This document shows positions 1 through 64,000 of a stretch of DNA of 64,000 bases, one piece after another. The notes below the pieces were generated by a model that was not told where the DNA came from, searched no databases, and was given only the letters and a program-made list of their open reading frames with translations. Position 1 is the stretch's first letter. Every line of letters begins with the position of its first letter. Where the stretch lies: NCBI GenBank assembly GCA_028698305.1, contig JAQVDN010000001.1, forward strand, positions 310,001 through 374,000. Direction: 5' to 3'. Both the position numbers and the translations under genes were made by a program. This stretch comes from Candidatus Altimarinota bacterium. GTDB lineage: Bacteria; Patescibacteriota; Gracilibacteria; BD1-5; UBA6164.

Positions 1-404
1 GTTCTTACTCATGAATTGTCTATAAATATAGTTTGAGGTCAATTAGTTTTTATATTAAATCATTCTCAATTTATATTATAAGAATTGTCTAGCTCTGAAA
101 TATTAAATAAATAAATTCATTTTTCTATATTTATTTCACCATTGTTTATTATAGAATTTCATTTGTATTCTATTATCTTATCAAATGAATTAATATAATT
201 TATTTTTAGTTTTCAATCAATACTTCAAGAATTAAAAAAAACTTGATCTTCTTTAAATTCTAATGAATAAATTCATTTCTCATTATCTTTATAATAAACT
301 TCTTCAAAACTATTATAATTTTTATTTAAAAATGTTGTAAATATCAACCATAGAAAAATGATAAATGTAAATATTGCTAAAAAAATTTTATTTAATGAAA
401 TCAC
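1..404 (-). CDS. membrane-anchored protein of unknown function (C-terminus beyond window)
   Basis: Open frame in code 25 running off the left edge, so about 134 residues are visible. One N-terminal transmembrane segment (FLAIFTFIIFLWLIF, near residue 15) is followed by a beta-rich, Asn/Ile-rich part with several UGA glycines, as expected of an externally exposed domain. The start is uncertain: no ATG is available, and I chose the GTG that precedes the membrane segment. It lies 63 bp downstream of the phospholipase-D-like gene in the same frame and direction and is probably co-transcribed. I do not recognise a family; a FecR-like beta domain is possible but not demonstrated. Confidence 0.6.
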
Positions 405-467
405 TTTTTTTACATTAAAATATATTAATTTTATTATATATATTTTAGCTTTTTGTAAAGCTTTTTC

Positions 468-1514
468 TTATTTAAAATCGGTTTTAAATCTATCTAAAAA
501 ATCTATAATTATTTGTTTATCATTTGTCAATATTCATAATTCTCTATTTTTATCAAGTGAATAATTAGAAAAGTTTACACTTCATATAAATATTGTTTCA
601 TTATCAATCAATATTGCCTTAGAATGCATTTTATATTTAGGTAATTTTTTTATTTCTATTCATTTATTTTGTAAATTTTTAGTTGTTTCATTATTTATAG
701 CTGTTTCATCAATAATTATTTGTATTTTTAAATTATCTTTTTCTTTTAATTTTAATAATTTTTGATTCATTTCTTCATCATTAAGATATTGCATATATAT
801 CTTTATTTCATTTTTTGCATTTTCAAATAATTTTTCTATTTTAATTCTTGAATTGTTTGGTGATATTACTATGTTTTCATTTTCTACATAATTTTTTATT
901 CAATTAAAATCATAATCAAAGATTTTTAAAAAATCAAGAAGTATTTTTTTATCTTTAATAAATACAAAAAAATCTCTATTTTGTGTAAAAGTAGAATATG
1001 TTAGATTTCAAGTTGATAATATAATTTCATCATCAATTATAATCATCTTACTATGATTTAATGAATAATTTTTCGTATTTGACCACACAACTTCTATAGT
1101 ATTTTTTTTGAGTTCATTATATGTTTTATCATTTATACTGTAAGCCATATAAGGATCTTTTTCTAGTATAACTTTTACATCTATTCATCTTTTTTTTGCT
1201 TTTATTAAAGCTGTTTTTATCCTATTTTCTGTAAACATATAAACTTCTATATATATTTTTTCTTTAGAATTTTCTATTTTTTTAACTATTTCATCTAGTA
1301 AATCTTTGTTTGGAGTATGTCTTAGGCTTATATTTTTTATTTCTTTAATATTTTTTATATCAAAGTTTTTAAGTATATTTTTATTATTTTCATAATTTTT
1401 TGTATTTTCTATTTTTTGTTTATGAAAATCATAATATTCTCAAAAATTAAATACTGAAAATATTATAAAAAATATAATTATTATAATAGAACTTATAATT
1501 TTTTCTTTTTTCAT
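468..1514 (-). CDS. phospholipase D-like (HKD) membrane protein
   Basis: 348 residues. An N-terminal membrane anchor is followed by two HxKxxxxD catalytic motifs: HSKMIIIDD near the middle, followed by a glycine-asparagine pair, and HSKAILIDN near the C-terminus, followed by GSVNFS. Two HKD motifs in one chain define the PLD superfamily, as in cardiolipin synthases, phosphatidyltransferases and some nucleases. The length and single anchor fit a minimal cardiolipin-synthase-like or PLD-nuclease-like enzyme; substrate cannot be told. The active face would be extracytosolic if the anchor is a signal-anchor. It follows dnaJ but is separated from it by a strong hairpin. Confidence 0.85.
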
Positions 1515-1540
1515 TTTTTAAAATGTTATTTTTAAAATTA

Positions 1541-1572
1541 AAACTCCTAAAAATCATTTTAGGAGTTTTTTT
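1541..1572 (-). terminator. hairpin terminator after dnaJ
   Basis: Inverted repeat AACTCCTAAAA / TTTTAGGAGTT with T-rich flanks, between the dnaJ stop and the PLD-like start. It should limit dnaJ read-through into the downstream gene. Confidence 0.75.
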
Positions 1573-1574
1573 AT

Positions 1575-2672
1575 TTAACCAAATATTTTTTCAAATACTC
1601 ATCATTTATTTACATCTACTTTTCTTTCTTTTGCTATTTCTTCAAATAATTCTCTTTCTTTTTTACTTAATTTTTTAGGAGTTTTTACAAATATATTTAT
1701 GTATAAATCTCATTTTCTATCATTATCTATATATTTAACTCAATCTCAAGAAATCTTTATTATATTTCCACTTTCATTTCCAGCTTTTATATCAATTTTT
1801 CTTTTTCAAATAATGGGTATATTAATTTCTTTTGTGGCTCATAAAACTGCTTCTACTATATCTATTTCTAAATCATAATTTAAATCAACTCATTCTCTTT
1901 TTAATCATTTTTCTTCTTGTGAAACCCTAAATTTTATATACAAATCCCCAGATTTATTTGTTCAAACTCAATGATTTCATTCACCAGTCATTTTTATAAT
2001 CATACCATCATCAATTCAAGCAGGTATATCAATATCAATTTCTTTTTTTATAAATTTTCTTTTTTCTCAATTACATTCATTACATATTTTTTCAAAAATT
2101 TCTCAACTTCAATTACATTCATCACATGTTACAGTTTGTTGAATCATTCAAAACATACTTTGAGTTGTATGTGTGACTTGTCATCTACCATTACATTTTG
2201 AACATGTTTTTTTCCCACTTCATCATTCTCAATGACAATTATCACATGTTTCTTTTTTATTAAAACTTATTTTTTGTTTTCATCAGTATATACTTGTTTT
2301 TAAGTCTATTTCTAAGTTGTATTCTAAATCTTCTCATGAAAAACTAGTTTTTCTTTTTTTTGTAGATCAAGAAAATCCTCATCCAAAAAATGATTCAAAT
2401 ATATCTCATAAATCCACATCTACTCAAGAAAATCCTCATCAACCAAAAGGGTTTCATCTAGGATTTTCATCTCAAAACATATCATAATTTTTCCTTTTTG
2501 AGTCATCACTTAGTATCTCATAAGCTTTATTTATTTGTTTGAATCTTTCTTCAGCTTCTTTATTTCAAGCATTTCTATCAGGGTGATATTGCATAGCAAG
2601 TTTTCTATATGCTTTTTTTATTTCTTCTTTGCTATAATTTTTTTCAACTCATAAAACACTATATAAATCCAT
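1575..2672 (-). CDS. dnaJ: chaperone protein DnaJ
   Basis: 365 residues, normal length for type I DnaJ. J-domain at residues 1-65 with the HPD motif (residues 30-32) that stimulates DnaK ATPase. Then a Gly/Phe-rich linker whose glycines are nearly all UGA. The zinc-binding region carries four Cys-rich repeats (CDNCHGEG, CSKCNGRG, CDECNGSG and the less regular CNECNGEK), and the two C-terminal substrate-binding beta domains follow. It acts in the cytosol, handing unfolded clients to DnaK. dnaK and grpE are not in this window. Upstream lies 117 bp of AT-rich DNA before ssb. Confidence 0.97.
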
Positions 2673-2789
2673 TTTTTAAAATTATCTGTTAAAAATATAA
2701 ACTATATTATAAAAAAAAATATAAAAGTAAAGTTTAAAAAATCCTTACAAATAGTCTACAAAAGGCAATTTATAAAGATTTATTATTTT

Positions 2790-3233
2790 TTAGAAAGGTA
2801 TATCTTCTATAGATATTTCTTCTTCTTGTTTTGGAGAAGATTTTCTAATAGCAGGAGAATTATTTTCATTATTCTCAAAATTATTATTTTCATTATTTGA
2901 TTCAGACTTTCAGTCAAGCATTATCATGTTTTCTCAAACTATTTCAGTTTTATATCTTTTAGTTCAATCTTGAGCTTCCCAAGATCTAGTTTGTAATCTA
3001 CCTTCAATAAATACTCTTCTTCATTTTCCACAGTATTGCATAGCAATTTCTGCCAATTTTCACCATAAAACTATATTGTGAAATTCTACTTGTTCTTGTT
3101 TATTTCAACTAGAATCAGTCCAATTTCTATTAGTAGCAAGAGAAAAACTTAAAACATTTTGTCCATTTGGTGTTTGCTTTAATTCTAAATCTTGTGTAAT
3201 TCTACCAATAACTTGTGCTTTGTTTAAATCCAT
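2790..3233 (-). CDS. ssb: single-stranded DNA-binding protein
   Basis: 147 residues. The OB-fold covers residues 1-110 (MDLNKAQVIGRITQDLELK, then SFSLATNRNW and a beta-barrel core), followed by an Asn/Glu-rich linker. The acidic tip ends in EDIPF, the conserved C-terminal peptide that docks DNA-repair and replication partners. It coats single-stranded DNA in replication, recombination and repair. It is transcribed alone or as the promoter-proximal gene before dnaJ. Confidence 0.96.
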
Positions 3234-3487
3234 AGGTCAATGCTTATAAAATAAATTTTAGAATTTTTATAAATTCTTTTTTTATTATATATATGTTTAA
3301 AAATAAATCAAGAGAAAATATATAATATGTATATAAAATGTATATTTAAAGCATAAATTATATAAGAATACTCATCATAAAAAATATAAAAGTCAAGTTA
3401 AAAAATGAAATATATATAGTTTGTTTTTTGCCTACTATTTTAAATTATGTTAATATTTACTAAATAACTATTTGTTAAAAAATACAT

Positions 3488-6400
3488 ATGTTTAAAAAGA
3501 TATTTATTATATTTACAACTTTTTTTATACTAAGTCTTAATTCAGACTTGGTTTATTCTGCTGAAACAAGTGAACAAAATTATACTACTTTATGAGTTGT
3601 TGATTTTAAAACTTTTAATGAGTATAGATATAAGATTACAGATCAATACCTTGATTTGAGAAATAAATTTGAGGTTGAATGAAAGATTGATCAATATATT
3701 TCTGCTAGAATTTTAATGTATGCAAAAGAAGGTATGAATTATTTACCAGATAGTTTATCAAATAAAAATTATTATAATTATTTGAAAACATCTGTTGAAA
3801 AAGGGATTAAATATCCTGAAAATTCTTCATTTTTTGAAGAGATAGCAACTTCAATAGAAAATTTTTTAGAAAAAACTACTATTCAAAAGGTAACTGGTAA
3901 TGTTGAAGCATTTCCATCATCTTGAAATGCTCCATTAACAGTAACATTAAGATGAAATGTAAAAGATCCAACTTGAACAAAACTTGAAAATTATAATTTT
4001 ACTTGGTGGATAAATGAAAAAGGTAAGAGAAAAATTATTGGAAATAAGATTTCTTTGACATATGTATTTAAAGAAGAATGAAATTATTCTGTTTTTTTAG
4101 ATGTAACTTCAAATCATAAAAATTCACTATGATATAATGATGTATTGCCTTTTTCTTCTAGAGCAGATATTGTTGTAAAAGAAAAAATAGCTTCCTTAAT
4201 TTTAAAAGTTAATAATGAAAGTTTAGGACAACAAGAAGAATTAAAATTTTTACCAGATATTGCTAGATATTGATTACTTTTTGATGCTACAAGTTCTACA
4301 CCAACTTCATGAGCTAAATTTACAAAAACAGAATGGGATTTTTGAAATTGAGTTATAAGAGTAAATGATGGAGCTCCTTATACAGAAAGAGTTGTTTATT
4401 GAAAAGAATGAGAATTTACTGTTAAATTAAAACTTACTACAAATGAGAATAAAACAGTTGAAAGAAAATTTATTATAAAAATACATAATCCAATAGCTAC
4501 AATTAGGTCAACAAGTGAAGAATGATATCTATGAGATAAATTTACTTTTACTGCAAATCCAACATGAAGCAATAATAACCTGAGTTATTCTTGGAAAATT
4601 ATAGATATAAAAAATGATAAGGAAATATTAAATAAGAATTCATCTACATTTACATATAGTTTTCCTGAAAAATGAAAATATAATGTTCAATTATATGTAA
4701 CTGATGCATCTTGAGATGTAGATTTAGATTATAAGATTATACATATAAATTCAAGAGCACCAGAAGCAAAATTTACCTATAATATATCTTTTCCAAATAA
4801 ACCAAATACTGTTTTTTTAGATGCTAGTTCTTCTTTTGATGCAGATTTTAGTGATGATTGAAAATTAAAATTTTCTTGGATTATAAATGGGGAAAGAGTA
4901 AATCTTGATAACTCTAATTTTAATTGATCAAATTGATATTATACTTTTTCTTCTGTTGGAGATCAATCTGTTGCTTTGGAAGTAACTGATCCAGACGACA
5001 TTACATCAACAAAAACAGATAAAATTAAAATTAATTCTATATTATCTGTTGAATTCTTTGCTTTTCCTAGAGTTGTACAAAGAGAAAAAACTATAAGATT
5101 TGTTGCAGATTCAGTAGAAGCCAATTTTTATGAGTGGGATTTTGGAGATGGAATTAAAGAAGGTTGAAAAGATGATAATATATCTCATATATATAAAAAA
5201 GCTTGAGTTTATAATGTTAGATTAAAAGTTATTGATAAGGATGACAATTCAAATAATTTTTCAAAAAATGTTTACATTTGAGATACAGATAGTCCATATT
5301 CATATATAAATATACAAGATAGTAAATTGAATGAAGTGTCTTATGAAGATTGAGTTTGTAATTGAGAAGGTGCATATATTTTAAATAGGGTAGATACATT
5401 TTCATTCTCATGAGATGAGAGTATTGATGTAACATGAGATAATAGTTGATTGACTTATTCATGGAAAGTATGAAATTCTCTTTATAATACACAAAATTTT
5501 ACTAGAAAATTTGATGAATTAGGTTGTAGTAAAGTTAAATTAACTGTTAAAAGTAATAAAAATTGAAAGGAGTCATCAAAAGAAGTAAATGTAAAAGTTG
5601 AAAATATAAAACCTACTATATCGAGTTTGGATGTCAGAGTAAAAGATAGCGAATCAGATCCAGTTTTGGTTACATTAACAGCAATTTGAGCAAAAGATTT
5701 AGATTGAGTTATACAATCATATTTATGGTATTATTATACAGATATTGATCCTGAACCTCAAGATTTTAGAGCTACAAAAAATGAAACAACAACTTTTGTT
5801 TTACCAAAAGTAACTTGAAATTATTATTTTGTAGTAGTAATGAAAGATAATAATGAAGCAAGAGCAAATTCAGAAGAAATAAATGGTTCAAAATATTTTA
5901 TAACATTGACAGGTGATAATGTAAATACACCAATTGTTGATTTAAATGTAAATAATAATTCTGTTTCTATTTGAGATGAAATATTTTTTACTGCAAATGT
6001 TCAAAATATTTTATGACAAAATCTAAATACAAAAGTTTCATTTTCTTGGGATTTTGATGGTGATTGATTTTATGATAAAGAAACTACAACTAATACTACA
6101 AGTCATAAATATGAAAGTTCATGAGAAAAATTTGCAAAAGTAAAAGTTAAATATAAATGATTTTCAAATACAAAAACTGTTACCATAAATGTTGCAAATA
6201 TTTTAAAACCAGATTTTGATTATGTATCTATATGAAATGATTATATATTTTTTGATAATAGTTTAGGTAATGCTAAGGATTATTTATGGGATATGTGAGA
6301 TGGAAATAAGATAACAAAATCTTCTTTTACATACACATATAATGATTGAAAATCAACTCATTTAGTTACATTAAAAATTTCTGAATGAAATAAAACTAGA

Positions 6401-8446
6401 GAAATAACAAAAAAAGTTGTTAAAAATTTATCAAATTTTATTAAAGCAAAAAAATCATGATTAATAGTATTTTCAAATCATGAGATTGATGAAAATGATT
6501 CTATAATTATTGAGGATAAAACAAAGAAATTATATTTTTATTTAGGAGCAAATAGTTGAGATATATATAATTATGTTGCTGACTTTGATATAAATATAGA
6601 TTCTGATTTAAATTGATGAAATGATGATGATGAAGATAATAAATTTCAAGATAGTTATTTATCTAAAAACTCAATATTAGTTGATTTAAATGATTCAAAA
6701 GAACAAATTGTTAGACTTTATACTAAAGATATTAGTTGAAAAATATTGTCTTCTAAAGATATAAAGGTTGTAAAAAATTATATAGAAGAAAATATAGATG
6801 TAAATTCTATAATTTTTGAGGGAGTTTCTGATTCTATAAAGTTTAAATTAGAAAAAATAAAATTAGAAGTTTCTAATTTTCCAAAAGAGCATAAATTAAA
6901 ATGATTAATGTATGTTCAAAGATTGAAAGAAGAATGGAATGATGATAGAGAGAAAACAAATATAATAATAGAATTTGAATCATTTATTGATCAAATTGAA
7001 ATCGCAAAAGGTAAAGAGTTAATTGATTTACTTGAATCATTATTAATAGAATGAGAAAATGATAAATCAGAAAAAACAATAGCTTTTAATGCTCTTAAAA
7101 ATCTTATTCCTACAAATATTGCTTGTATTGAAAAAACAGCAACTGAATTGAAAGATTGATTAACTTGTTATGATTTGCTTGTTTTAAAATTGGAAGTAAT
7201 TTGAGAAAATTCAAATATAGATGAAAATAGAGAATTATGAAAAATTATTCTTGAAAATATTGCAGCAAATGAAGAAATGACAGTAAAACAAAAAACTGAT
7301 TTTAAAGCAATATTAAATACATTTGTATATTGAAGTGTTGCAAATATACCAACAGAAGAAAAGGAAGATATAATAAGTGAAGATACTGTAAAACAAGGAT
7401 CAAATTGAATTATAAATATTTTATCATTTATCATAAAGATATTTTGAATAATAATACTAATATTTTCTTGAATAATAATCTTATTTTTTATTTATTATAA
7501 ATTAGTAAATAAAGATAAAAATATTTGATTTTCAGATTTTATTGCAAATAGGACTTTTCAAAGAAATCAAAATGTAATAAATACCCAAGAAGAAGATGTA
7601 CTTTCTTTTGAAAAAGAAGATATATTTAAAAAAGAAGAAGATGATCTTAATTTTTATCAAGATAATATTTCTAATATTGATAAACCTTTATTAAAAGATG
7701 AAGATCCAGTTACAGAAGTAATAAAAGAAGAAAAAAATATTGAAAATAAAGTAGAAAAAAAGGTGGAAGAAAAACAAGAAGATAATAATGAAGATAAGAA
7801 AAGTGAGATACCAGATTGGTTAAAATGAAGTTTTAGTGAAGATCCAGTTACAGAAGTAATAAAAGAAGAAAATAATATTGAAAATAAGATAGAGAACAAG
7901 GTAGAAGAAAAACAAGAAGATAATAATGAAGATAAGAAAAGTGAGATACCAGATTGGTTAAAATGAAGTTTTAGTGAAGATCCAGTTACAGAAGTAGTAA
8001 AGGAAGAAAAAAATACTGAAAATAAGGTAGAGGAACAAGAAACTGATATACCAAAGCTAGAAACTAAAGAAGAATTGGATGAATTTACTAAGATTGATTT
8101 AGAAGATGATACTTCAAAATTTAATAAAGACAATTTACCAGATTGGTTAAAATGAAGTTTTGAGGATGATACTGATTTATCAAAAAAGGATCCTATAAAA
8201 GAAGATAAGAAAGAAGATTTTATTGATACACTTATTCAAAATAATAATAGTGAAGAAGTTGAAAATGATTTTGAAAAAGACAATGTTAAAATAAAAAAGA
8301 AATCTCCTAGTAAAAAAATATCTTCAAATAAAAAAGATAATAAAAATTTAGTTAATGATGAAACTAATTTAAATACATGAGATAGTGAATTATGGGATGA
8401 TTGAATGAAAGTTCCAGATTGGCTTAAAACAGACGATGATAAATAA
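3488..8446 (+). CDS. giant PKD-domain surface protein with cytosolic PDWLK repeat tail
   Basis: 1,652 residues. A signal peptide (about residues 1-24) is followed by some 1,250 residues of beta-sandwich repeats. PKD-type signatures are visible, for example YEWDFGDG near nt 5130 and SWDFDGDG near nt 6045. An alpha-helical stretch precedes one transmembrane segment at about residues 1309-1338 (IIILIFSGIIILFFIYY). The remaining 310 residues are an acidic Lys/Glu-rich tail, predicted cytosolic, with near-identical 46-residue repeats and four copies of PDWLK. Large PKD proteins usually serve adhesion or extracellular scaffolding; in an episymbiotic lineage host attachment is an attractive but unproven role. 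The downstream gene encodes signal peptidase I. Confidence 0.85.
7703..8040 (+). repeat. 138-bp in-frame tandem repeat (46 residues)
   Basis: Units begin at 7703 and 7841 with a partial third at 7979, exactly 138 bp apart and almost identical. Each unit encodes a DPVTEV(I/V)KEE start, an acidic spacer and SEIPDWLKGSFSE. Further PDWLK copies occur at about 8138 and 8414 outside the tandem array. Confidence 0.95.
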
Positions 8447-8475
8447 TAAAAAGTACCAAAAGGTACTTTTTATTG
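8447..8475 (+). terminator. hairpin terminator after the PKD gene
   Basis: AAAAAGTACC / GGTACTTTTT with a four-base loop, ending in a T-run, directly after the TAA stop. Confidence 0.85.
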
Positions 8476-8529
8476 ATTTTATTTTAAAAAACATATAATG
8501 TGTTTATTAAATAATTAAATAATAAATTA

Positions 8530-9255
8530 ATGATTTTAAGATTTTGGAAAAAACAAGTTAAGGATGATAATTTAAATATTGAAAATAATGAAAATAATGA
8601 AGAATCCCAACATTCAGAAATATTGGATTTTTTTAAAGATTTAATAATTATTGTTATAATTGTTGTTGTTGTTAGAAGTTATATAGCTATGCCATTTCAA
8701 ATAAGTTGACAATCGATGTATTCATCTTATTATGATAGAGAATTTATAATAGTTGATAGGATTTCTTATATATTGTGAAAACCTGAAAGATGAGATGTTA
8801 TCGTTTTTAAACCATATGTTAACGATGCGAAAAAATATTTTTTAAAAAGAATAATTTGAGTTCCATGAGATATATTAAAGATAGAAGATGGAAATGTTTT
8901 TATAAAAAAATCAATTAATGATGATTTTGTTAAATTGAATGAAGATTATTTAAATAGTGAAAATAATTGATATACTTTTGTTTGAATAAATAAAGATACA
9001 AAAATATATTCTTTATGAGAAGATCAATATTTTGTTATGTGAGATAATAGAAATCATTCAACAGATTCAAGAGAGTGTTTTTCTAATTGTGTTTGAAGAA
9101 GTGAATTTATAACAAAAAATGATATGATTTGAAAGGTATTTTTGGATCTAGGTTATTTTAATTTTAAAAAGATTTGATTTATACAACCAGAACTTGGTAT
9201 AGATACTACACCTAGATTTTTTTCATCTCCATCTACATTTAATCATGATTTATAA
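8530..9255 (+). CDS. lepB: signal peptidase I
   Basis: 241 residues. An acidic N-terminal cytosolic segment is followed by a transmembrane helix (LIIIVIIVVVV, about residues 38-49) and the S26 peptidase domain. The nucleophile is Ser62 in ISGQSM; the general base Lys106 is in YFLKRIIGVPGD. The GDNRNHSTDSR box near the C-terminus is the conserved region E. It removes signal peptides at the outer face of the membrane. The usual SMxPT after the serine reads SMYSS here, so the proline is missing. truB starts 2 bp after the stop. Confidence 0.93.
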
Positions 9256-9257
9256 TT

Positions 9258-10121
9258 ATGTTTTATTTGATTGATAAACCATTAAATTACACTAGTTTTG
9301 ATGTTCTTAGAGTACTTAGAAAAAAACTAAATATAAAAAAGATGTGACATACTGGTACATTGGACCCTCTGGCAACAGGAGGTCTTTTAATTGCCATTTG
9401 AAATTATACTAAACTTATTCCATATTTTGAAAAAGATATAAAAGAGTATATTTTTGAAGTAAATTTTGATTGAGTTTCTGAAAGTTATGATTTATGAACA
9501 CAAGTAAATTATATTACTGATTTTGAAAAAAATATTGCCAAACAAAATATAACATCTCAAAAAATAAATAATATTTTGATTAGAAAATTTACATGACAAA
9601 TTGAACAAATTCCTCCAAAATATAGTGCATTAAAGATAGATGGGAAAAAAGCTATAGATATGATTATAAAATGAAATAGTGATTTTGAAATGAAAAAAAG
9701 AACTTGCTTTATATATGAGATTGAACTTTTATCATTTTCTTATCCAACAGCTAAAATTAGAGCAAAAGTAAGTGCTTGAACATATATTAGAACAATTGCA
9801 TTTGATTTATGAAATATATTGTGAACTGGATGATATGTAATAAATCTGAGAAGAACCAAGATATGAAATTTAGATTTATCATATTCTCAAAAACTTGAAG
9901 ATTTTGAGAAAAATAATTTTCTTGATTTAAAAACACTTTTTAAAAATAATAATTTTATAGAATTGGATTTAGATTCTATAAAAGAACTTGATTTATGAAG
10001 AAAAATAATATCTAAGACAACACATAATATATGAGAAGAATTATTTATTTTTGATTGAAAAAATGTTACTAATATAGTAGTTTATGATTGAGTTTTTCTC
10101 ATACCAAAGAGAAAAATATAG
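9258..10121 (+). CDS. truB: tRNA pseudouridine-55 synthase
   Basis: 287 residues. The catalytic motif HTGTLDPLATG contains the nucleophilic Asp36; the IPPKYSALKIDGKKA and SAGTYIRTIAFDLG segments are also typical of TruB. It makes pseudouridine 55 in the T-loop of tRNAs. It begins 2 bp after the signal peptidase stop and is followed within 80 bp by tRNA-Lys, itself a TruB substrate. A PUA domain is not evident in the C-terminal 60 residues. Confidence 0.95.
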
Positions 10122-10197
10122 TGTCTCTAAAAAAAGTCAAAAAAAGATTTGCATTTAGTGTTTTTTTTTATACAATACACTAGCTTTTAGAGGTAAT

Positions 10198-10273
10198 GGG
10201 TTATTAGCTCAGTAGGTAGAGCAGCGCCCTTTTAAGGCGAAGGTCTTGGGTTCGAGCCCCGAATGACCCACCA
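10198..10273 (+). tRNA. tRNA-Lys (anticodon TTT)
   Basis: 76 nt including encoded CCA. Acceptor GGGTTAT pairs with ATGACCC, the D stem is GCTC/GAGC, the anticodon loop is CTTTTAA (anticodon TTT) and the T arm carries TTCGAGC. The outermost anticodon-stem pair is a G-A mismatch. Confidence 0.95.
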
Positions 10274-10294
10274 TTTGAATTTTGAAAGCATTAA

Positions 10295-10327
10295 GTCGTC
10301 AGTTTTATTGAAACTGATGGCTTTTTT
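10295..10327 (+). terminator. terminator after tRNA-Lys
   Basis: Imperfect hairpin GTCGTCAGTTT / AAACTGATGGC followed by seven T. About 240 bp of very AT-rich DNA with several AATTGTAA/AATTGTTA-like words follow before the next gene; I see no ORF there, only a weak candidate promoter shortly before 10571. Confidence 0.8.
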
Positions 10328-10570
10328 TGTTGTTTTTAAGATTATTTCATCAATATTATTTTTTATAATTTTAAAACAAGGTACAATTTCTATTTTTACA
10401 CTTGTATAATAAATTGTAAATAGATGGTTTGAAATGTTATAAATTGTTATAAAAAAAGTAAACAATTGTAAATAAAAAATTGTTAATAAATGTTTATATT
10501 TTAGTGCTTATTGTTTTTTTGTAAGTTTTATGTAAAATATAAATAATTTTAAATTTATTAGTAAATAAAA

Positions 10571-11059
10571 ATGAATTGGTATGAAAAAGAAATAAAGAAG
10601 TATTCTGTTGATATGAATACTAAAATATATGCTTGAATAATTATAGCATTGTCTTTTTCTGTTTATTTTTATTTTACTAGATGAATTTATCAATGGGAGA
10701 GTATTGAAATAATACCATTTGTTCCTTGGATATGATGATTAATAAGTGCTTTAACTTATCTTACAATTTGAAAATTGTTTTATAAATCAAAAGTAATTTA
10801 TATGCCTTTATATTTTATTTTTGTGGTTTTATTAAATGATAAGAGAACTTATAAAAAGATAAAAAAAGTAATATGGTTAATATTGTGATTGTTAATGTAT
10901 TTTTTCTTTTTACCAATAGCTGTATCATTCTTAAATTTTATTATATCAATCTTTTATAATGCAGCACTCTTTTTATTGTATATCGCACCAGTATTCTTTA
11001 TTTCATGAGTTTCAATATTAGGATTAATTTATATAAAAAATAAAAATAAAATATGATAG
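10571..11059 (+). CDS. four-helix membrane protein next to the TPR-PIN gene
   Basis: 162 residues, strongly hydrophobic. About four transmembrane helices can be seen: IYAGIIIALSFSVYFYF, FVPWIGGLISALTYLTI, IWLILGLLMYFFFLPIA and LLYIAPVFFISGVSILG. No family recognised. Its last 7 bp overlap the start of the 1,236-residue TPR/PIN-like gene, which implies translational coupling and a shared role. A membrane effector or anchor of that system is a reasonable guess, not a demonstrated function. Confidence 0.8.
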
Positions 11060-14000
11060 ATAATAAAAAATGGCTTAAATTTGAGTTAAATTCAGAAATT
11101 GCTTCTACAGAACAATTTGAAATATGATTTTGTAGAGAATTTTTTTCTATTGAACAATGATTAAATATTGATGATGTAACTATTATTGATGGTTTAAAAT
11201 GAATTGAAAATATACCAGTAAATTGAGTAGCTTTTCAATCAAAGTATTTTAAAGATGATTGGAAATGGAGTAAAATAAAAGAATCTCTTGATAAGATATT
11301 AAAAGCTAAGCAAAAATGAGAGAAACCTTTTGATGAATTAAATAAAATATATGTTTATGTTAAAAGAATAAAATGAAGTACTTATCTTAATGATTCAATT
11401 ATTGATGATTTAAAAAACATAGGAGTTGAGGTTGTAATATATGAAAAATGGGAGAAAATAGATTTAGAGTATAAGTATGAGAAACTAAGATGATATTTTA
11501 CAGTCAAACAAGATATTGAATATGAATTAAAATTAATTGAAAAATATATAGATAATTTATATTTAGAACCAGCAGAAGAGCTTTTAAATATAATTGATAG
11601 TAAAATAGAGGACTTATCAGATTTACATAAATATAAATATTATATTTTAAAATGAAAATTAAAGACTCATATAAATTTATTTCAGGAAAAAATAGAAAAA
11701 AAAGATTATTATAAAAATTTCTTAAAGGCATATGAATTTAAGCAAGATAAAAAGGCAAAAATTAATAAAGCAATAGGGTTATATAATTTAGAGAGAAAAG
11801 ATGAAGCATTAGAAATCATTAAGGATATATTAGATAATACTGAATATGATGAATATGCATATTCTGTTTATCTTTCAATTGAATCTGAAAAATATGATAA
11901 TATTGAAGATTTTGAGAAAAATATAGATAAAAAGTATTTAAAAGATGAATATGTTAGAGATGCTATATTTGATGTATATAGATTAAAGTGAGAAATTATA
12001 CTTTGATTTGAAAAGTATTATAAAAAAGAAGATTGTGAGTGAATAGAACAATTAAAGGATAAAATTTTATATTTTATTAATTGGTCAGAATATTTACAGA
12101 AAAAATATTGAATTTATAATTTATCAATAGTCGCAAAAAATGAATTTATTAAGTTAGAAAATTTTTTAGATAGTTTTAGATTTGATATAGAATGAAAAAA
12201 GTTAGTAGTAGAAGCTGATATTTTTAATATAAAAGGTATAATTAATTCTCAAATTTTTAATAATTTTAAAACTTCTAGTCAATATTTTGCTAGAGCTTAT
12301 GAAAGAAGAGAATCTTCTGTTATAAAATTAAATGAGGCATTTTCTCTAATAAATGAAAATACAATTGAATCTAAAAATGAAGCTATTGATATTTTAGATG
12401 TAATAGTTAAAAATTTTGATGAAATTTTAAAAAAAGAAAAAGATAATCCAAACAAAAATGTTTTATTTCAAGCTCATATAAAGTTAGCTGATTTATCTTA
12501 TGATAAATGACAAATACCTAAGTGAAAAGCAATATTAAAAATATTTGAAGATAAATATTTACAGCAAGTTAAGAAATTTTATAAAAGACAATTTTATTCA
12601 GTTAAGTTTAAATTTATAGATATCAATTCTAAACAACACTATATATCTGAATTATTATCTAGTGACAATTGTATTGTATATAATTTATTATGATATATAG
12701 CATTTAATAATGATGTTAAATATTTAGAAGAATGATATAAAATATATAAAAGTAATCATAAAGAACATTTTAATGATATAATTCAGTTAGCAGAATTTTA
12801 TTTAAAAAAATGAGAAAAAATAAGATTTTTTGAAATAGTAGATAATGAGCTTAAAGATTTGTCAGATATTTTTCTATTTCAAAATTATATAATTATTTGA
12901 ATTGAGTTATGAGAGATTGAAAAAGTTGAGAAAAAATTAGAAGACTATATAAATCATAATGATTGAAAAGACGATTTTATTTCTATTAGATTTAAATCAT
13001 ATTTAGAAGAGAAAAGGTGAGAGTATAAAAAAGCTATTTCAATAATTACTGATTTTTTAGATGAAGAGTATAATATTGATTTAGCAATTAGAAAAGCATA
13101 TTTGGAGTTAGATTTATGAGACAACGTAAGTTTTGAAAAGACAATAAAAGAATTAATAAATTTATATAATGATTTAGATTTTCATAATAAAATTTGAGTT
13201 ATTGATTTATATAAGCTTATTGATAGAAAAGAAACAATACAGTATCTTTATGATTTATTACAAAATGATGTTGAAGATGAAAAATATGAATTACAATTAA
13301 AACAACTATATATACGATTGCTTATTCCATTAAAAAAAGAGGTTTTTGAGATAGAGAATATTGATGAAAATAGCTATATTATAATTGAGGAACAAATTAG
13401 TAAGAATAAAAAAACTTTATTATTAGATTGATATTCTAATAATAAAAATGTAGATTTAGTTAAATCTAAAGATACTAATCAATATAATTTATTAATATGA
13501 CATAAAAAGTGAGATATAGTAAAAGATTTATTTCCAACTACTACAGGAATAGTTAAAGAATATAAAATATTAGAAATAAAAAGTAAGTATATACATTTAT
13601 TGCAAGAATTTTATAAAAATCCAGAAGAGATTGAAATGGAAAGTATTTATATTCCTAATTGAGATGATTTTACTGAGTTTCAGAAAATGTGAAAAAGAAT
13701 TTGAAAAGAGGAAGAAGATAGAAAAAAGTATATTAATGAAAATTTTTACAATAAATGAACTTTGTCATTTTGAGTTCTAAAACATTTTTATCATAAATCA
13801 TATATTGATTTATATTATGGTATGTTATGAAAAGATTATAATATTATTTCTGACCTTACATTCAAAAGTGATAAATATAGAGAAGTTGAAAATATTGTGG
13901 TTGATATCAGTTCTATATTAACAATATTTGAATTATGATTACAAGATATTTTAACTAATAATTTTAAAGTATATATACCACAATCAACTCTTACATATTT

Positions 14001-14763
14001 TAATAGAGAATTAACAGAACTAAAATTTAATTGGGAGTTGAATGATAATACTACTATTGTTTTTGATTCAGAATGAAGATGAAGTATTATAAATCTTGAT
14101 AATGATTATAAACAAAAGAGAAAAGATTTTTTTGAATCTATTATAAATTGGTTAAAAGAAAAATGTATAATAAAATCATCAAATTTATTAGTTTCAAAAG
14201 ATAAGAATATAAATAAATTTTTATGAATAGAATTTTATGAGTCTCTTTTAATAGCTCAAGATAATAATTATATATTGTTTTCTGATGATTTATTGTCTAG
14301 AAATTTATTTAGAAGTGAGATATATAAAATGGAGGCATTTTGAACTGAGAGTTTTATTTCAATATTACTATCTAAAAAGCTTATTTCAATTGATAATTAT
14401 AATGAACATATTATAAAACTTTGTAAAATGAACTTTTCTAATTTAACAATGAATATATATATGTTTTGATATTTATTTTTAAAAGAAAGGTATGTTGAGG
14501 TAGAAGAGTTAATAAAATATTCTAAAAATAAATGAATAAAGGAAGATTTTATTGTTAATAGTTTAATTCATATAATAACTAGCTTACCATTTTGACTAAA
14601 TATATTATACAAAGTCTTTTGTAATTATTTTGAAATAATTATTAAATATTATGATTATAATGATGTTAAAAAAGAATGTTTAAATATTTTATCTGAATTT
14701 AAGCAAGAAGATAATATGTTAAAATTTGCTAAGTTAGTTGATATATACTTAATAAAACATTAA
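11053..14763 (+). CDS. TPR-GreAB-C-PIN-like multidomain protein, predicted nucleic-acid conflict effector
   Basis: 1,236 residues, frame open throughout. Residues 1-150 resemble a restriction-endonuclease-like fold: an acidic/glycine loop near residue 47 and a QSK motif near residue 63 (GVAFQSKYF), like the (D/E/Q)xK catalytic core. Residues 160-780 are helical repeats of TPR type. Residues about 795-830 (LLIGHKKGDIVKD, then KEYKILEIKS) look like the C-terminal GreA/GreB domain. Residues about 945-1110 fit a PIN-like nuclease, with Asp in VVDISSIL and Asp-Asp in SDDLLSRN. This order matches the TPR-GreAB-C-PIN class predicted by comparative genomics to act against invaders. Domain calls are by eye. 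Confidence 0.75.
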
Positions 14764-14861
14764 GTTAACTCACTTTAGAATATTTATATATCATTCATAT
14801 TGTTCAACTTTAGTTATAATACCTTTCACTATGTTTCACCATTTGAATTAAAGCAAAAAAA

Positions 14862-14897
14862 ATCATTAGTTTCTTTTTGAAAACTAATAATTTTTTT
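14862..14897. terminator. bidirectional terminator between convergent defence genes
   Basis: Hairpin ATTAGTTT / AAAACTAAT flanked by A- and T-runs between the stop of the TPR-PIN gene and the OLD-family gene. The 14764-14861 stretch before it contains nothing recognisable. Confidence 0.75.
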
Positions 14898-16446
14898 ATT
14901 TATTTTTTATATCAAATTTTTCTATTATACTAGCAAATATCTTGTATAAATCTTCATCATATCAATTATTTTTTGTTAACCGAGTTGATAGATTAAAAGC
15001 AATTGTTGGTTTAGAGTATTTTCTAAAAAATATATTGAATATACTTTCATAAGCAGTTGATATTTTTTTCGCATATTTTAAAGAATCTATCTTATTATCT
15101 AATTTTTTTAGACTTAGATCATATTTTTCTTGATCAAAATCATCTCAAAATTCTTTTGCTCTTTCATCTACTTCTGATCTTATGTATTGTTTTATAGAAT
15201 CTACCTTATAATAATTTTCAAATTCTCAATCTAATACAATCCAATTATATTTTCTAAAGTCATTTTCATAGACATATCATACTTTATGGACTTTTCTTAT
15301 GGATTTTATAATCATATCACGATCAACATAAAAATTTTCATCTTTATCAATAAGTGCTATTACATTTTCTTTTCAAAATAATTCACAAGAAAATATATAC
15401 CATTCATAAAGTGCTCCTTTTCATCAAACATCGATTATACTTATGTTTTTATAGTTTAGATTAAAATAATTATCTATTTCTTCTTTGCTTAATCATTGTT
15501 TGTCTAATTTATAATAATTCTCCCATTTAGTATTTTCGTATATGTTTGGAATAGATATCTTTTCAGTTTCTCATTCTACAAGTATTACATAATCTGAAAA
15601 AAATACTCATGCATTTTTAAATATAAGATTTATCATTATCTTATTAAATCTTCAACCAGAATTATCTATTCTTTTTATCTTTGTAGAATTATTTTCCATT
15701 TTCACAAAAACTACATCTGAAATTTCATATTTATCTTTTCTGAAATTTGAAACTAGATCAGGAGAATGTGTTGAATATAATACTTGTGTATTTTCTGTTT
15801 CTCAAATATCTTGTAAGATAGAATCTATCATCTTTGTTGCATGTGGATGCAAAAAATTTTCGGGTTGATCTATCAAAAATATAGTGAAATTTTTATTTTG
15901 TCTATCACTTACACTATATAGATATAGTTTTAATAAACTCACAAGTAAAGTTGTTTTCTTCTCCCCAGATTTATCGTTTAGCTCTTTTATTTTTTCTTTT
16001 GTAAATCTACCTTCTTTTAATTTTTCTTCTTTATTTTTTAGTATCAAATCTATGAGTTTTAGATAGCCATCTTCATTATTTTCTTTATTTATCTTTCTAT
16101 CACTAGGTATATAAATAATATTTATTTTTTCTAGTAATTTTATTGTATCTTCATTATCATTTCTTTCTACTTTTGTTTCTTTTCAATCAAAATAAGCTTT
16201 TAGATATATGCTTATATCTTTTCATTCATATGTGATTATAGCTTCTAAACTCAATTTTCTTTTAGGATTTTTGAAGTCTTTTTCTTTGATTTTTTTTGAA
16301 TTTAATAGTTTTTCTATAGCTTTTAAAATAACTGTTTTTCAACTTCAGTTTTTTCAAACTAAAACAGTTTTATTACTTCAAAAATTTATAGTTTCATTTT
16401 CTATACTTCTAAAGTTTACTACATGTACACTTTTTATGTGGATCAT
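14896..16446 (-). CDS. OLD-family ATPase with TOPRIM nuclease domain
   Basis: 516 residues. An ABC/SMC-like N-terminus (HVVNFRSIEN) carries the P-loop VGKNGSGKT near residue 29. A signature-like SGEKKT follows, then Walker B FLIDQPENFLHPHA and the switch STHSPDLVS. The C-terminal third begins with ILVEGETEK and IDVGGKGAL, then LIDKDENFYVDRD, as in the TOPRIM domain of overcoming-lysogenization-defect nucleases, the GajA-type architecture. These enzymes use ATP sensing to license DNA cleavage and often act against phage. No UvrD-like GajB partner is adjacent; instead it is convergent with the TPR-PIN-like gene. Confidence 0.9.
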
Positions 16447-16565
16447 AAAAATTATTTATAGATTATTAATTATATTTTATCATTTTAATTATAAAAAGTA
16501 AAAAATATGGCATAAATAAAATAAAAAAATATAATAATATTATTAAATTTTCTTAAAAAAATATT

Positions 16566-17567
16566 ATGAGTAAGGTTATAGATTTTTATGTTGAAGTTAT
16601 AGATAACTTTTGAGATTTGTGATTTGCTATCAATCTAGCAAAGATTATGCTTAAAAGTGAATTAAATTTGTCTATTAGATTATTTTCAAATGATAAGATA
16701 TTATTTGAAAATATGATCAAAGAAAAATCTATAAATATAGATTATTTTGAATTAAAAGACATTAAAATTTATAAACCAAGTAAAATAATTTTTAATTTCT
16801 TTGATAGAAAGGTAGATTTTGATTATCTAAATAGTTTTGATTTTGATATTAAATTGATAAATTTTTCTTATTTTTTGATGCATGAGGGAGTTTCTAGTTT
16901 GCATAATACAACTTATCAAAATAAAAATATTTTTGTTACTCACTTTGTTCCTAGTTTACTAGAAAATACTTGATGAGTTTTGATTAATAATAATTTTAAT
17001 TATAAAAATAAAGACGATTTTTTGGCTTTTATAAATGAAAAATATGACTTAAATATACAAGATAATAAAAATAATTTTGTTTCAGTTTTTGTTTATAAAG
17101 ATACTTTAAATGAGATAATTAAAAATATAAAAAATGATAAAAATACTTATTTTATTTTTTGATATGATTCTATAAAAATAAACCAAGATAATATTTTTAT
17201 AATGCCATTTTTTGAACTTGACGATTATAATAATTTTTTACATATTTGTGATATAAATATAGTGAGAGGGGAAAATAGTCTTGTTTCATCTTTGCTTACT
17301 TGAAATGTAACATTATGGGATATATACAAAGAAAATAATGATGCTCATATTTATAAGATAGATGATTTTATAGATTTTTTGGCTAAATTTTCTTTTAATA
17401 ATGATTATTTTAATATATTTAAAGATTTTAATTTAGGTGATAAATATAAAAATTTTGAAAATATAATTTTCAAGTGAGAGGATTATAAAACAAATTTTCT
17501 TAATTTAAAAGATTATATTAAAAATGATTGTGATGCTTATAGCAAAATAAAAAAAATCCTGAATTAA
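16566..17567 (+). CDS. earP: EarP-like protein-arginine rhamnosyltransferase for EF-P
   Basis: 333 residues. The N-terminal VEVIDNFGDLGF matches the EarP signature (VxDNxGDxGxxxRLA), including Asp13 and Asp17 that correspond to the catalytic loop. The C-terminal half carries RGENSLVSSLLTG and WDIYKENNDAH, equivalents of the family's RGEDS and W-x-IYPQ-x-DAH nucleotide-sugar motifs. EarP transfers rhamnose from dTDP-L-rhamnose to Arg32 of elongation factor P, which relieves ribosome stalling at polyproline. The convergent neighbour is efp with Arg at position 32. Length is slightly below the usual 370-380. Confidence 0.85.
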
Positions 17568-17584
17568 AATTCAGGATTTTTTTT
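17553..17584. terminator. bidirectional terminator shared by earP and efp
   Basis: Near-perfect 13-bp stem AAAATCCTGAATT / AATTCAGGATTTT with A- and T-runs on each side. The earP stop codon lies inside the hairpin and the efp stop just beyond it. Confidence 0.9.
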
Positions 17585-18146
17585 ATTTTGCTCTTTCTTG
17601 ATATTCACCAGATTCAGTATTTATTATAACATATTCTCCAGATTCAACGAATCCAGGAACTTTTATAGCATAACCAGTTTCTAAAATAGCTTCTTTAGTT
17701 ATTTTACCATCAGCTGTATTTCATTTTACACCTGGTTCACATTCTGTAATCAATAATTTTACAGAAGCAGGAAGTATAACTCATACAAGTCTTCCTTCAA
17801 ATCTTTGAATATCAACAATCAAAGAAGGAGTTATAAAATTTACTGCATCTCACATATCTTCTTCACTTATTTCAATTTGTTCATATGTTTCTTGGTCCAT
17901 AAAATAATATACTCAACCAGATTCATATAAAAACTCAAATTTTGATCTTTCAAGAACGATATCTTCAAGTTTTTCTTCACTATCAAATACTTTATCAACT
18001 ATATTTCCATTTATCAGATTTTTAAATCTAACTTTTATATTTGTAGCTCATCTACCACCTCTATGAAGTTCTCTTTTTAAAGGTAATAATAAATCATTTC
18101 ACATTTTAATAACTCAACCAGTTTTTATTTGCATTGCTGTTATCAT
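17583..18146 (-). CDS. efp: elongation factor P, Arg32 type
   Basis: 187 residues, standard three-domain EF-P. Domain I has the modification loop HRGGRGATNIKVRFKNL; counting from the chosen ATG the loop-tip arginine is residue 32, as in EarP-modified EF-P, not the lysine used by EpmA-type organisms. The domain II-III hallmark VGVILPASVKLLITECEPG and the C-terminal GYAIKVPGFVESGE are well conserved. It binds between the P and E sites to help proline-proline bond formation. The earP gene is convergent, 15 bp away stop to stop. Confidence 0.96.
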
Positions 18147-18219
18147 AATATCATTTATAATTAATTTTTAAATACTGCCATATTTTATAAAAATTTTTTA
18201 TAAAAGCAAAAAAATTTAT

Positions 18220-19554
18220 CTAGATTGTCTTTTTATAGGCAATTCTAGCAATTTTTTGAGCTTCATTATGATCAACTATTATATCTTTATAAACTAGTAA
18301 ATTGTCTATTGGGTTGTGAATTCTTTCAGCTTTTTCAAACTCTAATTCTCTGATATATTTTTTTATAAATTTTGCTTCACTATCAAATTTTTGAGATTGT
18401 AAACAAGGATTAAAAATACGAAGTGGTTTTGGATCAGCTCAAACACTTGCCGACCATTGCCAATTTCAAAAGTTTACATTTTCATCATAATCAAGTAAAT
18501 GTTTTTTGAAAAAAGCTTCTCACCATCTCCAATCTATAAGTAAATCTTTTGTCAGAAAACTTGCAACAATCATACGAGCTCTACCATGCATCCAGTTTGT
18601 CTCCAATAATTGTTTCATTGCAGCATCAACAATAGGATAACCAGTTTCTCATTTACACCATTTTTCAAAAAGTTTTTCATCATGTTTCCACTCTATATGT
18701 CTTTTATTTTCTTGAAATTCTATTTTTTTTGTAAAAGGGAAATAATAATCTATATGTTGCCAAAATTCTCTCCAAGCTAACTCTGATACATAAACATTGC
18801 TTTTTTCTTTAGCAATTTCATATATCTGTCTTACTGAAAAGATACCAAATCTTAAATAAGGTGATAATTTTGAAGTACCATCTTTGTCTAGATCATTTCT
18901 AAAATTTTCATAATCACTTCTTATATAGTTTTCTAATCTATTTTTTCAAAAATCTATTGTAAAATATGGATGTTTTTCTCAATTTATTTTTTTATTTAGA
19001 AAATTATCTATGTCAAAATCATTTTCTATTTGTTTAAAATTGTTAGGTTTTTCTATTTTATATCATTTTTCAAAAAGTTTTTTTTGCCAAAGTTTATAAT
19101 ATGGAGTAAATACTTTTCTTTGTTCTATTTCTTCAGGCTCAATAAGTAAAAAATCATTAAAACTCAAAAAATCTATCTCATTTTTTAAGCAAAAATCAAG
19201 TATTTTTTCATCTCTATTTTTTCAATAAATAGAGTAAGATTTATTTGTAAAAATAGAATCAATTTCAAAAATTTTACAAATTTCTGGAATTATATTTTCT
19301 GGAAAATCATGGTAAATAGTTAACTTTCATCACAATTTTTTTAGTTCTAAATCCAGGTTTAATAAAGCTTCTTTTAAAAAAAGAAACTTTTTATCATTTA
19401 GTCATAAAAATTCTGGAATTATATTTTTGTCCAGAATAAAAATAGGTAATATTTCATTACTATTTTTTATAGTCTCAATTAATCATTTATTATCAAATGT
19501 TCTTAAATCTTGTCTAAACCAAAAAATAGATTTTTTATAATTTTTTATTTCCAT
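18220..19554 (-). CDS. phr: deoxyribodipyrimidine photolyase
   Basis: 444 residues, class I photolyase/cryptochrome length. An N-terminal Rossmann-like antenna domain starts IFWFRQDLR. The FAD-binding helical domain contains [35 protein letters not shown] and [17 protein letters not shown], all diagnostic. It repairs UV pyrimidine dimers with blue light. The ATG overlaps the end of the reductase gene by 10 bp, so it is the last gene of the apbE operon. Its presence implies the cell, or its host, sees light at least at times. Confidence 0.95.
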
Positions 19555-21044
19555 AATTTAATTCTAGTTTGAGCTAAAATCCAAAGTATTATTACTATGA
19601 TCATTGAAGGGTATATCTTTATTGGAAAATATTCTGCTGCAATTATTCATCAACAAATAAAGTAAAGATAACTACTTCTTTGGATTCTTTTCCACCATAT
19701 TCCAAGATTTTTTTGAGAAAAATTATTTGAAGTTATAAGTAAGATAATAGCAGTTATTTCGCTTATCCTAGATATAATAGGGTAATATAATCACCATTTT
19801 ACACTTGAAAAATAACTTATAAATTTTGAAAAATCTAAAAACATTGGTCAGATAAGATTTACTACTATTATACTTGATGATAATATTCAAAAAGCTTTTC
19901 TTAAAGATACTAACTTTTTTAATATTCCTAATTTTGGTAATAGGTCAGATAGCGGTCTTATAGCCATTACAAAAACTACACTCCACCAACTTAAATCAAA
20001 CATAAATCACATGAAATTATTTATAAATAAATAATTTCAATATAAATTATCATTTAGTTTATTTTGAAACCATGAAAAAGGTATAATAGTTAGTGAAAAT
20101 ATTATAATTATCCAAGAAAATAAATTTACATATGGTATATTTCAATTGAAAATTATATCTTTCCAAAAACCAGGATAAACTCTAGAAATAGTAAAACTTT
20201 CATTGTAGATCAGATTTAAATTATGTCAGTTTTTTATTAATCATTCTTTTACAGCATATACCATTTCAGGATTTCAACAAATATAGACTTCATCATTTTT
20301 TCAAATTTTATCTAAATCATCAGTTACTCTTCAAGTTTCTCATTTATAATTTTCACTTGGTTTAGAAACTCTTATTATTACTTTTGTATTTGGAAAACTT
20401 TCCAGTTTTTCTTTATAATAAATATCTTTTTCAAATCTAACTCAAAAAATAACTATTTTTTCTATTTCTTTAGGACAAGCTTCAATCATAGCAATCATTG
20501 GAGCTAATCAAGTTCAAGTTGCTATAAAAACTTTTTTGTTTTGTGTATTTTTTAAATAAAAATTTCATAAAGCTCATAGAAATGAAATTTTGTCTCCTAT
20601 TTTTAATTTATTTAAAAATCTAGAACCTCTTCATTTATTTAATAATTTTATATTTAGTGTAAAACTATTTTTTGATGCAATAGCTATAGAGTATGATCTA
20701 GAAAATTTTCACAAATTATCAGATGCTTGAAGTGATATATATTGTCATGGCTTAAAAGAAAAATTATCACAAGCAAAAGTTATTTCTAGTACATCATCTG
20801 TTAACATATTTTTTTCTCTAACTTTTGCTTGTTTAAATCAGATTTTTATATCTTTTGAAGAATTTTCTACTTTTATTACATTTACAGGACATGATAGTTC
20901 TGCTTGCAATATCTCACTATCAAGTCAATCAAAATTATTTGTTATAACCTTAGATGTTGGATCAACTTTAAAAACTTGTGGACATATATTTTCACAATTT
21001 CTACAACTTATACATCAAGGTATTACTTCTACTTTTTTTATCAC
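19545..21044 (-). CDS. ferredoxin-flavin reductase-membrane fusion protein
   Basis: 499 residues with three parts. Residues 1-55 are a one-cluster ferredoxin (Cys11, Cys14, Cys17 and Cys21, plus SCPVNVI). Residues about 70-280 form an FNR-like flavoprotein: RSYSIA for FAD, ATGTGLAPM and YICGNPEMV for NAD(P)H. Residues about 290-499 hold five to six transmembrane helices resembling a ferric-reductase-like module. It should pass electrons from NAD(P)H across the membrane. The start is the GTG overlapping the apbE stop (GTGATAA); no closer ATG exists before the ferredoxin cysteines. Gene order lipoprotein-apbE-this suggests the flavinylated lipoprotein as acceptor. Confidence 0.85.
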
Positions 21045-21880
21045 TTTTTGTATAGATTACAATTTAAATTTGAACTTTTATATATATTTCAATTACTATC
21101 TATAATTAGTCATTCAAGTCATTTTATACTTGATAGTATGTTTAATGATTTTTCTAATGGTGTAACAAATAATGCAGTTGAAAATATATCTGAAAAGCTA
21201 GATAGTTTATGAGTTAAAAATATAGCAATTTTATCATTTTGACTATTTTTTTCAAATGGATTAATTAGATGATGACCTTTTTTTGTTTTTCTTTTGTTTG
21301 GGCTTGATGATGCTATAAAACAATCTTGTAATTCTATTTCTCATACTATATTTTTATCATTCAAAGGGTCTTCTAAGTATATTATATGTTTACCTTTTAC
21401 TCTTATATCTCATCAAAAATTTATGATAAAATTATCATATTTTTTATCTAAAATAGTATATATCTTATCAATTATATATCATTTTCAAACAGATCATAAA
21501 TCTATAGATACTTCATTTTTTAGATATATTATATCATCTTTTATTTCTATATTTTTATAACCAATATTTTCATCTATAAATATATCTTCTATTCCATAAC
21601 CAATATTTTCTAAAAAGGGAATAATAGTTATATCAAAATATCAATCTGTTAAATCTGATACTTTTTTACATAGATTTATGATAGAAAAAAGTTCTCAATC
21701 TATTTGAGAACTTTTTTTCTTATTCAAATTATATAAATAATTTCATTTTATAAATCTAGAATATTTATTCTCAAAATTTTGTGCTTGCAAAAAACAAGTT
21801 TCAATTAATTCTTCATCTATGTTTTTTGAATTAATTGTTATATCAAGTCTTGATCAAAATAAATTTCTAGAATATTTCAT
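21038..21880 (-). CDS. apbE: FAD:protein FMN transferase
   Basis: 280 residues. Motifs typical of ApbE are present in order: SRFIKGNYLYNLN, DGYFDIT, SIDLGSVGKGYIIDKI, NFGGDIRVKG and the late KGHHLINP, followed by a DIFSTALFV segment. The enzyme covalently attaches FMN to Ser/Thr of target proteins outside the cytosol, using FAD. No clear signal peptide is seen, so membrane crossing or retention is open. It sits 7 bp downstream of a lipoprotein with a candidate flavinylation site and overlaps the reductase gene. Confidence 0.93.
21690..21712 (-). other. terminator-like hairpin inside apbE
   Basis: In the direction of transcription the codons for KKKSSQIDGELF form A7-AGTTCTCAA, a five-base loop and TTGAGAACT followed by six T. 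That is the shape of an intrinsic terminator within the reading frame. Confidence 0.6.
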
Positions 21881-21887
21881 ATTTTTA

Positions 21888-22304
21888 TTATTTTAATGCT
21901 TTTTTAAATGCTTCAGTAGTTAATGAACCTCAAGCAATATTTGCAGTTTTAGCTTCTTCTATTGTTTTACCAATTAATTGATTTTTCACTTCTTCATTAA
22001 ATTCAGTTAAATCATAAGTAGTAGCACTAACTTCAATAGTTTCTATAGTACCATTTTCACTAAGAGTATAATCTATTGTCATATCTACTTCTCAAGCTGG
22101 GTTATTGTATTTAGCATCTATTTTCATTACATCTGAATTTGTATTTGTAGTAGGTACATTTTCTATAGTTTCTAATTCGCTATTTATTTCACTAACAACT
22201 TCATTTGTTATATTTTCTACATCTAAATCAGTTGTTTGTTCAGGTGCTTTTGCTCCACAAGATACTAAAAATACACTAAGTACCAATAAATATAAATATT
22301 TCAT
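21888..22304 (-). CDS. small FMN-binding-like lipoprotein, candidate ApbE target
   Basis: 138 residues. The signal peptide ends in a lipobox (LVSC, Cys16). A Thr/Asn-rich linker is followed by a compact domain ending GGSLTTEAFKKAL. This tail resembles the FMN_bind consensus SGAT-x-TS-x-A-x-x-x-A, in which the Thr or Ser after GA receives FMN; Ser127 would be the acceptor here. It is the first gene of the operon with apbE and the membrane reductase, so an extracytosolic flavin carrier is the simplest reading. The match is short and the GA is GG, so this remains an inference. Confidence 0.75.
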
Positions 22305-22393
22305 TTTTTAATTATTTTAGTAAATAAAATTTACGATACATATTTTATTTTTTTATAAAGTAAAGTCAAATTTTTTACTATAAAAAGTATAGT

Positions 22394-22430
22394 AAAAAAA
22401 ACTTGATTAAAATTTTTAATCAAGTTTTTC
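22394..22430 (-). terminator. terminator after rplL
   Basis: AAACTTGATTAAAA / TTTTAATCAAGTTTTTTTT hairpin on the minus strand, just downstream of the rplL stop. Confidence 0.9.
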
Positions 22431-22447
22431 ATTTTATGAATAGTTAA

Positions 22448-22825
22448 TTATTTAACTTCAACAGTAGCTCCAGCTTCTTCTAATTTAGCTTTAATTTCAG
22501 CAGCTTCATCTTTAGAAACACCTTTTTTAACTTCTCCACCATTATCAGCTAAGTCTTTACCTTCTTTTAATCCAAGACCAGTAATTTCTCTAATAACTTT
22601 AATTACACCAATTTTAGAAGCACCAGCGTTAGTTAAAACAACATCAAAAGATGTTTTTTCATCTTCACCACCAGCAGCACCACCAGCAGCAGCAACCATA
22701 ACAGGAGCAGCAGCAGATACACCAAATTCTTCTTCCATAGCTTTAACTAAGTCATTTAATTCAACTATAGTTAATTCTTTAACTAAATCCATAATTTGAG
22801 CAGCATTTTTTGATAATTCAGCCAT
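22448..22825 (-). CDS. rplL: 50S ribosomal protein L7/L12
   Basis: 125 residues. An N-terminal dimerisation helix ([21 protein letters not shown]), an Ala/Gly-rich hinge ([15 protein letters not shown]) and the globular C-terminal domain ([20 protein letters not shown], then [14 protein letters not shown]). It forms the flexible stalk that recruits translation GTPases. Remarkably it contains no UGA glycine codons and uses GGT/GGA, as expected for a very highly expressed gene. It follows rplJ after a structured 180-bp spacer. Confidence 0.98.
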
Positions 22826-22865
22826 TTTTACAAAATTATAATATAAAATAAAATTTTTTAAATTT

Positions 22866-22990
22866 CATTGTAGAATTTATTTCAATATCTGTTAGATTCA
22901 GTTTTTCTTTAAACAGACACTGAATCAGCTCCACAATGATTTCTAACTATTAATAGTTAGTTTATGACTCTATATTAAAATATAGAATCA
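22866..22990 (-). other. structured spacer between rplJ and rplL
   Basis: Three potential RNA structures: an 18-nt palindrome CTAACTATTAATAGTTAG at 22943-22960; a stem TCTATATT/AATATAGA near 22969-22986; and a two-level stem with CATTGTGGA/TCTACAATG outside and GATTCAG/CTGAATC inside (22866-22938). No ORF. Likely a processing, mRNA-stability or translation-control region for L7/L12. Confidence 0.6.
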
Positions 22991-23006
22991 TCATACTAAT
23001 TATCAA

Positions 23007-23576
23007 TTATTCAGCACTAGCTTCTTTTTTTCATTCTAATTCACCAACTTTAGATTTTCATTGAGCTTCAACTTCTTTAGAAGCAGCATCAAGGAATCTT
23101 GCCATTCCAGAAATAGGAGACATCATAGATCCAACAAGTCTTCCAAGTAAAGTTTCTCTTGAAGGCATAGATGCAATAACTTTAGTTTCTTCAACTGATT
23201 TAACTTCTCATTCAAATATAGAAACTGACCAAGCCATTTTACCTAAATCACCTTTTTTACCATTTACTTCTTTTAAGAAAGCGTTTACTTTCCCTAAACC
23301 AGAAACTGCATCTGTATTTGAACAAACTACTCAGATTTGTCCATCTAAAGTAGATAATTCTACATCTAAATTTACAGCTTCTTTAATTGCTTTTACAATA
23401 ATTGTTTTTTTAGCCAATGTATAAGTTGCACCAACTTCTCTTAAAGATTTTCTTAAATCAGAAAATTCTTCAACAGTCATTTTATTTGTAGTTACAAATC
23501 ATACAGATTTTGCTTCTTTAAATTTAGCTACTAATTCGCTAAATATCTCAGATTTTTTTTGTTTTGAAACAGCCAT
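23007..23576 (-). CDS. rplJ: 50S ribosomal protein L10
   Basis: 189 residues. N-terminal rRNA-binding domain (KSEIFSELVAKFKEAKSVGFVTTNKMTVEE, shown here only as an unbroken L10 pattern of residues 7-36 in shorter pieces: SEIFSELVAKF, GFVTTNKMT) and LRKSLREVGATYTLAKKT, followed by the C-terminal helix that carries L7/L12 dimers. Located downstream of an L10 leader, so autoregulation by L10 binding its own mRNA is expected. Confidence 0.96.
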
Positions 23577-23616
23577 TTTTGCTTAGTTACGATATACAAT
23601 ATTACTTTCTAAATAA

Positions 23617-23652
23617 AAAATCCTTTTTCTTTAGTTCAAAGAAAAAGGATAG
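23617..23652 (-). terminator. attenuator-like hairpin before rplJ
   Basis: ATCCTTTTTCTTT / AAAGAAAAAGGAT hairpin followed by six T, lying between the L10 leader and the rplJ start. The position suggests premature termination coupled to leader folding. Confidence 0.75.
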
Positions 23653-23689
23653 AGTTTTTATAAAAATCTTTTTTAGTTTTTTAAGTCTA

Positions 23690-23770
23690 TTCCTCTATTA
23701 TCTCGGTAGGTCTTATACAATTTGCCCACTGTCTTTGACATAGAAAGTATCTTGATTATATACAAAAAAA
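23690..23770 (-). promoter_or_regulatory. ribosomal protein L10 leader
   Basis: The minus strand contains AAAGACAGTGGGCAAA, a spacer, then AAGACCTACCGAGAT, the hallmark pair of the L10 leader (GACAGTxGG and CCTACCGAG). In other bacteria free L10(L12)4 binds this kink-turn RNA and represses the rplJ-rplL mRNA. Confidence 0.85.
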
Positions 23771-23781
23771 ATATAAGTCAA
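23755..23781 (-). promoter_or_regulatory. candidate promoter of the rplJ-rplL operon
   Basis: TTGACT (23776-23781) and TATAAT (23755-23760) on the minus strand, 15 bp apart, immediately upstream of the L10 leader. Confidence 0.55.
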
Positions 23782-23817
23782 GAAAAAAAACTAATTTTAT
23801 AATTTATTTTAATTTTA

Positions 23818-23852
23818 CAAAAAAATACACTTAAAGTTAAGTGTATTTTTTT
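23818..23852 (-). terminator. terminator after rpmE
   Basis: AATACACTTAA / TTAAGTGTATT hairpin with a seven-T tail, 2 bp after the L31 stop. Confidence 0.9.
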
Positions 23853-23853
23853 A

Positions 23854-24108
23854 TTATTTTTTCATTGATTCAGCTTTCTTCATTCTAGCATAGAATTTAT
23901 CAACTGCACCTGTTTTAAGGATTTTTTGTTCTCCAGTATAGAATGGATGAGAAGCACTAGATGATTCTATAAATATACAAGGTAGAGTTTCACCATTGAA
24001 TTCATATGTATCAACTGTTTTTGCTGTAGATTTTACTTTTAAAACAAAATCAGCACTTCTATCAACTAATAGAATATCTCTAGATTCTGGATGTATTCCT
24101 GTTTTCAT
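23854..24108 (-). CDS. rpmE2: 50S ribosomal protein L31 type B
   Basis: 84 residues. IHPESRDILLVDRSADF, TVDTYEFNGETLPCIFIE and SSSASHPFYTGEQKIL match the type B (zinc-free) L31 pattern; the CxxC zinc ligands of type A are absent. Surface component of the large ribosomal subunit. It follows the tRNA-Leu gene by about 60 bp and may be co-transcribed with the three tRNAs. Confidence 0.95.
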   Translation of the reverse strand: MKTGIHPESRDILLVDRSADFVLKVKSTAKTVDTYEFNGETLPCIFIESSSASHPFYTGEQKILKTGAVDKFYARMKKAESMKK

Positions 24109-24169
24109 AGTTATTGTTTTTTTAATTTGTTCGCCAAGTACGAATCAAAAATATAAAAATATTTGGATT

Positions 24170-24254
24170 TGGTGCCGAGGGCGAGACTCGAACTCGCACG
24201 CGGTAAGGCATTGGTTTCTAAGACCAACATGTCTACCAATTTCATCACCCCGGC
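24170..24254 (-). tRNA. tRNA-Leu (anticodon TAG)
   Basis: 85 nt with encoded CCA. Acceptor GCCGGGG/CCTCGGC with one G-T pair, anticodon loop CTTAGAA, a long variable arm (class II) and T loop TTCGAGT. Confidence 0.95.
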
Positions 24255-24298
24255 ATGTAATAATTTATTTTATTAATTTCATCTTGTTGAAACTTAAA

Positions 24299-24342
24299 AT
24301 GGCTGTGCCATTCGTAATTTTCTTCGAAAATGAAGAATGGTG
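24299..24342 (-). repeat. tRNA-linked palindromic element, copy downstream of tRNA-Tyr
   Basis: The minus strand begins with the CCA end of tRNA-Tyr, then CCATTCTTC, a variable loop, ACGAATGG and the small hairpin ATGGCACAGCCAT. The same arrangement follows tRNA-Thr. Confidence 0.75.
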
Positions 24343-24422
24343 GGCAGAGAGGGAGTCGAACCCCCGAAAGCTTAGCTAGCGGATTTACAGTCCGCCCCAT
24401 TTGGCCACTCTGGAATCTGCCC
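24338..24422 (-). tRNA. tRNA-Tyr (anticodon GTA)
   Basis: 85 nt with encoded CCA. Acceptor GGGCAGA/TCTGCCC, anticodon loop CTGTAAA, long variable arm CTAGCTAAGCTTTCGG-like and T loop TTCGACT. Confidence 0.95.
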
Positions 24423-24499
24423 TTAATTAAAAATGTCCGTCCTTCGCATAAAGCTTCGGAGGACATTCTTCGCAATTTTTTTGTTCTTTTCTTCACCAT

Positions 24500-24555
24500 T
24501 TATGGCTGTGCCATTCGTAGCTTTCTAAGCTATAGCGAAATTAAGCGAAGAATGG
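24500..24555 (-). repeat. tRNA-linked palindromic element, copy downstream of tRNA-Thr
   Basis: Same outer words as the tRNA-Tyr copy (CCATTCTTC, ACGAATGG, GGCACAGCCAT) around a different inner stem containing AGCTTAGAAAGCT. A third, different stem (AATGTCC/GGACATT) lies at about 24432-24472, between the two. Confidence 0.7.
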
Positions 24556-24628
24556 AGCCAATAATCGGATTTGAACCGATGACCGTTCGCTTACAAGGCG
24601 AATGCTCTACCAGCTGAGCTATATTGGC
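24553..24628 (-). tRNA. tRNA-Thr (anticodon TGT)
   Basis: 76 nt with encoded CCA. Acceptor GCCAATA/TATTGGC, D stem GCTC/GAGC, anticodon loop CTTGTAA and T loop TTCAAAT. First of three tRNAs in the same direction. Confidence 0.95.
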
Positions 24629-24759
24629 ATATCTCATTTGCGAGAGACATATTATTAAAAAACAAAAATATGTCAAAACTTTTTTTACAAAAAAATATTT
24701 TTCTTGATAATATTTGTTTATGTATTATTATTTTATATATATTTTAAAAAAACACAAAG

Positions 24760-25662
24760 ATGATTTTTGAAAAAAAGCTAAATGATTTTTTGAATAAAGA
24801 AACAGACAAACAAAAAATAATTGTTATTTACGGACCAACTGCAAGTTGAAAAACTAGTCTTAGTATTGATGTAGCTAGGTATTTAGATACTGAAATAATA
24901 TGAACAGATTCTAGACAGATATTTAAGTATTTAGATATATGAACTTGAAAGATTACAATAGAAGAAATGCAATGAATTAAACATCATATGATAGATATAA
25001 TAACTCCTGATAGTGAATATAGTGTTTGAGAATTTAAAAAAGAAGCTGAAAAATATATAGAAGATATTATTTCTATGTGAAAGATACCAGTTTTATGTGG
25101 TTGAACAGGATTGTATATAGATAGTTTAATATATGATTTTGATATACCAAAAGTACCAGCTGATGAGGATCTTAGAAATAAATTGGAGCTTGAAAGACTT
25201 GAGTTTTGAAATAAATATATTTGGAATAAGTTAAGTGAAATTGATCCAGATTATGCAAAAGAATTACATCCAAATAATTATAGATATATCATAAGAGCTT
25301 TGGAAGTAAAAATTTTGACTTGAAAAAGTAAAACAGAATTTAGAACTGAAAAATCTTTTAAATATGATGTTTTATTTTTAACTCCATATAATTGAAATAG
25401 AGAAGAATTATACAATAAAATAAACAAAAGAATTCAAATAATGTTTGATGATTGACTAGTTTTAGAAACTGAAAATCTACTAAAAAAATATAAAAAAACT
25501 GATTTTTGAATGAAAACTATTTGATATAAAGAAGTAGTGGATTATTTAGAATGAAATATAACTTTGCAAGAATGTATAGAATTGGTACAAAAAAACAATA
25601 GGAATTATGCAAAAAGACAATTAACTTGGTTTAGAAAATATGAAGAAGATTTGGAAATATAG
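24760..25662 (+). CDS. miaA: tRNA dimethylallyltransferase
   Basis: 300 residues. P-loop GPTASGKT at the N-terminus (the glycine before Lys is UGA), then [15 protein letters not shown], the H-H-MIDI motif, [18 protein letters not shown] and the helical C-terminal part [17 protein letters not shown]. It adds the isopentenyl group to A37 of tRNAs reading codons beginning with U. The last 35 bp of the gene are repeated perfectly at 29694-29728, behind the next large gene. Confidence 0.96.
25627..25661 (+). repeat. 35-bp direct repeat, left copy (miaA 3' end)
   Basis: Starts TGGTTTAGAAAATATGAAG within the miaA C-terminal codons and ends one base before the end of the stop codon. Identical over 35 bp to 29694-29728. 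Confidence 0.97.
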
Positions 25663-25721
25663 ATTTTTGTATTTCTTTGATATTTATGATAAAATGAAAA
25701 AGATATTATTTAAATCATATT

Positions 25722-28700
25722 ATGTCTTTTGAAAGAGAAATAAAATTATCTAATCTTCCATCATTCAACTGAGTTTCTGAATATATTAGAAATGCTGTTT
25801 TAGAAACTCTAAAAGAACCTTTAGAACAGCATATTTCTGATACTCAAAAATCTGTTGAATTAATAAATTCACTTTTAGATTATATCACTTTTTTAGAGTG
25901 AATCTTTTTATGAGAATGACAACATTTTACTGCTGAAGATTTAAAAACTCCATGACTGAGTTCACTTTTAATGACTTCAAATAGACATGATGAAGAAGAT
26001 AAAAGAGAGATCTTAGAATTTTTTAGGGAACAATTTAAAGCACTCTATCCAAGAATCTTTACTTGAGAAAGCTTTAATATTGATAATAGTGATAATCCAG
26101 TTAGTTTACTTGTAGATGCTATAAAAACTATAAGAGCAATAAGGGTTTTTAAAAGTTTTTTCTTAGAAGAAGAAATTAAAAAACTTAATATATGTGATGA
26201 ACAAGTAATATCATTTTTTCGAAATAATAGAGCAGTCATAAGTATAAGATGAGATATATTTCCAGAAATTTGTCATACTTTATGAATAGAAAATAATATA
26301 GAAAACTTTATAAAATATTTAAATTCAAAATTACTTTCAGTTTTTACTATTGACCAAGATAAAGATTTTGCTTTAGATTTAATAAAAAAGTGAATTGAAG
26401 CACTTAAAAGAATTAAATGATTTGATTTTGATTGAATTTTTGATGTTGATTTATTTAACTTAAGAAGATTATGGAAATATAATTGTCTTTTAAAGTGTGT
26501 AAAATATTTTAAAATTAAATCAGCAAAAGATTTATCATCAGATGGAATAGAAGAAGTTTTAAGATGCGAAGAATTTAGTGAAAAGATTATTTATTTTGAA
26601 AAATGAAATGATTTAATGTTAAGTGAATATGAATGATGGTTTTGAAGGAAATTCACACTTGAAGAGGCTTGAGACGGAACTTTAAAAAATATTTTTAAGA
26701 TTTATAAATGAATAAAAGAATATGGAATAAAATTAGATACTGTTAAGAATATTTTTGATTATTTAGATAAAGAGAGAGTTTGAGTTTGAAGTTTAAGGGA
26801 TTGACAAATTCGTAATCTTGTAAATTTTTTTATACTTTTTACTTGAATAGAAATAAATAAAGAAAATTTTGAAAAGAAAGTAGAAATTCTAAGAGATATA
26901 ATTTGAATAGACTTAGATTTAGAATGGGTAATAAATACTTATTTAAATAATTTATTGGAAGTATTAATTTGAAAATCAAAAGAAGTAAGTTATTGAAAAG
27001 TTGATACAAAAGAAACTTTATATAAACCATTTTTTGCAAAATTTCCTCAATTTGTATGAGTAAATGAAGATTGAGAAAAATATAGTGAAAATTGGGATAA
27101 AAAGCATTTTAAGGGTGACAAAAATAAATTAAGAGAAATTTTGATACAAACTCAATCAATAGATTTTATTATGTTTTTTGTAGAAGAGTTTTGAAATATA
27201 AATGATGTTTTAACAAATCAAAATTTCCAACTTTTTCAAAATATTTCAAATGAAACTCAGAAGAATATAGTGAATTTTATAAAATTTGTTAGAAAATATA
27301 ATTTATTTGAAATTAAAATTAGTGATGTAAATGAGGAATTTATTAGATTTATAAATAATGCCTTTGCTTCTGATAAAATACCTGAAAATATAAACTTACC
27401 AGATAACTTTTTTGATGAAAATATTTCCTTACAAGATTTTGAAGATCCTTTAGTAAAAAGCTTGATTTTAGAAAAATCAAAAGTATTTGGAAATTTAGAA
27501 ATTTTATGTGCCTTTTATAATCTACCAGTGAAACTTTCTTCTTTTAGAACAATTTTTAATAATTATGTAGAAAAGTATAAGGATACACAGTGATTTTTAA
27601 AGTTTTTTATTCCACATGATTTAAGATATACCACAAGATTTATAATTAGAAGTTTCCCTAAAGATTTAACTATAGAAAATTTAATTTATATTTTAATTTC
27701 ACAATATGATTTTAGATTATATACTTTAATGCACCATGTAGATGAATGAGTATATGAAAAAGAACAATTGTTACAAGAAAGACTTTGACTTGATACAAAT
27801 AGTTATTTTAAAAAGAATGAAGAGTGAAACTATATTTTCAATGAAAATAGAAAAGATTTGCTTAGATTAATTTTTGATGATAAAGTTAATTATGATTTAT
27901 TAGAAACTTTTATAAATACTTTTACATGACTTACACTTTGAAAACTAATTAATTTTTATAAAGCAGATTGATTTAATTCTGAATACGCTAAAGCTTGAGA
28001 TACTTTAATTTTATTAATCCAATATTCATTAGATAAAAATAATTATGCATATTTAGAAAATAATATTGATGTAATTGTAGAAATAAATAAAGGTAATTAT
28101 ATAATAAATAAAAAAGAAAAATTAAAAACTCTTCTTGATAAAACTTGATGATATATTACAGAAAAATTTATGTTAGAATTTGTTATATGAAATTGTAGTG
28201 AAGAACAACTTGATGAAATGATTGCTGATTATGAAAGATTTAGAAATATACTTTTGTCTGGATGAACTTTAAATTGAGTAAATGATAGCCATTGACTTAT
28301 ATGAGTTGTAGTGAAAGATGTTTATCCTGAGAGAAGTTGGTCTCCAAAGTTACATCACAAATATAGCGATGCAACGAATCATTTGAAACCTTATAAATTT
28401 GATAGAAATGGTTATCATATTAATTTGACTTGATGAGTAAGTTATGAATTAGTTTGAAATCTTGATGAAAAAGTTGTTAAAATTTATAGAGAATTATTTG
28501 AAAGATTATCAAAAATAAATTCTTTAGAAGATTTAGAAAGATATTTAGAAGAAAAAGCAAAAGAAAATAATCTAACTCTAGAAACTTCAACTTTAGAAGC
28601 TCGTATTTTAGAGTATTATAAAAAATTAGAATTATCTTGAAAAAAACTTCAAACTCAAGATCTTGATGTAATTTTATTTCACCAAATCTTAACCTCAAAT

Positions 28701-29690
28701 CAAACACTAAATTTATCAAATATTCCATATGATGATATAACAAAAATGATGGAAGAATTTTGAGATAAATTTAAAGAAAGCTTAGCTTCTTTAGTAAAAA
28801 AAGTCTCAAATGATGATACTAAAAAAATAATTCATACTTGAGTTAATACAAATTCAAAGAAATATAAACAAACTTTAGAGTCAATCGGAAGAATTTATAA
28901 TATTTTTTCTAAAGTTCCAAGCGAAGCAAGAAATATTTGAAAATTGAAAAAGTTAGCAGAAAATAATTTAAAAGCATTTTTTGATGAAAAAACATTAAAT
29001 GATATTTTAGATGAAATTGAAGCAAAAATAGATATAAATAATTTAAGAACTTTAGAAGATTTTTCTAAAATTTTACTTGAAATAATTGAATCAAAAAGTA
29101 AAATAGATTTTTGACATATTGCTTTAGAGTGAGCAAAATATTATTCAAAACTTGAAAGCGAACTTAAAAAATTTGAAAAAAAAGTTGAAGAGTGAAGTAA
29201 TTGAAAACAAAGACAATTAGATATGTATTTTATGAAAACTAAAGAAAGTTCAAGAGCTAGATGAGTAGCTGGAAATTGTGCCTGACAATGGGAAAATATG
29301 TGGGAAAATGAAAATTATTTTGAACTTGTGTTATTTGATAGAGATTTAAAACAATGTGTTTGAGTTGTAGAGCTTTTAGTTATGGATGATAAAAAATGAA
29401 GATATTTACTTTATTGACCAACTCCAAGAGAAACTTATTTAGAAAAAGTAGATCCAGAAGAACTTTATAATAAGATTACAGAAGTTGTTATATGATTTGC
29501 CAAAGAAAATTGATTTGATGGAATTTTAACTAATACAACTCACTGAAAAATGTGAAATGCAACTTGAAAATTTGCAGAAGTCTTTCAAAGGTCAGTAAAA
29601 AAAGATAAAAGAATAAATTTAAGTAAAGAATATGTTTTATTTTGAGGATATAAATTTAAAGATAATTTAGAAATAATTTGGGAAAAGTAA
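25722..29690 (+). CDS. 1,322-residue protein of unknown function
   Basis: Frame open through 1,322 codons using UGA for glycine like its neighbours. Mostly helical, charged, without signal peptide or membrane segment, hence cytosolic. The last 160 residues form a separate domain starting near SRARGVAGNCAGQWENMW, with VVELLVMDDKKG, an LYGPTPRETYL turn and FAKENGFDGILTNTTHG. This alternation recalls a GNAT-like acyltransferase fold, but I cannot name a family. A Cys in GNCAGQW is conserved-looking. The gene is bracketed by perfect 35-bp repeats of the miaA end, which suggests insertion or duplication beside miaA. Confidence 0.8.
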
Positions 29691-29693
29691 ATC

Positions 29694-29728
29694 TGGTTTA
29701 GAAAATATGAAGAAGATTTGGAAATATA
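29694..29728 (+). repeat. 35-bp direct repeat, right copy
   Basis: Begins 3 bp after the stop of the large gene and reproduces the miaA 3' end exactly. It is followed directly by the terminator that would otherwise serve miaA. Confidence 0.97.
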
Positions 29729-29730
29729 AA

Positions 29731-29773
29731 AAAAAGACTTAAAATATAAATAATATTATTTTAAGTCTTTTTT
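29731..29773 (+). terminator. terminator after the large gene
   Basis: AAAAAGACTTAAAATA / TATTATTTTAAGTCTTTTTTT long hairpin with T-run. The next ATG starts 2 bp later. Confidence 0.9.
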
Positions 29774-29774
29774 T

Positions 29775-29891
29775 ATGGAAAATAATGAAAAAAAACCACT
29801 TTTTACAAAAAGTAGGATATTGTTTTTAATATGTGTTTTTATTGTTTTTATGATGCCACTTTATTATAGATTACTTGAAAAATTTTTATAA
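29775..29891 (+). CDS. 38-residue single-pass membrane peptide
   Basis: Short ORF MENNEKKPLF plus one transmembrane helix (ILFLICVFIVFMMPLYY). The stop overlaps the next start (TAATG), so translation with the SanA-like gene is coupled, which supports it being real. Function unknown; similar tiny helices often assist a neighbouring membrane protein. Confidence 0.7.
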   Translation: MENNEKKPLFTKSRILFLICVFIVFMMPLYYRLLEKFL

Positions 29892-30577
29892 TGAAAAAAT
29901 ATGTTATCTCATTTTTTGTTTTAATATTTTTGATACTTAGTTTTGTAACTGGGGTTAATTATTATGTTCTTAGTTTTTCTAATGATAATTATTTTTATGA
30001 TGTAGATTGATTAGATGATAAATATTTATGACTTGTTTTTTGAGCTTCCATTATAAATAATAAGTATCCTTCTGATATATTAAAAGATAGATTAAAAGTT
30101 GCTTATGAAGCTTACAATACTTGAAAAATCAAGAAAATAATTGTTTCATGAGATAATTCGAAGATAAATTATAATGAACCAGAAGTTATGAAAAATTACC
30201 TTGTTTCACTTTGAGTTAAAGAACAAGATATTTATCAAGATTATGCAGGTTTTGATACTTATGATTCTCTTTACAGAGCTCGTGAAATATTTGATGCTAC
30301 TGAAATAGTATTATTTACTCAAGATTTTCATCTAAAAAGAGCGATGTATATTTGAAACAAACTTTGACTTCAAGTTTATTGAGTCGAGACAAATCTACAA
30401 AAATATATAAAAGAGGATTATAATAATAGGAGAGAAGTATTTGCCCGTATAAAAGCATTTTTTGAAATAGAAATATTTAAAAATAAACCAAAATATCTTT
30501 GAGATAAGGTTCGTATAATTAGTGATGAACAAATTGAAGATACAAAGAAAAAATTATTAGAAGATAAAAGCGAGTAA
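29891..30577 (+). CDS. SanA/YdcF-like DUF218 membrane protein
   Basis: 228 residues. N-terminal membrane anchor (VISFFVLIFLILSFVTG), then the DUF218 core: LGLVFGASIINNKYPSDILKDRL, split here as GASIINN and DRLKVAYEAYNTGK, followed by IVSGDN, EPEVMKNYL, D-Y-A-GFDTYDSLYRAREIF and TQDFHLKRAMYIGNKLG. The order (VxGA, VSGG-like, T-x-F-H-x-x-R) is characteristic of SanA/YdcF proteins, linked in E. coli to envelope integrity. The domain lies outside the cytosol. Its TAA stop is inside its own terminator. Confidence 0.88.
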
Positions 30578-30590
30578 AACTCGCTTTTAT
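30566..30590 (+). terminator. terminator overlapping the SanA-like stop
   Basis: AAAAGCGAG / CTCGCTTTT hairpin; the loop is formed by the TAA stop codon region. Confidence 0.9.
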
Positions 30591-30621
30591 TAATAATTTT
30601 TATAAATAATTTCTTATTATA

Positions 30622-30648
30622 TTGACTTTATTATTTATGTATTATAAT
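30622..30648 (+). promoter_or_regulatory. candidate promoter for the 17-codon ORF
   Basis: TTGACT (30622-30627) and TATAAT (30643-30648), 15 bp apart, with no plus-strand gene other than the short ORF downstream. Confidence 0.5.
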
Positions 30649-30697
30649 AGTTAAACTTAATTTCATTTAATTATTAAAAGTAAAGGGGGATTTTTAA

Positions 30698-30751
30698 ATG
30701 TGGTATAAGATATCTGACGGTCCAGAGGGGGGCTTTTACATTACATCATAA
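30698..30751 (+). CDS. 17-residue ORF with strong Shine-Dalgarno
   Basis: Encodes MWYKISDGPEGGFYITS. Preceded by AAAGGGGGA 8 bp before the ATG, a ribosome-binding signal that ordinary genes here lack. All glycines are GGN. The 3' end overlaps the end of the nrtR-like gene by 16 bp on the other strand. It may be a real micropeptide, a leader peptide or the 5' remnant of an inserted element. Confidence 0.4.
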   Translation: MWYKISDGPEGGFYITS

Positions 30752-31455
30752 ATTTTTAATTCACTATCTATAAATCTATATAATTTTGCAGGTCTGTTTG
30801 TAGATTTGTCTAATTCTCAAGTTTCTTCAATCATATTTAATTTAAATATTTTTTTTCAAAAATTTCTTTTATCTATTTTTTCTCAAAGTACTATTTCATA
30901 AATTTCTTGCAATTGACTCATTCTAAACTTTTTTGGAAGCATATCTTTTGCTATATTTGTGTATTCCAATTTCCATTTTAGTCTTTGTTTAGCGTATTTT
31001 ATTATTTCAAAATGATCAGTTCATATTTTCTTATCTTTGAATCATACATTGTTTTCATTTATATCGCTATATCTTACTATTGCAACCTTTGTTAAATCTA
31101 CATTTTTTAGAAAATTATCCATTCAAACTAGAGCAAAATAAGTTATAGAAATAGTATGTCATCTTTTATCTCTATCTGGATTTCAAAAAGTATAAAGTTG
31201 TTCTTTATAAACTCATCTTATACCTGTTTTTCTTTCCAATATATTGTCAAAATTTTCTTCTAGAGAATATCATTTTGCGACTATTCAACCAGGTAAGATA
31301 TAATTATTTTTTCAATCAAGCTCTTGTTTTAATAAAACAACACAAACTTCATTTTGATAAATTGTAAAAATAACTATATCTATAGCAGGGATTGGTATGC
31401 TTAGATTTGGATTCCATATATCTGAAAAATTATTTTCTTTAATTAAATGATTCAT
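30736..31455 (-). CDS. nrtR: NrtR-like Nudix-winged-helix transcriptional regulator
   Basis: 239 residues. N-terminal Nudix-fold domain (IPAIDIVIFTIYQNEVCVVLL, in part), with LPGGIVAKGYSLEEN at the Nudix box position. The catalytic REUxEExGU core is eroded to NILERKTGI, so hydrolysis is unlikely. The C-terminal 80 residues (MLPKKFRMSQLQEIYE, then NFGKKIFKLNMIEETGE) form a winged helix. This is the arrangement of NrtR, which senses ADP-ribose-like NAD metabolites and represses NAD genes. Six NAD genes lie within 8 kb, and a palindrome sits 14 bp before its start. Confidence 0.85.
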
Positions 31456-31468
31456 AGAACTTTATTAT

Positions 31469-31481
31469 TGTAAATATTACA
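31469..31481. promoter_or_regulatory. candidate NrtR operator before nrtR
   Basis: TGTAA-ATA-TTACA, extended to a 7-3-7 palindrome ATTGTAA/TTACAAT, located just upstream of nrtR. The same TGTAW-N3-WTACA architecture occurs before pncB and pncA. Confidence 0.55.
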
Positions 31482-31515
31482 ATTATTATAATCTTCTATT
31501 ATTTTTTTACAAGTT

Positions 31516-32424
31516 TTATTGTCTAAAAATTATCTTTTCTATAAGTGGTTTTATACTAAGAACTTGCATATTTATTACATTTTTTGCTCTGTTTATATTT
31601 TCAGGAATAGTATCAGTTACTATCAGTTTATCTAGACTTTTTGCTAACTCAATATGAGAATTATTAGGGAATACTCAATGAGTTGCATAAGCTGAAACAG
31701 ATTTTGCTCACAGATTTCTAAGTTTATCTGCAGTTTCTTTTATAGTTCATCAAGTTTGAATTAAATCATCTATTATTATGACATCTTTTCAATTTGGGTC
31801 TCACTCTTTTATTTGAATAATTCTTTTGTCATTTTCTCTAACCTTTCCACAAACTATTACATCAAAATTTTCAAAATCTCTACCAAATCTTTTTTTTGCT
31901 CAGTCATCTGGAAAAACTATAGTTTTTCAAATTATTTCTTCTTTTAATAAGCTCATCGCAGTGTGAATTTCTGCATTTACTTGACGAGAATCAAATAAAA
32001 ATCTTTCTACAAGAGCATGTATATCAAATATATGAATTGAAGTTTTTGCTTCTCTTCAACTAGGTAATAAACTCATAATATCAGCAAAATATTTAGCAGT
32101 TGCAATCTCTCATTTTGTTTCTATTCTTTCCATAGTTCAAACAGGGAAATAAGGAAGTATAACTCTTACTTTATCAGCATAATAATCAATAATTCATCTT
32201 ATAGCTGCAAAATTTATAAATAAATCTTCTGGTTTTGAAAAGTCTCAAATATAAGTAATTTCTCTATGTTCAATCAAATCTTTCACGTCATTTATAAATA
32301 TATTTGGCCAAGAATCAGGAAATGTTTTCATTGAAATATCTGCTTTATTTATTTTTCATTTATTATCATTTGCTATATTTTCTGCTAGATATTCAAAATT
32401 TGGATGTGACAATATTGTTTTCAT
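31516..32424 (-). CDS. prs: ribose-phosphate pyrophosphokinase family protein
   Basis: 302 residues. The phosphoribosyl-binding loop DVIIIDDLIQTGGTI is canonical, and the catalytic-region pieces YFPVGTMERIE, GEIATAKYF and FDIHALVERFLF correspond to the PRPP synthetase flexible loop and ATP site. It makes PRPP from ribose 5-phosphate and ATP, feeding APRT immediately downstream in the genome order and PncB in the NAD block. Sequence departs from canonical Prs in the first 60 residues, as is common in CPR; a divergent PRPP synthetase is the best call. Confidence 0.85.
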
Positions 32425-32430
32425 AATTTT

Positions 32431-33420
32431 TTAATTAAAGTTTAATAGACTATTTATTTTATATGAGTTTAATAATTTTCTTGAATCAAGATTTTTTAAA
32501 TTTTCTTCATCAAGTGAAATTACAAATGATAGATTATTTACTATTCATCAAGACAATTCAACTAAATCAATAGCAGCTTTTATAGTTCCTCAAGTTGCCA
32601 GTAAATCATCTACCAAAGCCACTTTTTGTCATTTTAATATTGCATTTTCTTGTATTTGAATCTTGTCATTTCAATATTCAAGTCAGTAACTTATTTCTTT
32701 TGTTTTTCCTGGTAGTTTTCCAGCTTTTCTAATCATTACAAAAGGTTTATTTAATTGTTTAGCTATTAATGGTCAAAAAATAAATCATCTTGCATCAAGT
32801 CAAACAATTACATCTGCTCAAATACACGAATTTGCCATTTCAAAAATTGCATAATTTAATGCTTCATTATTTGCTATTAAAGGTGATATATCTTTGAAAT
32901 TAATTCACTCTTTTGGAAAATTTTCATAGCTAGAAATAAAATCATTTAGGTCTATTTTTGGCTTGTATAAATCTTTTCTTGAATCAAATTTTTTAACAGC
33001 TTCTTTTATTATTTCTTCTAAACTTAGTTCTGGATTTGTAAAAGCAAGCACTTCACTAACTAAACTTTTTGTTATATTTTCAACTTCTTCTAATCATACA
33101 TTTTCTCTAGAGTATCTATTTCTTAGTGCTTGAACTTTTGAATTCCATTTTCAAAAATTTATAATTAAATTATTTATATTCTTATCTTTTTTAGCTTCTG
33201 AAAATGGATTTATTTCTAATTCACTACTAATTGATAATAAATTTATAACTACATCAGATGCTTCTTTGTATGTTTCATTTTTATTTCAAGATTGATTTGC
33301 TTCTAATAATTCTGATATTTCTTGTGAAATCTTGTTCATTACATCATCAAAACTTATGTGAGCATATCTTTCTATATCTTTATATTGTTGTAAGCTTTTT
33401 TCTATAAGTGTATTTTTCAT
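32431..33420 (-). CDS. MazG-like domain fused to adenine phosphoribosyltransferase
   Basis: 329 residues. Residues 1-70 look like an all-alpha NTP pyrophosphohydrolase: EISELLEA followed by KEASDVVINLL supplies the ExxE...ExxD metal-binding pattern of MazG. Residues about 165-329 are APRT: NFKDISPLI, GLDARGFIFGPLIA, the VMIRKAGKLPGKT segment and the PRPP loop VALVDDLLATGGT. APRT salvages adenine to AMP using PRPP made by the adjacent prs. The fusion could couple removal of aberrant nucleotides to salvage; that link is inferred. It ends 6 bp before prs starts. Confidence 0.85.
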
Positions 33421-33491
33421 ATTTTTAAATTTAATAAATAAATGCAGGAGCAGTATAAATTAAATATTAAAAATATTTTTAAAATGTATTA

Positions 33492-33578
33492 TTTTGTTAC
33501 AAAAAACTTTTGTAAAAATATAGTATTTATTTATAATAGAGAATATATAGTATAAAATATTTAGTAACAATTTGTAAC
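33492..33578. promoter_or_regulatory. inverted repeats in a divergent promoter region
   Basis: TTTTGT-T-ACAAAA at 33492-33504, and GTAACAA at 33564-33570 mirrored by TTGTTAC at 33494-33500, in the 160 bp between the divergent MazG/APRT and TrmB-like genes. A candidate operator for the TrmB-like protein. Confidence 0.4.
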
Positions 33579-33580
33579 TT

Positions 33581-34315
33581 ATGAATAAATTTATAAGGAT
33601 ATTAGAATGAATTTGATTATCTAAAAATCATTCTATTATTTATCTTAAATTATTAGAAAACTGAAAATCAACTATTACTGATATTTCAGAATATACTCTT
33701 TTACATAGAACACAATTATATAGATTATTGCCATATTTAATTGAATCTGGTTTTGTAATTGTTACTTTGGAGTGAAAGAAAAAATATTATTTTCCTGCTT
33801 CTCCAAGTATTATAAATGATGCATATAATGAACTTCAAGAACAAACTAAATCAAATATATGATTATTAGAAACTATGTATTCCAATATAGACAAAAAACC
33901 TACAATTGTCTATAATCAAGGTAAATCTTGAATTACAAATTTGTTTAATGATATAGTTGAATCAACTAAAAAATGAGATGTATTTTATCGTGTTACTTCA
34001 GAAGTAGATACTGATTTTATTAATGAAAATTATCTACCAAAAGACTATAGAGAAAAAAGAGATAAAAAAGATTTAGAAAGATATGTTATTATGTCATCAA
34101 AATCTGCTAAATCTAAAAAAAATAGACTAGAAAGGGAATTAAAAGTAATTCCAGAAAATATAGATGAATTTCAAGATGATATACTTATGACTATTTATGC
34201 AAACAAGGTTTGATTTATAGATTTCAATACAGAAACTTCTATAATAATAGAAAATAAACAGATTGCAGAGTTTCAAAAGAAATTATTTAAGTTACTTTAT
34301 AAAAGTTTAAAGTAA
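33581..34315 (+). CDS. TrmB-like transcriptional regulator
   Basis: 244 residues. N-terminal winged helix of the TrmB type: LEGIGLSKNHSIIYLKLLENG, here in its parts IGLSKNHSIIYLKLL and STITDISEYTLLHRTQLYR, then LIESGFVIVTLEGKKKYYFP. A short coiled segment (NELQEQTKS) precedes a C-terminal PLD-like effector domain (GDVFYRVTSE, FIDFNTETSIIIEN). TrmB-type regulators often respond to sugars or metabolites. Divergent from MazG/APRT-prs, whose expression it may control. Its last 9 bp overlap the end of the convergent nudF-like gene. Confidence 0.82.
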
Positions 34316-34330
34316 CTTTTTTATTTTTTC
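34290..34330. terminator. terminator shared by trmB-like and nudF-like genes
   Basis: GTTACTTT / AAAGTAAC hairpin followed by a T-run; both convergent stop codons fall inside it. Confidence 0.8.
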
Positions 34331-34861
34331 TAATGTCATATAAACAGCCATGCAAACTTTTGGATCTATTATCATTCACTCTTTTATTTTTGATTTCATA
34401 AAACTATCAAAATCATTATAGGGAACTTCTATAACTTTTATATCTTCCATTTCTCATAAGTTTTGTTTTTCTTTTTCTCAAGTTATTTCTACATCAAAGA
34501 GTGTTGTAGTTTCACTAGATTTTCAAGCACTTCCTGATGTTTCTCCTAAAAACTCTATACTTTGAATTTGAGAATATCAAGTTTCCTCAATAACTTCTTC
34601 TTCTATGATTTGTTCTTTTGTAAGATTTGGCTTATCAATTAATCAAGCTACAAGTTCAAGTACTCTTTGTTTTACAGGATATCTATATTGTTCAATCAAT
34701 ATATAACTTCTATTTTCTGTATGTCTCACAATTCAGGCAACTGCATTTTTATTTCATACTCTAGAACAAGCTTCATAAACTCTGCCTCATTCTAGATTTA
34801 TTTTTACAAGTTCTAAGTGTTTAAGGCTTATTATTGTTTCTCTATTTATTTCTTTTAACAT
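34307..34861 (-). CDS. nudF: ADP-ribose pyrophosphatase-like Nudix hydrolase
   Basis: 184 residues. N-terminal strand pairs (YEACSRVGNKNAVAGIV), the ILIEQYRYPV segment typical of ADP-ribose/GDP-mannose Nudix enzymes, then the Nudix box from VAGLIDKP to EEVIEETGY with catalytic glutamates retained; the usual Arg before them is Glu and one residue is inserted. GETSGSAGKSSETTTLF follows. Cleaves ADP-ribose to AMP and ribose 5-phosphate, recycling NAD breakdown products. Last gene of the pncA-to-nudF series. Confidence 0.85.
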
Positions 34862-34871
34862 AATCTTTTTC

Positions 34872-35456
34872 TTAAATATATAATCAATTTTCTTCTATAT
34901 AATCTTTAACTTTTGGAGTTAAAATATGTTCAACTCTCATCTTATTTTTAATCATTTCTCTGACTGTTGTTGATGAAATTTCAAGGATTTCTAAATCAAG
35001 CATCATGTAATTTTGCATATCTATATTTTCTGGAACTAGAAATCATTTTCTTTTTATAAATATTTTTTTAAGTTTATTTTCTATGTATTTATCAGTATTT
35101 CATATCCGATTTGGCATAGTAGAAATAGTATCGACTCAAAATATATGATAAGGTTGAAATCAAAGTTTATTTGAAAAATACTGTTCAACTTGTATAGTTG
35201 TTGTATTTCAAGGATTTTTTAAAAAATATTTTTCAAAATCTACATTTAATCATCTTTGCTTTAATTCTTCAAAAAATATTTCTAAAATCCTAGTTCTTTT
35301 TTCAAAACTTATCTTATAATCCTTGTCTTTTCTTTGTCAGTCTGGTGAAAATATGATTTTATCTACTATACCTTTTTCTAAAACTCATTTTATTACTTGA
35401 AAATGTCATATAGTTGGAGGATTGAAAGCACCTCAATAAATAGCTATATTTTCCAT
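34872..35456 (-). CDS. nadD: nicotinate-nucleotide adenylyltransferase
   Basis: 194 residues. GGAFNPPTIGH is the nucleotidyl-transfer signature, followed by IFSPDGQRKD, YHIFGVDTIST and the C-terminal ISSTTVREMI. It converts nicotinate mononucleotide to nicotinate adenine dinucleotide. Between nadK and nudF, spacing 22 and 10 bp. Confidence 0.95.
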
Positions 35457-35478
35457 AGTGTTTAAATTTAAATAATAT

Positions 35479-36264
35479 TTATTTTTCAAGAAAACCTTGT
35501 TCAGAAAGCACTTTATTATCCCAAATATCTATATAGTTTTTTGCTATTATTAATCTGATTTTGTTTTTATATTTTTGAATTTTTAAATTAAATTCATTTG
35601 CTTTTAAAAGTTCTACAGAGTCAAAGTATATTTCAGCTATATTTTGTCTTCATACATTTTTTATTTCTATTATTTCATCATCTTTTATTAAAATCGGAGC
35701 TTGTAATTTTGGCTTCCAAGGAGCTTTTGGTGTAAGTACAAAAGCATTTAGAGTATGAGGAATTATAGGTCAACCAAGAGAACTATTGTAACCAGTAGAT
35801 CAAGCAGGAGTTGATATAAGGATTCAATCTCACTCTATATTTATGCTTTGTTTTTTTGTTAGGGAGATATCTAAAGAAATCATTTTTCAATTTCCAGATC
35901 TGATATCTATTTCATTTACAGCAATTGCTTTTTTTGTAGTTCAATTTGTTTCAAGTTCTATTTCAAGCAAAGGATATTTTCTCTCTACAAAATCTGTATT
36001 TGGATTAATTGAATCTTTTGAATTTAATAAAAATCATTTATGTCAGAAATTTATTCATAAAAATGGCATATTTTTATCATAATTTTCTTTTATTGCTCTA
36101 AGCATTGTTCCATCTCAACCCAAAACTACTATGATTTTTTCTTTAAAATTATTTATTAATTCTTTTAATAAATCACTATTTAAAAAATCATTTAAATTTT
36201 GATTTTTGTCTATGTTATAATCATCATAACATATAATGCTTTTATTAAATTCAATTTGTTTCAT
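35479..36264 (-). CDS. nadK: NAD kinase
   Basis: 261 residues. VVLGGDGTMLRA (the second glycine of the GGD is UGA), then GINFGHKGFLL, AVNEIDIRSG and GDGILISTPAGSTGYNSSLGG, all NAD-kinase hallmarks. Phosphorylates NAD to NADP. The end of nadE lies 19 bp upstream of its start, so the genes are probably co-transcribed. Confidence 0.95.
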
Positions 36265-36283
36265 ATACTTTTCTTATCAAATA

Positions 36284-37174
36284 CTATATTTCAAATATTT
36301 TTGGCATTTCCATTTTGTGAGCATTTATTTCATGTCTTTTACTATATATTTCCATAACTTCTTTTTCTCTTCAAGAAAAATTATTACTTCTTTTTCATTC
36401 ATCATATTGTACCATAGCCCATTCAAGTTCGTCATAACTACAACCAATTTGATCTTCATCTGTTGCTCAGTTTGGGTGTAATCAATCAGTTGGTCTAGCA
36501 TCTAGTATTTCTTGGTTTACTCATAAAAATCTTGCCATTTCATAAACTTCGCTCTTATATAGATTTCAGATAGGACTTATATCAACTGCTCAATCACCAT
36601 ATTTTGTAAAAAATCATATTCCATAATCTTCTACTTTATTTCCAGTTCAAGCAACTATTGCATTTTTTTCATTTCAAATTGCATAAAGAGTTACAGCTCT
36701 CAATCTAGAACGAGAATTTACATATGCAATATATCTAGCTGTTTCATCACTTATTTCAGGAAGTGCTTTTTTAAATGTTTCAAAAGTTTCAGTTAAATCT
36801 ATAGAGTATCTCTCAATATTTGAGAAATTTTGTTGTAACCAATTCATATGATTATTTGCTCTATTTACTTCATCATTTTTTTGATGAATTGGTAAATCCA
36901 TAACTGTAACTTTTTCTCAAGTCATAGCACAAAGAGTTGAAACTAGAGCACTATCAATTCATCCTGAAACTCAAACTACAAATCCTTTTTGTCATGATTC
37001 TTTTAAATATTCTTTTAGTTGTCATACAAGTTTTTCGCTTACTTCCTTGTAATTTAGATTTCTATTTGGCATAGAAAGTACATCACTTACTTCTTTTTTT
37101 GTGTCACATTTACTATCATTTACTTTGTCAACTCATCTAGGTGAATTGCATTCTCATAATTTTATTGTTTCCAT
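36284..37174 (-). CDS. nadE: NAD synthetase
   Basis: 296 residues. ATP-pyrophosphatase motif VGVSGGIDSALVS, then [43 protein letters not shown] (seen as GTGNKVED and [13 protein letters not shown]) and LYKSEVYEMARFL. No glutaminase domain, so an ammonia-dependent enzyme is expected. It amidates deamido-NAD from NadD. An odd 250-bp island with a standard-code-like ORF lies just upstream, between it and pncB. Confidence 0.95.
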
Positions 37175-37325
37175 ATTTATTTTGGTTAGTGAATATTTGA
37201 TTTATTTAATTTATATGTTATAATATATTTACTGACTTTTTGAAGTAAAAATCTTTGCATTTTAACAAATGGTTTTTAATCGAGTGAGTAGGAAAGATTA
37301 GAAATCAGTTTTTTAGGAGCTTGCC

Positions 37326-37496
37326 ATGAATAGGATCAATTCTGCCGTTTTGCTCTCCCTCTTGGCGTCATTTTCATTAGGTATTGCTGCTGGGGTATCT
37401 ACAAAATCGTTTAATGTGGGATTTCTGGTTTATACAGGTGTCATATCTTTTTTAGCCGCAATCTCTCGCATGATATCTGATAATCTGAGAAAGTGA
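37326..37496 (+). CDS. 56-residue hydrophobic peptide in a standard-code-like island
   Basis: ATG preceded by TTTTTAGGAGCTTGCC, an excellent Shine-Dalgarno at normal spacing. The peptide starts MNRINSAVLLSLLASFSLG, has two hydrophobic segments (LLSLLASFSLGIAAGV and VGFLVYTGVISFLAAI) and ends NLRK before UGA. Codons such as CTC, TCC, GCC, CGC and CTG are rare elsewhere here, and glycines are GGN. If UGA is read as glycine it continues ten codons to TAG at 37524-37526, inside the terminator. Possible promoter TTGATT-16-TATAAT about 105 bp upstream. No family recognised. Confidence 0.6.
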   Translation: MNRINSAVLLSLLASFSLGIAAGVSTKSFNVGFLVYTGVISFLAAISRMISDNLRK

Positions 37497-37517
37497 ATTT
37501 CATTCTTTCCTTATGAA

Positions 37518-37545
37518 TGCTCGTAGTTTACTACGGGCTTTTCTT
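37518..37545 (+). terminator. terminator of the 37.3-kb island
   Basis: GCTCGTAG / CTACGGGC hairpin followed by TTTTCTT. It also abuts the pncB stop on the other strand. Confidence 0.8.
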
Positions 37546-38893
37546 ATACAAAAACTTCTTTTTTTTCTGCTCAATCTTGTCAGAAAGTTTTTCTAAAAAG
37601 TTCAACTCTTGATCTTTCTCAAGTTGCTTTTGTGAAGTTATCACTTAATTTTACACATGAAACCCAAGTTCCATTAGGTCTTTTTACCTTATTTGGTTTT
37701 ATCACTACTGAAAATGATCAAAATGGTCAGAAGTTTTCTTTTTCTTTAGGGAAAGTTCACTTTGTATTGTTTGAAAGATTTGTTCAAATTCCAAAAGGTA
37801 ATCATCATAATTTAGCTGAATTTTTAGCATATATTTGACTTGCTGTAATAGCATCTAATCAATCGCTTGGCATTCATACTTTTTCACTTGGATCTCATCA
37901 ATTTTTTAAAACAAAATCTACATATTCTGGAATTGCAATCATAGGATTCTTTGAATCAAATCTACAACCTATATGTTTATCAAAGATATCTTTTGGACAA
38001 TTCTTGAAATAAAAACTACTTCCATAAGTATCAGGTAATAATATTGCAGCTTCAGGATAATGTGCTGCCCATTGTCTATCAACATTGTACATAGTTTCAA
38101 TTATTTGCTCTGGTTCATCAAAAAGTGCAGTAGGAATCATGCGTAATTCATGAGCATTTGTTCATTTTGGAATTGTTCCAAATTCTTTTGAAAACATCAC
38201 ATTTGAAGTTCATATACATTGCTCAGGGATTTCACTTCTAAGTATTTCATAAACCTTTCTTTGAAAATCAGTTGATGCACTTCTTCTAGTTCCATATTCT
38301 AAAAATTTAACTTGAGGATTTTGTTTAAATATTTCTATATCGTTGTACAATCTAGAAAGGGTAGTATCTATTATTTGTGAAAATTCACTGTTTGATAAAT
38401 TAGCTTTTTTTATGTAGTTGTATAAATAAGAACTGTTAATTATTTTTAATCCAGCAATTTCCCACATAATTGAAGTTGCCCATGGTCAAACAAATTCAAG
38501 TTCATAATTATCATTTTCATCTATGTACAATTTATAATCAGGTAATCTGAAATTTCTTAAAAAATCTATAGTTTCTTTTCTAAATAATTTTTCACCATTT
38601 GGTCTTTTTAAATTTTCTAAATATGTTAGATCAGATTCATTTACTCAAGATAATTTTTTAGTTGCATCAAGTTGAGAAACAAGAGATTCTCTTGGTATAA
38701 CAAGTGCTGTTCTTATATCTTTGCTTCTTATAGTCATTTTCCGATTTACTTCTAAATCTTTGTATTCATCATGTGCCAATATAAAATCAAGCATCATAAA
38801 TTTATATAAATCATTGTTTAGGAAACTATTTACTTCAATTTCATCTCTTGCTTCTGCAAAAAAATCTGTTGGTTTATATATATCTGTTTTCAT
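37544..38893 (-). CDS. pncB: nicotinate phosphoribosyltransferase
   Basis: 449 residues. NSFLNNDLYKFMMLDFIL is the N-terminal NAPRTase signature; FLEYGTRRSAS, GTSNVMFSKEFG and GTNAHELRMIPTAL follow, the last containing the active-site region with His that is phosphorylated in the family. DGLDAITASQIYAKN and FGIGTNLSNN close the PRPP site. Converts nicotinate plus PRPP to nicotinate mononucleotide for NadD. Located between pncA and nadE. Confidence 0.95.
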
Positions 38894-38919
38894 ATCTAGT
38901 TAATTTATTAATTTAATAT

Positions 38920-38932
38920 TGTATAAAATACA
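38920..38932. promoter_or_regulatory. candidate NrtR operator before pncB
   Basis: TGTAT-AAA-ATACA, a 5-3-5 palindrome in the 45 bp between pncA and pncB. Confidence 0.45.
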
Positions 38933-38938
38933 CTTATT

Positions 38939-39544
38939 TTAAGTTAAAATAATAGCTCAAGATTCTTTCATTTGTCTGATTGCATTTTCAGAGTCGAGAG
39001 GATTTACATTTACAGCAGAGATTCATCTTGTATGAACTATAACTTCATATCATAATTTTCTTGCATCAAGTACAGTTGCTAGGTCACAGTATTCAGTTGC
39101 TAATCAAACTACATGTAATACTTTTGTATTGTAAGATTTTAAAATTTCGTCTAAATTTAATCAAGTTTCTTTTTCTATTCAACCAAAGCTACTAAATGAA
39201 TCTAATTTTTCTTCATATCATTTCAATACTTTTCTATCAACTAAATCTCTATCAAATCAATCTAAGAAATCTGCTCACCAAGTATTTGCAACACAATGGT
39301 CTGGCCATTTTTTTTCTCCATTTAATTCACTATATTCTGCTACATTATTTGTACTTGCAAAGGATATATGATTTTTTGGATGCCAATCTTGGCTTGTTAT
39401 AATGATTCATGATCTTGTTTTTATCTCTTTCATAATTGAGTTTATAAAAGGGAATAATGTTTCTCATCCTTTTACATATAAACTTCATTTTGGATGAGCA
39501 AAATCGTTTTGATAGTCTACAACTATCATAGCTTCTTTTTTCAT
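38939..39544 (-). CDS. pncA: nicotinamidase
   Basis: 201 residues, isochorismatase fold. Catalytic Asp in VVDYQNDFAHP, metal-binding DWHPKNHISF and the nucleophilic Cys in GLATEYCDLATVLDA; Lys in DRKVLKGYEE completes the triad. Hydrolyses nicotinamide to nicotinate, the first step of the salvage route that continues with pncB, nadD, nadE and nadK in the same direction. Confidence 0.95.
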
Positions 39545-39569
39545 ATAATAGAAGTTAAGATATAATATA

Positions 39570-39582
39570 TGTAAAATTTACA
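39570..39582. promoter_or_regulatory. candidate NrtR operator before pncA
   Basis: TGTAA-AAT-TTACA, 26 bp upstream of the pncA start, same half-sites and spacing as the site before nrtR. Confidence 0.55.
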
Positions 39583-39745
39583 CTTACTATTTTTTAAATA
39601 AAAAAGAAAATATTTATAAATTTTCTAAAAACTATTAGTGTTGTTTTTACACTTATAGATTATTCTTATTTTTATATTTGTCAAAACTTTTTTTAAAATA
39701 TAATTTTATTATCATAAATTATCCTGAAATCAAGCCAAAAAATAT

Positions 39746-39773
39746 TTGACAATATTATTTTTTATTTTAATAT
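39746..39773 (+). promoter_or_regulatory. promoter of the lytic transglycosylase gene
   Basis: TTGACA (39746-39751), 16 bp, TAATAT (39768-39773); start codon 30 bp downstream. Confidence 0.65.
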
Positions 39774-39802
39774 TTTAACTCAATAAAAAATTAATAAAAA
39801 TA

Positions 39803-41656
39803 ATGAATAGATTAGAGAATATATGACCATATCATTCACCAAATAAAAAATGATGATTAAACAAAGTTGTTGCTTGAGTTGTTTTAGCAACAGCTATTGT
39901 TACGGCTTGAATCTTGGTTAAAAATAATCATTCATGAGATTTTGATTTGAAATTTAGTGAAGAAGTGACATCTAAATCAAATACTCCAGATTCAAAAATT
40001 GTTTCACCAAAATCTCTATCACAAGAAATTTTAGCAGAATATGAAAGAAGAAAAAATGAAGATAAGGTGAAAAATATACAAAAAGAAATAAAAGATTGGA
40101 TAGATACATTGTTGTCTAAATTATGATTAAGTGAAAAAGATAAATTAGAAAAAAAAGCAAAAATTGATTTATATTTATTATCTAAGATATCAAAAGAATA
40201 TTTAGATGAACATAAAGTTTCAATAGTTTGAAACAATGCTTGAAAAGCATTTTTAATCACATATCATCAAAAAATAGATTGATCAAGTTGAAAAATAGTA
40301 TATCTTCCTATTCCTCCAAAAAATCCTAATAGTGTTTCTATTAAAGTAACTAAATGAGGTATTGATTTCAGTCTTTCTCCAACTCCAAAATCAAATTGAT
40401 ACAATACTGAATACAATATTTCAAGTAGTGATTGAGGTAGTAATTATCAATTATCAATCTTATATCCATATGAAAATTCTAAATATTCTAATTATTCACA
40501 AAAAATTTCTTCATTGAAATCAAAAAAAGAGGATTTATTAAAAAAAGAATCTGATTTGAAAGCAAGTGAAAAATGAAAAAAGAAAAAAGATATCGCTAAA
40601 TATAGATTATTACAAGAACAATATTCAGAAGTAATGGCTATTATAAAAGAATTAGAACAAAAATTATCAGTTACTAAAAAATATGATTATTTTTCATATA
40701 TTCCATATACAAGATTACAAGATAATCCAGAAACACAAAAGATATGATTTTCATATTTATTAAAAACTATGGATTCTGCTTATAATTCTATATTTCAAAA
40801 AAAAGTTTCTTCTTATCCTAGTGCTGTTCCATGATTTTCTATTTGAGAAGCTATCCCAGAGAGTTTTCCTCTTGTTTTAAATATAATTGAGAGAATGGAT
40901 TATATTGAATATTTTGAAAAAGATGGAATTACACTTAAAGATAAAAAAATTATAAAAGAGATAATGATATCTCAAATCAATCGTGCACTTACTACTTTTT
41001 GATTAAATGGAAATGATTCATTTAACTGGCAAAAGAGTGAAGATAAAGCTGTTTGAATATGACAAATATTACCTTGAACATATGATCTTTTTAAAAAACA
41101 TGAAAAATATAAGAGTCTATTTCCAGAAGAAGAATTTTCTAAAGCTGCAATAGATCATAAAACTTCATTTCGTTTACAAATAGCTCATTTTGATGATCAA
41201 ATTTATCAATTACCAAGAATTATTAGATGAAATTGGTCTAGTTTATTAAAAGATAATGAATCTAGAATTTGATTAAATTCTATACTTGCTGCATGATATA
41301 ATTGAGGAATGAAAAGAATAGTAACAGAAGTATTTTGAACTATGCCAGAAGGTTCAAAAGTTGAGGATTATAAAAATGTTTTAGTCCCAAAAGTGATAAT
41401 GTCTAAAATGAAAATTGCAAGAGATTTAAAAATAGCAAAACTAGAAAATGAGATTTTTATTCTTCGTGAAAGTTTAAATAAAGAAGGTATCAAAAAACCA
41501 CAAAATGATTTAATTACTGCAAAAATTAAAGAAAAACAAGACTTGATAGTTTCAGCTAACAATACTTATAAAGAGTCGGTTACTTATGTATTAAAAACTG
41601 AATTTGTTATAAATTATCTTTTAGAAAAATATAGAGAAGAAATGTCACAAATATAG
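39803..41656 (+). CDS. lytic transglycosylase-like cell-wall protein
   Basis: 617 residues. A short cytosolic segment is followed by one signal-anchor helix (VVAGVVLATAIVTAGILV, about residues 22-39). A long coiled-coil-rich part (EILAEYERRKNEDK; KKEDLLKKESDLKASEKGKKK in pieces) precedes an SLT-type domain: catalytic Glu probably in NIIERMDY, then AVGIGQILPGTYDLF and LAAGYNGGMKRI, which correspond to the GLMQ-x-x-P-x-T and A-YN-G motifs. It would cleave peptidoglycan outside the cell membrane, either in its own wall or, speculatively, that of a host. Confidence 0.85.
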
Positions 41657-41684
41657 TAAGAAAATTTTCTTACTATATTTTTTC
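41653..41684 (+). terminator. terminator after the transglycosylase gene
   Basis: Perfect 24-bp palindrome ATAGTAAGAAAA/TTTTCTTACTAT that includes the TAG stop, followed by ATTTTTTC. Confidence 0.9.
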
Positions 41685-41743
41685 TTGCAAAAAAATCTAA
41701 ACTTATAAAATAAAACAGATATATATTTTAAAAAACAAAAATA

Positions 41744-43900
41744 ATGGAAAATACAAATGAAAATAATTTAGAAGAAAATTTAGAAATTGTGGAACAAGAA
41801 GTAAACAATTTTGTACCAGAAGTAGATTATATAAAAGAAATAGCAAATGAACTTGGATTTAAAGATTTTCAAGTAAAAGTAGTTTTAGATTTAGTTAGTG
41901 AATGATCAACTGTACCTTTTATCGCTCGTTATAAAAAAGAAGTTACTTGAAATCTAGATGAAGATCAAATCAGAGAAATTATAGCATTGAAAAAGAAACT
42001 TGAAAATTTATTTAAAGCAAAAGTTACAGCTACAAATGGTATAAATGCTCTAGGTAAATTGACTCCAGAATTACTAGAAAATATATTAAAAGCAAAAACT
42101 TTAAAAGAAGTAGAAGAAATATATAAACCATATAAAAGTAAGAAAAAAACAAAAGCAATGATTGCAATTGAAAAATGATTTCAAGTTATTGCTGATGAAA
42201 TAAAGAAAAATAAAGAAGCTTTTGTAATTCCTGAAAATCTGTTAAATGATTATTCAAGAGAAGAAATAATAGAAGGAAGTATAAATATAATTTGAGCAGA
42301 AGTTTCAGCAAATAGTGATTTAAGAGCAGATTTGATAGATACTTTGACTAAATACAATGAAATAACTTCAAAGATAAAAACTGAAAAATCTCTAGAAAAA
42401 CTAAATGAAAAAGATAGAAATCAAATACCAAAATTTGATATATATTCTGATTTTTCTATAAAAATATCGTATATAAAACCATACCAAGTTTTGGCTTTAA
42501 ATAGATGAGAAAACTTGTGAATATTAAATGTAAAAATCCAAAATTCTCCTAAAACTTATGAATGAATAGCTTTTCATTATGCTAGAATATTAAAAACAAA
42601 ATATCCTTTTATAAGTGAACTTGAAGCTTGATTTAAAGAAGGGTATGATGCACTTTTTACATCTGTTGAAAATGAAGTTAGATGAAATCTAGCTGAAATC
42701 GCTGAAGATGAGGCAATAGAAACATTTAAAAGTAATCTTTCTAAATTGCTTATGACAAAACCAGAATATGGTAAAAAAATACTTGCTATAGATCCATGAT
42801 TCAATGCTGGTTGTAAGATGGCTATTTTAGATGAATTTGGTAATCCATTATCATTTGAAAAAATATTTTTACACAAAAAACTAGAAGCAAAAGCAATTTT
42901 AAAAATGATTTTAGAAAAAGAAGATCCAAAGGTAATAGTTGTTTGAAATGGTACTTGAGTAAACGAAACAATAGATTTATTAAATGAAATCACAAAAGTA
43001 GATATTTATATAGTAAATGAAAGTGGAGCTTCTGTTTATAGTGCTTCAAAAACTGCACAAGAAGAATTTCCAGAACTTGATAGTTTGGATAGATGAACAG
43101 TTTCAATTGGTAGAAGATTTATAGATCCACTTAGTGAGCTTGTAAAAGTCCCAGTTTGAAGTATATGAGTTGGTATGTATCAACATGATGTACCAGAAAA
43201 AAAATTAGAAGAAAAATTAGGTTTTGTTGTAGAAGATAGAGTAAATGATATAGGTATAAATGTAAATACTGCATCAAGTTATGTATTAAACTATATTTCT
43301 TGAATAGATAAAAAAATAGCAAAAAAAATCTATAATAATAGACCATATAAATCAAGAGCGGAGCTTAAAAAACAATTGAGTGCAAAATCTTATGAACAAG
43401 CAATTTGATTTTTGAGAGTTCCAGAATCATCTGAAAAACTAGATAATAGTGATATACATCCAGATCAATATAATTTGGCTAAATATGTAATAGAAAACAA
43501 TATAAAACCAAATGATTTTACAAAAAATAAAGATACAATTTTAAGTCTTTATAAAGATGCAAATGAAACAACTATTGAATTTATAATTAAAAGTTATAAT
43601 GAAATCTGAGTTGAAAAAAGAGTAAATTCTGCTCATCAAAAAGCTACATCAAAAGTAGATGTAAAAGAAATAAAAGAAGGTAGTATTTTGAAATGAGTAG
43701 TTAGAAATGTACTTGCATTTTGAGCTTTTATTGATATAGGTACAAAAAACGATGGACTTGTTCATATATCTCAAATCACAGATAGATTTATAAAAGATCC
43801 AAAGGAAGTACTTGAAGTATGACAAAGTGTAGTTGTAAAAGTACTAAATATAGATGAAAAGACACTTAAGATTCAGTTGAGCATGAAAGGATTGAATTAA
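41744..43900 (+). CDS. tex: Tex-family RNA-binding protein
   Basis: 718 residues. N-terminal helix-turn-helix-like Tex part (GSTVPFIARYKKEVTGNLDE), the YqgF-like RNase H fold (ILAIDPGFNAGCKMAILDEFG), a tandem helix-hairpin-helix region (ASSYVLNYISGIDKKIAKKI, then FLRVPES) and a C-terminal S1 domain (GSILKGVVRNVLAFGAFIDIG, ending KIQLSMKGLN). Tex associates with RNA polymerase and resolves stalled elongation complexes. Transcribed alone between two strong terminators. Confidence 0.95.
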
Positions 43901-43902
43901 AA

Positions 43903-43950
43903 AATAAATAAAAAGTCAAAAATATATTTTTGACTTTTTATTTATTTTCT
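43903..43950 (+). terminator. long terminator after tex
   Basis: About 20-bp stem AAATAAATAAAAAGTCAAAAA / TTTTTGACTTTTTATTTATTT. The TTGACT within it may double as a -35 box, with TATAAA 16 bp downstream, for the next small gene. Confidence 0.85.
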
Positions 43951-43987
43951 TTATAAATTATTGGCTATATAAATAGGGAGGTTTGGT

Positions 43988-44257
43988 ATGGAAAACTTGT
44001 TGTTTTTGCTTGCTGTTGTATTGGCTTGGCCTCTTGGCCTCTTCATTGTTACGAATAAAATTGTACATTTCGTAAGCTTTAGTGGTTATGATGGGATGAG
44101 ACTTTTTTACTCCCAAAATACAACTGAAGAAGAAAAACAGGCCATTTATGACAAAGTGAAAAAAAGGGAAAGAATAACTTTTTTTATAACTGCTTTTATT
44201 GCTTTTCCTTTGGAATACTATTGGTTATCCTTTTTGTATTCCAAGTTGCCCTTTTAA
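43988..44257 (+). CDS. 89-residue membrane protein in a standard-code-like island
   Basis: ATG preceded by ATAGGGAGGTTTGGT, a strong Shine-Dalgarno. Two transmembrane helices: LLFLLAVVLAWPLGLFIV and ITFFITAFIAFPLEYYWL, separated by a charged loop (NTTEEEKQAIYDKVKKRER). Glycines use GGC, GGT and GGG, with no UGA, and TTG/CTT leucines are frequent, unlike neighbours. Ends with TAA and its own GC-richer terminator. No family recognised; signs point to recent acquisition or an expression regime unlike the rest of the window. Confidence 0.75.
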   Translation: MENLLFLLAVVLAWPLGLFIVTNKIVHFVSFSGYDGMRLFYSQNTTEEEKQAIYDKVKKRERITFFITAFIAFPLEYYWLSFLYSKLPF

Positions 44258-44265
44258 GGGTCAAA

Positions 44266-44293
44266 AAACTGGGCTTTGCTCAGTTTTAATTTT
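44266..44293 (+). terminator. terminator of the 44-kb island
   Basis: AAAACTGGGC / GCTCAGTTTT hairpin followed by AATTTTG. Confidence 0.75.
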
Positions 44294-44315
44294 GTTAATT
44301 TTTAAATTATATGTT

Positions 44316-44351
44316 AGACTTATATTAATTAATATGTAAGTCTTTTTTTTT
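44316..44351 (+). terminator. second hairpin directly before the DUF1846 gene
   Basis: AGACTTATATTAA / TTAATATGTAAGTCT followed by nine T, ending one base before the next ATG. It either terminates upstream transcription or acts as an attenuator. Confidence 0.7.
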
Positions 44352-45401
44352 ATGAAAACTTCATGAATTCCAAAATTTGAAAAAACATGATTTGATGGTG
44401 AAAAATATATAAATATGCAAAAAAATGCTATCATAGATAGGATTTCTAAATTTAAACATAGACTTTATTTAGAAATATGAGGTAAATTTTTGTATGACCC
44501 CCATGCAGCTCGTGTATTACCTGGATTTTTTCCTGATAGTAAAAAACAAATTTTTTCATCACTAAAAGATAAAGCTGAAATTATTTTTTGTCTTAATGCC
44601 AAAGATTTATATAAAAATAGACAATTATCAAACGAAGATATAGATTATGGAGATTATTGTTTACAAATGATTTATGATATAGAAAAAGAAGTTTGAATAA
44701 AACCAAAGATTTCTATAAATAGAGTAAGTGAAAAAAATAAAGAAGTTTCGCTTAATTATAAAAACAATCTTTTACAAAAATGATATATTGCAGCACTTAG
44801 ATATGAAATAAAAGGTTATCCAAATGATACAGAAAAAGTATTATCAAGTGAATGATACTGACAGGATGAGTATATAAAAGTAGAAAAAGATTTGATTTTG
44901 GTCACTGGTGCAGCTAGTTCTAGCTGAAAAATGTCTACTTGTTTATGACAAATCTATCATGAAGTAGTTTCTTGACTGGATTCTGGTTATGCAAAATATG
45001 AAACATTTCCGATTTGGAATCTACCTCTTTATCATCCAGTAAATTTGGCTTATGAAGCAGCAACAGCTGATATTTGAGATTATAATACAATTGATACATA
45101 TCATCAAAAAGCATATAGTATGAATAGTGTAAATTATAATAGAGATGTAGAAGCTTTTGAAATAGTTTCAAGACTTTCTAGTTCACTTTTACCAATTTGA
45201 AATTTCACAAGAGAATATAAATCTCCAACAGATATGGGTATAAATACTGCTTGATTTTGTATAACAGATGACGAATTAGTTAAAAAAGCATCTATACAAG
45301 AAATAGATAGAAGAATATCTTGGTATCAAGAAATAATAGATAGATGAGAAGGAGATAATGTTTGGATAGAAAGATGTAACAAAATAAAAGAAAGACTTTA
45401 A
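44352..45401 (+). CDS. DUF1846 family protein, short form
   Basis: 349 residues. [55 protein letters not shown] and [21 protein letters not shown] follow the DUF1846 pattern, as does [24 protein letters not shown]. Family members usually have about 500 residues; here the protein ends soon after the last motif and lacks roughly 150 C-terminal residues. Biochemical role is unsettled; the P-loop-like SSGKMST suggests nucleotide binding. Its stop codon lies in the loop of the terminator. Confidence 0.88.
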
Positions 45402-45418
45402 GTCTTTCTTTTATTTTG
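45381..45418. terminator. bidirectional terminator between DUF1846 and SpoU genes
   Basis: 18-bp stem AAAATAAAAGAAAGACTT / AAGTCTTTCTTTTATTTT; both convergent stop codons are within it. Confidence 0.9.
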
Positions 45419-46154
45419 TTCTAAAAAAATTGTCAATTATTATTCATGTTGCAACTCAAGCATTTAAGCTTTCAGCATTTCCAAAAGAGGGAATAGTTAT
45501 TTTATTTGTAATAAATCTTTCTAAGGATTTACTTATACCATGAGATTCATTTCATATAATTATAAATCATCATTCATTTTTTAGTTCTATTTTGTGAATA
45601 TTTTCTCAATCTAAATATGCTCAATATATCTTTTTATCAAATTGTTTTTCTAAATATTTTTCTAAATCAGTATAAAAAATACTTGTTCTAGAAATAGATC
45701 ACATACTTGAAGATACTACTTTTGGATTTGTTAATTCAACAGTTTCTTTGCTTGCTATTATTTTTTTTATTCCATACCAATCACAAATCCTTATAATAGT
45801 TCATAGGTTTCCAGGGTCATTTATAGTGTCTAGTACTACTATAAATTCATCATTTTCTATTTCTAAGATTTCATTTTTTGGAGAGTAAACAACAGCAATT
45901 CAAGAATTGTTTGATTTTGAGATTGATATTTTTTCTATAGTTTCATTATTATTTATTTCATAATCTACATTTTCTAATATCTTGCCATGTTTTTCTTCAA
46001 ATTTTTTAGTTAAGTATAGATTTTTGATTTTAAAATTTGAGTTTAAAAGTTCTAAAATAGACTTTTCTCATTCTACTAAAAAAAGTCATTCTTCAATCCT
46101 TGTTTTTTTATCTCACAAGCTTCTTATAAATTTTTGTTTTTCTTTGCTTATCAT
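45411..46154 (-). CDS. SpoU-family RNA 2'-O-methyltransferase
   Basis: 247 residues. N-terminal substrate-binding part (RIEEGLFLVEGEKSILELL), then the SPOUT knot: motif 1 VLDTINDPGNLGTIIRICDWYG, read here as INDPGNLGTIIR; motif 2 IIIGNESHGIS; motif 3 IPSFGNAESLNAGVATGI. Methylates a ribose of rRNA or tRNA using SAM; the exact site cannot be predicted (closest in style to RlmB/TsnR-type proteins). Confidence 0.92.
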
Positions 46155-46224
46155 TTTTATTTGACATTATTTAAAAAATATTTATTATACTCTTAGTCAA
46201 GTATTAAATTCTGCATTATTGTAA

Positions 46225-46318
46225 AAATTTTGATTCTTGGTTATTTTTCTTCCCTGGCTCCGCTGCCTCCTGGAGCTTTTTCCCCCCGTGAGTATTTCCT
46301 GGGGGATTTTTTTATTTA
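46225..46318 (+). ncRNA. candidate GC-rich small RNA with terminator
   Basis: An isolated GC-rich patch in a 180-bp spacer. Plus strand shows a hairpin GCTCC / GGAGC (46257-46276) and then CCCCC (46283-46287) pairing with GGGGG (46301-46305) followed by seven T, a typical intrinsic terminator with no plus-strand gene to serve. The minus strand instead carries AGGAGG but no nearby ATG. A small RNA or the remnant of an inserted element. Confidence 0.4.
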
Positions 46319-46335
46319 TAATGCTTTAATACAAA

Positions 46336-47805
46336 TTAATTTATACTTTCTTTATTTTTTGCTAATCAAAAATGTAGATCAAATTTTTTATAAAGTAAAT
46401 CATTGTTTAAAAAATTTGAACCTAAAAATGTCCATAATCTATAGCTTTTTTTCTCATCAAGTTTATGTAAAAAATTTGAATACAATTCTTGGCTTCAATT
46501 ATAAAAATCCTCTAAATCATTTGCCCAATAATCTTCATTGAAATAATCATCTTTTATATTTTCTATTTCAAATCTTAGTTTACCAAAATCAAAAACATAA
46601 TATATATTTTCAAAATCATCTTTTGTACCATATCTTACTTTTATTGAGTACTTTTTTTCCTTACTTTCTAGAATTGCATCTTTTAGAGGTATTTCTAAAT
46701 TTGCTAGAGCATAAGGGAAGAATCTATTATTTATCAAATCTATGATTATTTCTTTTTGTTTTTTTATGTTTCTTTTTTCATTATTTAAAGGACTAAAATT
46801 TAGCTTTCTAAAAAAATCTAAACTTAAATCTTGTTTTACATCTATAAAATCAATCTCACTTAAATAATCTATACTTCAAATATTTTTAATAATATTATTT
46901 TCTATGATATAACTTTGTCATCATTTAAAATATGAAAAATTTGTTTTGTATCCAAATTTTTTAGCAGTTTTTTCTTCTATATCTTTTACTTGTTCAAGTT
47001 TCATTGTGTTTAAACAAAATACTTCTGAATTAATTTCTTTTGGAAAAACTATTCATTGTCATATAAAAATCTTGCTTAGATTTTTTGTTTCATAAAAACT
47101 ATTTATTCATTCAACTTCAAATTTTTCATATTCCCGAATTATTTCATCTTTTCTAAACGCTCTATATTCACTATCTATTTTTTGTCTTTCTTTTGCATTT
47201 TTTGCATCAAATAGTTTTAAGTTTCATTCTAATTCGTTTCTAGTTGCCAAGTATATAACTTGAGAATAATTTTTTTTGTTAAAAAAATCATACATATATT
47301 CTATAACTTCGAAATTGCTACCTGGTTCTGTATCTACATCACTATAAATTAATTCATTTTCATTCTCTATAAACAAAGTCATAACATCATCTTCATTTGT
47401 TATAAAGCTATTTTTATAGATTAGTCCTGTTATTTTTAATCATTTGTAATCAATAGTTTCTTTGTTTTCAAGTATTATTATATTTACATTTTTTAGGTTT
47501 TTTACAAAAAGTGGTTCCAAAAATGCTAGAGTTTCAGCTAAAAATATATCGGGTTTTTTCTCTAGATTTTCAAATAAATCTACAAGAGTATAAGGATCAA
47601 TATGGTCTAGGTGAGAATGACTTAAAAATATAGCATCTAAATTTTGTAGCTTTGTGTAATCTATTTTTATTCTAGGATTTCTCGCCATCATATCTCATGC
47701 AACAAAATCTGATAACCATGAATCAGACATTATTTTTATAATTTCTCCTGATTTATTTTTTATGTGAATCATAAATTCACTATGTCATAAATAATCAATT
47801 CTCAT
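46336..47805 (-). CDS. MBL-fold metallo-hydrolase with long C-terminal extension
   Basis: 489 residues. The first 190 residues are a metallo-beta-lactamase fold of the UlaG/CMAH-like kind: LGHSEFMIHI, MSDSWLSDFVAGDMMARNPR, then the metal site SHSHLDHID and LIYSDVDTEPG. The remaining 300 residues, rich in Lys, Tyr and Asn and ending NKESIN, match nothing I recognise. Likely a cytosolic hydrolase acting on a sugar-, nucleotide- or lipid-related substrate. Transcribed toward the SpoU gene, with the GC-rich island between them. Confidence 0.85.
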
Positions 47806-47873
47806 AATTTTTAATTATTTTTAAAATTTATTTAATTGTAACTTTATTTTTTATTTTTCAAAATTTATAAATT

Positions 47874-47899
47874 AAGAAAGCCCCTTTAGGGGCTTTCTT
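47874..47899 (-). terminator. terminator of the 48-kb island
   Basis: Perfect 11-bp stem AAGAAAGCCCC / GGGGCTTTCTT with a TAAA loop, starting right after the UGA of the small ORF. Confidence 0.8.
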
Positions 47900-47900
47900 G

Positions 47901-48038
47901 TCACTCATTGAGTATTATTTTTATTATTTTATCTCCTGGAGTGATAGTGTTTTTTACTTCATCATCTGACACAAAAGATGCCAGAGAAAAGCATAAAAAC
48001 ATAAAAATAGAAGATGTTACTTTTCTTAAAAATTTCAT
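47901..48038 (-). CDS. 45-residue secreted peptide in a standard-code-like island
   Basis: ATG preceded by ATAGAGGTCTTTTA (Shine-Dalgarno). Encodes MKFLRKVTSSIFMFLCFSLA, a clear signal peptide, then SFVSDDEVKNTITPGDK and a short tail ending ILNE at UGA, directly before a GC-rich terminator. Glycine is GGA. If UGA is glycine, four more residues follow to a TAA in the terminator loop. Same style as the ORFs at 37.3 and 44.0 kb; function unknown. Confidence 0.6.
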   Translation of the reverse strand: MKFLRKVTSSIFMFLCFSLASFVSDDEVKNTITPGDKIIKIILNE

Positions 48039-48161
48039 TAAAAGACCTCTATTTTTTAAAAGTTAGCGAATTATATAAAACTTCATTTTAAAATCAATCT
48101 ATATTTGTAAAAATTTATTGATTAATGTATAATAATATCATTAATATATATTTAATTACTT

Positions 48162-48425
48162 ATGAAAAAAATAATTTATATTTTACTTGTTATAGTTTTA
48201 CTTTTAGTTCTAACAGTATTTCCTTATTTATTTTTGATAATATTTTGTCCTTTATTTGATGCTTATGCATTGTTATTGTTTATTTATATAATAATATCTT
48301 GAATATTTCTTTGAAAATATTGGTGGCATTATGTTTATGTATTAGATAAACATCCAAGAAAATGAAGACCTTTTTTCTTACCTAAGAAGTCTAAAAGAAA
48401 ATCTAAGAAAAAAAATAAAAAATAA
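48162..48425 (+). CDS. 87-residue membrane protein with basic tail
   Basis: Two transmembrane helices (IYILLVIVLLLVLTVFPYLF and ALLLFIYIIISGIFLG) followed by YWWHYVYVLDKHPRKGRP and a very Lys-rich cytosolic tail (KKSKRKSKKKNKK). Two of its three glycines are UGA, so this is a native gene, in contrast to the island ORF just upstream. No family recognised. Confidence 0.8.
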
Positions 48426-48437
48426 TTTGCTTTAAAA

Positions 48438-48474
48438 TAAAAATTACTATACTTTATATAGTAATTTTTATTTT
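48438..48474 (+). terminator. terminator before the LigB-like gene
   Basis: AAAATTACTATA / TATAGTAATTTTT hairpin; the next gene starts 6 bp later. Confidence 0.85.
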
Positions 48475-48480
48475 AAATTT

Positions 48481-49248
48481 ATGAAAAAAACACCACTTAT
48501 ATATGTAGATCATGGTAGTCCTATGAGGATATTAGAAGATAATTTAATAAATGATAAATTATCTATTTTATGAAAAGATTTAGAAAAAATTGATATAAAA
48601 GCTATACTTATAGTTTCAGCTCATTGGATTACAAATTGAATTTATATAACAACTTCTTTAAATTTAGAAACAATTCATGATTTTTATGGTTTTTCAGATG
48701 AATTATATGATTTAAATTATCCTGCTAAAACTTCTGATTTTTTGATAGATCAAATAAAAAAATTATTACCATTTGTTAAAGAAGATTCAAACTATGGGCT
48801 TGATCATTGAGCTTGGACAGTTTTGAAAAAAATATTTCCAAAAGCAAATATTCCTGTTGTACAAATGAGTATTGATTGAAATTTGGATGCAAAAAATTAT
48901 TTTGAAATTTGAGAAAAATTATCACTTTTAAGAGAAAAATGAGTTTTAATAATTTGAAGTTGAAGTATAGTTCATAACTTAAGAGATTTTTCATGGGATG
49001 AAAATATAGTTTTTCCTTGGGCAAAAGATTTTGATGAAAAAATTAAAAAGTTTATACTAGAAAAAGATTTTAATAGTATTATTAATTATGAAAAAATAGA
49101 TGATTATAAAAAAAGTGTACCAAGTTTTGATCATTTTGTACCACTTTTATATATATTATGAGCTACTTTTAAAGATGAAAAACTAACTTATTTTTATGAA
49201 AATATAAGTAATGGATCTCTTACAAATAATATAATAATTTCAAAATAA
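48481..49248 (+). CDS. LigB-like extradiol dioxygenase (4,5-DOPA dioxygenase family)
   Basis: 255 residues, the family's usual length. N-terminal YVDHGSPM with the metal-binding His, VSAHWITNG with the second His, LNYPAKTSDFL, GLDHGAWTVLKKIFP, VVQMSIDGNLDA, GSGSIVHNLRDFSW and PSFDHFVPLLYILGA are all conserved. Enzymes of this class cleave catechol rings; many bacterial members have unknown natural substrates. No aromatic-degradation genes are near, so the role is open. Confidence 0.92.
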
Positions 49249-49270
49249 CTCTTTTTAGAGTTATTTTTTT
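49243..49270 (+). terminator. terminator after the LigB-like gene
   Basis: AATAACTCT / AGAGTTATT hairpin with seven T; includes the TAA stop. Confidence 0.85.
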
Positions 49271-49325
49271 GCTTTTTAAAAACAATAGAGTAATATAAAG
49301 TATATATTTTGTATATATAAATAAT

Positions 49326-50528
49326 ATGAAATTTAATACTTCAAAAAAGATTTGGGCACATATAGATTGTGATAGTTTTTTTGCTGAGTGTGAGATACTT
49401 AAAAATCCAAAAATTAAAAATGATTTTGTTATAGTAGGTGATGAAATAGTTTTAGCTTGTAATTATAAAACAAAATCTTTTGGTATAAAAACTTGAACTC
49501 CTATTTGGCAAGTTCGTGATATATTGAAATGAAAATGAGTTTATTTAAAATGAGATTATGATTTTTATAGTTTAATTTCATCTAAGTTGATGATATATTT
49601 AGAAGAAAAAACTCTTGAAGTTTTACCTTTTTCTATAGATGAAGCTTTTTGTGATATAACTGGCTTAACTGATTTATTTTGAATTGATTTAGAAACTTAT
49701 ATAAAAAATCTTCAAAGTGATATACTTCAAAAAATATGAGTTCCTGTAAGTATTTGAGTGTCTACTACAAAAATAAAAGCAAAGATTTTTTCCAAGTTAA
49801 ATAAACCATTTGGTGTTTTTATAGATCTAAGTTGTAGTAGTGAATTATATAAAACTCTTAGTCTTAAAATAGTTCCTTTTATTTGAAAAAGTATGCAGGA
49901 AAAGCTCAAATATAAATGCACAAATGTTTATGATTTTATATCTCTTGGTTATTGGTATTTAAAAAATAATATATGAAAAAATGCTACTGATTTATGGCTT
50001 GAGTTATCTTGAGTAAATGCTTTTTTTATAAAAAAATCTCATTTTTCTAAATCTATAAGTAGAGGTAGAAGTTTCAATAAAAATATAACGAATAATCCTA
50101 ATTTTTTATTGAAACAACTAATTTTGAATTTTAATTATTTATATGAAGAACTTATTTTAAAAAATTATGAAACAAAAAGAGTTTCAATTTTTTTTAGAAA
50201 TAAAGATAAGCAAACCTTGGTTTTTAATTATACTTTACCTATTTATACAACTGATAGAAAAGTACTTTTAGAAGTAGTAAAAAATATGTTTAAAATTTAT
50301 TTTGATAGTAGGATTTTGTATAGGAGTACTTGAATTGTTTTTTCACTTTTAAAAGATATATCTTTTCATCAAACAAATATATTTGAAAAAAATATTTTGA
50401 GAACAAATAAAAAAGAAATTTATACTATAATAAATGAGATAAATCTAAAATATGATAATCATAAAATAGTTTTTGGTATGGATTTAATAGGGAAGAATTT
50501 TAGTTCTAAATTATGAATTAGAAAATAA
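49326..50528 (+). CDS. dinB: Y-family DNA polymerase (DinB/UmuC type)
   Basis: 400 residues. HIDCDSFFAECE supplies the first catalytic Asp; FSIDEAFCDITG supplies the second Asp and Glu; GVSTTKIKAKIFSKLNKP and the little-finger domain follow. Error-prone translesion synthesis. Lacks an obvious beta-clamp motif at the C-terminus by eye. No lexA or umuD homologue nearby. Confidence 0.92.
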
Positions 50529-50589
50529 ATATTTGTATTAATTAAATAATTAATTAACATATAGTAAATTAAAAATTAATTTTCACATT

Positions 50590-51015
50590 TTGAAAAAATT
50601 TATCTTACATCTTATATTTACAATATTTATTTTTGTAAATTTTAGCCATAATTCAGTTATGGCTTTTTGAGATGAAATAAGTTTTTCTATGTGAAATCAT
50701 AATATGGAAATTCAAAATATTCCAGATTGTCATCATGATGAAGAAAATAATAATAAAGATTTTGGTAACTGTAAAAGTGTATGTTGTTATGAAAAAGATT
50801 ATACAACAAACAATTTTTTATTATCAAATACTACCCAAAATTTAATTAAAAAATTTAAAGTAATAATTTCATTTTTTGATATTTGAAATTTAGATAATTT
50901 GGTTTTTGATTGGAATTTTGTTTGAGATACTTCTCCACCAGATACTCATATATCTTTAAAAATACAAGAAAATCTATACATAAATTTAGTTTGAAAAATA
51001 AAATCAAATACTTAA
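50590..51015 (+). CDS. secreted Cys/His-rich protein upstream of the copper genes
   Basis: 141 residues starting at TTG; no ATG gives a full signal peptide (FILHLIFTIFIFVNF). The mature part contains DCHHDEENNNKDFGNCKSVCCY, in short DCHHDE and NCKSVCCYE, likely metal ligands, and ends DTSPPDTHISLK, which recalls DUF2946-type proteins where an APP-x-x motif closes the domain. Given the HMA-SafE and CopA genes that follow, periplasmic-side copper binding is a reasonable inference. Confidence 0.7.
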
Positions 51016-51016
51016 T

Positions 51017-51101
51017 AAAAACTATATAAATAAATATAGGCATTTTTTGCTGTCAAAATTCTTTTAAAGAATTTAATATATTTAAAATATATAGTTTTTT
51101 A
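51017..51101 (+). promoter_or_regulatory. structured leader of the HMA-SafE gene
   Basis: Outer stem AAAACTATATA / TATATAGTTTT followed by a T-run, enclosing GGCA...CTGTCAAAATT and a hairpin AATTCTTT/AAAGAATT. The same GGCA...CTGTCAAAA element recurs before copA. Confidence 0.5.
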
Positions 51102-51121
51102 TTTTGTTTAAAAATTTAAAT

Positions 51122-52435
51122 ATGAAAAAGATAATTCAAATAAAATGAATGCATTGCATAAGTTGTGAAATGCTTTTAGAAAAAGAATTAAAAAATATTA
51201 AAGACATAAATCTCATTATGGTAAGCCATAAAAAGGGTATAATGGAAGTAGATTTTAAAGATGAATTTGCTTATGATAAAATAGTAAAAATAATAGAAAA
51301 AAATAATTTTAAGGTAATTGAAAATTCTCAAAATAAAGAAAATAATTTTGATGAAAATAATTTTTTGTTAAATATAATAGCAATTTTATTTGTTGTCATA
51401 CTTTATATAGCTAGTAAATTTATAGATTTTAATTCATATATTCCAAATACAAATAGTATAAATTTTTTAAGTGCTATTTTTATAGGACTTATAGCTAGTT
51501 TATCAACTTGTCTTGCTATAACTTGAGGTATTATAATAGGTTTTTCAAAATATAGTTGAAGTAAAAATAATTTTTTATCAAATTTTAAAATACAATCATT
51601 ATTTCAATTATGAAGAATATTAGGTTTTTTTATTTTTTGATGAATATTATGATTAGTTTGAAAATCTCTTAGTATAAATTTTACATTTACTGGTATTTTA
51701 ACTTTGTTTATATCATTTATTCTTATTTATATCTGACTAAATATACTTTGATTATTACCAAGTATTACAAAGTTTTGAATTCATATGCCAAAAATTTTTT
51801 CATCAAAGATTGAGAAAATTAAAAATCCAAGATATGCTCCTTTTGTATGAGCTTTGACTTTTTTTCTACCTTGTTGATTTACTCAAACTATGCAACTTTT
51901 AGCAGTTTCAAGTTGATGATTTTTTGCTTGATGATTCGTTATGATGTTTTTTGCTATATGAACTCTACCTGTTTTATATTCTCTTTGATTAGGATCAAGT
52001 TATTTTTTGAATAAGGATTATAAAGTTTTAAATAAATTTATATGAGCAATTATTATATTTTTCTGAATTTTTTCTCTTACAAATTCATATAAACTTGTTA
52101 ATTTTATTTTTGATAAAAATGATAATCCTAAAACAGAAGTTTCTACTATAGTAAATAATGATTTAGAAGAAATAAATGTTTCTCATAATGGATGGCAAAC
52201 AGTACCTGTTTTTATAAAATTGAAAGCATGATGAAATTATAAACTTGTAATAACTCCAACTTCTAATTGACTTTGATGTATGTCTACTCAAGCTATCCCA
52301 AGATTATCAAATAAAGTTTCATATGTAAAATCAGGAGTTCCAATTATATATGAAATTTATAATGCAAAACCTTGAAAGTACGATATAGTTTGTGCTAGTA
52401 TGTGAATGAATCAATGACAAATAATTATTGAATAA
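51122..52435 (+). CDS. HMA domain fused to SafE-like membrane transporter and cupredoxin-like tail
   Basis: 437 residues. Residues 1-65 form a heavy-metal-associated domain (IKGMHCISCEM). A linker leads to about six transmembrane helices of the cytochrome-biogenesis DsbD/SafE kind, with GLIASLSTCLAITGGII and FLPCGFTQTMQLLAV, each with a buried cysteine. The last 100 residues (TVPVFIKLKAGGNYKL; SNGLGCMSTQAIPRL; YDIVCASMGMNQG) look like a cupredoxin-like metal site. Proteins of this organisation accompany CopA and handle copper at the membrane. It ends 147 bp before copA. Confidence 0.85.
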
Positions 52436-52554
52436 AATTAAAATTAACTTTAAATTTTATCGTTATAAAAAATATTTTCTATGGCACTTACTACCAGTAA
52501 GTTCCTGTCAAAAATTTTTTTATGTCTCAAGCTTTTTTGTTAATTTTAATTTTA
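52433..52554 (+). promoter_or_regulatory. structured leader or operator region of copA
   Basis: A perfect 16-bp stem joins 52433-52448 with 52539-52554. Inside lies a 7-3-7 palindrome ACTTACT-ACC-AGTAAGT (52486-52502) embedded in GGCA...CTGTCAAAA, the element shared with the leader at 51.0 kb. Candidate copper-responsive operator or RNA element. Confidence 0.5.
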
Positions 52555-52581
52555 AAAATAAATTATCATTAAATAAAATAT

Positions 52582-54708
52582 ATGAAAAAAAAATTTATTA
52601 TAAAAAAAATGACTTGTGCTAGTTGTGTAAATCTAAATCAAAATACAATAAAAAATTTACCATGAATTAAACAAGTAAGTATTAATTTGGCTACAAGTAT
52701 AGCCAATGTAGAGTTTGATGAAAACATAATTAGTTTTTCATCAATAAAAAAAGAGATTGAATCAAATTGATTTGAAGTAGAGGAAAATTTAAAAATAGAT
52801 AAGAAAAATAATCTAGAGAATAGATATTTTAAATTATTTATTCTATCTTTAATTTTTTCTATTCCAGTTTTTTCAATGATGTTTACTGATTATATGATAT
52901 GATTTTCATATTTCTGAGTAGATTTAATTATGTGGATTTTTTCATTTTTAAGTTTTATAGTAGTATTTTGATTTTGATATCATTTCCATATTTGAGCTAT
53001 AAAGTCTTTGAAAAAGTTTCATTTCAATATGGATAGTTTGATTTCTATCTGAACATTTACAGCTTTTTCTTATTCTGTACATGCTATGTTTTATATGGAG
53101 TATGATGTGTATTTTGAAGCTGCTGTTGCTATAATAACACTTATTAATTTATGAAAATATTTAGAAGCAAAAGCAAAAAATAGAGCAGGTGATGCTATAT
53201 CAAAACTACTTGAATTATCTGTTAAAAAAGCAAATATTGTTTATTGATTAAAAGTTATAGAAAAAAATATAGATGATGTTATTGTCTGAGATATATTGGT
53301 TGTAAAACCATGAGAAAAAATCCCTCTAGATGGAACAATTATTTTATGATATGCTAGCATAGATGAAAGTATGCTTACTGGGGAAAGTATCCCAGTTTAT
53401 AAAGAGTCTTGAAATAATTGCTTTGGTGCAACTCTAAATTTAGATTGAAATTTACATATAAAAGTTACAAAAACAAATGAAAATTGAACACTATCAAATA
53501 TTATAAAATTAGTAGAAAATGCTCAAAGTTCAAAAGCTCCTATAGAAAAATTAACTGATAAGATATCTAGTATCTTTGTACCAATTATTTTAATTATATC
53601 TTTTTTAACTTTTTTATTTATATATTTTTATACTAGTGATTTAGAAAGTGCAATAATTCCTGCAGTTAGTGTTTTGGTTATAGCTTGTCCATGTGCTTTG
53701 TGACTTGCTACTCCAACAGCTATAATGGTTTGAACATGAGTTTGAGCAAAAAATGGTATACTTATAAAAAATGCAGAAACTTTAGAAAAATCAAAAGATA
53801 TAGATGTAATTGTTTTTGATAAAACTTGAACACTTACTAATTGAAAACCAGAAGTAACACAAATAATTAATTTTTCTTCTGATGATTTTTTAGATTATGC
53901 AAAATCACTTTCAAATCTATCAAATCATCCATTATCAAAAGCTATAACAAAGCATTTAGAGAAAAATAATTTATTAGAAATAGATAAATTTGAAGAGATA
54001 AAATGAACTTGATTATCTTGATTTATAAAATGAAAAAAAATATTTTTATGAAATAAAAAATTATTTAATTTTATATCAAAAGATATAGATAATGAACTAG
54101 ATAAATTATCTAAAGATTGAAAAACTCCTGTAATTATTTGAGATGAGAATACAATTTTTTGAATTATAGCTTTACTTGATTTACCAAAAAACTGAGTTAG
54201 TACAATAATTGAAAGTCTTCATAAAAAATGAATTGAAATTGTAATGTTAACATGAGATACAAAAAATACAGCAGAATTTATTTGAAAACAAATTTGAGTA
54301 GATCAGATTTTTTCTGAAGTATTACCAGAAGAAAAACTAGAAGTTATTAAAAGCTTTCAAGAAAAATGAAAAAAAGTTTCATTTGTTTGAGATGGTATAA
54401 ATGATGCTCCTGCATTGATGCAAGCAGATTTATCAATTGCCATGTGAACATGAAGTGATATAGCAATAGAGGCAAGTGATATAGTTTTGGTTTGATGAAG
54501 TTTAGATAAGGTTGAAAAAGCAATTGAGTTATCAAGAAATACTCTTTATATAATAAAACAAAATTTATTTTGGGCATTTATTTACAATATAATAGGAATT
54601 CCTCTTGCTATATTTTGATTTTTAAACCCAATTTTTGCAAGTTTTGCTATGAGTATGAGTAGTGTAAGTGTTGTTAGTAATAGTTTGAGATTAAGAAGGT
54701 TTAAATAA
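52582..54708 (+). CDS. copA: copper-translocating P-type ATPase
   Basis: 708 residues, P1B-type. N-terminal metal-binding domain (MTCASC), eight expected membrane helices, the actuator motif MLTGESIPV, the ion site CPCALGLATPTA, the phosphorylation motif DKTGTLT, an HP dipeptide (SNHPLSKA) in the nucleotide domain and [13 protein letters not shown] plus C-terminal [15 protein letters not shown] is the Cu(+)-type signature. Exports copper from the cytosol. Confidence 0.96.
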
Positions 54709-54709
54709 A

Positions 54710-54742
54710 AAAACTAAGAAATTTTAATTTCTTAGTTTTTTT
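54710..54742. terminator. bidirectional terminator between copA and znuB
   Basis: AAAAACTAAGAAATT / AATTTCTTAGTTTTT hairpin; the znuB stop lies within it. Confidence 0.9.
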
Positions 54743-55527
54743 GTTATTAATGATATTATAAAAAATATTATAAGTATCAAAACTATAGTTGCTGAGCTTG
54801 ATGTTCATAAAAAATAAGAAACAAAAAGTCATATAATAACACTTAAAATAGAGAAAATAATTCAATATATAAATACATTTTTTAAACTGTTAGATACTAC
54901 TTTTGCTATATTAGCTGGTATTATCAAAAATGCTCAAATAAGCATAATTCAAAACATTTTTATACTTAGTGCTATAAAAATAGACAGTATAATCAAAAAT
55001 CATAAGTTATATAAATCTACATTTATTCATCTAGATTTTGCTATATCTTCATTTATTATAATGCTTAAAAAATTTTTAGAGAAAAAATACAAAAATATAT
55101 AAATCAAAAATAATAAAATAGATAAGATAATTAAGTCTGTTTTATTTATAAAAAGTATACTTCAAAATAAGAAGTTATTTATATCTAAAGTCAGATTTCA
55201 CAAAAATCAGATTGTAAAAATACCTCATGCAATTCAAGCCTGTGATATAATTTCTTTTGTAGATTCACTAGTTATAAATTTAGTTTTTTCTATAAAATAA
55301 ATTAAAAGACTTCAAATTATAGCAAATATAAATGCAAACAAATAATAATTACCATTTAAAAGTAGGGAAATAGCAACTCATAAAAATAAGAAATTTGCTA
55401 TACTATGAGTCACATTTGCTTCTTTTCTCATCACTATAAAAACTCATAAAACTGATGATATTAGTGATATGAGTATTCATCAAAGTAATGCATTTTGAAA
55501 AAAAGAATATTTTAATATTTCGAGCAT
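54724..55527 (-). CDS. znuB: zinc/manganese ABC transporter permease
   Basis: 267 residues, seven to eight transmembrane helices; SVLGVFIVMRKEANVTHSIANF, seen as SVLGVFIVMRKE and HSIAN, GVAISLLL and FGIMLIGAFLIIPANIAKVV are typical of the ABC-3 permease family. Forms the membrane channel for the metal delivered by ZnuA. Starts 3 bp after znuC ends. Confidence 0.92.
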
Positions 55528-55530
55528 ATT

Positions 55531-56256
55531 TTAATTATTATGAGTATTTTTATTGTGAGGATTGTGTTTGTAAGGTAGGGTGTATTTACCAAATATACTT
55601 TCTGTTATTTTATTTTGTGAAACTACACTTGGTGTTCCATGACAACAAAAATTATTTTCATGCAAACATATAACTTTGTCACTATTTTTATATACTAGTT
55701 TTATATTGTGTGAAACAAGTATAATTGAAATTTTTGGAAATAATTTTTTTACTTCTTTGATAATTTCATAAAAAATTTCTTCTCAAATTATATCAATTCA
55801 AGCTGTTGGTTCATCAAGTAAAATTAATTCAGGTTCATTTAGTAGAGCTGAAATAATAAGTATTTTTTGAAATTCTCAACCACTTAGAGAAGCTATATTT
55901 TTTTCAAATAAATTTTCACTATCAAATTTTTTTAAATAATTTATTATTTTTTTATCATCTATATTTTCATTATATATTTTTATAAATTCATAAACTTTTA
56001 TAGGAAAAGTTTTGTCTAAACTTATTTTTTGAGGTACATATGATAATTTTTTGTAATTTTTTATGATTTTTCAATCATCAATTTTTTGTATTCAAGCAAT
56101 TACTTTTAAAAGTGTAGATTTACCGCTTCAATTAACTCATATAATACTTAATACTTCTCAAGAAAGAACTCAAAAACTTATGTCTTTTAATACATAAGTT
56201 TTTTTGTTATCAAATGATAAAAAAATATTTTCTAATTTTAAGATTTCTTTATTCAT
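55531..56256 (-). CDS. znuC: zinc/manganese ABC transporter ATP-binding protein
   Basis: 241 residues. Walker A IIGVNGSGKSTLL, Q-loop SYVPQKI, signature LSGGEFQK, Walker B LILLDEPTAGID and switch His in ILVSHNIKL. The C-terminus is His/Asn-rich (CCHGTP, YKHNPHNKNTHNN), possibly metal-sensing. Start overlaps the znuA stop by 8 bp. Confidence 0.95.
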
Positions 56257-57244
56257 ATATTTTTTCTAAAGATTTTAGATTATTTTTAAAGTTTTCTATA
56301 TATCCATTTTTACTACTATCAGAAACAAGAGGATCTAATACAAGTACTTCTAGATTATAATCATTAGATAATTTTTGTAAATTAGAATCATTTAATTGAG
56401 GTTCTTTATATGCAACTTTTACTCAATGTAATTTAATTTCATCAATTAATTCTTTCATTTCAGCACTATTTGGATCACTTAAAACTGTTTTTTGAAATAC
56501 TACTTTTTTGCTTGAATCAATTCATAAATCAAGAAATAAATAATTATAAGCATCGTGAAATATGATAAATTCACTTTGTTCTTTGCCATTTATTTTAGTT
56601 AAAAAATCATTTTTTACAGTTTCTAATTCTATTTTTAAATTATTTAAATTATTTTCAAAATATTCTTTATTTTCTGGACTTATTTCACTTAATTTTTTAG
56701 TAATTTTTTCAGCAATAATTATTGCATTTTTTGTACCATTCCAAATATGTGGATCAACAGAATGTGCTTCATCTTCATGATGTTCATCTTCTTCATGTCA
56801 TTCTTCTTCATGATTTTCTTCTCCTTCATGACTATGTTCTATTCATTCAACTAGTTCTATTCATTCTGAAACTATTAGTGTTTCTTTTTTTTCTAAAGCT
56901 TTGTTTAAAAAACCATCTATATGATCTAAGTTTAAGTAAATAACTAAATCAGATTTATTTATATCAACCATTTGTTCTGGTTTCAAATCATATCCATGAG
57001 GACTTACTCAAGTCGGAACTATTGAAATTGCTTCTACAAAATCTCAACCTATATAGTTTGTTATAGAAGCAAGGGGAACTATAGAAGTTTCTATTTGTAT
57101 TATATCATTGTATTTAACTACACTTCAAGAATTAGTTTCTACATATACATCATCATTTAATACATTAAATTTTATATATCAAGCAACTCAAATTATAGTA
57201 ATTATAAAAGCCAATGTTGCTACTATTATTATTAATTTTTTCAT
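56249..57244 (-). CDS. znuA: zinc/manganese-binding substrate protein
   Basis: 331 residues. One N-terminal membrane anchor instead of a lipobox (LIIIVATLAFIITIIGVAG). Cluster A-I fold with metal ligands in SPHGYDL, DPHIWN and FHDAYNY and a terminal Asp (VLDPL). A His/Glu/Asp-rich loop (HSHEGEENHEEEGHEEDEHHEDE region, residues about 138-160) is the hallmark of zinc-specific ZnuA. Operon with znuC and znuB, under the Fur-family gene. Confidence 0.93.
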
Positions 57245-57274
57245 ATTTTATTTTTAGTTATTAAATTATATAAT

Positions 57275-58249
57275 TTATTCTTCTATACAAATTTCTTTAT
57301 TTTTTATTCATAAAATAGTTTTATATACCAAGATTAAAATTATAAATAATAATATTATATATAGTATTATTCATAATATTCATAAATAATAATCTTTATT
57401 TTGTGAATATAATAGTAATGTGGCACTAGTTAAAACTGCTATTGGGAAACTATATGCCCACCAACTCATATAAAATTTTAATTTTGAAAATATATTTATT
57501 TTTGTTGTTATGATTATAAACATAAACAATCAAAAATAATAAAATACTTTAGCTATATCTAATATATTTCCATCATTTAGTGCAGTTATAGACATCAATG
57601 CGACAGATGGTGGTGCTATGAGAATTATTAAAGTTGGTAAAAGTTTGTTTGCCAATGGATTATGAAAGATTATTCTGTTCATTATTATTGTAAATAACAC
57701 TATCCACATAATAATTCAAATAGAAAATAAGAACCAAGAAATTTCTATAAAACCAATTTTAACTCAAACAATTGGAGCAAGCATATTTCAAACTATTGGT
57801 AAAAACCATAGAGGATTTAAATCTTTTATATCAATTTCTTTTACTATCCATCTTCTAAAAATTATTACAGTAAAAATAAACTGCCAAATTATTCAAATAA
57901 TCCATAAATACTTTGATATTTCAATGTTTATATTTAAAAAAGCTATTGAAAATATAAGAAATATTTTACCAATTCAGGGAAAGAAATTTGATTTTACCGG
58001 ATGAATAAAATCTGATCTTACATCATCAAAATTTAATAATATTTTTAATAAATATAAAAAATTTACAATTATAAAAAATATTATTGAAAAAAATAGAATA
58101 TAATGAGAAATATTCGTATTTGTATTGTACACCATTTCTAATTTATGTGTTGTAATAGATAATCATCAAAATCACATTACAGCTGCATAAAAAGCTATAT
58201 TAAAATATGATATTCTACATCATTTTTTCCCATTTATTTTGTTATACAT
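57275..58249 (-). CDS. TehA/SLAC1-family (TDT) anion channel or transporter
   Basis: 324 residues with about ten hydrophobic helices. FIHPVKSNFFPGIGKIFL is the conserved first-repeat segment of the tellurite-resistance/dicarboxylate transporter family; NPLWFLPIVGNMLAPIVG, MNRIIFHNPLANKLLPTLIILIAPPSVA (the FHNPLANKLLPT core) and SWWAYSFPIAVLTSA are also family-like. Members move small anions or acids. Unusually placed inside a zinc operon: 10 bp after the Fur-like regulator and 30 bp before znuA. Confidence 0.87.
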
Positions 58250-58259
58250 ATTTTATAAA

Positions 58260-58661
58260 TTATTTAACTAAACATTTTTTACAAGTTCCAACAACTCATA
58301 TACTATGAGACTTTATCTCAAATCACATTTTTTTTGCTTCTTCAAATATCTTTTTACATATATTTTCTGAATGGAAAGTTATTATTGAATTACACACATT
58401 ACACTTCATATGTTCATGATGATGATTTTCATTATTTAATTCATAACTCATAATATTGCCTCATAAATCAAGCTTTCTTATTATTCAAAGACTTAAAAAA
58501 AGATTAAGAGTTCTAAAAATACTAGATCTTCATATATCTTTAAAATTATCCATTATATCATTATATGTAAAAATATGTTTTGTCTCCAAAAAATTAAATA
58601 TAGCTATTCTTTCAGGAGTAACTCTATTTTGTTTTTCTCTTAATATTTTTTCTATGTTCAT
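58260..58661 (-). CDS. zur: Fur-family regulator, probably Zur
   Basis: 133 residues. Winged helix (NRVTPERIAIFNFLE; RSSIFRTLNLFLSLGIIRKL) then the metal part NENHHHEHMKCNVCNSIITF and a second CxxC pair TCKKCL, which together bind structural zinc. First gene of the operon with tehA and znuACB, so zinc-responsive repression (Zur) is the best call; a Fur role at the palindrome before the Dps-like gene 2.5 kb away is also possible, as no other Fur-family gene is in the window. Confidence 0.88.
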
Positions 58662-58691
58662 ATTATTGGGACTTAGTATCAATAAAGTATA

Positions 58692-58721
58692 TTTATATTA
58701 TAGAAAAATATTTTTTGTCAA
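58692..58721 (-). promoter_or_regulatory. promoter of the zur-tehA-znuACB operon
   Basis: TTGACA (58716-58721) and TATAAA (58692-58697) on the minus strand, 18 bp apart, about 30 bp before the zur start. Confidence 0.6.
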
Positions 58722-58727
58722 AGAAAA

Positions 58728-58772
58728 AAATATAAAAGATAAGTTTTAAACTTATCTTTTATATTTTTCAAT
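58728..58772 (-). terminator. terminator of the Na/Pi cotransporter gene
   Basis: About 20-bp stem AATATAAAAGATAAGTTT / AAACTTATCTTTTATATT; the gene's TAA stop is in the stem. Confidence 0.85.
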
Positions 58773-60716
58773 AATAAAATCTATATTCTTCAATTCTTCT
58801 TTAAGTTTTATTAATGTTTCTTTTTCTTTTTCTTTTTTTATTTTTTCTTTTAAAAAGCTTTTTCTTCTTTTTAATTTTTTTATTGATTTTTCAATTTCTT
58901 TTTCAGATAATCAAAAAGTTTTATTGAACCAATTATTAATTTTCTTATTTTTCTTATTTTTAATCTCTATTATTTCTTCTGAAATTTCATTGTTAAATGC
59001 AAATTCAGCAATTTCTAATAAATTATTTAAAGCTAAAGTTTTGTAATTTGAGTCATTTATTAGGGATGTAGCCATTTCATTTGTAACTTTATTTTCTCTA
59101 ATTAGAGAATCTAAAATTCAATTATTTATTATATCACTTTCTTGTTTATTTATTTCTATCTTAGCAAGTAACTTAAGCTTTTCTTCATTTAAATTTTTAC
59201 TACTTAATTCATCAATAAACTTAATTGTATCAACTAAATCTATTATTATTTTTTCATATTGAGATTTTATATCTTTATTTGTTGATTTTAGATATTTATT
59301 TACATTTTTTTGAAGATGTTTAATTGATTTTATAACCTCTACTAATCTTCTACTTTCATATCTTATTTTATAGAAATCATTTGCATATTTTTCTGGGTTA
59401 TTGGCTTGTGCTTTCGTAGCAAAATCAATTATTTCTCAGTATAAAAATTTAATTTTTTTGTTGTATAAATCATCTATTTCCTCTGAATTCAAAATATTTA
59501 TCTTTTTTATAACTTCATTAGAATTGTAATCTCATTCTATATCTTTTTTTTCTAATCATATAGATTCTATCAATACTTCAATTGTATTTTTATATAAATG
59601 TTTTACTTCTTTTAATAGAGATATTAAAGCTGTATCAGGAAAATCAAAAACAGCATTATTTAGATATAAATTTCAGTATAAATTATTTATATTATTATTT
59701 TTATCAGGAAATATTTTATTTACTAATTTTATTAACTTATCTATGAAAGGTACTAAAATCAATACTCAAATTACATTAAATAATGTATGAAAAAGTGCTA
59801 GTTTAAGAGTATAATTATTATTATCTAATCATATTAGATTTCATAATATATTTACTATATCTATTATTTGATTTAAGAATATTATAAATATAATTCAAGT
59901 TATTGTTTTAAATAATACATCAGCAATTGCTAATCTTTTTCAATTTATATTTCAAGTAAGAGATCCTAATACTGCAGTTATTGTTGTTCAAATATTTGCT
60001 CAAATTACAAGTGCTAATGCATTTTCATAAGTAACTTGTTTTGTTGCTAGAGCAGCAATTACAAGTATTATTGTTGCATGACTTGATTGCATAACTATTG
60101 TTGCTAATATACCTATTCATACAAATACAAGTATTCATAAAAATCAGTTCATTGCATATTCTATCAAATTTATATTTGTTTGAAATGATTCAAATCATAC
60201 TTTCATGTAATGAATTCATAGAAATAGAAATCATAATCAAGCTAATATTGATCAAATTCATTTTAAATTTTTATTTTTTTGAAATGAAAAAATCATACCA
60301 AAGACAAGCATTGGCATAGCATAAGCTGAAATATTTATCTTCATCCCAAATGCAGCAATTAACCAAGCTCAAGTTGTAGTTCATATATTTGATCAAAAAA
60401 TTATTCAAAGTCATTGAATAAGTGTTATTAATTCTGCACTTAAAAATGAAATAGTAAGTATAGAGACTAGAGAACTTGATTGCATTAGTGTAGATGCACT
60501 AAATCAAAAAAGTAAACTTTTCCACATTCTATCATTACTTTTTTGAAGTATTTTTTCAAGTATTCATCAAGTAAAAGCTTTGAATCATTGTTGTAAAAAT
60601 AGCATTCAAAATAAAAAAATAGCAACTCATGCTGATATTTCTTTAAAATCTGGACTTATCCAAAATCAATATGTAAGTATTGCTAATATTGTAGGTAAGA
60701 AAATCTTGTTAAACAT
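58752..60716 (-). CDS. Na/Pi cotransporter II-like protein with PhoU-like C-terminus
   Basis: 654 residues. Two inverted membrane repeats each with the QSSS/QSSH signature (LMQSSSLVSILT and VMQSSHATIILV) and following GTT segments (GSNIGTTTGAWL; GANIGTTITAVLGS), typical of NptA/YjbB. From about residue 340 the chain is soluble, helical and charged like PhoU domains, much longer than usual, ending in Lys/Glu coiled coil. It should move phosphate with sodium; the PhoU-like part may sense or regulate. Confidence 0.9.
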
Positions 60717-60776
60717 TTTAAATAAATTTTATTATTAATATTTTAAATTATACTATATTATTTATTAATAATCAAA

Positions 60777-60815
60777 AAAACAAAAACTACTTTTTAAAGT
60801 AGTTTTTGTTTTTTT
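60777..60815 (-). terminator. terminator of the Dps-like gene
   Basis: AACAAAAACTACTTT / AAAGTAGTTTTTGTT hairpin with flanking A- and T-runs next to the stop codon. Confidence 0.85.
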
Positions 60816-61164
60816 ATAAAAATGCTTTTGATGTTCATTCCATATCTTCTAAATCATCAGCTAAACCTCAAAGTAAATCATCAGTTCATAGAGTTAATTC
60901 GTTGTTTGCTTGATAATCTTCTATTTCTTTTTTTAGGTTTACTATGATTTCATTTGCTCTTTTTTTCTTGCTAGATAGAGAACTATCAATTATTTCTCAA
61001 TCTAAATCAACATATCTTTCTCAGATCTTGTGTGCAATTTCAAATAATGCTTCATAAAAATTTTCAGTTTCTTTATGAAATAATAAATCTTTAGTTTTTG
61101 TATCTATATGAATTTGAAGCATTTCTGTATAAGCTTTTAGAGCTTTTTTATGTAGTTCTTTCAT
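60814..61164 (-). CDS. Dps/ferritin-like small helical protein under a Fur-type site
   Basis: 116 residues, all helical. FHKETENFYEALFEIAHKIGERYVDLDGE (residues 29-57) follows the Dps pattern H-x-x-FE-x-x-Y-x-x-L-x-x-x-x-D-x-IAER-x-x-x-LGG, with the Asp replaced by His; only this stretch is convincing and the protein is shorter than Dps (about 150). A perfect Fur-type palindrome 23 bp upstream of the start supports an iron-related role. Alternative: an unrelated four-helix protein. Confidence 0.65.
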
Positions 61165-61186
61165 AATATTAATATTATTTAATTAA

Positions 61187-61205
61187 AATGAGAATTATTC
61201 TCATT
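61187..61205. promoter_or_regulatory. Fur-type operator
   Basis: Perfect 19-bp palindrome AATGAGAAT-T-ATTCTCATT, close to the classical Fur box core TGAGAATTATTCTCA, between the divergent Dps-like and PHP genes. Confidence 0.75.
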
Positions 61206-61329
61206 AAGATTATATATTATTTTATATTTATTGCAAGTTTTTTAAATATTACTTTTTATAAAGAGGCTTGCTTTTTTAATTTTTTATTTTATAGTATATG
61301 TAATATAATTATATAATAAATTATAATAA

Positions 61330-62250
61330 ATGAAATTGGATATGCATTGTCATTCTACAAATTCAGATTGAGGAAGTAGAGAACAAGATTTATTATTAAA
61401 AGCAAAAGATCTTTGAATTGATTTTATGTTTTTGACTGATCATGATAGGGTTATTGATTCTTTTTGTGAACAAGCAAAAGATTTTTGAATCAAAACTTGT
61501 CCATCAGTTGAGATATCTTCTTATAGTGCAGAACATAATAAAAGGTTGCATTTAACATTTTATGCAAAACAAATAAGTTGAGAAATATATGACATACTTG
61601 AAAATACTGTAAATTCTAGAATATGATTTATACAAAGCCAAATTGAAGTTTTACAAAATGCTGGATTTTTTATAAATATAAATGATTTTTACTCTTTTTA
61701 TTTAAATGAAAATAGAAATCCAGATTCTTTAAATAGATATGATATAGTTAGATACATGTTTTTAAATCAATATAATAGAAATTTAGCTAAAAAAATAAAT
61801 TTAAATATTGATATTGATTTTACTTCTTTTTATAGAAAATATCTTAAAGAATGATGAAGTCATAGTGAATTATTTTTGGCAGTAGTTCCTAAATATGAAC
61901 CAAATTTAGAAGTTGTAAAAACTCTCAGAGAATCAAATAATGCTATACTTTCAATCGCTCACCCTAACTTTACTTTTAGAAGCATAGAAGAATATAAAAA
62001 AGTTTTACCAGATTATGTTTTATCTTGAGTAAATGCAGTTGAAATTAATTCAAGGGCAAATCTTGCTTGGGTAACTGCTATACTTGAATCTAGTCATGAT
62101 CATGATTTATTTTTGACTTTTTGAAGTGATTGTCATTCTATTTGAAACCCAGATGAAAGTCACGGAGATTTAGGAGAGTTAAATCCTTTTATAAGTGAGA
62201 GGTTTCAAGGAAAAAAATTTAATGCATATAGAGATTTATTAGGTTTATAA
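61330..62250 (+). CDS. PHP-domain phosphoesterase
   Basis: 306 residues. Metal motifs in order: MHCHSTNSDG, FLTDHDRV, CPSVEIS, SIAHPNF and the final GSDCHS. These are the PHP-fold His/Asp ligands as in 3',5'-nucleoside bisphosphate phosphatases, RNase AM-type enzymes and histidinol phosphatase. A 120-residue helical insertion (about 85-205) separates the third and fourth motifs, as in YciV/RNase AM. Substrate undetermined. The next gene follows after 12 bp. Confidence 0.9.
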
Positions 62251-62262
62251 TTATAAAATATA

Positions 62263-64000
62263 ATGGAAAACAATTTAAGAACAAAAGCAAAAGAGATAGT
62301 AGATTCTCTTCCAGAAGTTGTATTTGATGATGTTATTGATACAAAAAAAATAGTTCGTGAAAAAGCTTCAAAATTAATAGTTTGAGAATTAGATATCGCT
62401 TGAGAACAATGACAAGAGTTATTAAAAAATATTGTTTTATATATGTCATATATTTGATATACAGATTCAGCATTATCTTTTTTAGCTGTTTTGATTTCAA
62501 ATTGATATTTTATAAATATTTCTACTTTAGATGATGTTTATAATGCTGCAGTTGATGATATGAGTTATGCTTTAGAAGATAATGATACTGAGTTTTTTGA
62601 TTCTTTGACAAATAAGATTGATCTTCTTTTTTCAAATTCTCATAAATCACATTTTTATAAAAATAATTTAGAATATGTTTTACTTTTATGAAAAGAATTA
62701 GAGAGAAAAAAAGATTATCATAAAGCATTGGAGTTATATAATGATTTGATATGAAAATGAGAACCTATGTGATATTTAAAAGCGGCACTTATTTATAAAG
62801 AATTATGACTTAAAGATTTTGCTTTATCATTGTTAGAAGATGCTTATAATTTTTATGGTGACAATATATTTTTGGAAAATATAGTTATTATTTATTGTGA
62901 AAATTGAAATTTAATAGAAGCTAAAAAAGTTTATTATAAATTATATTCTTCATCAAAAAGTTGAGATAATATTTTGCCATTTTTTGTTTATAGTTTTATC
63001 ATAGAAGATGATTCTGATTTAGAAAAATATGAGTTAATGATGATTAATTATTTAAATGAAAATTATTTAACACCATTGCCAGTTTTTAAAAAATTATCAA
63101 CTATTGTACAATCTTATATAGATTTAAATTTACAAGTTATTAATTTAGATTTAGAAAAATATAAAGATATAGAGACATCAAATTTAGCACAAGATGATTA
63201 TTTAAATTTTAAAAATCTATATAAAAGAAAACTTTATCTTTTACAAATAGGTGTAACTATTTTAAAAGATGATAAATATCTAAATGAACATTTAGAAGAT
63301 ATAAAATATCTATGATTTTCAAATGATTCATTAAAATTTGAAGTTATATCAGAGCATTTTGATGATCATTTTTCTTTACTTGTTAGTTGAGATTTTGACA
63401 AAGAAGATGATAATAATGAACAAGATAATTCAAAAGATGATGATTTAAATACAAATGAAAAATTATCTATGTATTTAGCTAATTTATCTATGTTGTATTA
63501 TAATTGATTAAATTATATATCTTTAAAAAAGATTTTTTCTTTACTTGGTAAATCTTATGAAAGAATATGAGATGTAGATGAAGATGAAATACAAACTAGT
63601 TTAAAAATTTTAAAAAATGAAACAGATTACATAGATACTTTTTCTTTTGAATTAATTTTCCAATATAGGAGATTTTTAAGTCATATAGATGAAATATATT
63701 GAAAATATTTAAGAGTAGTTATTCAAATGATTGCTCGTGATACTGAAAAGTATAGTAAAGAATATGATTATCCTAAGGTTATTTTTGAAAATCCTAAAGT
63801 AGCATTATTATTTTTTATAGAAAAATTAGTTTCTCAAAATTTTCCTGATATTGAATATTGACAATTTTGAGAATTTTTAGAAAAATATGATTTAGAATCA
63901 AATAATTCAGAAGATTTATTATTATTTGCTATGTTGTTATATGATAATTCATTTGATAATTTAATAGATTTAGTTATTAATAATGAAGAATTATCAAATA
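62263..64000 (+). CDS. TPR-like helical protein, cut by window end
   Basis: At least 579 residues, frame open to the edge. Helical hairpins typical of tetratricopeptide repeats are visible around residues 145-230 (YVLLLGKELERKKDYHKALELY, in part; AALIYKELGLKDFALSLLEDAY; IIYCENGNLIEAKKVYY), followed by an acidic low-complexity stretch (DKEDDNNEQDNSKDDD). No signal peptide. Start 12 bp after the PHP gene suggests an operon. Function unknown; the C-terminus is not visible, so an effector domain cannot be excluded. Confidence 0.8.

Follow-up and report, generated by a model that had tools for sequence, protein, structure and literature searches.

In a Gracilibacterium genome, a real and derived insertion lies at the 3' end of miaA, where a unit of 4,067 bp with a single giant gene has entered with exact borders and the last 35 bp of miaA now stand on both sides of it; sister species preserve the empty ancestral state, and the same arrangement recurs at other genes with other cargo. 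We conclude that this is probably a single-gene insertion with long target duplication (ILTD), a process described in Helicobacter pylori and often linked to restriction-modification genes (PMC1643837, PMC3031569, PMC3154945), while the reading of the repeat as an attachment site is not supported.

The stretch of DNA analysed here (the window) comprises 64,000 nt of contig JAQVDN010000001.1 (GCA_028698305.1, positions 310,001 to 374,000 of the forward strand), and its reading frames close up under code 25, in which TGA encodes glycine. The genome to which it belongs (G000) is a 1.29-Mb draft in 18 contigs, with the locus inside a contig of 379 kb. Five congeneric genomes (G022, G023, G024, G025 and G026) were used for comparison, among which G023, 'Candidatus Gracilibacteria bacterium STC_119', represents the sole other species with a related gene behind miaA. 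In the species tree, G000 pairs with G024 (support 75) and G023 groups with G025, G022 and G026. Elsewhere in the window, tandem repeats of up to 93 bp (7699-8161) lie within a 1,652-aa PKD-domain gene (3488-8446), a candidate hypervariable surface protein, and a 1,236-aa protein (11053-14763) contains a PIN-TPR-GreABC domain (Pfam E=8e-20). Additionally, G000 carries a CRISPR array (C13:56149-58200) with the repeat ATCTACAAAAGTAGAAATTTATTGGTGGCTTTAAAT, which we take to resemble a Cas12a-type repeat.

The locus and its 35-bp repeat

The features of the locus, in window coordinates, are as follows.

24760-25662, + strand: miaA (tRNA dimethylallyltransferase), the target gene whose 3' end is duplicated (TIGR00174, E=1.5e-86; code-25 ORF)
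25627-25661, + strand: left copy of the 35-bp target duplication, the functional miaA end (single in the empty sister sites)
25662-29728 (equivalently 25627-29693), + strand: inserted unit of 4,067 bp with promoter region, one gene and the second miaA-end copy (scarless alignment with four empty sister sites once removed)
25685-25695, + strand: putative extended -10-like promoter element TATGATAAAAT of the inserted gene (read in the sequence; consensus resemblance only)
25722-29690, + strand: inserted gene, 1,322 aa, no known family (ORF open only under code 25)
28269-29687, + strand: C-terminal module of the inserted gene, aa 850-1322 (alignment of 14 sequences; AlphaFold mean pLDDT 39)
29694-29728, + strand: right copy of the 35-bp duplication, non-coding, between the stop of the inserted gene and the original terminator (exact repeat; empty-site alignment)
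29731-29774, + strand: original miaA terminator (hairpin and T run), now 3' of the inserted gene (directly 3' of miaA in G024 and G025)
29891-30577, + strand: sanA (DUF218), the original right neighbour of miaA (adjoins miaA in G022, G024, G025, G026, G035, G021, G040 and G041)

The initial annotation had reported a repeat of the miaA 3' end around the 1,322-residue gene, just before the terminator, and this was borne out as a direct repeat that is exact over 35 bp. It corresponds to the end of miaA and takes in the first two bases of the TAG stop, the following base being G at the left copy and A at the right copy. The right copy begins 3 bp past the stop of the 1,322-aa ORF and stops 2 bp short of the terminator, and the 35-bp sequence has no further occurrence in the G000 genome. 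In ten Markov surrogates of the window, exact direct repeats reached at most 17-21 bp, and three surrogates of the whole 1.29-Mb genome contained no repeat of at least 22 bp within 20 kb (longest 21 bp); a chance origin is excluded by these runs. An assembly artefact of this metagenome-assembled genome, for which the division of the draft into 18 contigs might speak, has a close to negligible probability, given the position of the locus well within a 379-kb contig, the repeat length of 35 bp, which is below normal read length, and the independent assembly of G023, which has a related gene at the same place with a copied end. An element similar to TATGATAAAAT can also be read ahead of genes of relatives. 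A 38-codon ORF, MENNEKKPLFTKSRILFLICVFIVFMMPLYYRLLEKFL (29775-29891), overlaps the start of sanA and is kept in the empty sites of four relatives; it probably encodes a real small membrane protein.

Empty sites in sister species

According to the initial annotation, miaA should run straight into the terminator in relatives lacking the gene, and exactly this was observed in G022, G024, G025 and G026, where the gene is absent, miaA leads directly into the terminator or the next gene, and sanA follows 160-162 bp on. When the window flanks are joined without 25662-29728, they align scarlessly to all four genomes, the sole change being G to A in the former stop codon, and the 35-bp target is present as a single copy in each of these empty sites. 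Moreover, miaA and sanA are adjacent without the gene in other genera (G035, G021, G040 and G041), and since these are outgroups the insertion is derived. The converse, that a larger miaA duplication left the right copy as a remnant, or that the gene was there from the start and has been deleted from the empty sites, draws on the ability of tandem duplication to make direct repeats and on the fact that deletion between repeats would yield the same empty sites; however, nothing of miaA precedes the 35 bp on the right, and the junction of the right border with the terminator is the same as in the empty relatives, which together with the adjacency in the outgroup genera makes it very improbable. 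Independently of the miaA site, G024 contains a 5.8-kb gene block between sanA and a NUDIX-like gene (L040:6352-12344) that is absent from the window, G022, G023 and G025.

A related gene at the same site in G023

In the independently assembled G023, a related gene stands directly behind miaA. Its left copy has kept 18 bp and then runs into a new stop, miaA being four codons shorter there, and its right copy, of which 32 bp remain, departs from the window at one base and continues into the terminator region, with 18 bp still common to both copies. Relatives carrying the gene at the same place without repeats, named at the outset as the finding that would speak against a duplication, are thus not represented by G023, which keeps the 18 shared bp and the 32-bp right copy.

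The inserted genes of G000 and G023 show 55% identity in the N-terminal part and no match in the C-terminal part, the flanking proteins are 79-93% identical, and 32% of the four-fold degenerate sites of the flanking genes differ between the two genomes. Measured against this 32%, one difference in the 32 non-coding bases of the right copy is far fewer than expected (P = 8e-5), which makes common inheritance unlikely, and the last 14 bp of that copy have no left counterpart in G023 from which they could be corrected. The species tree, which places G023 apart from G000, is not in favour of a single inherited insertion either. Considering the divergent C-terminal half and the over-preserved right copy in G023, the miaA site has probably been used twice, and this sequence comparison points to two separate arrivals, one in G000 and one in G023, though constraint may also have acted on the right copy. 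Between its right miaA-end copy and the small ORF before sanA, G023 additionally has about 150 bp of extra sequence (L039:8940-9110).

A different history would be that the unit was made once, by a duplicating insertion in some Gracilibacterium, and then moved between species by homologous recombination after DNA uptake, with the miaA end and the flanks serving as homology and with clean losses between the repeats. Such spread would fit the patchy distribution within the genus, the mosaic ancestry around the locus (miaA closest to G024, sanA closest to G022 and G025), the scarless empty sites, and the reports that Patescibacteria take up DNA and recombine (PMC12455944). Yet the two inserts, 55% identical N-terminally and with unrelated C-terminal halves, are far less alike than their flanks, and at trmB (see below) each genome has its own host variant in both copies, so that we regard this history as quite unlikely.

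A modular orphan gene

For the 1,322-aa protein nothing significant was found in Pfam, NCBIfam, PADLOC, PHROGs or PDB sequences, and viral contigs contained no relative of the gene. It is present in 6 of the 48 genomes of the family, and the protein profile has matches in 18 of the 353 genomes of the class, often only to the C-terminal part of otherwise different proteins; proteins sharing this part reach about 2,000 aa. While the N-terminal part (about aa 1-900) is common to G023, G002 and G032, the C-terminal part is common to G041 and many large proteins of the class, with distant similarity in an alignment of 14 sequences. In the window protein this part is closer to that of G041 than to that of G023, which indicates that modules were exchanged, and the gene is an orphan of a modular, patchily distributed family. 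The AlphaFold models (mean pLDDT 39 for the C-terminal module, 46 for the N-terminal 900 aa) are too weak to use, and we therefore claim no function for the protein. The last 160 residues have a predicted order of strands and helices like that of a GNAT acetyltransferase, with no match in Pfam or PDB sequences and at pLDDT 39; with low confidence, the C-terminal module may be compatible with a GNAT-like fold.

The insert and its neighbours have the same G+C content (22-23%) and the same TGA-for-glycine usage (81-85%), which indicates that code 25 was in use in the donor as well; neither a donor molecule nor a circle was found for the inserted gene. At the loci of its relatives (G002, G032, G041 and ten large proteins with the C-terminal module) there were no flanking repeats above shuffles, hence the gene family as such does not bring the repeat with it.

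The same anatomy at other genes

The entire G000 sequence was screened for isolated direct repeats, with gene families, CRISPR, rRNA flanks and terminators set aside, as was a 35-bp repeat at C16:19293/23511 that was taken for a repeated promoter-like element ahead of two operons. The survey yielded five cases of the anatomy seen at miaA, namely miaA, ymdB, trmB, hsdM and hsdR, with duplications of 22-57 bp, unrelated repeat sequences and a recombinase in none of the inserts. Three of these sites (miaA, ymdB and trmB) were checked against empty relatives, and hsdM and hsdR were assigned from anatomy alone.

At ymdB, an HD-domain gene in reverse orientation sits between copies of about 51 bp of the gene end, the original terminator comes after the right copy, and G022, G024, G025 and G026 are empty. 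At trmB, 23 bp of the gene end are copied around a small repeat-rich gene in G000, whose sequence is partly given as N; G024 has the 23-bp copy with one mismatch, G022 has a shorter match, and G023 and G025 lack the insert. In each genome the two copies agree in showing the variant of the host itself (GAATT in G000 and G024, GAACT in G022). The 3' end of hsdM is copied over 22 bp around a DUF3800 gene, and the 5' end of hsdR, 29 bp exactly and about 57 bp inexactly, around a zeta-toxin-like gene; these two cases share one type I restriction-modification locus (G000 C14:44848-54722, L150). Overall, four of the five sites are gene 3' ends, and at the three checked sites the original terminator was left downstream. 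Insertion with copying of the target end is a recurring mode of gene gain and not a one-off.

These cases also bear on the earlier proposal that a segment had integrated at a gene end while restoring that gene, in the manner of an attachment site. Its first part stands, as the four empty sisters confirm an insertion with the gene end duplicated. The attachment-site or integrase route does not, since the insert contains no recombinase domain, and ymdB, trmB, hsdM and hsdR show the same anatomy around unrelated cargo, with repeats that are unrelated in sequence and differ in length; the remark that no integrase is visible was correct, the neighbours of the insert being miaA and sanA. For site-specific integration, the unit would have to carry a copy of a miaA attachment site, and both its integration and its excision would depend on a tyrosine or serine recombinase from another locus, or else on an activity not yet recognised in the giant protein, whose N-terminal 900 aa have no confident fold (mean pLDDT 46). 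Gene 3' ends commonly serve as attachment sites, miaA is restored by the left copy, and this one site apparently received an insert on two occasions (in G000 and in G023), all of which would suit this explanation, but the relatives of the gene in G002, G032, G041 and ten further members of the class are not flanked by repeats, and we consider it unlikely.

How frequently ends are duplicated was addressed by a systematic comparison of G000 with about 0.8 Mb of G023 for insertion-like differences between collinear orthologues. None of the 80 differences had matching ends beyond paralogues and one palindromic terminator; the three checked sites were invisible to this comparison, two lying outside the compared part of G023 and miaA being occupied in both genomes. 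As duplicated ends were practically absent from the 80 differences, insertions with long target duplication are in the minority, or else they soon lose their traces. G023 has an identical 38-bp palindromic terminator on both sides of a 728-aa gene (C3:127781 and 130054). Furthermore, the beginning of the tag gene is copied over 33 bp so as to bracket a RhuM/Fic gene of G023 (C3:496921-498041), which was rejected as an insertion, relatives having the RhuM-Fic gene without the extra (orphan) copy. This gene is ancestral though bracketed, and therefore repeats alone do not prove a new arrival.

Comparison with known systems

In H. pylori, the link of ILTD to restriction-modification genes is described as 'sometimes' or 'frequently' seen and is not exclusive (PMC1643837, PMC3031569, PMC3154945). 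In the present cases, as there, related genomes differ by the presence of an inserted gene, the direct duplications around it are long and of variable length, the empty genome has the target once, and the host is naturally competent; some of the sites are likewise within a restriction-modification locus (two of five, inside the type I locus). At miaA, the insert is absent from close relatives and its 35-bp repeat is far longer than transposon duplications; across the events, the length varies (22-57 bp) and the targets are unrelated, with hsdM and hsdR counted by their anatomy. In contrast to H. pylori, the miaA cargo is a giant orphan gene and not a restriction-modification system (no PADLOC, Pfam or NCBIfam match), the sites are predominantly gene 3' ends with the original terminator downstream, and the host belongs to a different phylum that reads TGA as glycine.

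Genomic islands and prophages that tyrosine recombinases insert at gene 3' ends similarly restore the gene end by a direct repeat, but here there is no integrase, a single gene is inserted, the repeats elsewhere are unrelated and none surround the relatives of the gene. A transposon target-site duplication also leaves the target directly duplicated on both sides of the insert, but is of short, fixed length, whereas the duplications described here vary between 22 and 57 bp; a domain search found no transposase in the insert, and no terminal inverted repeats were recognised by eye. Transposed genes in Arabidopsis come close in that non-transposon genes have flanking direct repeats matching the empty orthologous site, yet they are from a plant, and the route proposed there is via circles excised from tandem repeats (PMC2869330). 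Our literature search found no report of ILTD in Patescibacteria.

Proposed mechanism and significance

Under the reading that we favour, single-gene insertion with long target duplication, about 4 kb of DNA with a promoter and one giant gene, from a related code-25 bacterium, would have entered miaA at its 3' end. The final 35 bp of the target gene would thereby have come to lie on both sides, miaA would have stayed almost unchanged, and the new gene would have taken over the miaA terminator. The variable lengths, the unrelated repeats, the unrelated cargo and the lack of a recombinase argue against a transposase or integrase, and the duplication may have been made during integration by recombination or repair, e.g., by strand exchange or template switching in which the chromosome is left and then re-entered 20-50 bp upstream. 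A plausible route would be the joining of taken-up DNA at a break or fork, after which synthesis would restart 20-50 bp upstream and so duplicate the target; genes for DNA uptake and recombination are reported in Patescibacteria (PMC12455944, PMC6851277). The survivors would be those events that leave genes intact, which may account for gene ends being the sites seen. Within the genus, the miaA site was probably used more than once, and the short direct repeats would permit clean loss of the gene.

As a tentative and still rather doubtful generalisation, Gracilibacteria might gain genes in a recurring way: units of one gene would go into the final codons of housekeeping genes, a duplication of 20-50 bp would preserve the host gene, and its terminator would mostly be borrowed. 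Different cargo would use the same sites again and loss through the repeats would leave no scar, gene ends thereby acting as integrase-free docking sites.

In conclusion, Patescibacteria are reported to gain genes horizontally, and the undamaged entry of single genes into streamlined genomes is rarely visible. Here such insertions are caught with exact borders, with empty relatives and at a site that was probably re-used, and a patchy, modular family of giant proteins is revealed alongside. The mechanism of insertion with long target duplication, known mainly from Helicobacter pylori, thus becomes testable in another phylum.
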